Positions 1-64,000 of a stretch of 64,000 nucleotides of DNA are shown piece after piece. The position numbers and the translations under genes were made by a program. Position 1 is the stretch's first letter, and the number at the start of each line of letters is the position of its first letter. Below the pieces are notes generated by a model. That model saw only the letters and a list, made by a program, of their open reading frames with translations, ran no database searches and was not told the DNA's origin. The stretch covers positions 434,001 to 498,000 of the forward strand of contig MKVF01000006.1 in assembly GCA_001899145.1 (NCBI GenBank). Reading direction: 5' to 3'. Source of the DNA: Flavobacteriia bacterium 40-80 (lineage in GTDB: Bacteria; Bacteroidota; Bacteroidia; Flavobacteriales_D; Crocinitomicaceae).

Positions 1-120
1 GGAGAATTAAAAATTAATGACAATGCCTTAGTAGCACTTGCTTTATTGGTTGCTCAAAGTAATCCGTCAGACAAAGAACTGATGATTCAATTAATTATTC
101 AACTCATTAAAAATCAATAA
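1..120 (+). CDS. 3' end of an unidentified gene upstream of cas1 (partial)
   Basis: Reading frame 1 is open from the window edge to a TAA at 118-120 and gives 39 residues ending in IIQLIKNQ. The tail is rich in Leu, Ile, Val and Ala and looks helical. It lies 61 bases upstream of cas1 on the same strand. In type II-C loci that position is normally held by cas9, but this tail shows nothing I recognise as a Cas9 C-terminus, so it could equally be a small accessory gene between cas9 and cas1. The identity is open; only the frame and stop are seen. Confidence 0.5.
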   Translation, partial: GELKINDNALVALALLVAQSNPSDKELMIQLIIQLIKNQ

Positions 121-151
121 AGAAACGAAACCTTTTTAAGTAGTATCAGTA

Positions 152-178
152 AAATAGTTTACTCACGTTAAACTATTT
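152..178 (+). promoter_or_regulatory. inverted repeat immediately before the cas1 start codon
   Basis: AAATAGTTTA (152-161) and TAAACTATTT (169-178) are perfect 10-base complements around a 7-base loop. The stem gains two more pairs (GT 149-150 with AC 179-180) if A151 is bulged. The structure ends one to three bases before the cas1 ATG at 182, so in mRNA it would cover the ribosome-binding region. No T-run follows, so it does not look like a terminator. A regulatory or processing role is inference. Confidence 0.6.
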
Positions 179-181
179 ACA

Positions 182-1075
182 ATGGTAAAACGCACTCTTC
201 ACTTCAGCAATCCTGCTCACCTGAGCGTTCAAAACCGCCAGCTTATAGTTGAGCTTAAAGATGAAAACCGAACCAGACATTCCGTACCTATAATAGATTT
301 AGGGATGGTCATACTGGAGCATTCGCAGATTACGTTAACTTCTTCCGTTATGGAAGCTTTAATGGATGAAAAAGTAGCACTGATCTCCTGCAATAAAAAT
401 TACATGCCCAGCGGAATGTTCCTTCCTTTCGATGCCAATACAGAACAGACAAACCGCATGCGTATACAAGTGGAAGCCAGCGTTCCTTTAAAAAAACAAC
501 TCTGGCAGCAGACTATTAAAACAAAAATACAAAACCAGGCAAATGTGCTGGATAAATTAGGATTGAAAAGCGAACGTCTTCACCACCTAAAAGATAATGT
601 TTTAAGCGGAGACAGTACAAATTGTGAAGGTCAGGCCGCTTCTTATTACTGGGGACAATTATACGGAAGTGATTTTATCCGATCAAGGGAGAAAAGTACA
701 CCGAATGCACAATTGAATTACGGCTATGCCATTTTACGTTCCATTGTCGCACGTGCCTTAACGGCCTCCGGATTACATCCGTCTATAGGCATTTTTCACC
801 GTAACAAATATAATGCTTTCTGTCTGGCTGATGACATCATGGAACCCTACCGTCCTTTTGTTGATTGGATGGTAATTGAAATGCTGGAAAATGACGTTGA
901 CATAGATGAATTGACCAGAGAACAAAAAATAACATTATTACAACTTCCTCAGTTAGATATCACTATTGGGAAAATTACTCGTCCGCTGTTTCACGCAGTA
1001 AGTACTACCACCGCAGGACTTAACAAATGTTTTAAAGGAGAATTACGAAAAATTCCTTATCCTGAATTTGAATGA
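182..1075 (+). CDS. cas1: CRISPR-associated endonuclease Cas1 (type II)
   Basis: Cas1 is the metal-dependent integrase of spacer acquisition; with Cas2 it joins new spacers at the leader-repeat junction. At 297 residues it has normal length for the family. The expected catalytic triad is present: E149 in the NCEGQAA motif, H206 in GLHPSIGIFH, and E221 in LADDIMEPYRP. It starts at an ATG directly after a 10-bp inverted repeat and is followed 70 bases later by cas2. Placement beside cas2 and a 47-nt-repeat array, without csn2 or cas4 in the window, points to subtype II-C. A small palindrome (AATCATT-A-AATGATT, 1075-1089) begins at its stop codon. Confidence 0.96.
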   Translation: MVKRTLHFSNPAHLSVQNRQLIVELKDENRTRHSVPIIDLGMVILEHSQITLTSSVMEALMDEKVALISCNKNYMPSGMFLPFDANTEQTNRMRIQVEASVPLKKQLWQQTIKTKIQNQANVLDKLGLKSERLHHLKDNVLSGDSTNCEGQAASYYWGQLYGSDFIRSREKSTPNAQLNYGYAILRSIVARALTASGLHPSIGIFHRNKYNAFCLADDIMEPYRPFVDWMVIEMLENDVDIDELTREQKITLLQLPQLDITIGKITRPLFHAVSTTTAGLNKCFKGELRKIPYPEFE

Positions 1076-1145
1076 ATCATTAAATGATTATCGTGGCTTG
1101 TCTGATTTCTGATATCTAACAACGTAGCGATTCTAATCTTTAAAC

Positions 1146-1484
1146 ATGGAAAGTTCACGATTTAACGCTTATAGAAATATGTGGGTAATGGTATTATTTG
1201 ATTTGCCGACGGAAACAAAAAAAGAACGTCGGGATGCTTCCTTGTTTCGAAAAAAACTTCTCGAAAACGGATTTATGATGTTCCAGTTTTCTATTTACAT
1301 GCGTTTTTGCCAAAGTATGGAAAATGCGGAGATGCACACCGTACAGGTAAAAAGAATGCTGCCAGCTAAAGGAAAAGTGGGTATTTTTTCAATTACTGAT
1401 AAACAATTCGGAAGAATGGAAATCTTTCATGGTAAAAAACCTCAGGAAAGTACTCCACCACCACAACAATTAACGCTTTTTTAA
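1146..1484 (+). CDS. cas2: CRISPR-associated endoribonuclease/structural protein Cas2
   Basis: Cas2 is the dimeric ferredoxin-fold partner of Cas1 in the spacer-integration complex. At 112 residues it matches type II Cas2 proteins. The first beta strand with the conserved Asp is visible (WVMVLFDLP, about residues 13-21), followed by the helix [19 protein letters not shown] and a second strand [11 protein letters not shown]. The C-terminus is a Pro/Gln-rich tail ending LTLF. It starts at ATG and sits 120 bases before the first CRISPR repeat, so the adaptation genes directly abut the array. Confidence 0.94.
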
Positions 1485-1604
1485 TTTGTACCAGAAAAGA
1501 AAATTTGCTTTTCAGATTGTATTTTCGGGGATAATAAGGTCATTTTTTCAATTCAGAAAAACATTTCTGAACACCTTGCTATTTCTACGATTGAGCTACA
1601 TGAC
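1485..1604. promoter_or_regulatory. cas2-proximal flank of the CRISPR array (candidate leader)
   Basis: This 120-base AT-rich stretch joins cas2 to the first repeat. It contains a perfect hairpin, TTCAGAAA (1552-1559) and TTTCTGAA (1564-1571) with loop AACA, and ends CTACATGAC just before repeat 1. The opposite end of the array carries the degenerate repeat, which by the usual rule marks the old end, so this side is the likely integration end. That polarity is inference; leader activity is not visible from sequence. Confidence 0.55.
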
Positions 1605-4600
1605 GTTGTAACTCAACCGTAAAAATAAAGAACTTGAAAGCAAATCACAACCTGCAAATAGTCAAAAAAATAAATTGGAAAGTTGTAACTCAACCGTAAA
1701 AATAAAGAACTTGAAAGCAAATCACAACTAAATGATACTATTGATATACAAAAGCGTGTTGTAACTCAACCGTAAAAATAAAGAACTTGAAAGCAAATCA
1801 CAACGAATCTATGAATCTATTTTCTTTTTTTACAGTTGTAACTCAACCGTAAAAATAAAGAACTTGAAAGCAAATCACAACTGATGTCCCTAATTTCTTT
1901 TTGTTGTTTTCGTTGTAACTCAACCGTAAAAATAAAGAACTTGAAAGCAAATCACAACCATACTGTTAAAATCATTCCTCCATTTGCTGTTGTAACTCAA
2001 CCGTAAAAATAAAGAACTTGAAAGCAAATCACAACTTTTGAGGCAATGATCCCGGAATACTTACTGTTGTAACTCAACCGTAAAAATAAAGAACTTGAAA
2101 GCAAATCACAACATCCGACATGCTTTTCATTTTCCTGATAACGTTGTAACTCAACCGTAAAAATAAAGAACTTGAAAGCAAATCACAACTAGTTGGTAAT
2201 CTTCGATGTTCAACTTTTCGTTGTAACTCAACCGTAAAAATAAAGAACTTGAAAGCAAATCACAACTGAAGTGATATTCTTTCTTCTGCCGTATTTGTTG
2301 TAACTCAACCGTAAAAATAAAGAACTTGAAAGCAAATCACAACACTAAATCATTTATGGTTGATGTAGTTACAGTTGTAACTCAACCGTAAAAATAAAGA
2401 ACTTGAAAGCAAATCACAACTGATTGAATGACATCTCCCCAATCAAACGTGTTGTAACTCAACCGTAAAAATAAAGAACTTGAAAGCAAATCACAACCAA
2501 GATGGTAAAAATGTAGGAGAAGTAGAGGTTGTAACTCAACCGTAAAAATAAAGAACTTGAAAGCAAATCACAACAGCAATACATTCAAGTTAGAGAATGA
2601 CGGGTTGTAACTCAACCGTAAAAATAAAGAACTTGAAAGCAAATCACAACTATAGTTCCGGCAGATATTCTTTAAAGTCTGTTGTAACTCAACCGTAAAA
2701 ATAAAGAACTTGAAAGCAAATCACAACCGCGCTTACCTTTTGAAGTGCCTTTTTTATGTTGTAACTCAACCGTAAAAATAAAGAACTTGAAAGCAAATCA
2801 CAACGTCAACCACGCTCAACACGTAGCCGAGGAAGTTGTAACTCAACCGTAAAAATAAAGAACTTGAAAGCAAATCACAACGACGAGGTGCAGGCTGACT
2901 TGGAAGCTGAAGTTGTAACTCAACCGTAAAAATAAAGAACTTGAAAGCAAATCACAACTGTCATCCGGAGGCGTGAGAATAACAAGAAGTTGTAACTCAA
3001 CCGTAAAAATAAAGAACTTGAAAGCAAATCACAACTGCCCAACCTGCCTTATATCCTCGCTCCTGGTTGTAACTCAACCGTAAAAATAAAGAACTTGAAA
3101 GCAAATCACAACAATGGAGAAGTATTTTATTTGAAAAGCATTGTTGTAACTCAACCGTAAAAATAAAGAACTTGAAAGCAAATCACAACCCATTTTGCGG
3201 AATGAATACAAAAGAATACGTTGTAACTCAACCGTAAAAATAAAGAACTTGAAAGCAAATCACAACGCCTCTTTAGATTTTAGTTTTGAGGGATTAGTTG
3301 TAACTCAACCGTAAAAATAAAGAACTTGAAAGCAAATCACAACTGCAATTCTGCTTATTATTGAAAATGGCGGGTTGTAACTCAACCGTAAAAATAAAGA
3401 ACTTGAAAGCAAATCACAACAAGATGTTAGGTCATAAATCGTATAGGACAGTTGTAACTCAACCGTAAAAATAAAGAACTTGAAAGCAAATCACAACGTA
3501 TTTGTATTTTTTTATATCCCTTATAGGGTTGTAACTCAACCGTAAAAATAAAGAACTTGAAAGCAAATCACAACGATGGGAAATTGATATTAAACTGATT
3601 GTTGTTGTAACTCAACCGTAAAAATAAAGAACTTGAAAGCAAATCACAACGTCAACCAATGGTCTGTTTTTCGGCTCATTGTTGTAACTCAACCGTAAAA
3701 ATAAAGAACTTGAAAGCAAATCACAACGCGTTTCAGCATCTATATAACCGTCTCCTGGTTGTAACTCAACCGTAAAAATAAAGAACTTGAAAGCAAATCA
3801 CAACGTTGACGGCAAGGCATATTCTATGGGGGCAGTTGTAACTCAACCGTAAAAATAAAGAACTTGAAAGCAAATCACAACTTCAAGTACTAGCGCATGG
3901 AGCGCACTCCCGTTGTAACTCAACCGTAAAAATAAAGAACTTGAAAGCAAATCACAACTAATACTTTGCTATCACGGGACGAATATGAGTTGTAACTCAA
4001 CCGTAAAAATAAAGAACTTGAAAGCAAATCACAACTAGTTTCTTTTGAAAATATTATCCTGAATAGTTGTAACTCAACCGTAAAAATAAAGAACTTGAAA
4101 GCAAATCACAACTTATTAGGGAAAAAAGATCTTCATGATGTGGTTGTAACTCAACCGTAAAAATAAAGAACTTGAAAGCAAATCACAACACTCCTGTCAC
4201 AAACCTTTTTTGTACCCAAGTTGTAACTCAACCGTAAAAATAAAGAACTTGAAAGCAAATCACAACTCCTTGTTGATTTAGTGCTCTATCCATTACGTTG
4301 TAACTCAACCGTAAAAATAAAGAACTTGAAAGCAAATCACAACACAAGAGTGTTGTTTACTCTCAATAATCTAGTTGTAACTCAACCGTAAAAATAAAGA
4401 ACTTGAAAGCAAATCACAACCTAGCCACCTTTTGCGGTTGTTTTGTCGTAGTTGTAACTCAACCGTAAAAATAAAGAACTTGAAAGCAAATCACAACTTC
4501 TCGCGAGAAGACATTTGAACGCCAACTGTTGTAACTCAACCGTAAAAATAAAGAACTTGAAAGCAAATCACAACGACAAACCTTTTTCTGCCCTCTCACG

Positions 4601-5329
4601 CTGTGTTGTAACTCAACCGTAAAAATAAAGAACTTGAAAGCAAATCACAACAACAGCCCAATAACACCTCCAGAAGTCAAGTTGTAACTCAACCGTAAAA
4701 ATAAAGAACTTGAAAGCAAATCACAACGATAATGTTTACAACGTTTATCCAATATACGTTGTAACTCAACCGTAAAAATAAAGAACTTGAAAGCAAATCA
4801 CAACTGGAGGGACTTGATGAGATTGAGATTTCGTGTTGTAACTCAACCGTAAAAATAAAGAACTTGAAAGCAAATCACAACTCCGCGCCCGGATATCTCG
4901 TGAGGCTTCAGGTTGTAACTCAACCGTAAAAATAAAGAACTTGAAAGCAAATCACAACTTTTTTCTTGAGATCATCACGTATTTTTTTGTTGTAACTCAA
5001 CCGTAAAAATAAAGAACTTGAAAGCAAATCACAACTGAACATTATTTGAAGTTAAGAATAATTCGGTTGTAACTCAACCGTAAAAATAAAGAACTTGAAA
5101 GCAAATCACAACATAGACCGGTTAAATAAATACGGATGTCTTGTTGTAACTCAACCGTAAAAATAAAGAACTTGAAAGCAAATCACAACTTGGACAGTCC
5201 GCCAATTTTACGGGTTAACGTTGTAACTCAACCGTAAAAATAAAGAACTTGAAAGCAAATCACAACCTCATGGAAAAACAATAAAGGAAGCTATTGGTTG
5301 TAACTCAACCGTAAAAATAAATCACTAAC
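1605..5329 (-). CRISPR. type II-C-like CRISPR array, 48 spacers
   Basis: By eye I count 48 apparently identical 47-nt repeats, plus-strand sequence GTTGTAACTCAACCGTAAAA then ATAAAGAACTTGAAAGC then AAATCACAAC, separated by 48 spacers. Forty-four spacers are 30 nt and four are 29 nt (numbers 2, 13, 26 and 40). The last repeat (5297-5329) lacks 15 internal bases. The reverse complement begins GTTGTGATTTGCTTTCAA, the start of II-C repeats I recall from Bacteroides and relatives, so crRNAs are probably read on the minus strand, convergent with cas1-cas2; II-C arrays often carry promoters inside repeats. No tracrRNA anti-repeat was found here; it presumably lies outside with cas9. Confidence 0.98.
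5297..5329 (-). repeat. degenerate terminal CRISPR repeat with a 15-bp internal deletion
   Basis: The sequence matches repeat positions 1-25 exactly, then continues TCACTAAC, matching the repeat's TCACAAC end with one extra T. The missing segment, repeat positions 26-40 or an equivalent register, is flanked by AAA on both sides, consistent with deletion at a 3-base microhomology. The half kept is the 3' half in the presumed crRNA orientation. Confidence 0.9.
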
Positions 5330-5343
5330 AATTAGGTTAAGAT

Positions 5344-6549
5344 TCATTCTATTACAATGTGCAAAGAATCAAGGTTGAACCGCGTTGTTACAATATAACC
5401 TTCCGGGTCAATCAGAACCACATGCGGAAATCCTGCTACCTGGAAAGTATTTTTGATTTCTTCCGAGGAAAGTGCCTGATCGAATTGCAGCTTAAAGTAT
5501 TCCCTGAGTTCGGTTAACTCCTGGATGGTACTATTGTCAAGCACTCCGACCACTTTAATGTTCGAAGTATTCTTTGCGGTAAATTCATTGATGAACGGGA
5601 ATTTCCTGATACACGGAGCACAATACCTCATCCAGAAGTCCAAACACAGGTATTTGCCGCCGGCCAGTTCGCGGATAGTAACCAATTCATTATTCTCATT
5701 ACGGATCAGAAGATCGGAAACATTTGGTTTGATCCGGATATCCGGTTGTACATCGGTTTTTTGAAAAACCAGATAACCTTGCTTTTCGTTTATTTCGAGA
5801 ATTTCATACCGTTGCTCTTTAATCCCGAAATACCGGGTTTTCGATACAAAACCGGTGTTGATGTAGCTGGTCATGAGCGTAAATCCCGAAACACCGTAAT
5901 TATCGATCGAAAGAAGGTCTTGCGGATCTGAATAGGATCCGTTACCGTTTGCATCAAATAAAATCATGGAAACAGAATCTTTACCCACAACAAAATCTCC
6001 GACCCAATAATTGTAAAGTTTAACTCCCAGGAAAAAATCCCGGTTTACCGGCTCCAGAAATGCGAGATCACTATTGGTCGATACCTGAGAATAGAGCTTG
6101 TCCATAAATATTTTTGAAAGCGTGATTTTCAGGTTTTTGTTCGTTTCTCCGGTAGTTAAACTGATCGTAAAACCGGCGTTTAACTGTTCGGGTTCGATCT
6201 TTTTTACCTTGTGGTGAAAGGAATAATAGAAATCCCGCTGTTCACGCTTAAAACATTGGTACAGGAAAAGAGTGTCGTTTAAACTCTCCAATCCTTCAAA
6301 AGTGGCATCAACGATGGACGTATAACAGCTGTCATAGCTTGTGTAATTTACCTCTTGCGGGAAACGGACGAGGAGGTCTTTGGCGCTGTAGAAAGGCAGG
6401 AACAAGTCTTTCCCGATCATCTGGTGAAAGGCATTTACATCGTACCTGTTAAATCGAATGGTATCGTTCCGGTGATTCTGGCATAAGGAAGTGAAAGGTA
6501 TTATGCCGACAGCTAAATAGATTAAATAGTAGATTATCAGTGTTTTCAT
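5344..6549 (-). CDS. secreted TlpA-like thioredoxin-fold protein
   Basis: This 401-residue protein begins with a hydrophobic signal peptide (first about 24 residues, ending SLCQ) and ends in a redoxin/TlpA-type domain from about residue 280. The thiol-disulfide active site is C310-A-P-C313 in a DFWMRYCAPC context, so it should act as a periplasmic or envelope oxidoreductase. The first 270 residues resemble nothing I can name. Its stop lies 14 bases from the terminal CRISPR repeat, and a second repeat relic sits 13 bases upstream of its ATG. It is co-directional with the probable crRNA transcript, so read-through from this gene would enter the array. Confidence 0.88.
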   Translation of the reverse strand: MKTLIIYYLIYLAVGIIPFTSLCQNHRNDTIRFNRYDVNAFHQMIGKDLFLPFYSAKDLLVRFPQEVNYTSYDSCYTSIVDATFEGLESLNDTLFLYQCFKREQRDFYYSFHHKVKKIEPEQLNAGFTISLTTGETNKNLKITLSKIFMDKLYSQVSTNSDLAFLEPVNRDFFLGVKLYNYWVGDFVVGKDSVSMILFDANGNGSYSDPQDLLSIDNYGVSGFTLMTSYINTGFVSKTRYFGIKEQRYEILEINEKQGYLVFQKTDVQPDIRIKPNVSDLLIRNENNELVTIRELAGGKYLCLDFWMRYCAPCIRKFPFINEFTAKNTSNIKVVGVLDNSTIQELTELREYFKLQFDQALSSEEIKNTFQVAGFPHVVLIDPEGYIVTTRFNLDSLHIVIE

Positions 6550-6562
6550 AATACGATCTCAA

Positions 6563-6588
6563 TTGTAACTCAACTGTAAAAACAGAAC
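6563..6588 (-). repeat. isolated CRISPR repeat relic upstream of the TlpA-like gene
   Basis: TTGTAACTCAAC, GTAAAAA and GAAC align in order to repeat positions 2-29, with a C-to-T change, a T-to-C change and a two-base gap. It lies in the 57-base gap between TDO and the TlpA-like start codon, 13 bases before that ATG. The part kept is the same half kept by the terminal array repeat. Either the array once extended here, or this half-repeat now serves as the gene's promoter; TACAATTG on the minus strand is one base from the -7 consensus TAnnTTTG. Confidence 0.8.
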
Positions 6589-6606
6589 ATCTTTACTCCC
6601 TAAAAA

Positions 6607-7527
6607 TCAATAATCCAAAAATTCTTTTGCCCAGTTTTCCAGCTCTTCAGCAGACCATAGCTGAGGAAAGAATTTTCTGCGCTGAAACGCCGGATGTAAA
6701 TATTTTTTCCATTCGGAACCTCCTGTTGCAGCCTTATTCTCTCCTTTTGCATCCAGATACGTTCGGGCAGTATTGATATGTACCAAAGGCCAATGAATAT
6801 TATACAGCTGATCGAACAGACGAAGCTCTCTTTTCAGTTCCGGAGATAATTCACCCATTCGGGCAATTTTTAAATCCAATGTCTGTCCCTGCATTTTTTT
6901 GGCCAAAGTCAGTAGCTCTTCAGCATACTTCTCTTCAAATTGTCGTAATGTAAGTGTCTTATTACCCGTTTTATGATCATAGCCTGCATCTTTCCAGTAA
7001 AGATTTCTGAAATAATCCTCTAACACCGGATTTTCGGGCAGACGGGCTCTTCCTCTTTCATTCACCAGGTTTTCTATACCTGTAATGTAAAACTCCAGGT
7101 AACGGAAAGAGACTGCTTGAAAACCGCTTGCCGGAGCCAGCGTCAGACGGAATTTATTGTAATCATCATAATCCATTCCTTTCCCCATAATATCGAACGA
7201 ATTGACCAGCATTGCAGTATAACGGTTAATACGTTTGATTTTTACCAGTAAAAATTCTTCGGTAAGCGTTTCCTGTTTGTGAATTTGTTTTACCTCATTC
7301 ATGATCAGCTTCAGAATCAGCTCCGTAATCTGATGGTAAATGATAAATATTTCCTCGTCCTCAAAATCCGTTCTCGGATGCTGCAGGTTCAGGAGCGCAT
7401 CTCGCTGGATATAATCCCAATAGTTCAGCGGCTTTGCATACAGCAAACCGTTCAGATAGGTATCCGGATTTTCTCCAAGGTCCTTATACTTGTCACGGAT
7501 GTCGTTAATTAAATCTGGATTTTCCAT
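6607..7527 (-). CDS. kynA: tryptophan 2,3-dioxygenase
   Basis: TDO is a cytosolic haem enzyme that opens the indole ring of L-tryptophan with O2 to give N-formylkynurenine, the first step of the kynurenine route. The 306-residue product carries the family signatures: NYWDYIQ and LQHPRTDFEDEE, the substrate-binding H65 in FIIYHQITEL, R142 in GFQAVSFRYLEFY, the probable proximal haem ligand H250 in WPLVHINTAR, and the ATGG turn with a FFPQLW end. It starts 15 bases after a truncated-haemoglobin gene, so the two are probably cotranscribed. No other kynurenine-pathway gene is in the window. Confidence 0.93.
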   Translation of the reverse strand: MENPDLINDIRDKYKDLGENPDTYLNGLLYAKPLNYWDYIQRDALLNLQHPRTDFEDEEIFIIYHQITELILKLIMNEVKQIHKQETLTEEFLLVKIKRINRYTAMLVNSFDIMGKGMDYDDYNKFRLTLAPASGFQAVSFRYLEFYITGIENLVNERGRARLPENPVLEDYFRNLYWKDAGYDHKTGNKTLTLRQFEEKYAEELLTLAKKMQGQTLDLKIARMGELSPELKRELRLFDQLYNIHWPLVHINTARTYLDAKGENKAATGGSEWKKYLHPAFQRRKFFPQLWSAEELENWAKEFLDY

Positions 7528-7542
7528 AAGTTCGGGGTATTT

Positions 7543-7935
7543 TTAAGATATATGATCGGATGATTTTGCCAGTCTGGCCATTTTTAATTTTAACTGAAAC
7601 TGCTTTGCCATTCGTTGTGCATGTACCAAAGCGTATTCCGCATTCTCTCCCTGGAAATATTCTGTAAGTGTTTCTTCAAACAGTGTCAGCCAGCGCAGAA
7701 AATGCATCTCGTAAACCGGTAAGTCTAAATGAGGAGGAAACGGCCTTCCTTCATACGTCCGCTCTCCCAGCAGAACTGTCTGCCAGAAAGTGTACATCGT
7801 ATTCAGATGCGTTTCCCATTTATCATGAAGGCGCTCTGTAAAGACAGGACCGATCAGATCATCCAAAGCGACCTTTTCATAAAAAGTATCGACTAAAAAA
7901 ACGACATCCTCATAAGTTGAAATTGCTTTTCTCAT
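7543..7935 (-). CDS. group III truncated haemoglobin
   Basis: The protein is about 130 residues, a compact 2-on-2 globin of group III. Diagnostic are FWQTVLLGERTYEGRPFPPH and the proximal haem histidine in VYEMHFLRWL, about residue 78 from this start. The first in-frame start, at 7938, is TTG; the ATG at 7935 is preferred and lies about 18 bases after a -7 box TAATTTTG (7953-7960). Group III globins are suggested to handle O2, NO or peroxide. Direct coupling to the haem dioxygenase TDO hints at O2 supply or protection, which is inference. Confidence 0.9.
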   Translation of the reverse strand: MRKAISTYEDVVFLVDTFYEKVALDDLIGPVFTERLHDKWETHLNTMYTFWQTVLLGERTYEGRPFPPHLDLPVYEMHFLRWLTLFEETLTEYFQGENAEYALVHAQRMAKQFQLKLKMARLAKSSDHIS

Positions 7936-7952
7936 CAAAGAAGTTTACTCCT

Positions 7953-7960
7953 CAAAATTA
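7953..7960 (-). promoter_or_regulatory. -7 promoter box of the globin-TDO unit
   Basis: TAATTTTG on the minus strand matches the Bacteroidota -7 consensus TAnnTTTG. Expected transcription start is near 7947, giving a leader of about 12 bases before the globin ATG at 7935. No clear -33 TTG is seen, so support is partial. Confidence 0.5.
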
Positions 7961-7992
7961 AATTTATTATTGGAAAGAAAAGCTGACTTTTG

Positions 7993-9216
7993 TCAATTTT
8001 CGTGTAAAGGCATCTTCTTTTTTGTAAATAAAAATCCCGAAACGGCGATTACTAGTAAAATTACATTGATGATCCACAAATGATCGTACGAATAATTTTT
8101 AATCAGCTTGGTAGCCAGGTAAGGCATGATAATAAAAGCCATGGAAATGCTCAGTCCGTTCACACCCATGTATGCTCCCCGTTTCTTTTCAGAAGAACGC
8201 TTTGCCGCGACAGTTGAAATGAAAGGAAGCACTAAAATTTCCGACAGGCTCAGAAACATCATAGAAATATAGCAGGACATCATCGAATGGTCTGCTAAAA
8301 GCCAGGCATACGCGATCAGTAAAGACAGACACCCCAGAATAATACTGATATAAATATTGAATTTTGACTCCGCATATTGCACCACTATCATTTCCATTAT
8401 GACGACAAACAATCCGTTGAAGCCCAATATGAATCCGATCTGCTGTTGTCCGAAACCGAGATCTTCTTTATAATACATCGGTAAAATGCTCAGCAGCTGA
8501 AAAAATGCACAGGCATATAGAAAGCAAAAAAAGCTGAATACCAGGAACCACTTGTCCAGATAAGGAGAGCCTTCATGTTCTTCTGTAGAAGGAACTTCCT
8601 GGTCAGTTTCTTCCACTGCCTCATTTCGCTCTTTCCTACGGAAGAAATAAAGAAAAAATACTACTGAGGTCAAAAATGTGGTAATTGAATTTCCGTAAAA
8701 CAGCCAGGAATAGGAAATCGAAGCCAGAAATCCGCCTAATGCCGGTCCAAACGAAAATCCCAGGTTGATAGACATTCTGTTCAGGGAAAAAGCACGTGTC
8801 AGGTTTCCTTTTTTCGCATACGAAGTGATTGCTGCTGAATTGGCAGGACGAAAACATTCATTTATAAGGCTTAATACAAAAATAGCCACGCAAACTTCCT
8901 GGACAGTATGCAGAAAGGAAAGTATTATAAAGACCGGGGCAGTAAATAGCAATGTAAAAAACTGCACATGGAATGCACCGATCTTATCGGTCAGCCAGCC
9001 GCCGATCACCGAGCCAAGCAGCGCTCCTATTCCGAAGCAGCTCATCACCAGCCCGGCCTCGTCCGTCTCAAATCCTAAAACAGTTGTCAGATAAACGGTC
9101 ATAAACGGAATAACCATACCACCTGTCCTGTTTAACAACATGATCAGCGATAGCATCCAGGATTCTTTGGACAATCCCTCAAAGGCAGAAATATAAATTC
9201 TAAAAAGTTTGTTCAA
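7993..9216 (-). CDS. MFS transporter
   Basis: This 407-residue inner-membrane protein has about twelve hydrophobic segments in two halves, split by a charged loop (RRKERNEAVEETDQEV, about residues 190-205), and ends in a basic KKK tail. The MFS motif A loop appears as GGWLTDKIG between segments 2 and 3. It resembles drug-efflux or sugar-type MFS carriers, but the substrate cannot be read. The start codon is TTG; no upstream ATG exists, and the next Met falls inside the first membrane segment. A near-consensus -7 box (TATCTTCG, 9232-9239) precedes it. Confidence 0.85.
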   Translation of the reverse strand: MNKLFRIYISAFEGLSKESWMLSLIMLLNRTGGMVIPFMTVYLTTVLGFETDEAGLVMSCFGIGALLGSVIGGWLTDKIGAFHVQFFTLLFTAPVFIILSFLHTVQEVCVAIFVLSLINECFRPANSAAITSYAKKGNLTRAFSLNRMSINLGFSFGPALGGFLASISYSWLFYGNSITTFLTSVVFFLYFFRRKERNEAVEETDQEVPSTEEHEGSPYLDKWFLVFSFFCFLYACAFFQLLSILPMYYKEDLGFGQQQIGFILGFNGLFVVIMEMIVVQYAESKFNIYISIILGCLSLLIAYAWLLADHSMMSCYISMMFLSLSEILVLPFISTVAAKRSSEKKRGAYMGVNGLSISMAFIIMPYLATKLIKNYSYDHLWIINVILLVIAVSGFLFTKKKMPLHEN

Positions 9217-9276
9217 CCGGGAAAATTTGGGCGAAGATACACAGTAAAATATTCCTGCCGTTCCCGAAAAAAGAAT

Positions 9277-9963
9277 TTAAACAAAGAGTAACACTTCATC
9301 AGTAGTTATAAAATCGATTCCCGCCTCAATAAGTACCTTTCCAAGTTCCTTACTATTCATAGTCCAGGTGTTTGACAGCATATTGTTTCTTTTTAGCTTT
9401 CCTATCAGATCATCACTATATGTATCACACTGAAAATCCAGTCCGTCGATTCCTTCAGACTTCAAAAATTCAACGGAAAATTCATCTCCAAGGTACAGGC
9501 AAGGAACCGTCGATTGTAGTTTTATCATTTTCAGCAGGACAAGGTCAAAGCTGATAAAAAATACATTTTCCGTTTCATCTCCGAGCAGCTTTAAAACCTC
9601 ATCCACAAAAATTTTCTTCTGCTGTAAAGTAAGATCAGATGGTTTCAATTCCAGCCAAAGTGTATGTTTCCGGTTCCAACATTTTAAGACCTCCGGCAAA
9701 ACAGGAATTTTTTCTCCGTTAGATAACAGATATTCAACTAATTCGGAATAGTTGATCCTGTTTACTGCAAGTTCATTGATGTGGTCATCATGAAAGACAA
9801 CAAGCTGTCTGTCTGCCGTCAATTGCAAATCTACTTCAATTCCGCCCAGCGGTAATTCCTGAGCTTTCAGAAAGGCTGCAAGAGAATTTTGTGGAAGTCC
9901 AAAATCTTTCCATGCACCGCGATGTGCTATAATCTGAGTACTTTTCAATTTATTTATCTCCAC
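9277..9963 (-). CDS. glycerophosphodiester phosphodiesterase family protein
   Basis: The 228-residue TIM-barrel enzyme belongs to the GDPD family, which hydrolyses glycerophosphodiesters such as deacylated phospholipids to glycerol-3-phosphate and an alcohol. Visible residues are H14-R-G in IIAHRGAW, the metal ligands E43 and D45 in GIEVDLQLT, H58 in VVFHDDH, and LELKPSDL later. No signal peptide is seen, so a cytosolic form is likely. The start codon is GTG, overlapping the end of the methyltransferase gene by 14 bases, which implies translational coupling. Confidence 0.9.
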   Translation of the reverse strand: MEINKLKSTQIIAHRGAWKDFGLPQNSLAAFLKAQELPLGGIEVDLQLTADRQLVVFHDDHINELAVNRINYSELVEYLLSNGEKIPVLPEVLKCWNRKHTLWLELKPSDLTLQQKKIFVDEVLKLLGDETENVFFISFDLVLLKMIKLQSTVPCLYLGDEFSVEFLKSEGIDGLDFQCDTYSDDLIGKLKRNNMLSNTWTMNSKELGKVLIEAGIDFITTDEVLLFV

Positions 9964-11113
9964 CGGTTACAAAATCTTTCCGGGAACCATCAAAAATTTT
10001 ATACTTCCGGTAACTACATTCCAGATCACCATTGAAAAGTTTTATTTTTCTATCCGGTTTCAAACCTATGTTTTTCAGCGCGTCCTCATTGGAAGAAATG
10101 ATCCAGCAATCCCAGCCCTGCATTTCGCTTTTAAACCAGTCGCCAAGTTCTTTATATAACTCTTCAACCTCCTCACCTATCCGTTCTCCATACGGCGGAT
10201 TACTGATCAGCACACCTTTCGGAGCTGTTTTTTTCACTTCATGAAACCCTGCTGTTTTTACTTCAATAAATCTCCCAAAAGGAAAAATACGCAGATTTCT
10301 TCTTGTTTTCAAGACCATATCCGAATTGATATCCGAGCCTGAAATTGTAAACGGTAACTTTTTAGGACGACGGTCTATCGCTTCGAACAATTCGTTCCAG
10401 ACTGCTGCATCGTAGCTTTTTAAATTTTTAAAAGCATAATGCGTTCGTTCCGCATTAGAAGGAATGCTGTGGGCAAGCAATGCAGCTTCAATAAGCAGTG
10501 TCCCTGAACCGCAGAACGGGTCCATAAAATCTGATTTTCTGTCCCAGCCCGACATCCTCAGCAAAATCGCTGCCGTCACCTCATTCAACGGCGCAAGACC
10601 TGTTTCTGTACGGTATCCCCGCTGGAACAAAGGTGCACCGCTTGTATTCAGCGACAATACAACATCATTGTTCCTGATATACACATCAATAACAATCTGA
10701 GGAACTTTTGTTTCCACATTCGGCCGTTCACCCGTTTTATTTCTGAATGTATCCGCAATTGCGTCCTTGATCAGCAGCATCGGAAATTTCGAATGCTTGA
10801 AAATAGAAGACTGCACAGCTCCCCTAACGGCAATTGTTTTTTTTACATCAAAAAAAGAAGTCCAGTCAATTTTAAGAGCTTCCTTATAAATGTCTTTTTC
10901 TTCCCGGATTCTGAAACTGGCAATCTGGATCAGGACGTGCAGTGCACATCTCAGATGCAGATTCAGGAAATAGACATCTTTCATTGTTCCTTCCAGCTGT
11001 ACTGCTCGATTCAGAATTTTCGTATCTGTATAACCCAGCTCATTCAGCTCCTCCTGTAACACTTCCTCCGCACCGTAAAAAGTCTTAACTGTTATCGTAT
11101 ATTTATTTTCCAT
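9950..11113 (-). CDS. THUMP-domain class I rRNA methyltransferase (RlmL-like)
   Basis: An N-terminal ferredoxin-like plus THUMP RNA-binding region (about residues 1-155) precedes a Rossmann methyltransferase domain. SAM motif I is MDPFCGSGTLLIEAAL (about 197-212) and the N2-guanine methylating motif is SNPPYG (about 304-309). The family includes the enzyme for m2G2445 of 23S rRNA. The open frame begins at 11134, but the start beginning MENKYTITVKTF at 11113 fits relatives better and shortens the overlap with the upstream TRIC gene to 11 bases. The GDPD gene overlaps its 3' end, so TRIC-MTase-GDPD form one unit. Confidence 0.9.
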   Translation of the reverse strand: MENKYTITVKTFYGAEEVLQEELNELGYTDTKILNRAVQLEGTMKDVYFLNLHLRCALHVLIQIASFRIREEKDIYKEALKIDWTSFFDVKKTIAVRGAVQSSIFKHSKFPMLLIKDAIADTFRNKTGERPNVETKVPQIVIDVYIRNNDVVLSLNTSGAPLFQRGYRTETGLAPLNEVTAAILLRMSGWDRKSDFMDPFCGSGTLLIEAALLAHSIPSNAERTHYAFKNLKSYDAAVWNELFEAIDRRPKKLPFTISGSDINSDMVLKTRRNLRIFPFGRFIEVKTAGFHEVKKTAPKGVLISNPPYGERIGEEVEELYKELGDWFKSEMQGWDCWIISSNEDALKNIGLKPDRKIKLFNGDLECSYRKYKIFDGSRKDFVTGGDK

Positions 11114-11729
11114 CATTTTCAAGTTCTTCATCATTTTTTAAGTTCGGCATTTTCCATCCGAATTTTACGCTCAGTAAGCGGATCCCGATAATAACCAGCA
11201 CAGCTATAAGCATGTCCAGTTGCGGCAGCCAGTTAAAATGGTGCAGGATTAAAAATAAAATTCCTCCGCCTAATGCTGCCGTAGCGTATATTTCTTCCCG
11301 GAAAATCAGGGGAATTCTATTACATAAAATATCACGGATCACACCACCGAAAGAAGCGGAGATAACTCCCAGCATCAATGCAACAATAGGAGCACATCCG
11401 AAATCCAGCCCTTTCTGCATTCCCAAAATGGAAAACAAGCCCAACCCGATCGTATCAAATATAAAAAGTGTGCTTCTCCATTTATAAAGGTGTTTTCTGA
11501 ATACGATCCCTAAAACAGCCCCGCCAAATGCTGAAGATATCAGGTTGATATTCTGCATCCAGACAATTTCCGTATTCAGCAAAAGGTCACGGATCGTTCC
11601 GCCGCCGAGAGCCGTAAAAAAAGCAACAACTGTCGCCCCGAAGTAATCTAATTTCCTGTTTGCTGCTGTTAAAACACCACTGATGCCAAATGATATAACT
11701 CCAATAATCTCTAAAATACCCAACAACAT
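11103..11729 (-). CDS. trimeric intracellular cation (TRIC) channel family membrane protein
   Basis: The 208-residue protein is a tandem duplication of three membrane segments, each half carrying the conserved loop: GGGTIRD (42-48) and FGGVIRD (127-133). This is the bacterial TRIC family, formerly UPF0126 (YadS/YicG). Family members form trimeric K+/Na+-permeable channels; the physiological role in bacteria is unclear. The C-terminal tail is acidic (NDEELENDGK). It starts at ATG and opens a three-gene overlapping minus-strand unit. Confidence 0.92.
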   Translation of the reverse strand: MLLGILEIIGVISFGISGVLTAANRKLDYFGATVVAFFTALGGGTIRDLLLNTEIVWMQNINLISSAFGGAVLGIVFRKHLYKWRSTLFIFDTIGLGLFSILGMQKGLDFGCAPIVALMLGVISASFGGVIRDILCNRIPLIFREEIYATAALGGGILFLILHHFNWLPQLDMLIAVLVIIGIRLLSVKFGWKMPNLKNDEELENDGK

Positions 11730-11751
11730 CAGAAAATGATATTTTTTACGT

Positions 11752-11769
11752 TATTTTTGTACAAATGTA
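11752..11769. promoter_or_regulatory. interlocked divergent -7 boxes (patatin / TRIC)
   Basis: TATTTTTG (11752-11759, plus strand, for the patatin gene) and TACATTTG (11762-11769, minus strand, for the TRIC gene) both match TAnnTTTG and are only 2 bases apart. Each transcript would start inside or next to the other's box, so polymerase could occupy only one at a time. Neither has an obvious -33 element at ideal spacing. Confidence 0.5.
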
Positions 11770-11788
11770 ACCAAAGTATTGCCGATAA

Positions 11789-14068
11789 TTGATACAAAAA
11801 ATCACATATTTCATTTGCCTGCTGTTCTTTTCAACTAACCTCACTGCACAAAAAGTGGGATTAGTTCTTTCCGGAGGAGGCGCTGCAGGCTTTGCTCATA
11901 TCGGTGTCATTAAAGCGCTCGAAGAAAACGGAATACCAATAGACTATATTTCAGGAACTTCAGCAGGTTCTTTAGTCGGTGCGATGTACGCAAGCGGAAT
12001 GACTCCGGACGAAATGATCGCTTACATTCAGTCGGAAGAGTTTATCAAAATGTCCGCCGGCCAGCTGGTAACGGACAAAAAATTCCTTCTGCAACGCCAG
12101 ACAGATGATGCTTCCATGATTGAAATCCCGTTTTCTCTGGACAGCATTCTTTCCAAGTCACTTCCTACCAATTTAATCCGTCCGTATTCCCTGGATTTTG
12201 AAATGTTCAAAAACTTAGGTGTTACGGGCGCAAATTATGACAAAGATTTTGACCGGCTTTTTGTTCCTTTCAGATGCGTCGCTTCTGATATTGCAGCAAA
12301 AAAATCAGTTGTATTTTCAAAAGGCAACTTAAATGAGGCGGTACGTGCATCGATCACCTACCCGTTTTACATGAATCCCATTCGCGTGGACGGGAAATTA
12401 TTATTTGACGGGGGGCTTTACAATAACTTTCCTTCCAACGTAATGTATTACGAGTTTCACCCGGACTTCATTATCGGAAGCACTGTTACGGATAATGCGC
12501 CGCCGCCTACTGAGGACAACCTGATCAGCCAGATCACCAATATGCTTATGAATCACAGTGATTTTTCAATTCCGTGTGAAAGCAGCATTATTTTAAAGCC
12601 ACAGACAGGTATCAACACATTTAACTTTGAGCAGGTCCAGCTGGCGATACTTGCCGGGTACGAAGAAACATTAAAAAACATAGGGCAGATCAGGGAAGCG
12701 ATCCAACGGCGGGTAAGCTCGAATGAGCTGTCCAAAAGACGTGAAGTGTTTAAGAAAAAGATCATTCCTGTAAAAATTTCGGAAGTTTCATCAGCCAATC
12801 CTAAGCGTTACAGCTTTATCACAAAGTCCTTGTTGAGCCCAAGAGAAAAAGAACCTGTTTCCATGAAAAAGCTGGAAAAACGTTTTTTCCGTCTTACGGA
12901 AATGGAGCACCTGGCTTATTTATACCCGACGGTTTCCCTGAAAGAAGATTCTACTTACCTGTTGAATGTGAAAATTAAAGAAGCGAAAAAGTTTAAATTC
13001 GAAGTCGGTGGCCATTTTTCCTCCCGACCAGTCAATGTAGGCTATATTGCTCTTAACTATTACCATATTAACCACAATGCCTGGCACGTTAAAGCAGAAT
13101 CCTATTTCGGAAAGTTTTACACGTCCGTCCGTGTAGCTTTGGATTTCCAGCCTCCGATGAAATATCCGATTATTTTTACACCATACTTTATCATGAACCG
13201 CTGGGATTACTACCGCAGTTCCACTACTTTTTTTGAAAATATCCAACCATCCTTTCTGATTCAGAATGAAATTTTCGGAGGGTTAAAAATCAAAAGTCCG
13301 ATAGGCAATAAAGCAGTCATGGAGCTGGATGTCCGTGGCCTGGAAAACAAAGACTCCTACTATCTGAATGGAGTTTTTACTAAAAATGATACTGCTGATT
13401 ATACGAAGTTTACAGGGATTTCGACACATTTCCTGATTGAAAAAAATACCCTAAACAGAAAACAATTTGCCACTGAAGGAAGCTTAATCCGGCTTTCTGC
13501 ACGCTATATTACAGGTTGGGAATTAACTCGTCCGGGCTCAACTTCTTCCAGTAATTATCAGCAAATTGAAAAAGGACATCACTGGATCAATATCAGAGCA
13601 AGATACTCTACCTTTTTTGTGAGCAAAAAGCATTTTCATTTAGGAGTGGATGCGCTTGGAGTATTGAACAGCCAGTCACTGTTCAGCAACTACAAAGCTT
13701 CCATTCTGGCAATGACAGCGTTTTCTCCCATTCCGGATATGGAAACATTCTTCTTACCGGAATACCGGTCTCCGCAGTATGTCGGGGCTGGTCTCAATAT
13801 GATCATTACTCCTTTGAAAAATGTGGACCTGCGGTTTGATGGCTATTATTTTCAGCCCTTCAAAACAATTATTCAAAATGAGGACGGAACTTTCAATTAT
13901 TCGAAATTATTTAAAGGAGAGCGTTATATTCTCTCAGGATCAATCATCTACCACAGCCCCGTAGGCCCTGCCCGGCTGACCTTGAACTATTTCCACCGGT
14001 CTGCGCAGCCACTTATCTTTCAGTTCAGCTTCGGTTATATTCTGTTTAACGAACGTTCTATCCGATAA
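11789..14068 (+). CDS. patatin-like phospholipase with C-terminal outer-membrane barrel
   Basis: After a signal peptide (ITYFICLLFFSTNLTAQ) the 759-residue protein has a patatin domain: oxyanion hole GGGAAG (29-34), nucleophile S58 in GTSAG, and catalytic D207 in FDGGLYNN. The rest, after a short POTRA-like stretch around residues 340-400, is a long run of alternating aromatic strands ending FQFSFGYILFNERSIR, typical of a BamA/TpsB-type barrel. This layout resembles the PlpD (type Vd) class, suggesting surface or periplasmic lipase activity. The start is TTG; the only upstream ATG (11765) is followed at once by a stop codon. Confidence 0.9.
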   Translation: MIQKITYFICLLFFSTNLTAQKVGLVLSGGGAAGFAHIGVIKALEENGIPIDYISGTSAGSLVGAMYASGMTPDEMIAYIQSEEFIKMSAGQLVTDKKFLLQRQTDDASMIEIPFSLDSILSKSLPTNLIRPYSLDFEMFKNLGVTGANYDKDFDRLFVPFRCVASDIAAKKSVVFSKGNLNEAVRASITYPFYMNPIRVDGKLLFDGGLYNNFPSNVMYYEFHPDFIIGSTVTDNAPPPTEDNLISQITNMLMNHSDFSIPCESSIILKPQTGINTFNFEQVQLAILAGYEETLKNIGQIREAIQRRVSSNELSKRREVFKKKIIPVKISEVSSANPKRYSFITKSLLSPREKEPVSMKKLEKRFFRLTEMEHLAYLYPTVSLKEDSTYLLNVKIKEAKKFKFEVGGHFSSRPVNVGYIALNYYHINHNAWHVKAESYFGKFYTSVRVALDFQPPMKYPIIFTPYFIMNRWDYYRSSTTFFENIQPSFLIQNEIFGGLKIKSPIGNKAVMELDVRGLENKDSYYLNGVFTKNDTADYTKFTGISTHFLIEKNTLNRKQFATEGSLIRLSARYITGWELTRPGSTSSSNYQQIEKGHHWINIRARYSTFFVSKKHFHLGVDALGVLNSQSLFSNYKASILAMTAFSPIPDMETFFLPEYRSPQYVGAGLNMIITPLKNVDLRFDGYYFQPFKTIIQNEDGTFNYSKLFKGERYILSGSIIYHSPVGPARLTLNYFHRSAQPLIFQFSFGYILFNERSIR

Positions 14069-14080
14069 GGTGAATTAAAT

Positions 14081-14860
14081 TCAAACTGTTGCCAGGATTT
14101 CCTTCATATTTTTCTGGTATTCGGGATGAAGCATCAGGTTATTGTGAAGCTGATTTTCAAGCACGATCAGCCGGTCTTTATGTTTTAGCAGCCGGCTCAA
14201 ACGAAAAGAATTTTTAATGCTGATCTGCTCATCCTTATCTCCGTGAAAAATATATACCGGCATTTTGCATTTTGCCAGAAAATCAGATGTCGGAAATTTA
14301 TACTTCAGAATAAATAAAGGAAAAACCGGATAATTTTTCCTCATAATGTGAGAGAGATTGAAATAAGGTGCTTCCAGGATCAGTATTTCGGGCTGAAATT
14401 TTTGGGCCAGGTAAGCCGCAATTCCGGAACCGATAGAATAGCCTATAAGAATAATCCCGGAATCCGGATAATGCTGTTTCACCCATTTGTATATCACTTC
14501 CGCATCGTCATACATCTGCTGTTGTGAAAAAATTTTTCCGTCGGATTTTCCGAACCCGCGATAATCAAATGTAATGAAATCATAACCGGAATCCGAAAAG
14601 AAGGAAGAGAACATTCCCCAATACTTCAACGACTTGGAATTACCGTGTAAGTAAAGTACCACTCCTTTCTTCGGCAGCGGGGTTTCAAACTGCAAAAGAT
14701 TTAATGCTGTTCCTTCTGTTATTTTTACAAAATGTTCCGTGTAGGGATTTTCAAACTGAAACTGGTATGTTTTTGGAAGCTTTTCCGGATAAAAAATAAT
14801 CCGCTCCTGGAAAAGATACAGGAGAACACAAAGAATTATATATATCAGTAAAAACAACAT
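14081..14860 (-). CDS. alpha/beta hydrolase, BEM46/YfhR-like
   Basis: The 259-residue protein starts with a membrane anchor (LLIYIILCVLLYLF) followed by the family hallmark ERIIFYPEKLP. Catalytic features are the nucleophile elbow GYSIGSG with S142, the HGN oxyanion motif near 72-74, an Asp in HGDKDEQIS (about 208) and a His in ENQLHNN (about 238). Probably an inner-membrane-anchored serine esterase of unknown substrate. It is convergent with the patatin gene, with only 12 bases between stops and no visible terminator. Confidence 0.88.
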   Translation of the reverse strand: MLFLLIYIILCVLLYLFQERIIFYPEKLPKTYQFQFENPYTEHFVKITEGTALNLLQFETPLPKKGVVLYLHGNSKSLKYWGMFSSFFSDSGYDFITFDYRGFGKSDGKIFSQQQMYDDAEVIYKWVKQHYPDSGIILIGYSIGSGIAAYLAQKFQPEILILEAPYFNLSHIMRKNYPVFPLFILKYKFPTSDFLAKCKMPVYIFHGDKDEQISIKNSFRLSRLLKHKDRLIVLENQLHNNLMLHPEYQKNMKEILATV

Positions 14861-14912
14861 TTTTTCGGGAACGCAGCATCAAGATAGAACATTTACAGCA
14901 AATACGAAAGTT

Positions 14913-15752
14913 TTAATTGAAAGTATTCCCTTGTGAAATATCCCCTGTTTCATAACCTTTTAGAAACCATTCTTTTCGTTGTGCGGAAGTTCCGTGCGTA
15001 AATGAATCAGGGTTTACGTGTCCCTGCACTTTCCGCTGGATAGCATCATCTCCAACTGCCTGGGCAGCGCTTAACGCCTCATCGATATCATCTGCGTCCA
15101 GGTACTTCCGAATATAATGGGCAAAAATCCCGGCATAAAAATCTGCCTGCAGCTCCTGGGCAACAGAGAGCTTATTTTGCTCTTTCTCCGACAATCCCCG
15201 CTGCGCTCTTCTCACTTTTTCATTGGTTCCCAGAATATGCTGCACATGGTGTCCCACTTCGTGCGCTATTACATAAGCAATGGCAAAATCACCGCCCTTA
15301 GCTCCGAACCGGGTCTTTAATTCATTGAAAAAATCCAGATCCATATACACTTTTTCATCCGCGGGACAGTAAAACGGCCCAACGGCAGAAGTCGCACTCC
15401 CGCAGCCTGTGCTCACATTTCCTGTAAATAAAACCATTTTAGGATAGCGATAAGGCGTAGTGCTGTTCTTTAATAGTTCCGACCAGACATCTTCTGTGTC
15501 CGCAAAAACAGTTGCCACAAAATCGCCAAGCTCTTTTTCCTCTGGTGTGAGTTCCCTTGTTTCACCGGATTGCCCGATTTGATTATTAACCTGTTCAACA
15601 ACCTGGTTGGCCGTTTCAGAGCTGCCACCCATAAACTGAACAATCAGGTAGATGATTACTCCGACGATCCCGCCGCCGGTAAGTATTCCGCCGCCGGAAA
15701 TTCCTCTTCTGTCTTCCACATTAGAGCTTTGCCTTCTTCCTCTCCAATCCAT
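14913..15752 (-). CDS. neutral zinc metallopeptidase (YpfJ/KPN_02809 family)
   Basis: A membrane-anchored 279-residue protein: Arg-rich start MDWRGRRQSS, Gly-rich linker, one membrane segment (about 27-42), then a soluble domain with the zinc site HEVGH (164-168) in IAHEVGHHVQHILG and downstream E/D residues in QELQADFYAG. CGSATSAVGPFYCP, just before the site, is typical of this family. Substrates are unknown. The ATG start is the only reasonable one. Neighbours are an alpha/beta hydrolase and MarC, apparently separate units. Confidence 0.93.
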   Translation of the reverse strand: MDWRGRRQSSNVEDRRGISGGGILTGGGIVGVIIYLIVQFMGGSSETANQVVEQVNNQIGQSGETRELTPEEKELGDFVATVFADTEDVWSELLKNSTTPYRYPKMVLFTGNVSTGCGSATSAVGPFYCPADEKVYMDLDFFNELKTRFGAKGGDFAIAYVIAHEVGHHVQHILGTNEKVRRAQRGLSEKEQNKLSVAQELQADFYAGIFAHYIRKYLDADDIDEALSAAQAVGDDAIQRKVQGHVNPDSFTHGTSAQRKEWFLKGYETGDISQGNTFN

Positions 15753-15893
15753 ATCTGAAATTTATTTTCACAAGATTAAAAATACTATTTCCGTGAAATA
15801 GTAAATCCATAATAAAAGTTAATCTGTAACAGAATGAAAATCTAATATCCTCAAGGAGTTATTTCTTCTCAAAACATGAACTATACGGTCCTA

Positions 15894-16535
15894 TCAGCCC
15901 AGATTAAAAATTCTTGTCACCCAGTTTTCAACACCGTTTGAAATATATTCAATCCCAATTGCAATCACTACGAAACCGATAATCCTGGAAACCGCATTAA
16001 TTCCCGAAGCTCCAAGAGCCCTGACAATATAAGGTGCGGATTTTAGAATGAAATAAACAGTAATGGCGATCGACACTACAGCCAGTAAAATGATCACTAT
16101 TTCTGTCCATTCCGTGTGGATCTGACGGTAAGTAATCAATAAGGAGATAGTACCTGGGCCGGCCAGCATCGGGATGGCAAGAGGTGTAAGTGAAATTTCC
16201 GTTCTCTTTTCCAGATCCGCCTGTACACTGCTTCGTTTCATCCCTTTGTGCTTTGTAAAATTACCTGTAAGCAAAGCGAAACCGGAAGAGACAATGATCA
16301 GTCCGCCTGCGATCCGGAGAGAATCAAGGGAAATGTTAAAGAAATTAAGGATATATGATCCGATAAAAAAGGAAATCAAAAGAATACAGAGAACATTAAA
16401 AGCTGTCCAGAAACAGGTTTTCTTCTGATTAATAGCTGAATCATTAGAAGTCAGTCCGACAAAAACGGGTACAGTTCCCAACGGGTTAATAACTGAAAAT
16501 ACTGCGGCAAATACGCTAATAAATAATTCCATCAT
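15894..16535 (-). CDS. MarC family integral membrane protein
   Basis: About 213 residues with six hydrophobic segments; the family pattern SVINPLGTVPVFVGLT and LAIPMLAGPGTISLLI (the duplicated proline-glycine loops) is clear. MarC proteins were once linked to antibiotic resistance, but their real function is unknown. The first in-frame start (16547) is TTG; ATG codons at 16535 and 16532 are preferable. There is an 88-base upstream gap without a convincing promoter. Confidence 0.88.
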   Translation of the reverse strand: MMELFISVFAAVFSVINPLGTVPVFVGLTSNDSAINQKKTCFWTAFNVLCILLISFFIGSYILNFFNISLDSLRIAGGLIIVSSGFALLTGNFTKHKGMKRSSVQADLEKRTEISLTPLAIPMLAGPGTISLLITYRQIHTEWTEIVIILLAVVSIAITVYFILKSAPYIVRALGASGINAVSRIIGFVVIAIGIEYISNGVENWVTRIFNLG

Positions 16536-16635
16536 TTTTTGCCACAAAATTCTGCATTAATAAACAGAACAATGTTATCATGAAGTGACGGAAACATTAA
16601 CATAAGGTGAACAGAAAATGTTCAGGTCAACAATA

Positions 16636-17892
16636 TTATGTCTTTCTTTTTTGCTTTTTCGCGGCCGGAAACAAAATATTATTCAAAATTAGCCTGTAGC
16701 CCGGAGAATTAGGATGGAGATTAAGATCGGTCGGAGGATCTCCTACCAGATGCTGGTAGTCTTCCGGATCATGTCCGCCGTAAAATGTCCATGTTCCATC
16801 CCCCAAAGTTCCGTGGATATATTTTACCGTATTCAGCGACTGATTTTCAGCCAGCGCCAGCACATTCGGCTTTATCAGCTCTTTACGGAAATCGGTTGTT
16901 TGTCCCATGAATCCATCAATAATATCAGTATGGCACTGCGTCAGCATGGTCGGAACGACATCCCATTTTGCAGAAAATTCAAACAGCGTAAATTTATCCT
17001 GGTTTTCAGGAATACGGTGCAGATCTGTTCCGTCTATATTGGAATATTCATAGATCATCGGATCTCTGACGATGGTGAAATCCCTGAATGCCAAAGTATT
17101 TCCATAATCCAGCTTTTGCTGATAGCCCGGCTCGCTCGGATCTCCGTCGTATATTGATTCGCAAATATCTGTGTTGTGAGCAGCCAATGCAATATCAAAG
17201 CTGTCTGTCCCGCTGCACATTGTGAATAAAAAGCCTCCGCCCAAAACAAAATTCCTGATGTTCGTTGCTACCGCCAGCTTCAGCTTGGAAACTTTGCTAA
17301 ATCCTAATTTACGGGCGTCATTTTCAGCATCCTTCACTTGGTCCTGATACCATTTATATGAACTATAACGCGCATAAAACTTACCGTATTGTCCCGTAAA
17401 ATCTTCGTGATGCAGGTGCAACCAGTCATATTGAGGCAAAACGCCCATAACTATCGCTGAATCGTAAATCTTATCATAAGGTATTTCAGCATATTCCAGA
17501 GCCATTGTAACGGCATCGTCCCAGGGAAGTGATGTTTTCGGTGTATAAACTGCTATTTTCGGCGCTTTTTCCAGCTGAACAATTTCCTGGTTCACTTCCG
17601 GATTAGCGATCTGATTCCGGATATTTCCTGCCTGTCCGTCCGTAACCAGCTCATACCGGACACCACGGATCAGCAGCTCTTCTTCGATTGATTTGGCATG
17701 AGGCATCATGAAGGAACCTCCGCGGTAGTTCAGCAGCCATTCTATGACCACTTCCCGTTCCAACGCCCAGTAAGCAATTCCGTAAGCTTTCAGATGATTG
17801 GTCTGAGTGACATCCATCGGGATCAGGATTTGAGTGGCTCTACCCCAAATACCGGTAAAAAGGACTATAATAATAACAAACAACTGCTTCAT
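16636..17892 (-). CDS. secreted Bacteroidota protein usually misnamed asparagine synthetase B
   Basis: The 418-residue protein starts with a signal peptide (MKQLFVIIIVLFTGIWGRATQ) and continues ILIPMDVTQTNHLKAYGIAYW, the opening of a family that databases often call asparagine synthetase B. No glutaminase Cys2 or ATP-pyrophosphatase loop of true AsnB is present. The region with GGGFLFTMCSGTDSFD recalls glutamine-amidotransferase-like folds with a Cys nucleophile. The function is unknown; export makes asparagine synthesis unlikely. The frame opens at 17946, but ATG 17892 avoids overlap with dnaB and exposes the signal peptide. It lies 10 bases after dnaB. Confidence 0.8.
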   Translation of the reverse strand: MKQLFVIIIVLFTGIWGRATQILIPMDVTQTNHLKAYGIAYWALEREVVIEWLLNYRGGSFMMPHAKSIEEELLIRGVRYELVTDGQAGNIRNQIANPEVNQEIVQLEKAPKIAVYTPKTSLPWDDAVTMALEYAEIPYDKIYDSAIVMGVLPQYDWLHLHHEDFTGQYGKFYARYSSYKWYQDQVKDAENDARKLGFSKVSKLKLAVATNIRNFVLGGGFLFTMCSGTDSFDIALAAHNTDICESIYDGDPSEPGYQQKLDYGNTLAFRDFTIVRDPMIYEYSNIDGTDLHRIPENQDKFTLFEFSAKWDVVPTMLTQCHTDIIDGFMGQTTDFRKELIKPNVLALAENQSLNTVKYIHGTLGDGTWTFYGGHDPEDYQHLVGDPPTDLNLHPNSPGYRLILNNILFPAAKKQKRKT

Positions 17893-17902
17893 TGATCTGA
17901 AT

Positions 17903-19459
17903 TTAAAATGGTGTGTCGTCCACTTCTCCGAAATCAATATCATCATTCATCTTACTCTGGACCGTATAAGTTCCCAAAGGTGAAGAGGATTCAAAATTCT
18001 GATTTGCAGTCAGCGCACTTCCCACCGGATTCAACGGCTCAAAATCATTGCCAAAATTGTCCAGATTCTCAAAACGTGCATATTCTCCTATGAAACGGAG
18101 GCGAACCGGGCCTGTTGCACCATTACGGTGCTTGGCGATAATGATCTCGCCCACTCCTTTGTTGGATTCACCGTTTTCATCCTGATCAAAACCATAATAT
18201 TCCGGGCGATAGATAAAAGAAACAATATCCGCGTCCTGCTCTATCGCTCCCGACTCACGCAGGTCGGAAAGTACCGGACGTTTATCACCACCTCGCTGCT
18301 CTACCGAACGGCTCAGCTGTGACAAAGCGATCACAGGAACATTCAGCTCCTTGGCAATCTCTTTGATTGACCTTGAAATTGAAGAGATTTCCTGCTCGCG
18401 GTTCCCCGAATTTTTCCCACCGCCTGCTGTCATCAGCTGAAGGTAATCAATAACCACTATTTCAATATTGTACTGCATTTTCAGACGCCGGCACTTTGCT
18501 CTTAAGTCGAAAATGCTCAGTCCCGGTGTATCGTCAATGTAAATCGGCGCTTTTGCCAGTTTGGTAATTCTCGCGTGAAGCTGCATCATCTCATCCGGAC
18601 GAAGATTCCCTTTTCGGAGCTTTTCAGCCGGAATCCTGGTTTCAGAAGAAATCAGACGTTTCACCAGCTGAACGGAGGACATCTCCAATGAGAAAAGTGC
18701 CACTCCCATATTATAATCTACTGCCGTATTTCTGGCCATGGAAAGTACAAAGGCTGTTTTCCCCATCGCAGGGCGGGCAGCAATAACGATCATGTCCGAA
18801 CGCTGCCAGCCGGAGGTCATTTTATCCAGCTCTCTCAACCCCGTCGGAATTCCTGAAATACCATCCGCATTTTTAGCAGCAGCTTCAATCTCTAAAATTG
18901 CCTCACGTACTACGTTCTGCATGAGGTCAACATTCTTTTTCATGTTATTTTCAGCAATGGCAAACAATTCCTTTTCTGCCTTGCCTAAAAGCTCAAATAC
19001 ATCTATTGTTTCGTCAAATGCATCTTTCAGCACTTCGTTACACATCCGGATAATTTCCCGCTGGATAAATTTCTGCGCAATAATACGGGAATGGTATTCC
19101 GCATGAGCGGCAGAAGCAATACGTTTTGTCAGTGAGGATACATATAAAATCCCTCCCGCAAGCTCTAATTCTCCCTGTTGTTTTAATTTATTCGTAACCG
19201 TTAACAAATCAATCGGTTCCGAATTTGCGAACAATTCTCTTACAGCTCCATATATATATTGATGCCGCGGTTCATAAAAACTGTTCACAGTTAAAATATC
19301 AATGGTATCCGTAACTGCGTTTTTATCCAAAAGCATTGCTCCCAGAACAGCTTCTTCCAGTTCCAGCGCCTGAGGCACTACTCTTCCGATTTCGCTAATC
19401 AGAGGAATAGTAGTATTTTTGATTCTTTTCGCAGGCCTTTTTTCTGTCTGATTATCCAT
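17903..19459 (-). CDS. dnaB: replicative DNA helicase DnaB
   Basis: The hexameric helicase unwinds DNA at the replication fork. The N-terminal DnaG-interacting domain (PQALELEEAVLGAMLLDKNAV) is followed by the RecA-like domain with Walker A ARPAMGKTAF, Walker B IEIVVIDYLQLM, and the Arg-finger region RESGAIEQDADIVSFIYRPEYY. No intein interrupts these motifs. The open frame extends to 19624, but that would overlap folK and add 55 unrelated residues; ATG 19459 (MDNQTEKR) gives the normal 518 residues. A -7 box TAAATTTG lies 6 bases upstream. Confidence 0.97.
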   Translation of the reverse strand: MDNQTEKRPAKRIKNTTIPLISEIGRVVPQALELEEAVLGAMLLDKNAVTDTIDILTVNSFYEPRHQYIYGAVRELFANSEPIDLLTVTNKLKQQGELELAGGILYVSSLTKRIASAAHAEYHSRIIAQKFIQREIIRMCNEVLKDAFDETIDVFELLGKAEKELFAIAENNMKKNVDLMQNVVREAILEIEAAAKNADGISGIPTGLRELDKMTSGWQRSDMIVIAARPAMGKTAFVLSMARNTAVDYNMGVALFSLEMSSVQLVKRLISSETRIPAEKLRKGNLRPDEMMQLHARITKLAKAPIYIDDTPGLSIFDLRAKCRRLKMQYNIEIVVIDYLQLMTAGGGKNSGNREQEISSISRSIKEIAKELNVPVIALSQLSRSVEQRGGDKRPVLSDLRESGAIEQDADIVSFIYRPEYYGFDQDENGESNKGVGEIIIAKHRNGATGPVRLRFIGEYARFENLDNFGNDFEPLNPVGSALTANQNFESSSPLGTYTVQSKMNDDIDFGEVDDTPF

Positions 19460-19464
19460 AGACA

Positions 19465-19472
19465 CAAATTTA
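19465..19472 (-). promoter_or_regulatory. -7 promoter box of dnaB, nearly leaderless
   Basis: TAAATTTG on the minus strand fits TAnnTTTG and ends 5 bases before the dnaB ATG, so transcription would start at or next to the start codon. Support is the box alone; no -33 TTG is seen at the expected distance. Confidence 0.45.
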
Positions 19473-19529
19473 GACAGAAGAATTGGTTTAAAATAATGGA
19501 ATGATACTTTTTTTTGAACGGAACTAAAA

Positions 19530-20045
19530 ATGACTTTTAATAACTCAAAAAAAAATGTGTATATCGCATTGGGGAGCAATCTGGGGAATCGCTTACAGCA
19601 TTTTAAAGATGCGTTAGCGCTCATCGAGCAGGAAATCGGAAAAGTGATCAGAAAAGCTTCTCTTTATGAATCAAAAGCCCAGGGATTTATTTCAGAAAAT
19701 GATTTCCTGAATACAGTGATCTGTTGTGAATCGGAGAAAAGCCCGGAAGAAATCATGCGGTTGTTATCCGGCATCGAATCCAGGCTGGGAAGGAAGCGTC
19801 TGAAAGCCGGTTACAGCGACCGTCCGATAGATCTGGATTTCCTGGTTTATGAAAATTTAACGTTCCGGTGCTCCACTCCATCTCTGGCACTTCCACATCC
19901 GCGGTTCCTTCAGCGGAATTTCGCCTTAATCCCCCTTCTGGAGGTCGCTGACAGGCTGTTAAACGAACAAATACACAATGAAGTTCCGGTATCGGAAATT
20001 AACAAATTCAAAGGGGAATTACAAGCCTCTGTATGTGAATTTTAA
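19530..20045 (+). CDS. folK: 2-amino-4-hydroxy-6-hydroxymethyldihydropteridine pyrophosphokinase (HPPK)
   Basis: HPPK transfers pyrophosphate from ATP to 6-hydroxymethyl-dihydropterin in folate synthesis. The 171-residue protein shows YIALGSNLGNR at the start, the metal-binding motif RPIDLDFLVY and PHPRFLQRNFALIPLLEV after it. It starts at an ATG, divergent from dnaB, with only 70 bases between the two start codons, so the promoters are close together. A lone folK without folP or folB beside it is not unusual. Confidence 0.95.
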   Translation: MTFNNSKKNVYIALGSNLGNRLQHFKDALALIEQEIGKVIRKASLYESKAQGFISENDFLNTVICCESEKSPEEIMRLLSGIESRLGRKRLKAGYSDRPIDLDFLVYENLTFRCSTPSLALPHPRFLQRNFALIPLLEVADRLLNEQIHNEVPVSEINKFKGELQASVCEF

Positions 20046-20152
20046 ATTTTGATAAGCTTTTTCCTTTTAAATGTTAACAATTTTTCATCCTAAGAAAAAA
20101 AATGACTAATATTGTCACAGATTTATCAAATAGGAAAACTAATAGAGTAAAT

Positions 20153-21844
20153 ATGAAAAATTCAAGTATCAAAGGTTTAACGTTAGCTGCTATTGCCGGT
20201 TCATTAGCAGCGAGCTGTGATCTAATGAAAGATGTTGATTATAAAATCACTCCGAATCCATTAGAAATGCACGGAGATTCCATTCGTATCAAAGCTGATG
20301 TAACATTCCCTGAAAAAGGTATTAAGAAGAAAGCTTCTGCTGAAATTACTCCAACTTTAGGTGGTGTTCCGTTAAAAACGTTCACTGTATTGGGTGAAAA
20401 AGCAACAGGAAACGGTACAACGATCCAATATAAACCAGGCGGAAAAGTAACTTATACAGACGTTATTGCTTACCAGCCTTCTTTTGAAAACACAGATTTA
20501 CAAATAACAGGAAAGGTATATAAAGGGGCGAAAGAAAAACAAACTATCGAACCGTTCACGGTAGCGAAAGGAACAATCATCACTCCTCTTTTAGCTAAGA
20601 AAGATTACAAAGTTGCTATTATCAAGGATGAGTTCAAACGTGTGTTAGAATATAACCAGAAAGCGCAAATCAACTTTGACAAAGCAAAATCCAATTTACG
20701 TAACGGTGAATTGAAAGATAAAGACATCAAAGATTTACAGGCATGGTTGGCTGCTGCTGAAACAAATGCAAAAATCGCAATCAAAAATGTAAATATTACA
20801 GGTTACGCTTCTCCTGAAGGTGAGCAGGGAAGAAACGAATCATTATCTTCCGAGCGTTCTGAAACAGGTAAAACAGCAACTCAAAAAATTGGTAAAGATG
20901 CGAAAAACAAAGCGTCTGAAACAGTTGCTTTTAATTTGGTAGGAAAAGGTGAAGACTGGGAAGGTTTCAAAACTGAATTGAGCAAGTCTTCTATGAACGA
21001 AGATGACAAGCAATTGGTTTTGCGTGTATTGGAAATGTACAAAGATCCGGTTCAAAGAGAAACTGAAATTCGTAATATGTCTAAAACATTCACGTATTTA
21101 GAGAAAAATGTTTTACCACAGTTGCGTCGTGCTGAGATCAGCGTAGTATATGACAAAACAGGTTATTCTGATGAAGAATTGGTAGCATTGTCAAAATCTA
21201 AAATTGATACGTTAACTGTAGAAGAGATCTTATTCACAGCTACTTTAACAACTGATGTTAACGAGAAACTGAGATTATACAAAGAATCAGAAAGATTGTT
21301 CCCTAACGATTACAGAACAGTGAACAACGTAGGTGTTGCTTTATATGAATTAGGAAAAATCGATGAGGCTAAAGCTAAATTCGAGAAAGCTAACTCAATG
21401 AAACAAAACGAAACATCTACTAATAACTTAGCGGCTATCGCTGGTGTTAAAGGTGACAGAAACGGAGCGAAAGCTTTATTAGCGAAAGCAGGTTCATCTA
21501 ATGAAGCAAAATACAACAAAGGTATTTTAGACATCTTGGATGGTAACTACGGTTCTGCGGTTTCTAACTTAGGAAAAGACAACTATAACAAAGCTTTGGC
21601 TCAATTATTAAACGGAGATAACAGCGCTGCTTTATCAACAGTAAACAACTCTCCTGATAAAGAAACAGCTGAAGGTTATTATCTGAAAGCGATCATCGCT
21701 GCTCGTCAGGATAAATTAGGCGACATCGTTGATAACCTGAAAAATGCGTTCGCTAAAGACGCAAGCTTAAAAGCTAAAGCTCTTAAAGACATGGAATTCT
21801 ACAAATACGCTGAAAACGCAGCTTTCACTGCGATCGTTAAGTAA
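20153..21844 (+). CDS. OmpA-like/TPR lipoprotein, apparently highly expressed
   Basis: From ATG 20153 the protein has a lipoprotein signal with lipobox LAASC (C22), a beta-rich N-terminal part, a peptidoglycan-binding OmpA-like segment around residues 175-260 (INFDKAKSNLRNGE and VNITGYASPEG), then TPR-like helices from about 370 (NNVGVALYELGKIDEAKAKFEKA). Outer-membrane anchoring to the wall is inferred. Codon choice is strongly biased (GCT, GGT, CGT, TTA, AAA, GAA), unlike its neighbours, suggesting an abundant protein. The in-frame ATG at 20102 adds 17 residues that would bury the signal. A strong terminator follows. Confidence 0.85.
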   Translation: MKNSSIKGLTLAAIAGSLAASCDLMKDVDYKITPNPLEMHGDSIRIKADVTFPEKGIKKKASAEITPTLGGVPLKTFTVLGEKATGNGTTIQYKPGGKVTYTDVIAYQPSFENTDLQITGKVYKGAKEKQTIEPFTVAKGTIITPLLAKKDYKVAIIKDEFKRVLEYNQKAQINFDKAKSNLRNGELKDKDIKDLQAWLAAAETNAKIAIKNVNITGYASPEGEQGRNESLSSERSETGKTATQKIGKDAKNKASETVAFNLVGKGEDWEGFKTELSKSSMNEDDKQLVLRVLEMYKDPVQRETEIRNMSKTFTYLEKNVLPQLRRAEISVVYDKTGYSDEELVALSKSKIDTLTVEEILFTATLTTDVNEKLRLYKESERLFPNDYRTVNNVGVALYELGKIDEAKAKFEKANSMKQNETSTNNLAAIAGVKGDRNGAKALLAKAGSSNEAKYNKGILDILDGNYGSAVSNLGKDNYNKALAQLLNGDNSAALSTVNNSPDKETAEGYYLKAIIAARQDKLGDIVDNLKNAFAKDASLKAKALKDMEFYKYAENAAFTAIVK

Positions 21845-21870
21845 TCAATTCCGATAAAAATAAAATACTG

Positions 21871-21897
21871 AAAAGCCGGTGAAATTCACCGGCTTTT
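21871..21897. terminator. intrinsic terminator, bidirectional
   Basis: AAAAGCCGGTGA and TCACCGGCTTTT form a perfect 12-bp stem around loop AAT, followed by TTT. It lies between the convergent OmpA/TPR and RecD-like genes and has T or A tracts on both sides, so it can stop both transcripts. Confidence 0.93.
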
Positions 21898-21942
21898 TTA
21901 TTTGACAGAAACTGCTATTCTATTTTATTAAATCCTAAGAGT

Positions 21943-23364
21943 TTATTCATAAAAACGTTCGTCAAAGCCAACCAAATAAAGCCTGGTCTTTGCACGTGTA
22001 AAAGCCGTATATAACCAGCGGTTGAAGCTTGGGTCACTGTATTCATCCATGATGTAACCATGATCAACAAATACAGCTTCCCATTGCCCGCCTTGCGATT
22101 TATGGCAGGTGACTGCATAGGAAAATTTCACCTGAAGCGCGTTGAAATAAGGATTTTTCATGATTTTCTCATAACGTTTCTGCTTGTTATGCTCCTCCGC
22201 GTATTCTTCTTCAACAGCAAAGAACAATTGTTTCTGTTGTTCCCGTGTCATTCCCGGCTGTTCGTTGTGCAGAATGTCCAGTAATAACAGCACTTCCAGC
22301 TCTCCTACTTCCTCGTAATCAACAAATAAAATAGTTGCCCAGACAAATTTATGGCCGTATCGTTCTTCTCTTTTTCCCGTCCGGATAATCCTGAAAATTT
22401 CCCCGTTGGCAATAAATCCCATAGGAGACAACTCTTCCAGCCAGAAATAATTATTTTTCACAACCATCAGCCAGTCGTTCTTACATAAATCTTCCTCAAA
22501 CCACAAAATACGATTACGAATCTGCAGGTTGTAATAGCTCGCTTTTTTATTGGATTTAGTGATAAAGATCGTCTCGTCTATACCATATCGGTTATAAGCA
22601 TTTTCCAGCTCTTCCTGCAAGGCCATCCCATCGATCCGGATGACATCTTTTTGCCGGTCGGTGAATAATTTCGGAAAATGATCTTCATCGAAGCTTTTTC
22701 TGAATTTTGTTGCATTTTTCAGGATCAGTGAATTCTCTGCCTGGCGCAACACTTTCGTTAATTTCACTTCCTGAAAGGAAGCTCCGAAAAAATGATGCTG
22801 CATATATTCCGGATTGAGAGCAGGGGAAAAATCACTTCCTACCGGTGGCAGCTGCCCTTCATCTCCTATAAAAATCAGCTTGTTGGCGGAATGCTGAAAA
22901 ACAAACTCCATCAAATCATCCAGCAGGTTCCGGCTGGATACAGTACCGTCATTCAGCAGGGAAAAATCTCCGATCATGGATGCTTCATCTACCAGAAAGA
23001 CACAATTTTTACGCAGGTTAGGTGCCAAAGCCAGTGAAACTCCACCTCCTTTTTCTGCCTTCTTCCGGTAAATAAACTTATGAATCGTGAATGCCGGAAA
23101 ATCCGCATTCTGCGAAAAAACTTTCGCAGCTCTTCCCGTTGGGGCGAGCAGGACAAATGTTTTTTTGTTCTCTCTTAACGCCTTCACGTAAGCTCCGCTG
23201 ACAGAAGTCTTTCCTGTTCCTGCGTAACCTTTCAGGATCAGGCAGGAACGTTCCTGAAGAGAAGAAAAAGTAAAATCAGCCAATAAGCTGATCACCTGCT
23301 CCTGCTCTTTCGTCGGAACAAATCCCAGATGATTATGAATACTATTTCTTAATGCTTCGTGCAA
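21943..23364 (-). CDS. RecD-like SF1B DNA helicase
   Basis: The 473-residue ATPase has the superfamily 1B motifs in order: Walker A GYAGTGKTS, motif Ia LLAPTGRAAKVF, Walker B LVDEASMIGD, motif III FIGDEGQLPPVG, motif V YAVTCHKSQGGQWEAVFVDHG and motif VI LYTAFTRAKTRLYLVGF. This is the RecD2/exodeoxyribonuclease V alpha-like group, 5'-3' helicases in repair; no recB or recC is nearby. The start is TTG (reads HEALRNSIHNHLG), placed a few bases after a -7 box TAATTTTG (23378-23385); no ATG is available upstream. Confidence 0.88.
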   Translation of the reverse strand: MHEALRNSIHNHLGFVPTKEQEQVISLLADFTFSSLQERSCLILKGYAGTGKTSVSGAYVKALRENKKTFVLLAPTGRAAKVFSQNADFPAFTIHKFIYRKKAEKGGGVSLALAPNLRKNCVFLVDEASMIGDFSLLNDGTVSSRNLLDDLMEFVFQHSANKLIFIGDEGQLPPVGSDFSPALNPEYMQHHFFGASFQEVKLTKVLRQAENSLILKNATKFRKSFDEDHFPKLFTDRQKDVIRIDGMALQEELENAYNRYGIDETIFITKSNKKASYYNLQIRNRILWFEEDLCKNDWLMVVKNNYFWLEELSPMGFIANGEIFRIIRTGKREERYGHKFVWATILFVDYEEVGELEVLLLLDILHNEQPGMTREQQKQLFFAVEEEYAEEHNKQKRYEKIMKNPYFNALQVKFSYAVTCHKSQGGQWEAVFVDHGYIMDEYSDPSFNRWLYTAFTRAKTRLYLVGFDERFYE

Positions 23365-23377
23365 GAGAGTTTTATTT

Positions 23378-23385
23378 CAAAATTA
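23378..23385 (-). promoter_or_regulatory. -7 promoter box of the RecD-like gene
   Basis: TAATTTTG on the minus strand fits TAnnTTTG. The expected start is near 23371, about 7 bases before the TTG start codon, which supports the TTG start. Confidence 0.45.
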
Positions 23386-23514
23386 ACGGTTTTATTTTAG
23401 CCGGATGCTTTTAGGTAAAATCAATTACAGTCGTTCCACCATTGTCTTTTGATGCTGACAGCAAATCTGATCGCAGCTAAACGCATGTTATTTACTGAAA
23501 GTAGTTATTTTTGA

Positions 23515-23522
23515 TACCTTTG
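23515..23522 (+). promoter_or_regulatory. -7 promoter box of the DUF3822-rsmD-coaD unit
   Basis: TACCTTTG fits TAnnTTTG and sits 15 bases before the ATG at 23538. The apparent upstream TTG start of the frame (23511) overlaps this box, which argues that 23538 is the true start. Confidence 0.55.
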
Positions 23523-23537
23523 TATAAAAACAAATTA

Positions 23538-24302
23538 ATGGCTGGGAAAATTGCGTATTTCATATTATCAGAAGACGAAATTCATCTGAGCTATTCAGAA
23601 AATGATCATTTTCAATGGATAGAAAAATTTTCGTTTGCGAATAAAACGGATTTTTATTACAAAGAACAGCTCCAGCAGCTCATTGACAAGCATAATTTTC
23701 ATAATTCTGAGTATGAAGAGCACCTGCTTATGTGGTATTCGCCCGTAAGTACGCTTATTCCGATGAATTTACTGGAAAACTCTAATCCGAAAACATTGCT
23801 GGAATACAGCTTTTCAGATCAAAAATTGCAATATGACGCAGATTACAACCGGATTCCGGAACTGTCAATTATTAATATTTACGAAATTCCGCTTTGGGTA
23901 AAATCATTCTTTGTTATGAGGTTTCCCAAAATTGTCATGCAACATTTAGGAACAGGATTGATCCGTGGAATTTTTAATACCGGCTCTTTTAAGCCGACTG
24001 TACATTTATTTCTTGCAAAACAGTACGCATTGATGTTGTTTGTAAAGCACAATGAGCTGAAGCTGTACAACAGCTTTGAATATTCCAATGAAAACGACCT
24101 GATATATTATACTTTAAATGCACTTACGCAAGTTGATGCTCTGAATGACAGCGGAGCGATTATCCTGCATTCACTTGCAGACGATTATTCAGCTATCACG
24201 GAAGCTTTTACTGCGAACTGGGCAAAATTAATTGACGGGCAGAATTTCAAAACGGAAATTCAAAAAGTACAAACATTAAACTATCTGGCAACTTGCGTAT
24301 AA
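23538..24302 (+). CDS. DUF3822 family protein
   Basis: A 254-residue cytosolic protein of a Bacteroidota family that is commonly found next to rsmD and coaD, as here. The N-terminus MAGKIAYFILSEDEIHLSYSEND and the duplicated beta-rich layout recall actin-like ATPase folds, a resemblance rather than proof. No catalytic residues can be assigned. Its stop overlaps the TTG start of rsmD by 10 bases, so translation of the two is likely coupled. Confidence 0.82.
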   Translation: MAGKIAYFILSEDEIHLSYSENDHFQWIEKFSFANKTDFYYKEQLQQLIDKHNFHNSEYEEHLLMWYSPVSTLIPMNLLENSNPKTLLEYSFSDQKLQYDADYNRIPELSIINIYEIPLWVKSFFVMRFPKIVMQHLGTGLIRGIFNTGSFKPTVHLFLAKQYALMLFVKHNELKLYNSFEYSNENDLIYYTLNALTQVDALNDSGAIILHSLADDYSAITEAFTANWAKLIDGQNFKTEIQKVQTLNYLATCV

Positions 24303-24835
24303 ACAGAGGAAAATTAAAATCAAGGCGTTTCAGTGTGCCGAAATCGTTCCCTTCAAGGCCAACGACGGATTTTGCCAAAGAAGGGCTTTTCAACGTGCTG
24401 GAAAACAGAATTTCATTACATGATTTACGTATCCTGGATTTGTGTGCAGGTACAGGGAATATTTCATTTGAATTTGCTTCGAGAGAAGCCGGGAAGATCA
24501 TTGCTGTTGACCAAAATTACAATTGTGTGAAGTTCATCTCTTCCTTATCAAAAGAACTGGATGTCGCAGACGATATTGACGTAATAAAATCGGACGTGGT
24601 CCAGTTTGTGAAACAGACCAGCTTAACTTTTGATCTCATTTTCGCAGATCCTCCTTATGCCGAAAAATTTCACCGGGAATTAGCAGATATTGTTTTTGAG
24701 CGGAACCTGCTGAGTGACTTCGGGTGGCTGATCATTGAGCACGGAAGGGACACAAATTTAACGGAGCATCCTAATTACATGGATCAGAAACGCTATGGAA
24801 ATGTTTATTTTTCTTTCTTTAATTTAAAAAAATGA
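24293..24835 (+). CDS. rsmD: 16S rRNA (guanine966-N2)-methyltransferase RsmD
   Basis: RsmD methylates G966 of 16S rRNA. The 180-residue product starts RINRGKLKSRRFSVP, like the MRI-SGK-GRR start of the family, and contains SAM motif I LDLCAGTGNISFE and the catalytic motif FADPPYAEKF. The start codon is TTG, inside the end of the DUF3822 gene, which fits the family N-terminus exactly. Its stop overlaps the coaD start as ATGA. Confidence 0.93.
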   Translation: MRINRGKLKSRRFSVPKSFPSRPTTDFAKEGLFNVLENRISLHDLRILDLCAGTGNISFEFASREAGKIIAVDQNYNCVKFISSLSKELDVADDIDVIKSDVVQFVKQTSLTFDLIFADPPYAEKFHRELADIVFERNLLSDFGWLIIEHGRDTNLTEHPNYMDQKRYGNVYFSFFNLKK

Positions 24836-25290
24836 AACGTATTGCCGTATTTCCCGGATCATTCGATCCATTCACCAAAGGACATGAAAGTGTTATTGAA
24901 AAAGCGCTGGATCTATTTGATGAAATCGTCATTGCCTTTGGAGTGAACACGTCCAAACAATATGTTTTTGAGACCGAGAAACGGATTCAGCATGTTAAAA
25001 ACATTTACGCTTCTGTTCCAAAAATCAGTGTTGTTCCCTATTCAGGTCTTACAGTCGATTTCTGTAAGTCTGTCCATTCGAAATACATCCTTCGTGGTTT
25101 GAGAGATACCAAAGATTTCGAATATGAAAAGGCAATCGCGTTGATGAACGAAAAAATGGCGGGAATAGAAACCGTTCTCTTTTATACTGATCCGGAAGTA
25201 GCGGCTATCAGTTCTACTATCATTCGTGAAATTCATAAATCAGGAGGGAATATTTCCTCTTTTGTAACTAATTTTTCAGATCTCGTTTAA
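24832..25290 (+). CDS. coaD: phosphopantetheine adenylyltransferase
   Basis: CoaD adenylates 4'-phosphopantetheine to dephospho-CoA, the penultimate step of CoA synthesis. The 152-residue protein has the nucleotidyl-transferase signature GSFDPFTKGH (9-18) and the ISSTIIRE motif near residue 128, with RGLRDTKDFEYE between. It overlaps rsmD by four bases and is six bases from the following thioredoxin-fold gene, so four genes are probably cotranscribed. Confidence 0.97.
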   Translation: MKRIAVFPGSFDPFTKGHESVIEKALDLFDEIVIAFGVNTSKQYVFETEKRIQHVKNIYASVPKISVVPYSGLTVDFCKSVHSKYILRGLRDTKDFEYEKAIALMNEKMAGIETVLFYTDPEVAAISSTIIREIHKSGGNISSFVTNFSDLV

Positions 25291-25296
25291 TACAGC

Positions 25297-26781
25297 ATGA
25301 CACAGAAAATCGTTTTAACTGCAAGTTTAATTTTGAGCTTTTTATTTATTCAGGCTCAGAAAATTACCACCATAAAAGGATACGCTCCGGATTATATCGG
25401 CAAATCTATTGAAGTGTACGAGTTTATGGATTTGCTTTCTATGAAAGAATCTTTGCTTGCCGTTTCTACCGTAAAAGAAGACAGTACATTCTCGATGAGC
25501 TTCATCAATCAGAAAGTGCAAAAGGTGGTTATCCGTTCTAACAATAATTATTCTTATCTATACCTGGAGCCGGGAAAGACGTATGAGCTGCTTTTGCCCC
25601 TTCATGACAAAGACAAGCCGTACCGTCCGCTGGGTAATTACGTCACTTCTGTTTTTCTAAACCTGGATTCGAATGATATCAACCAGAAGATCATTGATTT
25701 TGATAATTCCATTGATAAATTTTACGCAAGAAACCTTGTTTATTATGTAAAAAACAAGCAGAAATTTCTGGATTTGCTGAAAACCTATAAAGATTCCGTC
25801 TATGCTTCCATCAAAAACGACAGCAGCTATTACGGGGCCTTTGTTCATTATTCTTTTGTGGATATGGACATGAGCTTATATACCAACGAAAAAGCCAGAC
25901 AGTATATCTTTGACACTTACATCAGCAAATATCCCGTATTATACGATAATGATTTTTATTTCACTTCGATAAAAAAACTCTATTCAAAAATCTTTTCGCA
26001 ATTGGACATGGAAGTAAATAACCGTGTCTATATGGCCATTTTGAAGAAAAGTCCTGCCCTGATTATGAAAGCACTGGAATCCGAATATACCTTGCGTCCT
26101 GTTTTCGCTTCCAAAGACGGAAAAATGGTTCTTACTCATTCCAACGAACGCCTGAGAGAGCTGATCATGATCAAGGGGCTTTCAGAGGTTTATCATAATT
26201 CAGAATATCCGAAAACCAACGTTATTGAGATCCTGGACAGTGTCAGCAAATTCGGAAAGTATCAGGAAAACCGTTTGATTGCCTCGAATATCATTTTGAG
26301 ATTAACCGAGATTACTCCCGGAAATCCGGCGCCGAATTTTGCGCTGACGACAAAAAAAGGCGATTTGCTGTCGCTCAAATCATTTGAAAATTCCTATCTG
26401 TATTTTCATATTTTCCGCCCAGATTACGCAACCAGCTCACAGGATATCGAGTTGTTGAAGCAGATTTACCAGCGCTACTCGGACATCGTTCGTTTTGTTT
26501 CCGTCTATCCGAAGAATATAAAAGCGAATAAAAAGAATGCACAAATAATCCAATCCATTCCATGGGACATTATTGAGCTGGATGAAGAAGATAATTTTTT
26601 TAAGACTTACAAAGTCAATAATTTCCCTTACTATATCCTGATTGACAGGACAGGAACGGTAGTAAGCGCACCAGCATTAGGCCCCAAACCAAACGGAGAG
26701 CTTATGACCATAGATAAGATCTTTTACGACATCCGTAAAATGGATGAGATTATAAAAGAACGCGAAAAAAGGAATAAATAA
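25297..26781 (+). CDS. secreted redoxin-fold protein lacking cysteine
   Basis: A 494-residue exported protein: signal peptide (IVLTASLILSFLFIQAQ), an N-terminal DUF4369-like strand region, a helical middle, and a C-terminal AhpC/TlpA-like domain from about residue 345 (PGNPAPNFALTTKKGDLLSLKSFE ending NFPYYILIDRTGTVV). At the place of the WCxPC active site it reads YFHIFRPDYATSSQ, and I find no cysteine anywhere in the protein. It therefore cannot do thiol chemistry; a scaffold or binding role is inferred. It follows coaD by six bases. Confidence 0.85.
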   Translation: MTQKIVLTASLILSFLFIQAQKITTIKGYAPDYIGKSIEVYEFMDLLSMKESLLAVSTVKEDSTFSMSFINQKVQKVVIRSNNNYSYLYLEPGKTYELLLPLHDKDKPYRPLGNYVTSVFLNLDSNDINQKIIDFDNSIDKFYARNLVYYVKNKQKFLDLLKTYKDSVYASIKNDSSYYGAFVHYSFVDMDMSLYTNEKARQYIFDTYISKYPVLYDNDFYFTSIKKLYSKIFSQLDMEVNNRVYMAILKKSPALIMKALESEYTLRPVFASKDGKMVLTHSNERLRELIMIKGLSEVYHNSEYPKTNVIEILDSVSKFGKYQENRLIASNIILRLTEITPGNPAPNFALTTKKGDLLSLKSFENSYLYFHIFRPDYATSSQDIELLKQIYQRYSDIVRFVSVYPKNIKANKKNAQIIQSIPWDIIELDEEDNFFKTYKVNNFPYYILIDRTGTVVSAPALGPKPNGELMTIDKIFYDIRKMDEIIKEREKRNK

Positions 26782-26833
26782 GTAATTAATTTAGAAGACT
26801 TTAGACTGGGAATTTTGGCCTTTTGGAACACAC

Positions 26834-27874
26834 TTAAATTTCATTTAAAAACAGCATTGTATCTACATTGTCAGCGAAATCGGTTATTTCGGGAGTTTGC
26901 GCTTTGCCAAAAGGGACGAAATCTTTTCCAATAATCACCTGAATATTTTCCCGGTGCTCTGTAAGGTATTGCTCGACTTCCAAAGGGGAAGCATAGAAAT
27001 GATAATGCAGCATTGCCAGCGCAGAATGCAGCTCTTTGGATTCCTTCAACAGCAGGAATCCGTTTTCCAGAACAGGGATCTGATTCAGCAGATGTACTGC
27101 CCTGTTGTAATCATAATTATTCGCATATTTATGATGATGGATGATTTCTCCATAAGCAAATATACCTTCAAAAAAACGTGCTAAATCAAAGCCTTCGGGA
27201 AGCAAAATATGCGATACATTTCTACAGCCCAAACCGAAATACTGAAAAATATCTTTCCCCAGTTCATGAATTTCTTCCTTAGTTTCTGTTCCCTCTAAAA
27301 CAGCGACTGAAGTTCTGTTTCTCCTGAAAATATGCGGGTATTTTCCAAAATATTCTTCAAAATACTTTAACGTATTATCACTTCCCGTAGCAATAACGGC
27401 ATTCATTCCTTTCAAAATATCTTTTACAATTGTAATACGTTCCGAAAAACGTGCATCAATACTTTCTAAAATCGCTGTCAGCTCCGGCAGCAGCGTCTGA
27501 TCATCAGAAGATAATTTTGCCATTATTCTGTGACCGGCAAGCAGCACGCACATAAAATCATGAAAGCCAACCAATGGAAGGTTCCCGGCCATGATCACAG
27601 CTACCTTCTTAGGTTCTGAGGCAAATTCATAATCAGCGACAAATTGTTCAAGAACAGAACGTTCTAACATTTCCCCATGAGCCTCTAAGCTTTGCTGCAC
27701 AGAATCTTTCGTGAACCAGCCGTTCAGATGAAACTGGCGGTTAATGACGGATTGTAAACGTTCATATTGTACCGGAGAAATTTTCCAATGAATTTGAAAG
27801 TGTTCCTCTTTTGCCGCAGAACGCATTATTTCACCTAATTGTACCAGCCCGTCAATAATTTCTTCTCTGTTCAC
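26834..27874 (-). CDS. acyl-CoA reductase (LuxC-like)
   Basis: The 346-residue protein belongs to the aldehyde-dehydrogenase-like LuxC family that reduces acyl-CoA or acyl thioesters to aldehyde with NADPH. The probable catalytic Cys is C217 in FGLGCRNVSHIL; VAVIMAGNLPLVGFHD (91-106) and VIATGSDNT (160-168) are the nucleotide-binding strands. At 346 residues it is short compared with LuxC (about 480), as is usual for the Bacteroidota version. The start codon is GTG. It is divergent from the nitroreductase gene. Confidence 0.85.
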   Translation of the reverse strand: MNREEIIDGLVQLGEIMRSAAKEEHFQIHWKISPVQYERLQSVINRQFHLNGWFTKDSVQQSLEAHGEMLERSVLEQFVADYEFASEPKKVAVIMAGNLPLVGFHDFMCVLLAGHRIMAKLSSDDQTLLPELTAILESIDARFSERITIVKDILKGMNAVIATGSDNTLKYFEEYFGKYPHIFRRNRTSVAVLEGTETKEEIHELGKDIFQYFGLGCRNVSHILLPEGFDLARFFEGIFAYGEIIHHHKYANNYDYNRAVHLLNQIPVLENGFLLLKESKELHSALAMLHYHFYASPLEVEQYLTEHRENIQVIIGKDFVPFGKAQTPEITDFADNVDTMLFLNEI

Positions 27875-27980
27875 GATTTTTTCCTTTTCGGCAAAAATAA
27901 AGGTTTTCGATGTTAATTTAATTAATATTTAAAATTGCCTTTCACTGAAATCATCTATTTTCAGAGAAATTTTGATCCAG

Positions 27981-28709
27981 ATGAATTTAGAAGAAGTTTT
28001 ACAATACAGACGTTCCGTACGAATATTTGACAGTGAACAGCACTTAGATACGGAAAAAGTGAAGAAGTGTATAGAACTTGCGACACTGGCTCCAAACAGC
28101 TCTAACATGCAATTATGGGAGTTTTACCATATTACTTCTTCAGAAAAAATCAAAGAGCTCACACCTGCATGTCTAAACCAGACAGCCGTATCCACTGCCG
28201 GCCAGCTGGTTGTATTTGTTACAAGAAAAGATTTGTATAAAAAAAGAAGCAAAGCCATTATCGAATTTGAAAAAGGAAATATCCGTCGCAACAGTCCTGC
28301 TGAAAAACAGGAACGACGTATTAAAGACCGGAAATTGTACTATGGAAAGCTGATGCCGTTCTTATATGCCCGATTTTTCGGAATACTGGGATTATTCCGA
28401 AAAACAGCGGTCACTCTTACAGGATTGTTCACACCTATTGTAAGAGAAGTTTCTGAGCGTGATGTTCGTACTGTACAACATAAAACATGTGCGCTTGCTG
28501 CTCAAACGTTTATGATTGCAATGGCAAATGAGAAATACGATACCTGTCCTTTAGAAGGTTTCGACAGCCAGCGCGTCAAAAAAATACTCCATCTTCCCAG
28601 CACTGCGGAAATCAACATGATTGTCGCTTGCGGCATCCGCAAAGGAAATGAGGGAATCTGGGGAGAACGCTTTCGCGTTCCTTTTGAAGAAGTTTATTTT
28701 GAGAAATAA
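27981..28709 (+). CDS. nitroreductase family protein
   Basis: A 242-residue FMN-dependent oxidoreductase with the family start LEEVLQYRRSVRIF, the LATLAPNSSNMQLWEFYHI helix and the CALAAQTFMIAMANEKYDTCPLEGFD segment contacting the flavin; it ends with IVACGIRKGNEG. Substrate unknown. The frame opens nine bases earlier at TTG, but ATG 27981 is more likely. A lysine/arginine-rich insertion (KKRSKAIIEFEKG and RKLYYGKLMPFLYARFFG) is longer than in minimal nitroreductases. Confidence 0.88.
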   Translation: MNLEEVLQYRRSVRIFDSEQHLDTEKVKKCIELATLAPNSSNMQLWEFYHITSSEKIKELTPACLNQTAVSTAGQLVVFVTRKDLYKKRSKAIIEFEKGNIRRNSPAEKQERRIKDRKLYYGKLMPFLYARFFGILGLFRKTAVTLTGLFTPIVREVSERDVRTVQHKTCALAAQTFMIAMANEKYDTCPLEGFDSQRVKKILHLPSTAEINMIVACGIRKGNEGIWGERFRVPFEEVYFEK

Positions 28710-28710
28710 A

Positions 28711-28741
28711 AAAGTCTGCTCTTTAATGAAGAGCAGACTTT
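28711..28741. terminator. bidirectional intrinsic terminator
   Basis: AAAGTCTGCTCTT (28711-28723) and AAGAGCAGACTTT (28729-28741) form a perfect 13-bp stem with loop TAATG, between the convergent nitroreductase and fabI genes. Confidence 0.9.
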
Positions 28742-28760
28742 CAGGTTATAAATTACATTC

Positions 28761-29576
28761 TTATTCGATTCCCATCTTATCCAGAACTGCCTGGCTTACA
28801 CCTGTTGAGGAATAACCGCCATCATGGAAAAGGTTTTGCATCGTTACCATCTTCGTTAAATCGGAGAATAAGGTAATACAATAGTTCGCACAATCTTCAG
28901 CTGAAGCATTTCCTAACGGAGCGATTGCGTCCGCATAATCAAAGAAATCTCCAAAGCCTTTAATGCCTGTTCCCGCCGTAGTTTTTGTCGGGGACTGAGA
29001 AACCGTATTGATGCGTACTTTTTTCTCTACTCCATAGTGATAGCCAAAGCTGCGGGCAATGGACTCGAGCATTGCTTTAATATCTGCCATATCTGTATAG
29101 AACGGATAGGTTCTTTGCGCCGCCATATACGTCAGGGCAACAACACTTCCCCATTCATTGATGGCGTCCATTTTCTTAGCTACTGCCAGCATTTTATGCA
29201 ATGACAGGGCAGAGACGTCAATTCCTTTCTGGAAATAATCGTAATTTGATTCATCATAAGGAATGTTCTTACGGATATTCACACTCATTCCGATTGAATG
29301 CAGAATAAAGTCGATTTTTCCTCCCAGAACTTCCTGTGCATGTGTATATAATTTTTCAAGATCTTCTGTGCTTGTCGCATCCGCAGGAATAACCACTGAA
29401 TTTGTCTTTGCTGCCAGCTCGTTGATCTTTCCCATTCTCATTGCCACAGGAGCATTTGTCAGAACAAATGTCGCTCCATGTTCAAAAGCTTTTTCAGCTA
29501 CTTTCCAAGCGATTGAATTTTCATCCAATGCTCCGGTAATAATACCTCTCTTTCCTTTTAATAATCCGTTTGACAT
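28761..29576 (-). CDS. fabI: enoyl-[acyl-carrier-protein] reductase (NADH)
   Basis: FabI performs the last reduction of fatty-acid elongation and is the triclosan target. The 271-residue short-chain dehydrogenase has GIITGALDENSIAW at the cofactor site and the catalytic residues Y150, Y160 and K167 in a YPFYTDMADIK context, spaced exactly as in E. coli FabI (146, 156, 163). SQSPTKTTAGTGIKGF is the substrate loop. An ATG start follows a -7 box TATTTTTG (29594-29601). Confidence 0.95.
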   Translation of the reverse strand: MSNGLLKGKRGIITGALDENSIAWKVAEKAFEHGATFVLTNAPVAMRMGKINELAAKTNSVVIPADATSTEDLEKLYTHAQEVLGGKIDFILHSIGMSVNIRKNIPYDESNYDYFQKGIDVSALSLHKMLAVAKKMDAINEWGSVVALTYMAAQRTYPFYTDMADIKAMLESIARSFGYHYGVEKKVRINTVSQSPTKTTAGTGIKGFGDFFDYADAIAPLGNASAEDCANYCITLFSDLTKMVTMQNLFHDGGYSSTGVSQAVLDKMGIE

Positions 29577-29593
29577 AAGTTACGTATTTGAGA

Positions 29594-29601
29594 CAAAAAT
29601 A
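29594..29601 (-). promoter_or_regulatory. -7 promoter box of fabI
   Basis: TATTTTTG on the minus strand matches TAnnTTTG and would give a leader of roughly ten bases before the fabI ATG. No FapR- or FadR-type operator was recognised nearby. Confidence 0.45.
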
Positions 29602-29618
29602 TAAATATTATGCAGATA

Positions 29619-29860
29619 TCAGCTTTTCGGGGCTATGTTTTCAAATATGAGACTGTTTTCATTCCTATATTCAAGAGGAATAGTGCATGTTATCAATTCA
29701 GCAACATCTATATCCAAAAATTTTAAGAATTCAATAAGACAGGTCAATGAAGGATTAATTGTGCAGCTTTCAACTTCTTTGTAAGCTTGCTTGATCCCGC
29801 GATTCATTCTGGAGCTCGCTTATACTTGTATCAATACCTTGTCCTACTCTCCCATTCATT
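29619..29860 (-). pseudogene. remnant of an XRE-family helix-turn-helix regulator
   Basis: A 62-residue frame (29619-29807) contains QAYKEVESCTINPSLTCLIEFLKFLDIDVAELI, clearly the second half of an XRE-type HTH: the recognition-helix turn, the NPSLxTL segment and the LD/VAEL end. The upstream minus-strand sequence from about 29857 reads VGQGIDTSISELQNESRDQAS in another frame, resembling the first helices, so the gene is broken by at least one frameshift and has lost residues (the ISxxE and SG positions are altered). No full-length copy is nearby. The original target is unknown. Confidence 0.65.
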
Positions 29861-30150
29861 TGTTTCTATAACAAAAATGAATCTTGCATATCCCTGTTCT
29901 CTTTAGCGAAAGGAAGAAAAATCTACTGGCAAAAGGAGGTTTATACCCATTAAAAATCAGGCATTTATACCTGATTAAAATAAAAAGTGTTTTATTAAAT
30001 TTGATGAACTAACTTAAAAATAATGAAACGAAACAGAAAACAGCCAACGGATTTACCTGCCACGCGTTTATAGGATATAAACGTTTCCGCACGCCAGCTT
30101 TCAGCGAAATGGAAGGAAAATATGTAGTATATTTATAAATCACTTATCAG
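29861..30150. other. gene-free stretch with two inverted repeats
   Basis: No convincing gene is present. Two inverted repeats stand out: AATCAGG (29955-29961) with CCTGATT (29970-29976), preceded by a direct repeat of TTTATACC; and CGTTTATA (30065-30072) with TATAAACG (30076-30083), a perfect 8-bp arm palindrome around GGA. TAAATTTG at 29996-30003 fits a -7 box. These could be operators of the lost XRE regulator or debris; neither has a T-tract terminator form. Confidence 0.5.
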
Positions 30151-31200
30151 ATGCTGAACATTTCAAAACATATCAAATTGTTCAGTCCCGGTTTTTCACC
30201 GGGGATAAGATCTGTTTTTTTTATTTTTAACCTTCTATTGCCTTTCTGTACAACAGCACAGCAAAACCTTGTACCTAACGGAAGTTTTGAGGAATATAAC
30301 TGGTGCCCTAATAGTACGGATGGTTATTATATCAATGCCTGTAAATATTGGACAATGCCAACATTAGGCACGTCCGATTATTTCAATGCATGTAGTACAG
30401 AATATGATGCATCTCTACAAACCTATATGTTTAGTGTGCCGGATAATCGGCTTGGCTATCAATATGCAAGGACAGGAACTGCGTATGCTGGTTTTTCATA
30501 CACTGAAGGCAATGATCCACTGTTTGTTGGAGACCAAACTTTTACAGAATATATACAGGTAAAGCTTAAACAGAGTTTAGAGCAAGGGCAGATTTATGTG
30601 TTAAAATTTTATGTAAGCAATAATACAAATTTTATTTGTGGAAATACTGTCGGAGCTTATTTTTCTCCAACTGAAATACAAATTCCAACTTATTATAATG
30701 TTGATTTAATTCCTGATTTTCAAAGTAATCTGTCTGTATTTTTTTGTGATTCCACAAAATGGTTTGAACAATCCTATCAATTTGTAGCCAAAGGCACGGA
30801 ACAATATCTTATAATAGGAGTTTTTACAAGACTATATGAATCACAAACGAGTGATTCCGATGGAAATATCATTTCCGGCCTTGGACAATTTGGTGCTAAT
30901 CAATACTTATATATTGATGATGTGTCGCTGACAGAAGTAGATTTTAGTGTGCCGAATGTATTTACGCCTAATAACGACGGGAAGAACGAGGAATATAAAA
31001 TAGAAGGATTACCTAATAATTTTTCATTCACTATTCTTAACCGCTGGGGCGAAAAGATATTTCAGACAGATAAGGCAAATCAGGAGTTCTGGGATGGTAC
31101 ATTTACTGGAAAAAGATGTCCGGACGGAGTTTACTTCTATATACTCGAAAGCGTAAAAGACAATTTAAAAAAAACAGGTTTTATTCATTTGGTAAGATAA
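30151..31200 (+). CDS. secreted protein with T9SS type B (CHU_C) sorting domain
   Basis: A 349-residue exported protein: N-terminal signal (hydrophobic VFFIFNLLLPFCTTAQ, about 22-37), then NLVPNGSFEEYNWCP, the start of a jelly-roll-like carbohydrate-binding-type region with several cysteines, and from about residue 267 the gliding-motility-associated C-terminal domain (VPNVFTPNNDGKNEEYKI, ILNRWGEKIF, CPDGVYFYIL). Such domains send cargo through the type IX system. The ligand is unknown. It is 13 bases upstream of the next T9SS cargo gene, so the two are probably cotranscribed. Confidence 0.88.
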   Translation: MLNISKHIKLFSPGFSPGIRSVFFIFNLLLPFCTTAQQNLVPNGSFEEYNWCPNSTDGYYINACKYWTMPTLGTSDYFNACSTEYDASLQTYMFSVPDNRLGYQYARTGTAYAGFSYTEGNDPLFVGDQTFTEYIQVKLKQSLEQGQIYVLKFYVSNNTNFICGNTVGAYFSPTEIQIPTYYNVDLIPDFQSNLSVFFCDSTKWFEQSYQFVAKGTEQYLIIGVFTRLYESQTSDSDGNIISGLGQFGANQYLYIDDVSLTEVDFSVPNVFTPNNDGKNEEYKIEGLPNNFSFTILNRWGEKIFQTDKANQEFWDGTFTGKRCPDGVYFYILESVKDNLKKTGFIHLVR

Positions 31201-31213
31201 AATTTAAGTTATT

Positions 31214-34114
31214 ATGAAAAATTTTATCAAGCGGGTAATAACTTTTGCAGTCATTGGCTATGCTTATCAATCAGCCTTTAGTCAGGCAACAAATGGGACT
31301 GTACTCAATAATAATTATAATTCCACTTGGTATCTTGGTTGGAGCAATAATGGTGTCAATCCATTATTATTCAAAACCAACGCCATCAACCGTTCCAAAT
31401 TCAACGGCATTGTCAACTACAATATCAGTGGTTATAACGGTGCAAGAAACGGCTATATGCTGGTTGGTAATGACAACAATTCCATTTCTGCGGGTAACCC
31501 TAATATCTACACCCAAAAAGGAGCATTTTCGATGCTGCATCTGAACGGAACAGGCTCACAGTATCAGGAATTTGGCTATCGTCCGTGGATGAATGCTGGT
31601 GTAACTTTTACCGGAAACCGAGATTTGAGCTACGTCGGTTTGCGGCAGGTAGGCACAGCTGAAGATTTTACGGAAATGACTATTATGTGGTCTGATAATT
31701 CTGGAGGCGGTGCCGGACCTGATGATATGGCATTTCGCTTTACAGGAGACGGCAATGGAAATACAAACATTTCGTCCAATCTCCAAACAAATGATGATTT
31801 AGACGGATTGCACATTGCGCGGTTCGCGCCGACGGGAGAATTTGGTCTGGGAAATACTTTTGGGATCAACGCTCCCGGAACTCCCGCAAATCTCTATGTC
31901 CGACCTGCCTCACTGGGCCATTACAGCCTGAGCGACCTGCGTTCGGTATGGCAGCAATTTACTAACAGAGATGGGACAACAGGCACCGGTACAGGCGAAA
32001 CAGCCAACGACGGATTACGGTTTGGTATTATTGGCAACGCCAATACGAACATCAACGGGACAGCGGCACTGTATAACCAGGAAAACAGAGCGTTACTTTT
32101 TTCAACTAATGCTAATACAAATACGATTAATATTACAGGAGGAGCTACTAACGAAAGAATGCGTCTGATGTCTGTCGGTACGCCTACGAATTTAGCCGGA
32201 GGCGGATTCGGCGTGTTTAATCCTGCCGGCATAAACACTAATTTTACCCGAATGGCAATCAGTCACAATCCGGGCAATCCGATCACCCGGCCGTTGAGCT
32301 TACTGCACCTGGGATATAATACAGGAGCTGTCGCTATAACCCCCGGAACAGACGGTTGGCGGCCGTGGATGGACATTGGTATTTTTACTACTAACGGAAC
32401 AGACAACGTTTATTTGGGCTTAAAAGATGAAGGAGGTCCGCTTGGCGACAGGCAAGATGCAGTATTAAGCTGGGGAGATAACCAGGTATCAGGGCTTCCT
32501 CCCGGAAATGGTCCCGATAACTTCAGAATGATTTTCACATCAACGACCGCTCCAAGCGGAGGAGGCACGCCTCCTGCAACAGGTGTGAATGGTCTGGAAG
32601 GGATGCGTATGACTCCCACCACAACAGCAGGAGTATTCACAGGTATCGGTGGCGACCCTACCGCTAACCAGTATGGACCTGCCGGAACCAGCATTAATCC
32701 GACAGCTACGCTGGAGGTCAACTCGTGGGGAGTAACTACTGCTCCGGGTGGCAGCTCAGGATTACGTTTCACAAATCTGAATACCACTTCACCAACGACA
32801 GCCAACCCGGGAACAGGTGTGTTGAGCGTTAATGCCAACGGCGATGTGATTTATGTTCCGGGCGGTGGCAGCACTTTCGGTAACGCCTGCGGCGCAACAC
32901 CAAATCCATTAACAACGGATATAGAGATTCCCCTGAATCATCACAACCTGCACTTTACAGGAGTAGGTAACAGTAACACAGATATTGTCGCTATCGGCTG
33001 GAATTGCGGTCTTAATCCTTTATTGAATGCTTACGGAAAATTAGACGTTGTTCAGCTCGGAACGACATCAGGTATATTTACCCCAACACCATACAGTATC
33101 GCGGGCAGATTTACCAGCGCGCCACAAACATCTCCTACAATTGCATCTATAGGAATACAGGCACAAGCATTAAATTCGCCGAACACTAATGCCGGTGTAT
33201 ATTCAATCGCAAGTGGAAGCGGTATGGCCAATTACGGAATTTTTTCCACTGCCTCCGGAGCTACCAGTAATTATGCAGGATATTTCAATGGAAATGTCAT
33301 ACGAACAGGAACCGATAATTTCACTTCAGATTCCACATTGAAGCAAAACATCCAGCCGATTACAGACGCGAGAGGTATCATCAGACAACTTTTACCGAAA
33401 ACGTATGAATTCAATCACAGCGTACATCCGAACATGGAACTACCAAACGGTAAGCAATGGGGCTTACTTTCCCAGCAAGTGGCAACTATTTTACCGGAAC
33501 TGGTAACAGAAATTACTCATCCTGCACAATACGACAGCTTAGGAAATGAAGAACATGCTTCGTTTACCTACAAAGCCTTGAATTACCAAGCATTTACAAG
33601 TATTTTGATACAAGCTGTAAAAGAACAGGATACGTCTATTGATTCATTAAAAGCGACAAATGATTCACTTGTCATTGTAAACAATAAACAAGACAGCATT
33701 ATCAACAACCTCAACGACCGTCTTTCCCGATTGGAAAATTGTCTGAGCGGCATTTTGCCGGTTTTGTGCCAGATGAGCCATAATTCCATTCAGCAAAACA
33801 CACCAGAAGTGCAACAGGCTATCCGTTCACAACTGTCTGTTTACCTGTCAAACAGAGAAGCAATTATCTTAGACCAGAACGTTCCTAATCCGTTCGCGGA
33901 ACAGACGACAATCAACTTCTCCATTCCCGAAACGGTTCAGAAAGCGCAAATCCATTTCTACGATGGAACGGGTAAATTGCTAAAAGTCGTGGATATCAGA
34001 GAGCGTGGCTTAGGCAGCATCACCGTTTTCGGTTCAGACCTGTCTGCCGGAACGTATATGTACACGCTTGTCGCTGATGGTGTGAATGTCGCAACGAAGA
34101 AGATGGTAAAATAA
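31214..34114 (+). CDS. T9SS type A cargo with an S74 intramolecular-chaperone (tail-fibre) domain
   Basis: After a signal peptide the 966-residue protein is a long, low-complexity Gly/Thr/Asn-rich beta region with repeated blocks (RPWMNAGVTF and RPWMDIGIFT; DNSGGGAGPDDMAFRFTG and DNQVSGLPPGNGPDNFRMIF). A Peptidase_S74 chaperone domain begins near residue 705 (FTSDSTLKQNIQPITDARG, KQWGLLSQQVATILPELV), followed by a coiled coil (about 800-835, SIDSLKATNDSL). A type A sorting domain starts near 885 (LDQNVPNPFAEQTTINF). S74 domains normally trimerise phage spikes and cleave themselves; in this secreted protein it suggests a trimeric surface fibre. Its middle is GC-richer than its neighbours. Confidence 0.88.
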   Translation: MKNFIKRVITFAVIGYAYQSAFSQATNGTVLNNNYNSTWYLGWSNNGVNPLLFKTNAINRSKFNGIVNYNISGYNGARNGYMLVGNDNNSISAGNPNIYTQKGAFSMLHLNGTGSQYQEFGYRPWMNAGVTFTGNRDLSYVGLRQVGTAEDFTEMTIMWSDNSGGGAGPDDMAFRFTGDGNGNTNISSNLQTNDDLDGLHIARFAPTGEFGLGNTFGINAPGTPANLYVRPASLGHYSLSDLRSVWQQFTNRDGTTGTGTGETANDGLRFGIIGNANTNINGTAALYNQENRALLFSTNANTNTINITGGATNERMRLMSVGTPTNLAGGGFGVFNPAGINTNFTRMAISHNPGNPITRPLSLLHLGYNTGAVAITPGTDGWRPWMDIGIFTTNGTDNVYLGLKDEGGPLGDRQDAVLSWGDNQVSGLPPGNGPDNFRMIFTSTTAPSGGGTPPATGVNGLEGMRMTPTTTAGVFTGIGGDPTANQYGPAGTSINPTATLEVNSWGVTTAPGGSSGLRFTNLNTTSPTTANPGTGVLSVNANGDVIYVPGGGSTFGNACGATPNPLTTDIEIPLNHHNLHFTGVGNSNTDIVAIGWNCGLNPLLNAYGKLDVVQLGTTSGIFTPTPYSIAGRFTSAPQTSPTIASIGIQAQALNSPNTNAGVYSIASGSGMANYGIFSTASGATSNYAGYFNGNVIRTGTDNFTSDSTLKQNIQPITDARGIIRQLLPKTYEFNHSVHPNMELPNGKQWGLLSQQVATILPELVTEITHPAQYDSLGNEEHASFTYKALNYQAFTSILIQAVKEQDTSIDSLKATNDSLVIVNNKQDSIINNLNDRLSRLENCLSGILPVLCQMSHNSIQQNTPEVQQAIRSQLSVYLSNREAIILDQNVPNPFAEQTTINFSIPETVQKAQIHFYDGTGKLLKVVDIRERGLGSITVFGSDLSAGTYMYTLVADGVNVATKKMVK

Positions 34115-34163
34115 TGATCATCAGGAAATTAGAAAACCGGATTTTATGATTTAATAACTAAAC

Positions 34164-34200
34164 ACAACCTCTCTTGTAATGATAATATGAGAGAGGTTGT
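34164..34200 (+). terminator. hairpin downstream of the S74/T9SS gene
   Basis: ACAACCTCTCT (34164-34174) and AGAGAGGTTGT (34190-34200) form an 11-bp stem around a 15-base loop, followed by TGTTT. The T-tract is weak, so efficiency is uncertain. It sits between convergent genes. Confidence 0.65.
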
Positions 34201-34244
34201 TGTTTATCAGAATTCTCTTCCAGCCGTTCAACTATAACAACCAG

Positions 34245-35030
34245 CTACTTTAACGTGATTTTTAAGCCGTCATAGGCTACAAAGACATTCTCCGGCAATT
34301 TTTTCTCTATCTCTTCGTGTGTTCCGAAAAGATGAGAAATATGTGTCAGATAAGCAACTTTCGGCCGGAGTTTATCAATCAATTTCAGCGCTTCTTCCAA
34401 ATTCAAATGGGAGATATGCTCTTTTTCTCTTAAAGCGTTAATGATCAGCACTTCTGTCCCTTTCAATTTCTCAAACTCTGTTTCAGAAATAGTTTTACAA
34501 TCAGTGATGTAGGTGAAGTTTTCAATCCGAAATCCCAGAACAGGCAATTTGTAGTGCATTAATTCCACGGGTAAAATCCTCACACCTTCTTTAAGCGTAA
34601 AGGAATGATCCTTATCAATAGGTATCAGGTTCAGCTTCGGGATCCCGGGATAATCATCTCCGGAGAAAGCATAATGGTATTCCCGCCTTAAAGCAATTTC
34701 CACTAATGAGCTACAATAAATATCAATGTCTTTATTGTTCAGATAATTAAAGGGACGGACATCATCAAGGCCTGCTATATGATCTTTGTGCTCATGTGTA
34801 AAAATAACCCCTTCCAAGTCCTTTACCTTTTCACGAAGCATCTGGTATCGGAAATCCGGGCCGGCATCTATCACATAATTCTTTTCATTCAATTCAAGCA
34901 AAACAGAGCAGCGTAAACGGTTGTCCCGTTTATCAAGCGAAGAGCACACCTCGCACTCACAGGCAATCATGGGAATTCCCTGAGAGGTTCCTGTTCCTAA
35001 AAGCGTTACTTTGAATGAATGCAGAGACAT
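34245..35030 (-). CDS. MBL-fold metallohydrolase, PhnP-like
   Basis: The 261-residue protein begins VTLLGTGTSQGIPMIACECEVCSS, the PhnP-type start with a Cys cluster, and has the metal motif THEHKDHIAGLDD. Later HIS and H-x-F segments (ELMHYKLPVLGF, YLTHISHLFGTHEE) give remaining ligands. PhnP-like enzymes cleave cyclic phosphodiesters such as phosphoribosyl 1,2-cyclic phosphate; no phn genes are nearby, so another phosphodiester is likely. Its ATG is one base from the DUF423 stop. Confidence 0.88.
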   Translation of the reverse strand: MSLHSFKVTLLGTGTSQGIPMIACECEVCSSLDKRDNRLRCSVLLELNEKNYVIDAGPDFRYQMLREKVKDLEGVIFTHEHKDHIAGLDDVRPFNYLNNKDIDIYCSSLVEIALRREYHYAFSGDDYPGIPKLNLIPIDKDHSFTLKEGVRILPVELMHYKLPVLGFRIENFTYITDCKTISETEFEKLKGTEVLIINALREKEHISHLNLEEALKLIDKLRPKVAYLTHISHLFGTHEEIEKKLPENVFVAYDGLKITLK

Positions 35031-35031
35031 T

Positions 35032-35439
35032 CTAATCTTTTTGTGCTATATAGCGGATTAAAATAATTGCCCAGGAAATAATCAGCAGCATTCCTCCTAC
35101 CGGCGTGATCAACGGGAAAATTTTTCCTGCTTCTATGCCATGTATTTGCTTGGTTGACAGAAAATAGATCGACCCTGAAAAAAAAGTTACGCCAATCAGC
35201 ATAAGGTTTACCGGTGATTTCAATGAGAATTTCAGATATTGCTGGATTCCTGCTAATAGTAAAAGTCCCATTCCAGTGTACATTTGCAGCCTCACTCCTA
35301 CTTCAAAAGAGGCAATTTTCTCGGCATCTAAACCCGCTTTTTTTAATCCGTGGGCAGCGATCGATCCTAAAATAATCCCCAGAAAGATTAAAAAAACTCC
35401 TGAAATAATCGTTTTCCTGATAATTGTATCTGTTCTCAT
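35032..35439 (-). CDS. DUF423 family small membrane protein
   Basis: A 135-residue inner-membrane protein with four hydrophobic segments and the family pattern GIILGSIAAHGLKKAG near the start and FFSGSIYFLS in the middle. Function unknown. It sits three bases after recN and directly before the MBL hydrolase, part of the long minus-strand run. Confidence 0.9.
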   Translation of the reverse strand: MRTDTIIRKTIISGVFLIFLGIILGSIAAHGLKKAGLDAEKIASFEVGVRLQMYTGMGLLLLAGIQQYLKFSLKSPVNLMLIGVTFFSGSIYFLSTKQIHGIEAGKIFPLITPVGGMLLIISWAIILIRYIAQKD

Positions 35440-35442
35440 ACT

Positions 35443-37086
35443 TTATTGCATTAAAATTTTCGCGTTTTCAATTGCTGCATCGCTGATCTTATCTCCACTC
35501 ATTAATCCGGCAATTTCATTTAAACGTTCTTCATGCGTTAATTCTTTGACAAACGTTTTGGTAACTCCGTTTTCCTCTGTTTTATACACTTTAAACTGAT
35601 GTTGGCCTCGCGCGGCTACCTGTGGCAAATGTGTGATTGAAAACAGCTGCATGTTTTTTCCCATTTCTCCCAGCATCTGCCCCATTTTTAAAGCAACTTC
35701 ACCAGAAACTCCCGTATCGATCTCATCTAAAATAAGAGTAGGCAGCTTTTTCTTTGCCGAAAGCAGGCGTTCCAGGCTCAGCATTAAGCGTGAAAGCTCT
35801 CCTCCACTCGCTGCTTTTTCGATCGGTTTCGGCTCACTTCCTTTGTTTGAAGTAAATAACAACTCGATTTCAGAACAACCATTTTCGCTCAGTTCTTCTG
35901 ATTTATCAATACGGATAACCATTTTCGCACCGGGGAGCTTCAGCTGCTCTAGTAATTCTTCTGCCTGACGCTCTATCACCGGCTTTCCGCTTAAACGATC
36001 CCGATGAATATTTTCTGCAAGCTGATTCAGCTCTGAGGTCAGCCTTTCATACTCTGCTTTAAACGAATTCAGCTCTTTTTCCAAACGTTCTGATGAAGAG
36101 CTTTCGGAAAGGAACTGCTCCAGTATCTTTTTCAGCTCAGCCTGAGAATTTACCTGATGTTTTCTAAGCTGGCGATTATAAAAATCCAGCTGAGAAGAAA
36201 TAACTGCCTGCCGTTCTTCGTCAACAGATACGGAAGCGGCAACATCGGTTGCTTCGTCGTTAATATCTTTTAATTCAATTATAAGCGATTGGATTCTTGA
36301 TTCAAATTCTTCAAATTTAGGATGAAGTCCTGTAACCTTTGCCAATTGGCTTTTCAGCGTGCTTAAAGGTGAAAGTACGCCATATTCTCCCTCAACAGCA
36401 GAATTGACCAAGGCAAATTGCTGAATAATTTCTGTTGCATTTTCCAGCTGCTCCAGTTGCTTTTCCAGAGCTTCAAAATTGTTCTCATTCAATCTCAAAG
36501 AATTTAATTCTTCTATCTGAAACTGGATATAATCCGCTTCTTTCGCAGATTGATTCAATTGATCTTCTAATTCCCTGATTTTTATTTTTAACTGCTTCCA
36601 GCTCTTAAATTTTTCCTGATATGATTTCAGATTCAAACCAATCAAACCATCAACCAGGTCCATCTGGAATTTTCTGGACTTAAGCGTATATGTGTGATAC
36701 TGGGAATGAATTTTAATCAATTGTGAAACCAGCTGGTTCAGAATGCTTAACTGTACAGGTGTATCGTTTATGAAAGCTCTTGATTTTCCGCCGGCAGCGA
36801 TCTCTCTTCTGACAACTACTTCGTCAGAATAATCAAGATCATTTTCTTCAAAAAAGGATTGCAGATCCAGCTCTTTGATCTCAAAAACTGCTTCTGCAAC
36901 CGTTTTTTTCTGCGAATCCCGGATAACGCTATAATCCGCTCGTTCTCCCAGAATCAGGTTTAACGCTCCTAAAATGATTGATTTCCCGGAACCTGTTTCA
37001 CCTGTAAAAACAGTAAAACCATTGGAAAAATTTAAGTCAATTGATTCAATTAAAGCAAAATTCCGAATATGTAATCTGGATAACAT
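35443..37086 (-). CDS. recN: DNA repair protein RecN
   Basis: RecN is an SMC-like ATPase acting on double-strand breaks. The 547-residue protein has Walker A FTGETGSGKSIIL near residue 30, two long coiled-coil arms (about 150-380, rich in E, K, Q and L), the ABC signature ASGGELSRLMLSLE and Walker B LPTLILDEIDTGVSGEVA followed by ITHLPQVAARG. Its start overlaps the DUF4835 stop by a single base. Confidence 0.97.
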   Translation of the reverse strand: MLSRLHIRNFALIESIDLNFSNGFTVFTGETGSGKSIILGALNLILGERADYSVIRDSQKKTVAEAVFEIKELDLQSFFEENDLDYSDEVVVRREIAAGGKSRAFINDTPVQLSILNQLVSQLIKIHSQYHTYTLKSRKFQMDLVDGLIGLNLKSYQEKFKSWKQLKIKIRELEDQLNQSAKEADYIQFQIEELNSLRLNENNFEALEKQLEQLENATEIIQQFALVNSAVEGEYGVLSPLSTLKSQLAKVTGLHPKFEEFESRIQSLIIELKDINDEATDVAASVSVDEERQAVISSQLDFYNRQLRKHQVNSQAELKKILEQFLSESSSSERLEKELNSFKAEYERLTSELNQLAENIHRDRLSGKPVIERQAEELLEQLKLPGAKMVIRIDKSEELSENGCSEIELLFTSNKGSEPKPIEKAASGGELSRLMLSLERLLSAKKKLPTLILDEIDTGVSGEVALKMGQMLGEMGKNMQLFSITHLPQVAARGQHQFKVYKTEENGVTKTFVKELTHEERLNEIAGLMSGDKISDAAIENAKILMQ

Positions 37087-37988
37087 CAGTTCAATATTTC
37101 CATGTACTGAGAGGAATTAACGGGATCTAATTTTTTAAGCAGGTTGACAACATCTGTTTTTTCCTGTTGTGTAGCATCACTATACAAAGCTTTCAGCTCA
37201 TTTTTCTTTCCCTGGACGAATACCATAATATTTACGGATCCCGGTCTTGATTGCGCAATCGGAGCCAGCTTATTCAATGCGTCATAAATAGCTTTTAAGC
37301 CTTCATTATATTTTTCGTACATAATGTCCATTCCTTTACGATGATACTCGTAATAGCAGTCTCTTAAAGGCTCAAACAACTGATTCATCGTGTTGTCTAT
37401 CAGGTTATAACGGCTTTTCTTTTTAGGATCATTATTATTCCATCCTGCTCCTCCTGACTGTGCCAAATTGACAATGCTAAACGCCTCGTTAAAATAAGGA
37501 GTTCCTCCTTTCGGGCTGAAGGAATCGTAATCCAGTCCTAACATATAATACGCATAAAAAGCTAAAATGGAAGTCAGATTATCCCGGAATTCACTCGGAG
37601 CATAGGAGACTACCGAATTTCTTGAATATTCTATTGTCACATTTTCATCAATATGCTTGAATAAAATGGTGTTATAGGAAGTATTAAAAACCGGGCGTGT
37701 CAATTGAACCTGCATGGTTCCTTCATAAACTCCCTGCGAAGGGATCTTGGAAACCTGAAACTGTAAATTGCAGTTCAGACGTTCTTCCATCTTGAAATTA
37801 TCTTTCGTCCATTTCGTGTTGTTCATAAAGTCCTGCATTACCTGCTTCAGCTGATCCAGAACTTCTTTATCTACCGTAGTTACCTCCAGCTTCGAATTTG
37901 TAACAATGGAAACCTCACAGTTCAGTTCCTGTGAAAAAAGACTCCCGAACGAAGTCAGTATGCTTAGAATAAGAATCTTATATTTCAT
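37086..37988 (-). CDS. DUF4835 family exported protein
   Basis: A 300-residue periplasmic protein starting with a signal peptide (YKILILSILTSFGSLFSQ) and then ELNCEVSIVTNS. The family is confined to Bacteroidota and typically encoded between coaBC and recN, as here. Conserved-looking stretches are FAYYMLGLDYDSFSPKGGTPYF and QSGGAGWNNND. Function unknown. ATG 37988 is chosen over the longer frame from 38012 because it yields a clean signal peptide; it overlaps coaBC by 11 bases. Confidence 0.85.
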   Translation of the reverse strand: MKYKILILSILTSFGSLFSQELNCEVSIVTNSKLEVTTVDKEVLDQLKQVMQDFMNNTKWTKDNFKMEERLNCNLQFQVSKIPSQGVYEGTMQVQLTRPVFNTSYNTILFKHIDENVTIEYSRNSVVSYAPSEFRDNLTSILAFYAYYMLGLDYDSFSPKGGTPYFNEAFSIVNLAQSGGAGWNNNDPKKKSRYNLIDNTMNQLFEPLRDCYYEYHRKGMDIMYEKYNEGLKAIYDALNKLAPIAQSRPGSVNIMVFVQGKKNELKALYSDATQQEKTDVVNLLKKLDPVNSSQYMEILN

Positions 37989-39171
37989 AATTTTCCCTGA
38001 TAAAATCAACAATGTCCAATGCCACCTGTTGCTTGGTTTTTAACTCAAAACTATAAATTTTATTGCTTTTATCAATGATTTTTATTTTGTTGGTATTATG
38101 TCCGAAACCTGCTCCCGCATCTTCAAGGGAATTTACAATAATCGCATTCAAATTCTTTGATTCGATTTTTGATTTCCCATAAGCTTCCGCATCTGAGGTT
38201 TCAAGCGCAAAGCCGACGAGATACTGTTGTTTTTTTACGCTTCCCGCCCATTTGAGAATATCCGGATTTTTCACAAGTTCCAGCTGCATCTCCTCTGCGT
38301 TCTTTTTAATCTTTTGTTCCGCTGTATTTCGTGGTCTGTAATCCGCAACAGCTGCGGAGAAAACACCAATCCGGCATTGTTGCCAGACTTTCTGAACTTC
38401 CCCTAGCATTTCTTCAGCTGTCATCACATCCACACGATGCAGATTAGGATGGTGAAGCACCATTTTTGTCGGGCCTGTTACTAAAATTACTTCAGCTCCT
38501 TTATTCAAAAAAGCTTTCGCTATTTCGAATCCCATTTTTCCGGAGGAGTGATTTCCGATAAAACGAACAGGATCAATCCTTTCATAAGTCGGACCTGCAG
38601 TTATCAGTACTTTTACTCCCTGAAACTCATCTGAAGATGCTAAGAAATCACAGACAAATGCACCGATCTGTTGCGGCTCCTGCATTCTTCCATGCCCAAC
38701 CAGGCCGCTGGCTAAAAATCCGTAGTCAGCAGGAATCACTGTAACACCATCTTTTTCCAGCTGTTCCAGGTTTCTTTTTGTAGAGGGATGCTGGTACATG
38801 TCCAGATCCATCGCCGGTGCGACAATAACAGGGCATTTTGCGGAAAGAAAAGTCGTCAGCAGCAGGTTATCGGATTGTCCCGAAACCATTTTTGCCAATG
38901 TGTTTGCTGTCAATGGAGCTATTATCATTACATCCGCCCAAAGTGCCAGCTCTACATGGTTCGTCCATTCTCCCGTTTTACTGTCATACAAATCAACAGC
39001 TACCGGATTCTGCGACAGCGTGGACAGAGTCAGCGGAGTAATAAAATCACAAGAGGCAGGGGTCATCACTACTTTGACCTCTGCCTCTAATTTTTTAAAA
39101 TACCGAACCAGCTCCGCAATCTTGTAAGCAGCAATACCGGCAGTAACACCTACCAGAATATGCTTCCCCAT
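37978..39171 (-). CDS. coaBC: bifunctional phosphopantothenoylcysteine decarboxylase/phosphopantothenate-cysteine ligase
   Basis: CoaBC carries out two consecutive steps of CoA synthesis. The N-terminal flavin decarboxylase (GVTAGIAAYKIAELVRYFKK, the H of NHVELALWADV and the PAMDLDMYQHP lid) is followed from about residue 185 by the ligase (VLITAGPTYERIDPVRFIGNHSSGKMG, then AAVADYRP and KIKK). ATG 39171 (MGKHILVGV) starts five bases after the omega-subunit stop; the longer frame from 39204 would overlap it. Confidence 0.96.
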   Translation of the reverse strand: MGKHILVGVTAGIAAYKIAELVRYFKKLEAEVKVVMTPASCDFITPLTLSTLSQNPVAVDLYDSKTGEWTNHVELALWADVMIIAPLTANTLAKMVSGQSDNLLLTTFLSAKCPVIVAPAMDLDMYQHPSTKRNLEQLEKDGVTVIPADYGFLASGLVGHGRMQEPQQIGAFVCDFLASSDEFQGVKVLITAGPTYERIDPVRFIGNHSSGKMGFEIAKAFLNKGAEVILVTGPTKMVLHHPNLHRVDVMTAEEMLGEVQKVWQQCRIGVFSAAVADYRPRNTAEQKIKKNAEEMQLELVKNPDILKWAGSVKKQQYLVGFALETSDAEAYGKSKIESKNLNAIIVNSLEDAGAGFGHNTNKIKIIDKSNKIYSFELKTKQQVALDIVDFIRENYEI

Positions 39172-39175
39172 CAGA

Positions 39176-39499
39176 TTACTTTTTTTCTTCCGGTTTTCTA
39201 ACATAAATTTTATCTTCCAGCATCTCGTTCATCGCAATTGCAACCGGCTTCGGAAGTTTTTCATAAAACTTGGAAATTTCAATCTGCTCGCGATTTTCAA
39301 AAACTTCCTCCAGGTTATCTACGGAAGAAGCGAACTCCTGTAGCTTAGAAGTCAGTTCTTCTTTCATTTCTGAAGAAATTTGATTCGCTCTCTTTGAGAT
39401 TATCACGATTGATTCGTAAATGTTACCTGTTTCATTTTCAAACTTAATCGTGTCTCTTGTTATTGTTGAGCGCTCAGATGTATTATTTTTAAAGTTCAT
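39176..39499 (-). CDS. rpoZ: DNA-directed RNA polymerase omega/Rpb6-type subunit
   Basis: A 107-residue protein with the omega signature: TGNIYESIVIISKRANQISSEMKEEL near residues 24-50, the helix that braces beta-prime. Bacteroidota versions are longer and more Rpb6-like than E. coli omega, with the C-terminal acidic tail seen here. It lies between bamD and coaBC, the usual arrangement in this phylum; the coaBC side is separated by only five bases. Confidence 0.88.
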   Translation of the reverse strand: MNFKNNTSERSTITRDTIKFENETGNIYESIVIISKRANQISSEMKEELTSKLQEFASSVDNLEEVFENREQIEISKFYEKLPKPVAIAMNEMLEDKIYVRKPEEKK

Positions 39500-39507
39500 A
39501 ACTTTTA

Positions 39508-40314
39508 TTATATCGATTCTACAATTTTAGTCAGTTTTGAGTAATATCCTTTTACTTCCTTTAGATAAGTGGTATTGGGAAACTCGGCTACAAAGTTAAG
39601 ATATCTTTCGATAGCTTTATCAACACGTTCCTTTTTTTTCTCTTCAACGCTGTTAATTGCCAGCTGATAGGAATTTTTTACCAGAATATAATATGCTTCT
39701 TCTCTGTTAAGGGAAACAGGATATTTCAGCAGGAAGTTCTCAGAGCTTGCACAAGCTGCCTTGTAACGCTCCATTTTCGAATAGAGCCTGACAGATTCAA
39801 ATGCTTTTGTTTCCAGCTTTCCGTAAAGTCTGTTTAACAGCTTATTACACTCTTCTATATATTTAGAATCAGGATAGCTATCCACAAAACGTTGCACTTC
39901 TCCGATTGCCGTTTCCGTTTCCGTCTGGTCCAACGAAAAATTCGGCGAAAGCTTTGAAGCACAGACCACGGAATAATACATCGCCTCTTCCGCTAATTCC
40001 GAGTAAGGAAAGCGCACTACAAAATTGGACAGGAAATAATTCCCCATCGAGTAATCTTCAAGAAAATAATAACATTTTCCAATCCGAAAATATGAAATTT
40101 CTCCATCCTCATTTTTAGGAGAACGCTGATAAATCTGCTCATAAAGAGAAACAGCCTTTTCATAATCCTCTTTCTCAAAATAAGTCGCAGCGTATCTCTT
40201 TTTCTCCTCATGATCGTCAGACCGAAGGACTTCGTTATAGGAATCACAGGACATCAGAATAGTCAGACCTGCGGCAAAGAAAAAGAAAAAATTAAACTGC
40301 CTGATGAATTTCAT
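39508..40314 (-). CDS. bamD: outer-membrane protein assembly factor BamD
   Basis: A 268-residue lipoprotein (lipobox LMSC, C23) of five TPR-like repeats, e.g. YFEKEDYEKAVSLYEQIYQRSP and SYFRIGKCYYFLEDYSMGNYFLSNFVVRFPYS. BamD is the essential accessory of BamA on the periplasmic face of the outer membrane. It heads the co-directional set bamD, rpoZ, coaBC, DUF4835, recN, DUF423, MBL with very small gaps, so long polycistronic transcription is likely. Confidence 0.94.
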   Translation of the reverse strand: MKFIRQFNFFFFFAAGLTILMSCDSYNEVLRSDDHEEKKRYAATYFEKEDYEKAVSLYEQIYQRSPKNEDGEISYFRIGKCYYFLEDYSMGNYFLSNFVVRFPYSELAEEAMYYSVVCASKLSPNFSLDQTETETAIGEVQRFVDSYPDSKYIEECNKLLNRLYGKLETKAFESVRLYSKMERYKAACASSENFLLKYPVSLNREEAYYILVKNSYQLAINSVEEKKKERVDKAIERYLNFVAEFPNTTYLKEVKGYYSKLTKIVESI

Positions 40315-40370
40315 ACGCTTAAAAATGCTGAATGAGAACGCAAATTTAGAATAAATATTGTATTAAACGA

Positions 40371-41333
40371 TTATCTCACTCTCAAGGTTCTTCCAACCTG
40401 AAGAACTGTTGTCTGCCGGATGCCGTTCAGCTGACATAATCTGGAAATGGTCGTATTGTTTCTGGCAGCTATTTTGGACAGCGTGTCTCCTTGTCTGATT
40501 TTATAATAGCTTGCCGACGTTTTAGTTGGTGTTTTAGCTACAGAAGCCACAGACTGCCCGTGATCATGATCGTGCTCATCCATAATATCGGAAGGTTTTG
40601 CTCCCGGGCGTAGAATACCTCTGTGAACCAGCAGGTCACACTTCTTTAATTTTCTCGCTTCAAAATCTATGATCTCTTCCGGATTGATCGGTGCATCGAA
40701 AAAGCGTACTTCAAAATGGAGATGTGCTCCGAAAGAACGTCCTGTATTTCCTCCCAAACCGATAATATCACCTGCCTTTACCTCATCATTCGGAGAAACT
40801 ATTACCTTGGAAAGGTGCGCGTAAAATGTTTCCAGACCGTTTTTATGGCGAATAATTACCAGATTCCCGTAACCTCCGGAATTGTACTGTGCATATCTCA
40901 CTTTGCCCGACCAGGCTGCAACCACAGAATCACCTGTGTTCAGATTCAGGTCTATTCCCTGATGATAACGGTATTTTCTGTACCCGTACCGTGAAGTAAC
41001 CACTCCCGGAACCGGCATCGTAAAAGCTTCCGATTCCCCAAGATCAAGTGCTAAAGTATCTGTAATGCTTCCCAGCCCGTAATGGTCACTGGATGTAAAG
41101 CATCTGTCATTACACCATGTTTGTACTTTGTCAAAATTTTTGGAAGCAAGGTATTTCTGAAGCGCCGGGTTCATTACTCCGTCAAAACCGACATCTTTCA
41201 GATAAGCCCAGGATCTGTCGCTGTAGATAACCATCCTTTCTCCGTTTTCAGCGACTATTGTATCAATAGGTGTTTGTGCGTTAATATTAAAAATTGCCAA
41301 TAGAAAAACTGAAAACAGACCGGGAAACTTCAT
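40371..41333 (-). CDS. M23 peptidoglycan metallopeptidase with LysM domain
   Basis: A 320-residue exported protein: signal peptide (FSVFLLAIFNINAQ), a beta-rich N-terminal part, then a LytM/M23 domain with HQGIDLN (first His and Asp ligands), HLSKVIVSPNDEV and the final HLHFEVRF, all zinc ligands present. A His-rich linker (DEHDHDHGQS, about 252-261) leads to a C-terminal LysM (YYKIRQGDTLSKIAARN to LQVGRTLRVR). Probably a cell-wall endopeptidase; the His cluster could buffer metal, which is inference. Confidence 0.92.
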   Translation of the reverse strand: MKFPGLFSVFLLAIFNINAQTPIDTIVAENGERMVIYSDRSWAYLKDVGFDGVMNPALQKYLASKNFDKVQTWCNDRCFTSSDHYGLGSITDTLALDLGESEAFTMPVPGVVTSRYGYRKYRYHQGIDLNLNTGDSVVAAWSGKVRYAQYNSGGYGNLVIIRHKNGLETFYAHLSKVIVSPNDEVKAGDIIGLGGNTGRSFGAHLHFEVRFFDAPINPEEIIDFEARKLKKCDLLVHRGILRPGAKPSDIMDEHDHDHGQSVASVAKTPTKTSASYYKIRQGDTLSKIAARNNTTISRLCQLNGIRQTTVLQVGRTLRVR

Positions 41334-41418
41334 GCCATAATTTTTTTGATGGTCGCAATTTAAACATTTTTATACAAATAATGGACAAACAAGGGCGAAA
41401 AATAACGCTTCTTTAAAA

Positions 41419-42315
41419 TTATTTTTTGTCAGTTGCCGGATAGACATCTCTGATAAACAAGTCATAGAAGACAGGTTCATCAGGCTTTACAACATCCAGT
41501 AATCCCTTGGAACCGTAAGCTTCCGAAGCAGGAACCACTACCCACAGCTTATCCGCTTTTTTTACTCCTAACAAGGCTTTTTTCAAGCCTTTAACGATTC
41601 CGAAATCGCTAAACTTAAACACATACGGTGCTCCTTTAAAACGACTGTCCACATATCTCGGGTTAGAAGGTGTACTGATGACGTAATCATATACAATCTC
41701 ACTGTCTTCAGTTGCCTTCTCTTCTTCATACTTTTTGGATTCAGCAAGTATCCAGATTTTTGTTCCGTCTGTTTCCCTTTCTGGCTCCAATTCTCCCAGC
41801 ACTCTTATTTTCAGAATGTTCTTCGCATCCGGCGGAATCAGGCCTTCGATACCTAATTTTCCTCTCGCCAGCTCAGATGGAATAAGAATTTCAGCAAAAT
41901 CACCTATTCTCAACTTTCTCAACGCAAAATCCCAGCCTTTTGTCTGAATTTGAAATCCCAATAAGAAATGTACCCATTGCCGGTTGATCAGCTTACTCCC
42001 GTCAACAACAGAACCATCTTCCAGAAGCACTTCATAATCAATTTTATAAACGTGCTGATCTTTCAATAAATCACCTTTCCCTCTTTCAAACCATTTGATT
42101 TCAATACCGTTATCAAATATTTGCTTATCGAGCTCTTTAGAATTTGTCAGTAATTTTTCATTTCTGTAAGCAGAGTCTTTTACACCAACCAGTGCTTCAA
42201 TTCGCTCCGGCTGATCCTTTAATTTCTGTTCAGATTCATTTTTTACCCCTTTTACTTTACAGGAAAGCAAGAGCAGCACCAAGCCGGAAAGCAAAAACAG
42301 TTTCTTCATTTTCAT
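41419..42315 (-). CDS. FKBP-type peptidyl-prolyl isomerase lipoprotein
   Basis: A 298-residue lipoprotein (lipobox LLSC, C19) with two FKBP-like regions: about 90-170 (YEVLLEDGSVVDGS, KGWDFALRKLRIGDFAEILIPSELARG) and about 195-290 (IVYDYVISTPSNPRYVDS, VKGLKKALLGVKKADKLWVVVPASEAYGSKG). Folding help at the envelope is likely, though isomerase residues in the second copy are loose. The ATG overlaps the upstream FKBP stop as TAATG, indicating coupling. Confidence 0.85.
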   Translation of the reverse strand: MKMKKLFLLSGLVLLLLSCKVKGVKNESEQKLKDQPERIEALVGVKDSAYRNEKLLTNSKELDKQIFDNGIEIKWFERGKGDLLKDQHVYKIDYEVLLEDGSVVDGSKLINRQWVHFLLGFQIQTKGWDFALRKLRIGDFAEILIPSELARGKLGIEGLIPPDAKNILKIRVLGELEPERETDGTKIWILAESKKYEEEKATEDSEIVYDYVISTPSNPRYVDSRFKGAPYVFKFSDFGIVKGLKKALLGVKKADKLWVVVPASEAYGSKGLLDVVKPDEPVFYDLFIRDVYPATDKK

Positions 42316-42830
42316 TATTTTAATGCAATTAACTCCATATCCACCACCAATACAGAAAGGGGCGGTATTTTATCTAAATCTCCGACTAGTCCATGTGCCA
42401 GATGGCTTGGGATTATCAGCTTACACTTGTCTCCCACTCTCATTAATTTTATTGCTTCCTGCACACCTGATTCAATATCTTCGCGATCGATCTTAAAGAA
42501 GTCGTTTCTGTCCAGTTCCGACTGATAACAAACTGTTCCGTCCAGCAAGCTGATCTTATGACGGACTTCAGCAGTCATTCCCCGCTCTGCTTTCTGTCCG
42601 TCTCCGCGCTTCAGAAAAGCAATTCTCAAACCGGATCCTGTTTCCTGAAAAGACAGCTTTTCATGTTGATCAATAAACAATTCGATATCAATATCTTCAT
42701 TTTTAGCAATCCCTTTCCCTAATTCAGTCGATTTATCTTTATCCCACTGGATTGTTTCCTTTTCCTGTTCCCGGCATCCTGCTGACAGCAGAAGCAACAA
42801 ATAAAAACTATTCTTTATCCAAAAATTCAT
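42315..42830 (-). CDS. FKBP-type peptidyl-prolyl isomerase lipoprotein, GldI-like
   Basis: A 171-residue lipoprotein from ATG 42830, with lipobox SAGC (C19) and one FKBP domain (VRHKISLLDGTVCYQSE, SGVQEAIKLMRVGDKCKLIIPSHLAHG). Size, anchoring and partner genes resemble GldI, an FKBP lipoprotein needed for gliding/T9SS in flavobacteria. That assignment is by likeness; no other gld gene is here. The longer frame from 42896 would bury the lipobox and run deep into NrnA. It overlaps the NrnA gene by 23 bases. Confidence 0.75.
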   Translation of the reverse strand: MNFWIKNSFYLLLLLSAGCREQEKETIQWDKDKSTELGKGIAKNEDIDIELFIDQHEKLSFQETGSGLRIAFLKRGDGQKAERGMTAEVRHKISLLDGTVCYQSELDRNDFFKIDREDIESGVQEAIKLMRVGDKCKLIIPSHLAHGLVGDLDKIPPLSVLVVDMELIALK

Positions 42831-43806
42831 ATACTTTTTCTTTAAATAAGGTAATGGCTGATTCCATGCTCCCTTCGTACCTGCCACCGGCAGCATTGAT
42901 ATGCCCTCCTCCGTTAAAATAGTTCTGTGAAAGAAGATTTACTTTATTTCCTGTTCCTTTAGAGCGGAAAGAAATCTTTATATAATCATCAGCCTCATTA
43001 AAAAAAGCCGCCACTTTCATTCCTTCTACAGACAACGCCATATTTACCAGCCCTTCCGTATCTCCCTTCTTATAATGAAAATCATTTAATTCGTTTTGGG
43101 TCAGTGAGATAATTGCCACTTCATTGTTTATGACCTCCAGCTTTTCGCTTAATGCAAATCCTCTTAATTTCAGACGGTCAACTGTATTAGTATCATAGAC
43201 ATTCTCGTGGATTTCATAGTGCTTGACTCCGATCTCAAGGAGCTGCGCCAGAATGCGGTGGGTTTCTGCAGTAACCGAAGGGAAGCGGAACGATCCGGTA
43301 TCTGTCATTATGCCCAGATAAATGGCTGTCCCTGTTTCAACCGTCAGCAAATCCAAACGGTTTGCATTTTTCAATACCTGAAATAAGAGCTGGCTGGTAG
43401 AACCAACTTCCGGAAAGCTATAGGAAATATCAACAAATTGTTCAGGGTGAGTATGATGATCTATCATGATTTTAAAAGCAGAAGAAGCATCGAAAACAGC
43501 GCCCATTTCAATGCCCATACGTGAGCTGCCATTATAATCCAGCGCAAAAAGCAAATCACATGAAAGCAGCTTTTCCCGGACTTTTTCCGGCTCATTGTCA
43601 AAAATCAGGATGTCTTTTGCTCCTTTTACCCACATTAAAAAATAAGGGATTTCATCCGGAAAACATACCGTTACATTCTTCCCGAGCTTTTTACAGATAT
43701 GATATAATGCAAGACTGCTTCCAACTGAATCACCGTCAGGAGAACGGTGCGCTGTAATAGTAATGTCAGATGCCTGTTCTATTTTTCTTAAGATTTCTTC
43801 TTCCAT
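42808..43806 (-). CDS. nrnA: DHH/DHHA1 phosphoesterase, NrnA-like
   Basis: NrnA degrades nanoRNA oligonucleotides, and many members also hydrolyse 3'-phosphoadenosine 5'-phosphate. The 332-residue protein has the DHH metal motifs DGDS (24-27), the Asp of LFALDYN, and DHHTHPEQF, plus a C-terminal DHHA1 domain with GSMESA and the GGGHINAAGGRY loop. It begins the four-gene minus-strand unit with the two FKBP lipoproteins. Confidence 0.92.
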   Translation of the reverse strand: MEEEILRKIEQASDITITAHRSPDGDSVGSSLALYHICKKLGKNVTVCFPDEIPYFLMWVKGAKDILIFDNEPEKVREKLLSCDLLFALDYNGSSRMGIEMGAVFDASSAFKIMIDHHTHPEQFVDISYSFPEVGSTSQLLFQVLKNANRLDLLTVETGTAIYLGIMTDTGSFRFPSVTAETHRILAQLLEIGVKHYEIHENVYDTNTVDRLKLRGFALSEKLEVINNEVAIISLTQNELNDFHYKKGDTEGLVNMALSVEGMKVAAFFNEADDYIKISFRSKGTGNKVNLLSQNYFNGGGHINAAGGRYEGSMESAITLFKEKVYEFLDKE

Positions 43807-43876
43807 TTAAGGTTATGCTTTATGCAAAAGTAACGAAGATAAATTGAAAACACACACGATAAAGCAAACTTCATTT

Positions 43877-44323
43877 TTAAGCCTTCCGGTACAGGGCAGC
43901 GCTAAAAACCAATAATCTTAAAAATTCAATCCAAAACAGATTTTCATGATAATATTCATTCAGAAGGGCATCTGAAATTTTCAGCATCAATCCCCATTCA
44001 CCGGAAATCAATAACGGAAGAGCATAATAAAGCAATAGCAGCACCAATGCCTGAATTACCAGTTTTCTCAGGATCTTTCTGTACGTCGGGTAAATCCCGG
44101 ACATTGTCGTTTTCGAAATATTAAAAGCATATAAATTCACCAGTATTGCTGACAAAATTATATTCACTGCAATGTAAAATAATTCAAAGGCAAAAAAGGT
44201 ATCTTCTTTCAGCAGCAGCATTATTCCAAACAGCAGCTTTGAAACAAAATCTGAAAACAGCACCACGTTTATATATACCAGACTTCCCATCAACAGAAAG
44301 TTCCTGACCATTTTCATTTCCAT
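43877..44323 (-). CDS. hypothetical membrane protein
   Basis: A 148-residue protein with four hydrophobic stretches (about 6-24, 27-45, 48-66, 88-107) and a basic end; no domain is recognised. Codon use and position between NrnA and a divergent secreted gene look normal. It may be specific to this lineage. Confidence rests on the long uninterrupted frame and a clean start. Confidence 0.6.
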   Translation of the reverse strand: MEMKMVRNFLLMGSLVYINVVLFSDFVSKLLFGIMLLLKEDTFFAFELFYIAVNIILSAILVNLYAFNISKTTMSGIYPTYRKILRKLVIQALVLLLLYYALPLLISGEWGLMLKISDALLNEYYHENLFWIEFLRLLVFSAALYRKA

Positions 44324-44403
44324 AGGAATACTTTTTAACTCCCTAAAATATAAAATCTCCGGATTTCAAATCATCTTTTTTAGAAACCGATTTCTATTTT
44401 TAG

Positions 44404-44411
44404 TAACTTTG
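44404..44411 (+). promoter_or_regulatory. -7 promoter box upstream of the secreted-protein/DUF3276 unit
   Basis: TAACTTTG fits TAnnTTTG, about 49 bases upstream of the ATG at 44460. No -33 TTG at good spacing is visible. Confidence 0.45.
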
Positions 44412-44459
44412 CTTTTGTTGTCTTTGTAACAAAAAGATTGTTTCCACGTTAAAACAAGC

Positions 44460-45572
44460 ATGAGAATAGTATTTTTTTTGATGATTTTTATATTCAGTGG
44501 TCTGAGCTTTAGCCAGGGTCACAGTGATTTAATGACCGTCGAAAATGAGCTTTCTCAATTAGCTGTTCAGTTGCGCCAGACACAGGAAGATGTTCAAAAA
44601 ATTGAGATCAGCAAAAAAATTATCGGGAAGCTGAAAACTTCTTTAAACAGTAAAGAGGCTTTTGATTATCCGTTTTCAAAAGTAAAGACAATCGGTTTTA
44701 TCACAAGCCCAGACAAAAAAATACGGATTGTCAACTGGAACATTGAAAAAGAAGATTTTTCGAACCAGTATTTCTGCCTGATCTTCCGTTACGATGATCG
44801 TAAAAAGGAATACATCAGCTATGAGCTGAACGATGACGGCGATCCTTATGCCGTAATTCCCGAGGACTACGTGGACGGAAGCCAATGGTACGGAGCATTG
44901 TACTACAAGATCATTCCCATAGAAAAAAACAATAAAACGATCTATACGGTGTTGGGATATGATGCAAAAAATAAAACCAGCCATATCAAGCTGATTGATG
45001 CCATCACATTTTCGGGAACTAAAGTGAAATTGGGAAGTCCTATTTTTTACAATAAAAAGAAAGTTCAGAAAAGAGTGATCATGGAACACTCCAAAAAAAG
45101 CGTCATGTCGCTGAAGTATGATGAAGGAAGAGGAAAGATCGTATTTGATCATCTTTCCCCGGAAAATCCGATTATGGCGGAATTCCGTGAATTCTATGTT
45201 CCGGATATGTCTTATGATTCCTACAATTTTGAAAACGGCCGCTGGGAATTACACGAAGATATCGTTGCTACCAACACCGAAAAAGGAGAAAAGCAGCCTG
45301 CTCTGAAGGTGTATGACATGAACAAAAAAGGAGAAATGGTGAGCTCCACGCAAAAAAATGTGTGGATCGATCCTACGGATAAAAATGCTCCGGCAGGTTC
45401 CAACATACACACTCCTGCTCTTCCTGATGCGGTTGAAAAAACAAAAAAACAAAAGAATAATCAACCAGCAAACATGGAGCAATATCAGTTCCCGAAAACT
45501 TCTAAGAAAAAGAACGTTCCGTCTTCTTATGAAGTGATTTTGAAGAACAAAAACAAGAAAAAGAAAAAATAA
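44460..45572 (+). CDS. exported protein of unknown function with basic C-terminus
   Basis: A 370-residue protein with a signal peptide (FFLMIFIFSGLSFSQ), an alpha-helical stretch (about 24-60), a beta-rich core containing FPFSK-type and YEGRGKIVFDHL-like strands, and a long low-complexity basic tail (KKKNVPSSYE, KNKNKKKKK). The lysine-rich end could bind nucleic acid or acidic surface polymers; this is inference. No family is named. It is followed 27 bases later by the DUF3276 gene. Confidence 0.72.
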   Translation: MRIVFFLMIFIFSGLSFSQGHSDLMTVENELSQLAVQLRQTQEDVQKIEISKKIIGKLKTSLNSKEAFDYPFSKVKTIGFITSPDKKIRIVNWNIEKEDFSNQYFCLIFRYDDRKKEYISYELNDDGDPYAVIPEDYVDGSQWYGALYYKIIPIEKNNKTIYTVLGYDAKNKTSHIKLIDAITFSGTKVKLGSPIFYNKKKVQKRVIMEHSKKSVMSLKYDEGRGKIVFDHLSPENPIMAEFREFYVPDMSYDSYNFENGRWELHEDIVATNTEKGEKQPALKVYDMNKKGEMVSSTQKNVWIDPTDKNAPAGSNIHTPALPDAVEKTKKQKNNQPANMEQYQFPKTSKKKNVPSSYEVILKNKNKKKKK

Positions 45573-45599
45573 ATAACCATATTTGTCAAAAAAAACAGC

Positions 45600-45866
45600 A
45601 TGCTAAACGACAACAACTACAGTGAAAAGGAAGAAATTTACTCTAAGGTAATTAAAGCGGGTAAAAGGACTTACTTTTTCGACATCAAAAGCACCCGCGG
45701 AAACGATTTGTATCTGACCATCACTGAAAGCAAAAAAATCTCGGATGACGGATACGAAAAATTTGAAAAGCATAAGATTTTCCTCTATAAAGAGGACTTC
45801 GAAAAATTCGAAGAAGCCCTTCAGGAAACAATATTAAAAATCAACGAATTAAAAAACAACTTCTGA
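45600..45866 (+). CDS. DUF3276/PUR-alpha-like nucleic-acid-binding protein
   Basis: An 88-residue protein with the bacterial PUR domain: EIYSKVIKAGKRTYFFDIKSTRGNDLYLTITESK and DGYEKFEKHKIFLYKEDFEKFEEALQE. The family, common in Bacteroidota, folds like half of eukaryotic Pur-alpha and binds RNA/DNA. A role in nucleic-acid binding at the replication or cell-division region is inferred from placement just before parAB. Confidence 0.9.
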   Translation: MLNDNNYSEKEEIYSKVIKAGKRTYFFDIKSTRGNDLYLTITESKKISDDGYEKFEKHKIFLYKEDFEKFEEALQETILKINELKNNF

Positions 45867-45954
45867 TTTTTCAAATTGTTGTTGAGAAATATTCTTTATA
45901 GAATCGTATCAGTTACGAATTCTATGAATTATCTTTATGCAAAATAGTGTTAGA

Positions 45955-46767
45955 ATGGGAAAAATAATTGCAATTGCAAATCAGAAAGGAGGTGTGGGAA
46001 AGACAACAACATCCATTAACTTGGGAGGTTGTCTTGGTGTTCTGGAATACAAAACCCTGATTGTGGACGCTGATCCTCAGGCAAATGCAACTTCCGGAGT
46101 GGGAATTGAACCTAAAAACATCAAGAACATTTACGACTGTCTGATCAACAATGTTCATCCGGAGGAAATAATTATTCCTACTTCCAACCCGAACCTGGAT
46201 CTGCTTCCTGCTCACATCGACCTGGTAGGAGCGGAACTGGAAATGATCGAAATCGAAGACAGAGAATACCGTCTTAAAACCGCCTTAGACAAAATCAGAG
46301 ATAAATACGATTTTATTATTATTGACTGCTCCCCTTCTCTGGGATTGATTACAGTGAACGCGCTGACAGCAGCAGATTCCGTTTTAATTCCGGTACAGTG
46401 CGAATATTTTGCGCTGGAAGGTTTGGGCAAATTATTAAATACGATCAAAATCGTTCAGGGGCGCCTGAATTCCAATCTGGAAATTGAAGGCATCGCGCTG
46501 ACGATGTACGATACGCGGTTACGCCTTGCAAACCAGGTAGTGGAAGAAGTAAAAACGCACTTTCAGGAATTGGTTTTTGATACCGTTATTCACCGGAACA
46601 CCAAGCTGGGTGAAGCTCCAAGCTTTGGTGAAACAATCGTGATGCACGACGCGGCAAGCAAAGGTGCGATCAATTACTTAAACTTTACAAGAGAAATCCT
46701 GCAAAGAAATAACATGACTAAAATTACAAATCGAGATAAAACGATAGATATTGACAATGAGTTCTAA
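45955..46767 (+). CDS. parA: chromosome-partitioning ATPase ParA (Soj)
   Basis: ParA segregates the origin region together with ParB. The P-loop KGGVGKTTTS (about residues 11-20) with the deviant Walker motif, LIVDADPQANATSG, and IIDCSPSLGLITVNALTAADSVLIPVQ are all present. From ATG 45955 (MGKIIAIANQK) the length is 270; the frame opens six codons earlier. It overlaps parB by 11 bases, a usual arrangement near the replication origin. Confidence 0.96.
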   Translation: MGKIIAIANQKGGVGKTTTSINLGGCLGVLEYKTLIVDADPQANATSGVGIEPKNIKNIYDCLINNVHPEEIIIPTSNPNLDLLPAHIDLVGAELEMIEIEDREYRLKTALDKIRDKYDFIIIDCSPSLGLITVNALTAADSVLIPVQCEYFALEGLGKLLNTIKIVQGRLNSNLEIEGIALTMYDTRLRLANQVVEEVKTHFQELVFDTVIHRNTKLGEAPSFGETIVMHDAASKGAINYLNFTREILQRNNMTKITNRDKTIDIDNEF

Positions 46768-47668
46768 TAACGCACAAAAAAAACCGGCTCTTGGAAAAGG
46801 TCTGGGAGCATTATTATCCAACGCCTCTACTGACATCACCTCTAAAAATAACGAGGGAACGGATGTTGTCAATTCTATTGCGCTGATTCCGGTAGCGGAT
46901 ATCGAAGCCAACCCTTTCAACCCGAGAAATAAATTTGACGAGGAAGCACTGGAAGAGCTGAAAAGCTCTATCCAGCAGCACGGGATCATACAGCCGCTTA
47001 CCGTTCGCAAAATGGGACGGGGAAAATATCAGCTGATTTCCGGCGAACGCCGTTTCAGGGCATCACAGCTCGCAGGTCTGACAGAAGTTCCTGCATATAT
47101 CCGGATCGCCAACGACCAGACAATGCTGGAAATGGCATTGGTGGAAAATATTCAGCGCGAAGACCTGAACGCCATCGAAGTTGCGCTTTCTTATCAGCGA
47201 CTGATCGAAGAATGTGATTTAACTCAGGAGCAGCTTTCCCAGAAAGTAGCAAAAAGCCGCGCAAGTATTACCAATCACCTGCGGTTATTAAAATTACCTG
47301 TCGAAATCCAGTTAGGTGTTATTGAAAATAAAATTTCAATGGGACATGCCAGAGCATTGGTTTCTGCCGGGACGGAAGAAGAGCAGATCAGGATCTACAA
47401 CCAGATCGTAGAGGATAAGCTTTCTGTACGTGATGTGGAACGACTTGTAAATGATAAACCGGAAACCGGAAAAGAAATTGAAATAAAATCCGCGCCTGAG
47501 AAAAAAGGTGCATTGTCCACGCATGAATTTTCTTTTAAAAATCATTTTGCAGACAAGCTTTCTTCAAAGGTAGATATCAAAAAAGCTTCCAACGGTTCAG
47601 GAAAAATCGTTATTAACTTTAGTTCGGAAAGTGATCTGAGCAGGATAATCGAACTGTTGAATAAATAA
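46757..47668 (+). CDS. parB: chromosome-partitioning protein ParB (Spo0J)
   Basis: ParB binds parS sites and, as a CTPase, spreads on DNA. Of 303 residues, the N-terminal ALGKGLGALLSN motif (ParA contact), the CTP-binding region EANPFNPRNKFDEEAL and GERRFRASQLAG, the HTH (LTQEQLSQKVAKSRASITNHLRLL) and the C-terminal dimerisation region are visible. Start ATG 46757 is preferred to TTG 46751. No TGTTNCACGTGAAACA-type parS site was noticed in the window. Confidence 0.95.
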   Translation: MSSNNAQKKPALGKGLGALLSNASTDITSKNNEGTDVVNSIALIPVADIEANPFNPRNKFDEEALEELKSSIQQHGIIQPLTVRKMGRGKYQLISGERRFRASQLAGLTEVPAYIRIANDQTMLEMALVENIQREDLNAIEVALSYQRLIEECDLTQEQLSQKVAKSRASITNHLRLLKLPVEIQLGVIENKISMGHARALVSAGTEEEQIRIYNQIVEDKLSVRDVERLVNDKPETGKEIEIKSAPEKKGALSTHEFSFKNHFADKLSSKVDIKKASNGSGKIVINFSSESDLSRIIELLNK

Positions 47669-47672
47669 ACGG

Positions 47673-48287
47673 ATGAAGTTAGGAGCATTCCTGGTAGTTT
47701 TCTTTTGTTCCGTAGCTGCTTTTTCCCAAAAAGAAATTGTAGTTGATTCGTTAGATTTCAATAAAGAAAAAGTGAAAGAGAAAGATACGGTTAAAAAACA
47801 TTCTGTTTTGAAAGCCGCTCTTTTTTCCGTTGTGCTTCCCGGAGCAGGCCAGGTTTATAATCATATTGCAATGCCTAAAGGCCAGAAAAAGGCTTACTGG
47901 AAAGTTCCGCTGATTTATGCAGGGCTTGGAGCTACAGGATATTTCATCTATAAAAATCACATGACTCAAAGGGACTTAAAAGCAGAATATCGTTTCCGTG
48001 AGGCAAGTGAATTTACTCTTAAAAATGATGAAAGATGGCTGGAATATGACGCCAATGCCATCTTACAGCTTTACCAGAAGCATCTGAATCAAAGGGATCT
48101 GTTTATTCTAGGTTTTGGGCTGGTGTATTTGCTGCAAGTTGCAGATGCTGCAATTGAAGCGCATTTTGTACGTTTTGATATTTCTGAAAATCTTACACTT
48201 CAGCTCCGGCCTGCAATCATACAGAATCCATATACGATGTCGATGTCGGGCAATTTAGGAATAAATGTCGCGTTAAAATTCAAATAA
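47673..48287 (+). CDS. DUF5683 family protein
   Basis: A 204-residue protein with a signal peptide (FLVVFFCSVAAFSQ) and a DUF5683-type core, SVVLPGAGQVYNHIAMPKGQKKAYWKVPLIYAGLGATGYFIYKN, i.e. two hydrophobic helices around a Gly-rich loop, ending with a beta stretch like a membrane or barrel end. Function unknown; the family is typically located between parAB and lepB in Bacteroidota. Its stop overlaps dapB as TAATG. Confidence 0.85.
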   Translation: MKLGAFLVVFFCSVAAFSQKEIVVDSLDFNKEKVKEKDTVKKHSVLKAALFSVVLPGAGQVYNHIAMPKGQKKAYWKVPLIYAGLGATGYFIYKNHMTQRDLKAEYRFREASEFTLKNDERWLEYDANAILQLYQKHLNQRDLFILGFGLVYLLQVADAAIEAHFVRFDISENLTLQLRPAIIQNPYTMSMSGNLGINVALKFK

Positions 48288-49015
48288 TGAAAATAGGACT
48301 AATCGGATACGGAAAAATGGGAAAGGCAATTGAAAAAATTGCTTTGGAACGAGGCCATGAAATTGCTTTCAGAGTAAACTCCGCCTGCCCGATCGACCAG
48401 GTCCGGGTTTCAGATGCGGACGTTTGTATCGAGTTTACCCAGCCAAAACTGGCATTAGGACACATTAACACCCTGATCGATCATCAGGTTCCCGCCGTCA
48501 TAGGAACAACGGGCTGGAACGAACATCTGGAAGAAATAAAAAACCGGGTACTCACTACAAACGGAAGCCTGATCCATGCGAGCAATTTCAGCATCGGAGT
48601 AAATTTATTCTTTCAGCTGAATGAATATTTGTCTTCCCTGATGGCTCCTTACAGTGATTATAACGTAGAAGTAGAAGAAATCCACCATACGCAGAAATTA
48701 GATTACCCGAGCGGCACGGCTATAACGCTGACAGAAGGCATTATTTCCCATCATCCGGAATACACCAAATGGAATACGGCATTGAATGAAGCACCTGAGA
48801 AACAGAAACATTCAATTCCTGTAAAAGCTGTCCGCGAAGAGAATGTTCCGGGCACACACAGCATTACCTATTCCAATGAAATTGACAGCATCAGCATTGA
48901 GCATATTGCCAAAAACCGGACAGGCTTCGCATTAGGAGCGGTAATTGCTGCCGAATGGATTGCAGATAAAAAAGGAATTTATACATTTAGAGATATTTTA
49001 AAACCAAAATTATGA
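48287..49015 (+). CDS. dapB: 4-hydroxy-tetrahydrodipicolinate reductase
   Basis: DapB makes tetrahydrodipicolinate with NAD(P)H in lysine/meso-diaminopimelate synthesis. The 242-residue enzyme has the dinucleotide motif GLIGYGKMGKAIE, the catalytic segment EEIHHTQKLDYPSGTA, and the C-terminal NRTGFALGAVIAAEWI. It is overlapped at both ends by its neighbours (TAATG with DUF5683, ATGA with lepB). Confidence 0.96.
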   Translation: MKIGLIGYGKMGKAIEKIALERGHEIAFRVNSACPIDQVRVSDADVCIEFTQPKLALGHINTLIDHQVPAVIGTTGWNEHLEEIKNRVLTTNGSLIHASNFSIGVNLFFQLNEYLSSLMAPYSDYNVEVEEIHHTQKLDYPSGTAITLTEGIISHHPEYTKWNTALNEAPEKQKHSIPVKAVREENVPGTHSITYSNEIDSISIEHIAKNRTGFALGAVIAAEWIADKKGIYTFRDILKPKL

Positions 49016-50895
49016 GCGCACTGTATTTTTACTTATTCTTTCTTGCTCACCCGTACATTGCTATGTGGTGGACCAGTTTTCCGAAAGCAGGAAGAAAATC
49101 ATGGGAAGCGTTGGTTCCATTATACAATTACTATGTCGCATTCAAGGTAGGTCAAAGTAAAGGTTGGTGGGCATTCCTGATGCTTATTCCCGGAGTACAT
49201 ATATACATGTGGGCAGTTTGTAATGTTGGATACCTCAGACGTTTCGGATTCTTTTCCGCTATTGATACATTACTGGCAATAGTATTTCCTTACCCTTTAT
49301 TTTTCAAAGCGAAAGACAAAGCTTTCCGCGAGCCGACTAACTGGGCAAATCCGAAAGAAGTAGAAGAACGAAAAGCGGGAGATCACGTTGCTTTGTTCTT
49401 TGCACTTCCGGTTGCAGGGCATATCCTGGCTTTTATTTCAGAGGCATTAAGCTCCAAAAAGAATAATTTCGGAAAGAAATCAAAAACACGCGAGTGGACT
49501 GAAACTATATTATTTGCATTAATTGCAGCGGGAATCATCAGAACGTATGTTTTTGAGCCGTTTAAAATCCCTACGGGATCAATGGAAAAAACATTGCTTG
49601 TCGGCGATTTTCTCTTTGTAAACAAGCTTGCGTACGGACCAAAAGTTCCGGTGACACCACTCTCCTTTCCTTTATTCCACAATTTCATTCCGTATCTGAA
49701 CATCAAGTCTTATTCGGAAGCGGAGACACTGGAATACACACGTCTTCCGGGTTTTGGAAAGGTACAGCGTTATGATGTAGTAGTTTTCAACTATCCTTCC
49801 GGTGATACGGCTGTTTACGACCCGAGAGTTCCTTTCGGATTGATGGGACATGATTACCATGGAATTGTCAATAATGAAGCTATTATTTTATGGATGCAGT
49901 CTCTAAGCGGAAAAATTCAGGCAAAAGCTGCTGAAACAAATAATCCGAATAACGCCTGGGAAATTGTTTATGAAGAAGAAGCACCGAATTTTATCAAGAA
50001 TCTGTCCTACTGGAAAGAAGAAGCAAGAAAATTCCTGGGAGAAGATAAAATGGCGCATGAAGGCAATAATATAATCCGGCACATGGGATTAATCCGACGT
50101 CCCGTGGATAAACGCGAAAATTATATCAAACGCTGTGTCGGAATCCCGGGCGATGAGCTGGAAATCATTAATTCTGTTCTTTATGTCAACGGAAAACCGG
50201 CTCAAATAGCTCCGTTCCAGAATTTAAGATATACTATTCTTAACCCGGATGACCTGACACTGGGGATTTCATCTGAAAAATTCACGAACCAGATGTATGA
50301 ATCCTATGGCCTGGAGCAAGGGCGGGATTATTTCAATACATCGGACGGGCTGATGAAGATGAACCTGACACAGGAAGAATTAAAACGCCTTCAAACAGTT
50401 TATCCTAAAGTAAAATTCGAGCTGGAAATTGATTCCACCTATGAAATGAAGGTCGGAAAAGATTCTTTGGCAAAAACAGGTTATCCTGCGACTGTTCAGA
50501 TCAAAAACCTGGAGAACTTTCCGAAAGACATCAATCATGGAAATACCATGACCAATTTTGAAAAAATAAAAATTCCTGCAAAAGGAACAACTGTAAAGCT
50601 GACTGCTCAGAATATTCCTTTGTACCGTAGAATTATCACAGCTTATGAAGGCCACAAGCTGGATGAGAAAGCAGACGGATTTTATATTGATGGAAAAAAA
50701 ACAGACAGTTATACCTTCAAAATGAATTATTACTGGATGATGGGAGATAACCGTTACAATTCTGCCGATTCCCGTGTATGGGGATTTGTTCCGGAGGATC
50801 ATATTATAGGAAAAGCATCTCTCGTTTGGTTCTCTAACAGTGGTATTCCGGAGATCGGAATCCGTTGGGAACGGATTTTCAAATTCATCAAGTAA
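49012..50895 (+). CDS. lepB: signal peptidase I, long form with N-terminal membrane domain
   Basis: A 627-residue inner-membrane protease that removes signal peptides. The N-terminal third (about 1-105) is a DUF5684-like multi-segment membrane region; the S26 serine protease follows, with nucleophile S190 in PTGSMEKTLLVGD and the general-base K373 in NYIKRCVGIPGDELE, and the final box MMGDNRYNSADSRVWGFVPEDHIIGKA. It is much longer than typical LepB, with an insertion between the S and K motifs, as in other Bacteroidota. It overlaps WbqC as TAATG. Confidence 0.93.
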   Translation: MSALYFYLFFLAHPYIAMWWTSFPKAGRKSWEALVPLYNYYVAFKVGQSKGWWAFLMLIPGVHIYMWAVCNVGYLRRFGFFSAIDTLLAIVFPYPLFFKAKDKAFREPTNWANPKEVEERKAGDHVALFFALPVAGHILAFISEALSSKKNNFGKKSKTREWTETILFALIAAGIIRTYVFEPFKIPTGSMEKTLLVGDFLFVNKLAYGPKVPVTPLSFPLFHNFIPYLNIKSYSEAETLEYTRLPGFGKVQRYDVVVFNYPSGDTAVYDPRVPFGLMGHDYHGIVNNEAIILWMQSLSGKIQAKAAETNNPNNAWEIVYEEEAPNFIKNLSYWKEEARKFLGEDKMAHEGNNIIRHMGLIRRPVDKRENYIKRCVGIPGDELEIINSVLYVNGKPAQIAPFQNLRYTILNPDDLTLGISSEKFTNQMYESYGLEQGRDYFNTSDGLMKMNLTQEELKRLQTVYPKVKFELEIDSTYEMKVGKDSLAKTGYPATVQIKNLENFPKDINHGNTMTNFEKIKIPAKGTTVKLTAQNIPLYRRIITAYEGHKLDEKADGFYIDGKKTDSYTFKMNYYWMMGDNRYNSADSRVWGFVPEDHIIGKASLVWFSNSGIPEIGIRWERIFKFIK

Positions 50896-51506
50896 TGCAC
50901 ATCAGGCTTCCGATTGCTTATTTCGGTGCTATTGGGTATTATCAAAAATATGTTTGTGCGGATCGTGTCTGCTTTGAAGTAAATGAACATTACACAAAGC
51001 AGACGCTTCGTAACAGAATGTATATTCTCGGACCAAACGGAGTACAGCAGCTGTCTGTTCCCGTAAAAAAAATAAACGGCTCCAAAACAGCTGTAAAAGA
51101 CATTCTCATTTCTTACCGTGAAGATTGGGTGAAGCTGCATTTAAAAACGCTGGAAACGGCCTATTCAAGCAGCCCGTTTTACGATCATTACATTTTTGAC
51201 ATCCAACCTGTTTACGAAGAAAAGATTGAGTCTTTGATGGAGCTCAACCAGCGGTTTCATCAGCTAATCACCGGATGGCTTAACATTGAACGATCGTCCT
51301 TCTACAGTGAACAATATGACCTAATTGAAGGAGAAAAAGACTTTCGGTTAATTGAAGAGTTGCCTGCCACAGAAGTTAATTACCGATACCAGCAGGTATT
51401 TGATAAAAATCGTATTTTTGAAGGAAATTTGAGTATTCTTGATGCTTTATTCAATCTGGGGCCAATGGCGAGAACACTCTTAATAAACAATGAATTATGC
51501 AGGTAG
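50895..51506 (+). CDS. WbqC family protein
   Basis: A 203-residue protein with the WbqC opening RLPIAYFGAIGYYQKYVCADRVCFE and the CxxC-free core RMYILGPNGVQQLSVPVKK and SYREDWVKLHLKTLETAYSSSPFYDHY. WbqC proteins are linked to polysaccharide or aminosugar pathways, but the activity is unknown. From ATG 50895 the start overlaps the lepB stop as TAATG, and the frame's earlier start at 50865 is not needed. Its end overlaps the phosphoribosyltransferase gene by 10 bases. Confidence 0.9.
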   Translation: MHIRLPIAYFGAIGYYQKYVCADRVCFEVNEHYTKQTLRNRMYILGPNGVQQLSVPVKKINGSKTAVKDILISYREDWVKLHLKTLETAYSSSPFYDHYIFDIQPVYEEKIESLMELNQRFHQLITGWLNIERSSFYSEQYDLIEGEKDFRLIEELPATEVNYRYQQVFDKNRIFEGNLSILDALFNLGPMARTLLINNELCR

Positions 51507-51991
51507 TTTTAAATAAGAAACAAATTGATCAGAAGATCATTCGTTTAGCGTATGAAATCCTGGAAAATGCCACGAATGAAAAACGGATTTACCTTGCAGG
51601 AATATGCGGAAGCGGCATTCGGATCGCTCAGGAAATACAGAAGATTCTTGCTCCGCTTTCAGCAGCTGAAATTGTTGTTTTTGAAATTACGCTTGACAAA
51701 AATAACCCGTTGAATCATCCGATCACCACCACTATTGACCTGGCCGAAATCGACTATCAATACATCGTGCTGATTGATGATGTCCTGAATTCAGGAAAAA
51801 CAATGCAGTATGCGCTGACCACTTTGCTGAAGCACCCTGTTAAAGCAATCAAAACATTAGCTCTGGTAGATCGCCTGCATCATCAGTTCCCGGTAAAATC
51901 CGATTATACAGGGATTTTGCTTTCCACTACTTTAAAAGATCGTGTAGAAATTGATTTTAACACCGATAATTACCAGGCCATTCTCGTATAA
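51497..51991 (+). CDS. PyrR-like phosphoribosyltransferase
   Basis: A 164-residue type I phosphoribosyltransferase with the PRPP loop VLIDDVLNSGKTM (about 91-103), and a flexible loop stretch NPLNHPITTT; it begins with ICGSGIRIAQEI, the typical first loop. It resembles PyrR/Upp-type enzymes; regulation of pyrimidine genes or uracil salvage would be guesses. No pyr operon is adjacent here. Its stop overlaps murQ by one base. Confidence 0.85.
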   Translation: MQVVLNKKQIDQKIIRLAYEILENATNEKRIYLAGICGSGIRIAQEIQKILAPLSAAEIVVFEITLDKNNPLNHPITTTIDLAEIDYQYIVLIDDVLNSGKTMQYALTTLLKHPVKAIKTLALVDRLHHQFPVKSDYTGILLSTTLKDRVEIDFNTDNYQAILV

Positions 51992-52797
51992 TGGAAAAGA
52001 TCACCGAATCGGACAGCCATTACGATCACCTGGAAAACTGGTCTGTATCCGACATTGTAAATGCCATTAATCAGGAAGATCAGAAAGTGGCGCTGGCAGT
52101 TGAAAAAGAGCTTCCGAATATCGTCGCATTCATAGAAAAGGCTTCCGAACGCTTGCAAAAAGGAGGCCGCCTGTTTTACATCGGTGCAGGAACAAGCGGA
52201 CGCCTTGGAATTTTAGATGCCAGCGAATGCCCTCCTACTTTCGGTGTTCCTGCAGAATTAGTTACCGGAATTATCGCAGGTGGAGACAAAGCGATCCGCA
52301 AAGCGGTTGAAAATGCGGAGGACAATACAGAGCAAGCCTGGAAAGACCTGCTGGACAACGGAATTGAATCCGGAGATTGCCTGGTAGGCATTGCTGCATC
52401 CGGAACAACTCCTTATGTTTTAGGTGGAATACAAAAAGCTAATGAAAACAGCATTTTAACTGCCGGTATTTCCTGTAATCCCGGAAGCCCGTTAAGCCAG
52501 GCAGCAAATCATGCTATCACACCAGTTGTAGGACCGGAGTTTGTCACCGGAAGCTCCCGGATGAAAGCAGGAACAGCACAAAAAATGATTCTGAATATGA
52601 TTTCCACCACTTTAATGATCCGGCTCGGGAGAATCAAAGGAAATAAAATGGTGGATATGCAGTTAAGCAACAACAAATTAGTGGATCGTGGAACAAAAAT
52701 GATCGTTCATCAACTTCAGATTCCGTATGAAGAAGCCAGAAAATTACTTCTGAAATATGGCAGTGTGAGGAATGTAGTCAATAGCTTTAAGAAGTAA
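51991..52797 (+). CDS. murQ: N-acetylmuramic acid 6-phosphate etherase
   Basis: MurQ cleaves the lactyl ether of MurNAc-6-phosphate in recycling of cell-wall sugars. The 268-residue SIS-domain protein shows the GGRLFYIGAGTSGRLGILDASECPPTFG signature, GCLVGIAASGTTPYVLG and SSRMKAGTAQKMILNMIST. It is coupled to the preceding phosphoribosyltransferase. No partner PTS or AnmK gene is in view. Confidence 0.95.
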   Translation: MEKITESDSHYDHLENWSVSDIVNAINQEDQKVALAVEKELPNIVAFIEKASERLQKGGRLFYIGAGTSGRLGILDASECPPTFGVPAELVTGIIAGGDKAIRKAVENAEDNTEQAWKDLLDNGIESGDCLVGIAASGTTPYVLGGIQKANENSILTAGISCNPGSPLSQAANHAITPVVGPEFVTGSSRMKAGTAQKMILNMISTTLMIRLGRIKGNKMVDMQLSNNKLVDRGTKMIVHQLQIPYEEARKLLLKYGSVRNVVNSFKK

Positions 52798-52964
52798 TTC
52801 ATCCTGAATCATTTGTATTGTAATACACTATTTTTATTCCATTCAATATAAATTAACCCGATATTTATCCGTTTGTTTCCTTCCTAAGTTCACAGGGCGG
52901 ACTCTGCTTTTATTTGAAATATTTTTTATATTTTTAACGAAATTTTTTAAAAAATATATCAACT
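52798..52964 (+). promoter_or_regulatory. intergenic region before the Cys-motif lipoprotein, possible terminator
   Basis: This 167-base AT-rich stretch holds a short palindrome TGTATT-GT-AATACA (52814-52827) followed by CTATTTTTATT, a plausible weak terminator of murQ, and a very T/A-rich block (about 52915-52960, ending ATTTTTTAAAAAAT) before the next gene. No clean TAnnTTTG box was found. Confidence 0.35.
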
Positions 52965-53591
52965 ATGAAGAAAATTTTACCCCTTTTGGTAATTGCTATG
53001 GTATTCAGCTGTAGAAAAGATGAACCTCATGACGCGTTTGAATATATGTCATTTGAAAAAGCTTCATGCTATAATGGAACCTTAGACTCCGATGAAGAGT
53101 TTACAGATTGCGGAGGAAGTTGTAAACCTTGTGAGTTTGTTACCCCGCCCTGCAGCAACACAAAAAATAAGATTACACTTTCCAGTACCACTTTAGGTAC
53201 AAAAACTTATACGATTACTGAAGCAAATATTACGAAATCAACCACACCACAAGGTAATCCGCAATATGTTATAATATTAGGTAATGATACAAGACTTACG
53301 ATCGTTTACAGTAAAAACCTGAAAAACAACCAGACACCAGGATCTACCGCTCTACCTGAAAACACTTACTATAATGTACCAAGTTCCGACCAAAAAAAAT
53401 TTTTTGTTGAATATATCGACGGTTCATACGTTTCAAGCACTTACGCCGGAGGCTCCTCTGGAGGAGAAGGCTACTTCAATCAGTTGAGCAATGAAATGAA
53501 AATTGATTTTTGTACGACACAATTAAAAAATTCCTACGGATTTAATTCATATTACTATACTCTATCAGGAAATCTAACGCTAAAATACTAA
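52965..53591 (+). CDS. lipoprotein with a Cys-rich D-x-DCGG-C motif
   Basis: A 208-residue lipoprotein (lipobox FSC, C16) whose first mature part contains SCYNGTLDSDEEFTDCGGSC followed by KPC, the short cysteine motif seen at the start of many Bacteroidota secreted proteins, which probably makes two disulfides. The rest is a beta-rich Ser/Thr-heavy domain (VIILGNDTRLTIVYSKN, GGSSGGEGYFNQLSNEM) with no name. It precedes the next gene by three bases, so both probably work at the outer membrane. Confidence 0.75.
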   Translation: MKKILPLLVIAMVFSCRKDEPHDAFEYMSFEKASCYNGTLDSDEEFTDCGGSCKPCEFVTPPCSNTKNKITLSSTTLGTKTYTITEANITKSTTPQGNPQYVIILGNDTRLTIVYSKNLKNNQTPGSTALPENTYYNVPSSDQKKFFVEYIDGSYVSSTYAGGSSGGEGYFNQLSNEMKIDFCTTQLKNSYGFNSYYYTLSGNLTLKY

Positions 53592-53594
53592 GAC

Positions 53595-54656
53595 ATGAAA
53601 AAATCATTACTTCTATTAATAATTGTCCTTGGAAGCTTTCAGCAGGTTTCTGCCCAGATAAAAACATATGCCAATAAAAAAACAAACGAAGAAGAAAAAA
53701 CGACAACAACTTCTGAACCAATCAATCCTAATGCACCTGTAAAAGGTGAAATTATAGACAACACCGTAACCGGACTGAAATTATACCAGATTTATATTCC
53801 TCTCTGGAGCGGCATGATTTCCAAGTTTAATAGTTCATTGTACAATTTATCAACCGGTGGCCTGGTAAATTTCGATAAATTCAGCCTTGAAGTTGAGTAC
53901 AACTATATGTTCGGAGATCGCTTTTTAGTAGATTACGGCATTGAAGAATACAACCGCAATGATATTGTTATGCCGATGACAAAACCTAATTCTACTAATT
54001 ATGGAAGAATTTACGGTACTTACTATTTTATGAATAAAGAAAAACTAAAGGAAACAACCGTAGGTTTAAAAACAGAGGGAAGGATCAGTTATGTAACAAA
54101 TGTTCCTGCATACAGAAATATACGTTATGGAGTCAATTTGGGATTCGAGCACGGTGTAGCTTTTTACGGACTCAACCAGAGAGAAATATATGGCCAGGCC
54201 ATTGACAACCCAAATGAGCCTTTAAAGGCGTTTGGTTATAATTATCAGTCAGCCATGACGCGCTATTCTTTTTTAAGCTTAGGTTTTTCAATTGCCAATA
54301 CAGAAAATGTGACTGTTCAGTTTGAGAATTACGGTAAAAGAAGAAGCGCGGGAATGGGAATCTTCAATTTTGACCTGTTAATTGCTGTTCAGAATAATTA
54401 TGAAAATGTCTATGGTTCTTATGACTATATAAGTGAGTCGAGCAATGACATCCACTTTTTAAAAGAATATAACATCAATGACTACAACAAGAAAACGATG
54501 GTCGGAGGAAGAGTTTACTATCGCTCTGTTCCTCTTAAAGGCGTTATAACATTCAATGCGGAAATAGGTTACCAGCCTGGCTTTATAAAGCAGAATAACC
54601 TGTATGCAAAATTTGTATTACAGCTGGCATTAGGAAATAACCTCAAGAAAAAATAA
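53595..54656 (+). CDS. outer-membrane beta-barrel-like exported protein
   Basis: A 353-residue protein with a signal peptide (SLLLLIIVLGSFQQVSAQ), a low-complexity lysine/threonine linker (KTNEEEKTTTTSEPIN) and then alternating strands with aromatic ends (FSLEVEYNYMFGDRFLVDYG, IRYGVNLGFEHGVAFYGL, FNAEIGYQPGFI) finishing KFVLQLALGNNLKKK. A barrel is inferred from that pattern; no family is known to me. It is likely cotranscribed with the lipoprotein before it. Confidence 0.65.
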   Translation: MKKSLLLLIIVLGSFQQVSAQIKTYANKKTNEEEKTTTTSEPINPNAPVKGEIIDNTVTGLKLYQIYIPLWSGMISKFNSSLYNLSTGGLVNFDKFSLEVEYNYMFGDRFLVDYGIEEYNRNDIVMPMTKPNSTNYGRIYGTYYFMNKEKLKETTVGLKTEGRISYVTNVPAYRNIRYGVNLGFEHGVAFYGLNQREIYGQAIDNPNEPLKAFGYNYQSAMTRYSFLSLGFSIANTENVTVQFENYGKRRSAGMGIFNFDLLIAVQNNYENVYGSYDYISESSNDIHFLKEYNINDYNKKTMVGGRVYYRSVPLKGVITFNAEIGYQPGFIKQNNLYAKFVLQLALGNNLKKK

Positions 54657-54668
54657 CATATAAAAATT

Positions 54669-54725
54669 AAAGATGTTCAGAAGCGGTTACGGTTAACTTT
54701 AACTAATTCTCTTTTGAACATCTTT
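54669..54725. terminator. long-loop bidirectional terminator
   Basis: AAAGATGTTCA (54669-54679) and TGAACATCTTT (54715-54725) form an 11-bp stem around a 35-base loop that can fold further. It separates two convergent genes and has A/T tracts at both outer edges. Confidence 0.7.
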
Positions 54726-54729
54726 CCTC

Positions 54730-55461
54730 CTATTTCCCTCTGAAATTCGGACCTTCAATTTTTAAACGCTGGTAGTGTTCGTACTTGTCTTTTATAAAGG
54801 TCACCAGTTCCATTTCACTCGCTGTTTTCAGGAAATCGACATCAATATTCAGGAAGTCAATAAAATGATCGAATTCATCTTCGGGGAGATTGACAATATC
54901 ATACGAAGTGTAAAGACGGATAAGCTCTTTCAGCACAGCACGCTGGCTGTCCTTGTATTTCATATCCGCAAGCCACTGCTTTGCTTTTTCTTTTTTGGAA
55001 AAAGCCTGATATAGCGCTGTGATAGGGCTTTCAAGCACATTGATACCTGTTACTGTTTTAGTTTCACGTTTTGCAAGCGCTTCACGCTCTTCTCTGATCT
55101 CATTCAGCGTTTTCAACGGGCGGATGACCACCGTCTGTATGGATTCATATCTGGGTTCGATAATGCCTTTAAATGTCATCTGGCAATTTTCATCCGGTTT
55201 TACCCTGAAACCAAGCGTATAATATCCTTTTACAGAAATAGTAATCGAATCATTCGCACGGCAATAAGTGGAAAAACGTCCGTCCGGTGAGCCGAATACA
55301 CCTCTTCCCGTTGTTGAATTGACAATCATCATATTGTAGAAGGCGTTGGAAATGCTCGTATCCGCGACCTGCCCGTGAATATATACCTGTTCACAGGATT
55401 GGCTTTGCGCCGAATGTGAGCAACCCAACCAAATAACAATCAGAAAAAAATAACGCATCAT
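54730..55461 (-). CDS. exported protein with an N-terminal carboxypeptidase-regulatory-like domain
   Basis: From ATG 55461 a 243-residue protein: signal peptide (YFFLIVIWLGCSHSAQSQ), then a CarbopepD-like beta sandwich (YIHGQVADTSISNAFYNMMIVNSTTGRGVFGSPDGRF to ISVKGYYTLGFRVKP), followed by a helical, charged C-terminal half (LNEIREEREALAKRE to YEHYQRLKIEGPNFRGK). This N-terminal domain is common in TonB-dependent and secreted Bacteroidota proteins; the helical half is unnamed. The frame's start at 55512 would add 17 residues and run towards the mnmA promoter. Confidence 0.72.
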   Translation of the reverse strand: MMRYFFLIVIWLGCSHSAQSQSCEQVYIHGQVADTSISNAFYNMMIVNSTTGRGVFGSPDGRFSTYCRANDSITISVKGYYTLGFRVKPDENCQMTFKGIIEPRYESIQTVVIRPLKTLNEIREEREALAKRETKTVTGINVLESPITALYQAFSKKEKAKQWLADMKYKDSQRAVLKELIRLYTSYDIVNLPEDEFDHFIDFLNIDVDFLKTASEMELVTFIKDKYEHYQRLKIEGPNFRGK

Positions 55462-55541
55462 ACGAACGAAAATAAAACTTTTTACCATAAAATTCACCTT
55501 TTTATAAACCATTTTTTAGTCCGCTTATTATATTTAATAAG

Positions 55542-55549
55542 TAATTTTG
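55542..55549 (+). promoter_or_regulatory. -7 promoter box of mnmA, close to leaderless
   Basis: TAATTTTG matches TAnnTTTG and ends 4 bases before the mnmA ATG (55554), so the mRNA would begin at or within a few bases of the start codon. Confidence 0.5.
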
Positions 55550-55553
55550 CGGT

Positions 55554-56729
55554 ATGAAAAGAGTTGTTGTTGGTCTTTCCGGAGGTGTTGATTCAAGTGT
55601 CACCGCCTATTTGCTTAAAGAACAAGGTTATGAGGTGATCGGAATGTTCATGAGGAACTGGCATGACGAGTCCGTTACTTTATCAAACGACTGTCCCTGG
55701 ATCGATGACTCCAACGATGCTTTATTGATCGCCAATCAGCTGGGTATTCCTTTTCAGGTAATCGATCTCAGCAAAGAATACAAGGAACGCATTGTGGATT
55801 ACATGTTCTCCGAATACGAAAAAGGAAGGACACCCAATCCGGATGTATTGTGTAACCGGGAGATCAAATTTGATGTTTTTTTAGATGCGGCAATGAATCT
55901 CGGAGCAGATTTCGTGGCAACGGGCCATTACTGCCGGAAAACATCTGACGAAAACGGCCGCCAACACCTGTTAGCAGGAAAAGACCCGTCAAAAGACCAA
56001 TCTTATTTTCTGTGCCAGCTGCGCCAGGATCAATTAGAAAAAGCGTTATTCCCTATCGGGGATTATTTAAAATCCGAAGTAAGGGAAATTGCAAAAAGAT
56101 CGGGACTCATCACTGCAGAAAAAAAAGATTCTCAAGGCTTGTGCTTTGTAGGAAAAATCAGCCTTCCGACATTTTTACAACAGAAATTAGAACCGAAGCA
56201 GGGAGATATTATCGAGATCGGTGCTGACCTGGAGAAATTAAAAGCATATCATGAAATTCCTGTAAATGAAGACAGTGTGGAGCTTCTGGCTACGCCGTTC
56301 TCTTTTAGCCGGGAAGAAGGCTTCAAAGTCGGAGAACATCAGGGCGCACATTATTATACGGTCGGGCAACGAAAAGGATTACATATAGGAGGACGACCTC
56401 TTCCTTCATTTGTTTTACAAATAGACATTGACAATAACCTGGTTTTTTCCGGTCAGTCGGAAGATCATCCGGGATTGAACCGCCATGCCTTAAAAATAAA
56501 CACAGATGAAATTCATTATGTGAATCCTGATTACGAGCTGGCTGTCGGGGAATCTTATGAAATGGATGTCCGGATCCGTTACAGGCAGCCGCTTCAGAAA
56601 GCTACTGTCATTCGTAAAGAAGACGGAATTTATATACTGTTCAGACAGCTTCAGCGTGGAATCACTCCGGGACAATTCGCTGCCTGGTATAGAAATGAGG
56701 AATTGATCGGTTCAGGAGCAATTGCCTGA
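55554..56729 (+). CDS. mnmA: tRNA 2-thiouridylase MnmA
   Basis: MnmA thiolates U34 of Lys/Glu/Gln tRNAs. The 391-residue protein has the ATP-pyrophosphatase P-loop SGGVDSS (9-15), catalytic C100 in [12 protein letters not shown] and C197 in [10 protein letters not shown], and the typical [10 protein letters not shown] and WY endings. No sulfur-relay gene (tus) is beside it, which is normal. Isolated between a minus-strand protein and a small minus-strand frame. Confidence 0.96.
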
Positions 56730-56742
56730 GAGCAGGCACTGG

Positions 56743-56937
56743 TCAATTGTTCGAAAAAGAAAAGAAAATCGTATGCTTGTTATTTTCAGTATAATTTTCG
56801 TAGGTACGAATGAAGTCCATTAGCTGAGCAACTTCAAATATAGACAGTGAGCTGTTCGCTCCTCTTTCCTGGTGCAGTTTTAATTTACTTTTTGCAACGT
56901 TCAATTTATTCTGTATCATCGTCAATTTATTTTCCAA
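56743..56937 (-). CDS. possible small hypothetical protein
   Basis: A 64-codon frame with a TTG start (an ATG occurs at codon 7, 56919) encodes an amphipathic helical peptide, MIQNKLNVAKSKLKLHQERG then SIFEVAQLMDFIRTYENYTENN. Nothing matches; it is close to the mnmA end and opposite strand. It could be real because the composition is helix-like and the frame is the only one across this gap, but chance is not excluded. Confidence 0.35.
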   Translation of the reverse strand: MENKLTMIQNKLNVAKSKLKLHQERGANSSLSIFEVAQLMDFIRTYENYTENNKHTIFFSFSNN

Positions 56938-57140
56938 TTGATATGACTGCTTTTACGGCACTGAATTTCTTTAGGTTACAAAATCAGTAAAGTTTTCAAC
57001 ATTTTATTAACAATCACAGACAATATATAATTACATAGTATTTAAAATCAGTACATTAAGCAAACCTTCTTCTACAATCAATTGAGAAGAAAGAGGTTGT
57101 TCCATCCACTGCATTTTAAGAAGAATTTAATTCAGAATGA
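56938..57140. other. intergenic region upstream of the pyrG promoter
   Basis: About 200 bases with no gene. One imperfect hairpin: AACC then TTCTTCT (57063-57073) pairs with AGAAGAA and GGTT (57085-57098), interrupted by AGA. It lies upstream of the pyrG promoter, so it is not an attenuator of pyrG; it may be a weak terminator for reads from the left. Confidence 0.4.
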
Positions 57141-58808
<1,668 letters not shown>

Positions 58809-58810
58809 AC

Positions 58811-60646
58811 ATGGATAAAAATAAACTTATAGGATTAGGTTTAATCGGATTTTTGCTGGTTGCCCTCGGAATACTTAACAGGCAGGACGCAAAAGAAACT
58901 ACGGCTGAAGCTTCCAAGAACAAAAAAACGGAAGTCACTGCACAAAAAAATACAGAGGCAAAAGTACCGACAACTTCTTCCGCTGCCGAAAACAAAACCG
59001 CCGAATCTTTCAAGGATGAAGTTATTAAGCTGGAAACAGATAAGACCATCTATGAATTTTCAACAAAAGGTGGTATTCTGAGCGCTGTGTATCTGAAAGA
59101 ATTCGAATCGTACAGAAACTTCCGTAAAAAAGAATTCCATCCGCTGAAATTATTCGGAGAAGGAGATAACAAAAATGAGCTGGTTTTCAACTTAAACGGC
59201 AAGGAATACCGTACAGGAAACCAACCGTTTGTTATTGTTGAAAAAAATGACAACCGCCTTGTGCTACAACATAACGTTTCTGCTAATCAGTTCATCCAGT
59301 TCATTTATACGACTAAAAAGGACGCGTATGACATGGATTTTGATATCCGTTTCAAAGGCTTTGGCGGAAATGTCGCTCCTAACAGTGTAATGCTGGCATG
59401 GAAAACAGACATGTATAAAACAGAACGACTTTTGAGAAACCAGCGAATGGTATCAACCGTTTGCTTCCAGAATGCGGAAAAGAAACACGACTGGCTGGCA
59501 GAAGCCAGCGATGATGCGGAGAAAAACCTTGATCAAAACATCAACTGGGTAGCTTACAAACAAAGCTATTTCAGCTCTATTATGAAACCTTCTTCCGTAT
59601 TTACAAAAGAAGGAACAAAGTTCGAGATCAAAAATTATTCGCACGGTCATAAGAAGGAAATGTCTCATATAAAGCATTACACATCTGAAATGAACCTGGG
59701 AATCACCAATACGGCAGATGCGAATGTTCACATCAATTGGTTTTTCGGACCGAATCAGTACGATTTGCTGAAATCATACAACAATGACTACGATGATATC
59801 CTTAACCTGGGCTGGGGAGTTTTCAGATGGATCAATGTTTACCTTTTCCATCCTTTGTTTAAAATTCTTGCTTCCACAGGTGTGAATTACGGTCTTGTAA
59901 TCTTGTTAATGACACTGATCATCAAGTTTGTTCTGATGCCGATTCAGTGGAAGATGTACGTATCTTCTGCAAAAATGCGCATTCTGAAACCGGAGATTGA
60001 TGAATTGAACGCGAAATATCCGAAACAGGAAGACGCGATGAAAAAGCAAATGGAAACGATGTCCTTATACCGTGAAAGCGGAGCTTCGCCGTTCTCCGGA
60101 TGCGTTCCTATGCTAATTCAAATGCCTATACTATTCGCGGTTTTCCGTTATTTCCCTGCTTCATTTGACCTGCGTCAGAAGCCGTTCCTGTGGGCAGAAG
60201 ATTTATCTTCTTACGATTCCGTATATGACTTTGGAACGTATATCCCGATGTACGGAGATCATATCTCTTTATTTACGCTTCTGATGTCTGTGACCACTTT
60301 GATTTTCACATGGTATAACAGCAATAATATGCAACAGCCGCAACAGCCGGGAATGCCAAACATGAAAGTGATCATGTATATTTTCCCGTTCATGATGATT
60401 TTCTTCTTCAATAATTACTCGGCTGGTCTGTCTTATTATTATTTCGTTTCCACGCTGATTTCGATTTTAATGATGATGGCTATCAAACATTTCTTTGTAG
60501 ATGAAGAAAAGCTGAAAGCTAAAATGGCACAGAAAAAAGCAGAATCGGCAGCAACCGGAGGCGCTAAGAAATCAAAATTCCAGGAACGCCTGGAAGCAAT
60601 GCAGAAAATGCAGCTGGAACAGCAAAAAGGTAAAAACAAGAAATAA
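58811..60646 (+). CDS. yidC: membrane protein insertase YidC
   Basis: A 611-residue insertase: N-terminal membrane anchor (LIGLGLIGFLLVALGIL), a long periplasmic beta domain (about 60-340) and the conserved five-segment Oxa1 core (VNYGLVILLMTLIIKFVLMPIQWKM, SPFSGCVPMLIQMPILFAVFRYF, FPFMMIFFFNNYSAGLSYYYFVSTL). The catalytic-groove basic residue is the K/R in the first core segment region. It ends with a lysine-rich tail for ribosome contact. The pyrG-yidC order is common in Bacteroidota. Confidence 0.96.
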   Translation: MDKNKLIGLGLIGFLLVALGILNRQDAKETTAEASKNKKTEVTAQKNTEAKVPTTSSAAENKTAESFKDEVIKLETDKTIYEFSTKGGILSAVYLKEFESYRNFRKKEFHPLKLFGEGDNKNELVFNLNGKEYRTGNQPFVIVEKNDNRLVLQHNVSANQFIQFIYTTKKDAYDMDFDIRFKGFGGNVAPNSVMLAWKTDMYKTERLLRNQRMVSTVCFQNAEKKHDWLAEASDDAEKNLDQNINWVAYKQSYFSSIMKPSSVFTKEGTKFEIKNYSHGHKKEMSHIKHYTSEMNLGITNTADANVHINWFFGPNQYDLLKSYNNDYDDILNLGWGVFRWINVYLFHPLFKILASTGVNYGLVILLMTLIIKFVLMPIQWKMYVSSAKMRILKPEIDELNAKYPKQEDAMKKQMETMSLYRESGASPFSGCVPMLIQMPILFAVFRYFPASFDLRQKPFLWAEDLSSYDSVYDFGTYIPMYGDHISLFTLLMSVTTLIFTWYNSNNMQQPQQPGMPNMKVIMYIFPFMMIFFFNNYSAGLSYYYFVSTLISILMMMAIKHFFVDEEKLKAKMAQKKAESAATGGAKKSKFQERLEAMQKMQLEQQKGKNKK

Positions 60647-60662
60647 ATTTTAAAATACAGCG

Positions 60663-60693
60663 AAAAGGAGGTTTGAAATACAAGCCTCCTTTT
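60663..60693 (+). terminator. intrinsic terminator after yidC
   Basis: AAAAGGAGGTTTG (60663-60675) pairs with CAAGCCTCCTTTT (60681-60693) around loop AAATA, allowing one G-U pair, followed by TCTTTTTT. A classical terminator. Confidence 0.9.
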
Positions 60694-60716
60694 TCTTTTT
60701 TGCTATTTTTACAGAC

Positions 60717-61646
60717 ATGAGACAATTAATGATCGTTGGTTTGTTTTTAGCGGCCGGATTTGCAGCCTGTAATTCTTCTGATCCTTCAACAGAGAAGAAG
60801 AGCAGTCATAAGCAGAAGAGGCACAACTTTCCTAAGCATGAGAGCTTGATTAATCCGTTCTACCTTCCTTATTTCATTGAAAATGTAGGGATTGAATATT
60901 ATCCGCTGCTATTTAACAGAAAGCTCAATACCGGCCTCTATAAAGCTAATTTCTATGTTAAGAACGGACGTCTTCCGAACAATATTTCCGAGAAGTTCAC
61001 TTATCTGTTCAATACGGAAAATCAATTGGAAAAACTTTCACATTTCTCACAAACAACTTACAATCAGCCTTATTCCGATTTCATTTTTAACTACAACGAA
61101 GAAAAGAATATTGAAAAAATGGATATTATCAAATACATGTCCATTCTCAATCAGCCGCCGTTTTACTACAACGTGGACTCACTCTACTCCACCATTGTCA
61201 TTCCGAAAGATGAAATTCACCTGGATTCCATCTATTTCTTTCCTTCTTTTGAACAGCCGGAATTAGTCTATCTGCGATCAAATAATAAGACGATTGAAAT
61301 CCGTATTTTCCTTCCGATCGGGGCAACAAAAGAGGATATAAAAGCGGAGATCGATACTTATAAAGATCGTCTTCAGGTGGATGAGTTCACCAGCATTCTT
61401 CTTACTTATACAGACAATGGGCTGCCCATCGAAACGTATGAGCTAAGCTCCAACCTGGAATCCAGCTTTAAAATCCGCGCTTGGAATTACAATCAAAAAT
61501 GGCTGCCTGTAAAGTATGTTGAATATCTGCATGGCTCCATGATCAAAGATATGGCCATTGAATACAATGAGCTTGATCTTCCGAATTTTATCCGGATGAA
61601 CAAAAAGGAATTCAATGCTTATTACGAGTTCCAGCATGTTGACTAA
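60717..61646 (+). CDS. lipoprotein of unknown function
   Basis: A 309-residue lipoprotein (lipobox FAAC, C18) with a charged linker (STEKKSSHKQKRHNFPK) and a beta-rich domain with many aromatic Tyr/Phe residues (YYPLLFNRKLNTGLYKANFYVKNG, SYFFPSFEQPELVYLRSNN). No domain is recognised. The ATG follows the yidC terminator by 23 bases, and its end overlaps the DUF4268 gene. Confidence 0.68.
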   Translation: MRQLMIVGLFLAAGFAACNSSDPSTEKKSSHKQKRHNFPKHESLINPFYLPYFIENVGIEYYPLLFNRKLNTGLYKANFYVKNGRLPNNISEKFTYLFNTENQLEKLSHFSQTTYNQPYSDFIFNYNEEKNIEKMDIIKYMSILNQPPFYYNVDSLYSTIVIPKDEIHLDSIYFFPSFEQPELVYLRSNNKTIEIRIFLPIGATKEDIKAEIDTYKDRLQVDEFTSILLTYTDNGLPIETYELSSNLESSFKIRAWNYNQKWLPVKYVEYLHGSMIKDMAIEYNELDLPNFIRMNKKEFNAYYEFQHVD

Positions 61647-62103
61647 GGACGAGCGAAAAGCGTATAACACAGAATTCTGGGAAGACTTCAGAAAATTCAT
61701 GCGGCCTTATCCTTCCGAAAGCGGAAAAAGAGTCAACTGGCTGAATTATCCGACCAACATCAGATATCTGTATGTTCGTCTGGATGCCAATAATAAATTC
61801 GCCGCGTTAAACTTCGACATTCAACCAAAAGATGAGGGAATACGTTCCATCATCTGGGAACAAATGGAAGAATTAAAAACCGTTTTAACAGCTTCTATGG
61901 GCGGTGACGGAGGTGAATGGCTCAAAGACGAATATTATCCTTCTACGGGTCATTTTTCCAGGATTCAGTGGAAGCTGGAGCAGGTGAATTATTTCAAACC
62001 GGAGGATAAAGAAAAAATATTTTTCTTTTTCAAAAATAAATTACTTGGTTTTGACGATTTTTACAGCAACTTCAGTGAGATATTAATTTTATTAGCAAAA
62101 TAA
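61636..62103 (+). CDS. DUF4268 family protein
   Basis: A 155-residue cytosolic protein of the DUF4268 family, with family-like stretches LTKDERKAYNTEFWEDFRKFM, NIRYLYVRLDANNKFAALNFDIQ and FFFFKNKLLGFDDFYSNF. Homologues occur alone in this phylum and as parts of restriction-like proteins elsewhere; function unknown. From ATG 61636 the start overlaps the lipoprotein stop by 11 bases. The longer frame from 61615 is not needed. Confidence 0.85.
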   Translation: MLTKDERKAYNTEFWEDFRKFMRPYPSESGKRVNWLNYPTNIRYLYVRLDANNKFAALNFDIQPKDEGIRSIIWEQMEELKTVLTASMGGDGGEWLKDEYYPSTGHFSRIQWKLEQVNYFKPEDKEKIFFFFKNKLLGFDDFYSNFSEILILLAK

Positions 62104-62114
62104 ATTTTATACAA

Positions 62115-62915
62115 ATGAAACACTTCATCTTGTCAGCAGCAGCAGCTTTATCAATTACTGCATTCGGACAAACCATTATAATCAATGAAGATTTTGAAAG
62201 CGGGATTCCTTCCTCATGGACCGTTATCAACAAGGACGGGCTGACACCGGACGCTTCCGTTTCGGAATACACGGAAGCTTGGATTAGTACAACAGATCCT
62301 TTTGATACGAGCAGCACCCCGAATCACTGTGCAAGCGCGACTTCTTTTTTCACGACAACAGGAAATGCGAACCGCTGGCTGATCACGCCTGCAATTACAT
62401 TAGCAGGATTCGGAAATATCCTGGAATTTAAAGCGGCGTCTTTCGATCCTTCTTTCCCGGACAACTACATGATCAAAATAGGAACAGACGTAAACAATCC
62501 TGATGGTTTCACAACGCTGGTGACTTATCTTGCCGAAGCGCCTCACTGGAGTACGCACAGCTTAAATTTCGATACGTTGGGTTATAATAATCAGACGATC
62601 CACATCGCATTTGTTCTGATCTCTGACAATGGTCATAAATTGTTCCTTGATAATATTTCCTTCCGCGTGGAAGATCCGGTTTCAACAAAAGAAACAGCAG
62701 CAGGTGTTTCCGTAAATATCTATCCGAATCCAACTGCTGATATTTTGAATATCTCTGTAAATGGTGAAAACGTAAAAAAGGAAATTTACAATCTGGCAGG
62801 TCAAAAGCTGATTCAGACAACAGAAAATGCGGTTAATGTACAGCACCTGAAACCGGGAATTTATTTACTGAAAGTTGAAAATTCTGATCGCCTGATCAAG
62901 TTTATTAAGGAATAA
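62115..62915 (+). CDS. secreted choice-of-anchor J protein with T9SS type A sorting domain
   Basis: A 266-residue exported protein: signal peptide (HFILSAAAALSITAFGQ), a cleaved-adhesin/choice-of-anchor J domain (NEDFESGIPSSWTVINKDG, SFFTTTGNANRWLITPAI, HIAFVLISDNGHKLFLDNI), then a short linker and a type A sorting domain from about residue 197 (VNIYPNPTADILNISV to PGIYLLKVENSDRLIKFIKE). Surface or extracellular location through T9SS is expected; the ligand is unknown. A strong terminator follows. Confidence 0.9.
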   Translation: MKHFILSAAAALSITAFGQTIIINEDFESGIPSSWTVINKDGLTPDASVSEYTEAWISTTDPFDTSSTPNHCASATSFFTTTGNANRWLITPAITLAGFGNILEFKAASFDPSFPDNYMIKIGTDVNNPDGFTTLVTYLAEAPHWSTHSLNFDTLGYNNQTIHIAFVLISDNGHKLFLDNISFRVEDPVSTKETAAGVSVNIYPNPTADILNISVNGENVKKEIYNLAGQKLIQTTENAVNVQHLKPGIYLLKVENSDRLIKFIKE

Positions 62916-62935
62916 TTTCTGAAGAGATTCTCCAT

Positions 62936-62971
62936 AAAAAAGATGCCCGAACTAGTTCGGGCATCTTTTTT
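62936..62971. terminator. strong bidirectional terminator
   Basis: AAAAAAGATGCCCGAA (62936-62951) and TTCGGGCATCTTTTTT (62956-62971) are perfect 16-base complements around loop CTAG, with T tracts at both ends. It serves both the T9SS gene and the convergent flavoprotein gene. Confidence 0.95.
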
Positions 62972-62990
62972 ATGTCTTGAATTTTTTATT

Positions 62991-64000
62991 CTAAAATCCC
63001 TGAACTCCGTTCACGGTTGTATATTTCAATACATTCTTCTTTTCCGGGTGAATAATCGCAAAAGCAGACTGAACAGCTATTGTTCCCTCATGGAATCCAC
63101 ACAAAATCAATTTAAGCTTCCCTTCGTACGTGTTCACATCTCCAATCGCATAAATCCCTTTGATATTTGTAGAATAATCACGTGTATCTACTCTAATTGC
63201 ACCTTTTTCAATCTCAAATCCCCAATCAGCAATAGGACCCAGAGAGGGTTTCAAACCAAACAACGGGATAAAATAATCAGTCTCTTTTACAAAATCCCCT
63301 TCTTTCTGGTGATTAATTACCACTCTTTCCAGAGTTCCGTTTCCTTCCAACCCGACAACTTCCGCTTCTGTGATCAGCTTGATCTTTCCTGCTTCAGCAA
63401 GGTCGATTACTTTCTGAACAGAGTCCAGATGACCACGGAAAGAAGCGCTTCTGTGAACCAATGCCACTTCGGAAGCAATTCCTTTTTCCGCTAAGAAAAT
63501 AGACCAGTCAAGAGCAGAATCTCCTCCACCTGCAAGCACACAACGTTTTCCTCTGTAGAATTCAGGATCTTTGATAATGTAATTCACTCCTTTATCTTCG
63601 AAGTCCACAATATTATCAATAGGCGGTTTTCTTGGCTCAAATACTCCCAATCCTCCTGCTATCATTACGATAGGCGCGTGATGCTGTGTCCCCTTGTCTG
63701 TCGTCACAATAAAAGAACCATCCTCTTGTTTGTCAATAGTTACTGCTGCTTCACCTAAGGTAAATCCCGGCTTAAACGGCGCTGCCTGCTCCATTAATCC
63801 GTCAATCAGATCACCTGCCAGCACGGAAGGAAATCCGGGAATATCGTAAATGGGTTTCTTAGGATATATTTCTGAACACTGTCCTCCGGGCTGTGGAAGT
63901 GAATCGATCAAATGGCATCTTAATTTTAACAATCCTGCTTCGAAAACAGTAAAAAGACCAACCGGTCCTGCTCCAATGATGATGATATCTGTTTCTATCA
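62991..64000 (-). CDS. NAD(P)/FAD-dependent oxidoreductase, ferredoxin-NADP reductase type 2-like (start codon at window edge)
   Basis: A thioredoxin-reductase-like flavoprotein. The minus-strand frame continues past the apparent start at 63932 to the window edge, adding IETDIIIIGAGPVGLFTVFEAG; the last two bases of the window are the second and third bases of an NTG start codon whose first base is at 64001. The full protein is about 336 residues: FAD motif GAGPVG (10-15), NADP motif AGGGDSALDW, and C-terminal YAIGDVNTYEGKL. There is no CxxC disulfide of TrxR, which suits FNR type 2 (YumC-like). Confidence 0.9.
   Translation of the reverse strand, partial: IETDIIIIGAGPVGLFTVFEAGLLKLRCHLIDSLPQPGGQCSEIYPKKPIYDIPGFPSVLAGDLIDGLMEQAAPFKPGFTLGEAAVTIDKQEDGSFIVTTDKGTQHHAPIVMIAGGLGVFEPRKPPIDNIVDFEDKGVNYIIKDPEFYRGKRCVLAGGGDSALDWSIFLAEKGIASEVALVHRSASFRGHLDSVQKVIDLAEAGKIKLITEAEVVGLEGNGTLERVVINHQKEGDFVKETDYFIPLFGLKPSLGPIADWGFEIEKGAIRVDTRDYSTNIKGIYAIGDVNTYEGKLKLILCGFHEGTIAVQSAFAIIHPEKKNVLKYTTVNGVQGF

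Follow-up and report, generated by a model that had tools for sequence, protein, structure and literature searches.

Self-cutting fibres of the S74 kind are well known from phage, where the pieces separate once cut, and the removal of T9SS sorting tags by PorU is well known too. In phage S74 tailspikes and fibres, of which endoNF of K1F (3gw6) is the example used here, a beta-rich region precedes the S74 domain with its SDxxxK dyad and helical stem. The transcription factor MYRF of eukaryotes is built on a related plan: its S74-type ICA domain (7dc3) precedes a membrane anchor from which the protein is freed (PMC8326128, PMC3742443), so that an S74 domain followed by another element is not in itself unusual. 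MyRF S587 and K592 (corresponding to endoNF S911 and K916) are reported to be required for a cut that falls before the Ser; trimerization is driven by a helical coiled coil that follows the S74 core, and cleavage is activated in trimers only (PMC8326128). A bacterial counterpart is the Bdellovibrio MAT fibre Bd3182, which is trimeric and is finished by a cleaving S74 domain of the SDxxxK type. Self-cleavage takes place at the Ser of this motif; its change to Ala is described as stopping both the cutting and the bdelloplast location (in Bd3182, S782A blocks cutting). A beta-rich domain of ~130 aa right behind the signal peptide is a feature of the MAT family; the MAT S74 proteins end in S74, and the available text of the report mentions neither a T9SS tag nor a type B partner for them (PMC10769870).

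On the secretion side, T9SS type A cargo (gingipains and proteins of the RemZ type) carries its C-terminal sorting domain (CTD) at the very end of the chain. Through the CTD, cargo binds PorV and SprA, and its exit is inferred to be CTD-first (PMC10994853); the sortase PorU cuts type A tags off (PMC9143113). Type B cargo (PG1035 and SprB, with PorP/SprF) is described as binding to PorP-like barrels at the cell surface, and the type B tag of PG1035 is apparently uncut (PMC9143113).

The gene considered here joins S74 to a type A tag in a single chromosomal ORF. It lies in the window, by which is meant the whole 64,000-nucleotide stretch of DNA that was analysed, and its parts are the following.

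31214-34114, + strand: S74 fibre gene, T9SS type A cargo; single ORF with ATG start, 966 aa (Pfam and NCBIfam)
31214-31285, + strand: probable N-terminal signal peptide, residues 1-24 (by eye; AlphaFold helix at 2-20)
31286-33325, + strand: beta-rich fibre region, residues 25-704 (low-confidence AlphaFold model; internal repeat)
33326-33508, + strand: Peptidase_S74 core, residues 705-765 (Pfam; fold match to 7dc3 and 3gw6)
33326-33343, + strand: SDxxxK motif, with Ser705 at 33326-33328, then Asp706, and Lys710 at 33341-33343 (sequence; mechanism as reported in PMC8326128)
33584-33781, + strand: single long predicted helix, residues 791-856 (AlphaFold; putative S74 trimer stem by analogy with MyRF)
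33740-33769, + strand: cysteine pair Cys843/Cys852 at the helix end (sequence; linker counts in relatives)
33884-34111, + strand: T9SS type A C-terminal sorting domain, residues 891-966 (TIGR04183; confident beta-rich AlphaFold model)

Residues 705-765 match the Pfam profile Peptidase_S74 (PF13884) with E 6e-10 (39.7 bits against a cut-off of 22). The type A CTD, lying at the very end of the protein as in other type A cargo, matches TIGR04183 over residues 891-966 (25.3 bits, cut-off 23); the PF18962 sorting-domain match, also of 25.3 bits, falls 1.7 under its cut-off of 27. Among 35 aligned proteins the tag is recognized at E <= 0.01 by TIGR04183 in 32 and by PF18962 in 23. The initial annotation, made from the sequence without database searches, had read an S74 domain preceding a type IX sorting domain, and these two matches bear it out. 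The S74 assignment, which it had left to stand or fall by profile search, holds, with catalytic motif and fold in agreement, and the catalytic Ser and Lys that it sought near residues 705-710 are exactly there, as Ser705 and Lys710 of the motif SDSTLK. By analogy with the systems described above, the cut is predicted to fall between Thr704 and Ser705. At the N-terminus, basic and then hydrophobic residues are apparent by eye. Seven PHROG tail-fibre/baseplate families match the S74 end of the protein (best E 3.9e-18, residues 519-819), and the fibre gene is the sole S74 match at E <= 0.001 in its own 3.5-Mb genome.

An AlphaFold model of the full-length protein, built from 35 sequences, has a pLDDT of about 75-85 in the S74 core and is confident in the C-terminal beta domain (about 85-92 from residue 900), while confidence in helix 791-856 drops towards the end of the helix. 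The S74 fold match is a modest one. Foldseek ranks 1-3 are chains of 7dc3 (the MyRF ICA; E 1.3e-4 to 6.2e-4), in which S587/K592 are placed like S705/K710; rank 4 is an unrelated pilus chain, 8fk7 (E 6.6e-4), ahead of the endoNF chaperone 3gw6, which is reached at rank 11 (E 2.3e-3) with unrelated chains between it and 7dc3. Searched by sequence against solved structures, the single fibre protein gave no match; the profile of the 35 proteins finds 6f45, a long tail fibre distal subunit (E 1.7e-10), and 7dc3 (E 6e-4). Profile positions 46-214 also weakly match chain 8ojn_C, a 'cell wall surface anchor family protein', at E 0.21, which is not evidence alone. A viral fold search with the full-length model returned TM-scores near 0.1 and nothing usable beyond S74. 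As for the repetitive beta region read in front of S74 (residues 25-704), there is an imperfect internal repeat with copies ~260 residues apart (..RPWM.., nucleotides 31580 and 32360; 76% over 21 nt), and the first copy in relatives aligns also with the second, but the AlphaFold strands in this region are scattered and mostly of low confidence, and the model is too poor here to be of use. A trimeric beta fibre may nonetheless be what these residues form.

The fibre gene probably encodes a bacterial surface or secreted fibre. On balance we favour an overall explanation in which this fibre is exported, cuts itself by means of S74, loses its tag in doing so, and is then either released or held by a partner. 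The C-terminal module would comprise an active S74 chaperone/protease, a helical stem with its cysteine pair, and the type A sorting tag. Export would begin through Sec and the signal peptide; the tag would then dock on PorV in SprA and the protein would exit tag-first, as reported for other T9SS cargo. S74 would bring three subunits together either at the outer membrane or beyond it, and the S74 trimer, whose dyad is present in the sequence, would cut each chain before Ser705, parting the mature fibre (about residues 25-704) from an S74-stem-tag piece. PorU, if it acts at all, would act on that discarded piece: where other type A cargo has its tag removed by the sortase, the fibre protein has a self-cutting domain in front of the tag. 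The tagless mature fibre could be released or could be held on the cell. Since PorP-like barrels anchor type B cargo to the surface, the best candidate for a holding partner is the product of the gene just upstream, which has a CBM-like domain and a type B tag. The secretion machinery is represented in the genome: SprA (2395 bits) and PorU (1206 bits) both score over their cut-offs, as do nine PorP-family proteins, of which none is encoded within the 64-kb window or its contig.

The initial annotation had considered the fibre gene by itself. That picture was incomplete, since the gene is half of a conserved two-gene unit, the other half of which has these parts.

30151-31200, + strand: partner gene, 349 aa, ending 13 nt before the fibre gene (ORF; homologues adjacent in most S74+tag loci examined)
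30262-30936, + strand: partner N-domain, residues 38-262, CBM4/CBM16-like jelly-roll (fold)
30946-31191, + strand: partner T9SS type B sorting domain (CHU_C), residues 266-347 (Pfam and NCBIfam)

The partner's type B tag matches CHU_C with E 4.5e-21 and also TIGR04131. The whole-protein model has a pLDDT of 83.5, and its N-domain resembles CBM4, CBM16, gingipain adhesin modules and other beta-sandwich proteins. Like PG1035 and SprB, the partner has a type B CTD; what differs is that it is encoded beside the fibre gene and that no PorP-family gene is nearby in the window. Pairs were counted on ORFs, not annotated genes, in 80 named-genome loci (the best 80 of at least 446 relatives), which hold 66 S74+tag genes, 50 with at least 900 nt upstream, and 17 untagged S74 genes, 14 with enough upstream. 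A partner homologue is the immediate upstream neighbour of 35 of the 50 tagged genes and of 2 of the 14 untagged ones (Fisher p 3.9e-4, uncorrected for relatedness; the untagged genes belong to other lineages and are an imperfect control); by single-sequence search the figures are 34/50 and 1/14. Seven of the 15 misses (L220, L224, L241, L255, L274, L277 and L282) have an N-domain homologue farther upstream or within an overlapping or split ORF, one (L207) matches by the type B tag alone, and seven are without an assignable partner homologue. In 30 best-match loci scored from the partner instead, 33 partner ORFs have 400 nt or more of sequence behind them, and only 17 of these precede a BLAST-detectable fibre homologue. 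As a basis for judging chance adjacency, the window's own genome holds three homologues of the partner N-domain; the full partner protein finds 42 matches there, mostly through the type B tag alone. The order partner-fibre recurs in loci of family genomes (partly overlapping the named ones) and in L180, from another family of the order, and the gaps between the two genes are mostly a few nt.

Since type B cargo is thought to be bound to the surface through PorP-like proteins, the conserved partner is the natural anchor for a tagless fibre and the likeliest candidate for that role. It may instead be an independent adhesin, CBM-like and type B-tagged but merely co-expressed, next to a fibre that self-cutting releases freely. 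A report on F. johnsoniae RemA places that protein in spent medium as well as on the surface (PMC12618676), and the dyad does predict the loss of the fibre's only known anchor; nevertheless, the retention of the pair across many loci, with such short gaps, suggests joint function, and we judge free release with an unconnected neighbour rather improbable.

Whether the partner would have a shed fibre to hold depends on the S74 domain being active, and the comparison of relatives argues that it is. S74 domains were collected from three sources: a phylum sample (part fetched), the window's family (part fetched) and the named genome collection, where the S74 region has no fewer than 446 relatives, of which the best 80 were taken. 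S74 is present in 107 of the 395 genomes of the phylum sample, and the fibre protein is matched in 130 of 200 genomes of the window's family, in some via the tag alone. The resulting 280 distinct Bacteroidota S74 domains comprise 132 that precede a T9SS tag, 136 in closed untagged ORFs and 12 in ORFs that run off the end of the locus. Both Ser and Lys are retained in 128/132, 134/136 and 12/12 of these, respectively, and in 90 of 92 tagged domains after greedy clustering at 60% identity. Over 129 aligned tagged domains, S705 and K710 are each 0.992 conserved against 0.446 for the median column; only G750 is higher. Fetching with PF13884 favours intact motifs, and a set fetched from genome_contigs with a dyad-free pattern (about residues 748-757) was therefore counted separately; its 75 domains beyond those of the G loci have the dyad in 57 of 58 tagged (the exception being a truncated ORF) and 17 of 17 untagged cases, with the qualification that the S74 profile picking domains for all of these counts, the dyad-free fetch included, spans the motif, so that dyad-less domains may be under-detected. 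Of the four tagged exceptions, three have the motif outside the alignment, namely the broken ORFs L084 and L227 and the partially matched 219-aa ORF L190, and one, the 249-aa ORF L131, has a degenerate dyad (E/R). The untagged exceptions read A/A (L142) and P/K (L172). Some further relatives, L126, L145 and L174 among them, are no exceptions: they read S-S/T-xxx-K, the dyad being present and the Asp alone different.

The idea that the dyad has been lost because a tag lies downstream is rejected on the 128/132 and 57/58 tagged domains that have it. Near-invariance of the dyad upstream of tags indicates that the downstream tag has not relaxed the protease; the S74 domain of the tagged cargoes is most likely active, as predicted from its residues, and because almost every relative examined retains the cutting residues, the fibre is likely to rid itself of its tag. 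The initial annotation had posed a fork, with cleavage either disabled or occurring at the surface to release the fibre; the disabled branch fares badly on these counts and the self-cleaving branch is favoured. Residue 731, which by our placement would sit like Tyr615 in the cutting hole of MyRF, is aromatic in 130 of the 132 tagged domains. A counterpart of the oxyanion Arg of endoNF, Arg897, was sought in the 30 residues upstream of the motif in 128 domains, and none is conserved, which tells against cutting and sets these proteins apart from the phage fibres; such an Arg is not defining for S74 cleavage, because MyRF is reported to cleave without one (PMC8326128).

The same counts bear on a second alternative, in which S74 serves here for folding and trimerization only, stays uncut in vivo, and leaves the fibre to be attached by PorU via the tag, in the manner of other type A cargo. 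This would account for the order of S74 and tag without any conflict, and the conserved Ser and Lys could have been kept for folding. At such divergence, however, a chaperone-only domain should have lost its dyad in some lineages, and it is hard to reconcile with near-invariant Ser and Lys and the aromatic pocket residue; we hold it to be unlikely.

Where a self-cutting S74 domain would act matters because a tag lost too early could not sort. Periplasmic self-cleavage before export would strand the fibre. T9SS cargo would leave tag-first, which makes cleavage at or after export the likeliest; and single-chain export with one tag on each chain, combined with cleavage in trimers only, would place both trimerization and the cut at or outside the outer membrane. 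With export, trimerization and cutting in that order, the conflict between tag loss and sorting is removed. A third alternative accepts periplasmic cutting upon trimer folding and lets the S74-stem-tag trimer, through whose neighbouring rings the chains remain threaded, tow the fibre non-covalently through the T9SS, perhaps locked by cysteines. In phage S74 proteins the pieces come apart once cut, which speaks against towing of this kind, and three tags on one cargo would make for unusual transport, given that cargo is reported to sit on PorV with the CTD leading (PMC10994853). Threading does have a precedent in MyRF, in which the chain to be cut threads the ring of a neighbouring subunit (PMC8326128). 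The S74-to-tag linker has at least two Cys in 101 of the 132 tagged domains (spacing 9 in 61, 1 in 27 and 7 in 12), and this pair past the stem is what a lock would call for; speculatively, the linker cysteines could tie the stems together. We regard towing as more doubtful than either of the two preceding alternatives.

A prophage or phage remnant, suggested by the resemblance of the S74 end to phage tail-fibre families, is rejected as highly improbable on the neighbouring genes, none of the seven scanned ORFs belonging to a phage structural family in Pfam (nitroreductase, enoyl reductase, MBL fold, DUF423, RecN/SMC-like, DUF4835 and DFP flavoprotein). The T9SS tag speaks against it too, as do the phage comparisons: coverage of 80% is reached with no phage record, and identity to the top-ranked match is 28.7% (residues 475-819).

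What is new here is the conserved upstream neighbour, together with the combination of S74 with a T9SS tag and the testable mechanism that it offers, each half being already well known; among the open-access papers listed by literature searches, none deals with an S74 domain in T9SS cargo. If the favoured explanation is correct, a T9SS cargo sheds its own tag only once it has folded as a trimer; quality control would thereby be tied to release at the surface, and Bacteroidota would have a route for turning phage-type fibres into surface organs. A more elaborate scheme, which we offer tentatively and consider less probable than the explanation of which it is an extension, is a surface-fibre system that Bacteroidota would encode in two genes, with S74 replacing the sortase: type A export would be followed by trimer-triggered tag loss, acting as a folding checkpoint at the surface, and the CBM-like type B partner, seated on a PorP-like barrel, would hold the fibre; a tandem S74 would be a two-step version of the same device. 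Because the partner gene is conserved, anchoring can be tested directly in a laboratory flavobacterium, and the architecture is common enough for study, the S74 region having 446 or more relatives in the genome collection. Of 141 S74 ORFs fetched in the phylum sample, 20 have a T9SS tag, and these tagged ORFs are spread over 7 families and 12 of 74 genomes; the occurrence in seven families marks the architecture as recurrent and not a one-off fusion.

Variants of the architecture are also found. Among 278 S74 ORF sequences (some of which are one gene at two lengths), 19 distinct ORFs contain two S74 domains, in direct tandem in 15 and as well-separated copies in 4. Both motifs are present in 14 of the 15 tandems, the remaining one, L084, being broken by a stop. 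In locus L069 of genome G451, and likewise in some other genomes, partner ORFs and short ORFs for the fibre N-terminus stand in an array ahead of a full pair. Plasmid records with related S74 ends label their proteins 'tail fiber domain-containing protein'.

Fifteen ORFs among the collected S74 loci carry two S74 domains directly in tandem (L041, L052, L056, L073, L074, L076, L080, L084, L088, L089, L092, L099, L268, L279 and L280), the second copy beginning straight where the first ends. Both SDxxxK motifs are present in 14 of the 15, the broken one being L084. The T9SS tag follows the tandem in most of these ORFs; L092 is without it, and the L080 and L279 ORFs stop short of the tag position. 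In four S74 proteins from genomes labelled family f28 (L126, the 803-aa ORF of L131, L145 and L174), some of which have the T9SS tag, the Asp of SDxxxK is replaced by Ser or Thr, with the Ser and Lys retained.

The linker from S74 to sorting tag has a conserved feature of its own:

Window 33740-33769, within the plus-strand fibre gene: cysteine pair in a conserved ENCLSxILPxLC, between the S74 stem and the sorting tag, shared with the relatives in A1.

At least two cysteines are found in 101 of 132 such linkers.

An in-frame stop or frame change breaks the fibre gene in relatives L063, L066, L070, L084, L224 and L241, several of which come from draft assemblies; the interruptions may reflect decay, error or phase variation. 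In L069 (G451:C1:1911800-1919400), G453:C325 and G442:C43, the partner gene is arrayed with an ORF of about 154-275 aa that encodes a short fibre N-terminus, before or alongside a longer partner-fibre pair; these arrays may represent degenerate cassettes, or else a short form. G126, a genome outside the window's family, has three S74-plus-tag ORFs, at L031 and L190, one of them a 219-aa fragment. The window's own genome holds a second copy of the partner N-domain (G000:C6:208580-209344, 32% identity) inside a 1082-aa ORF, distant from that genome's sole S74 gene.
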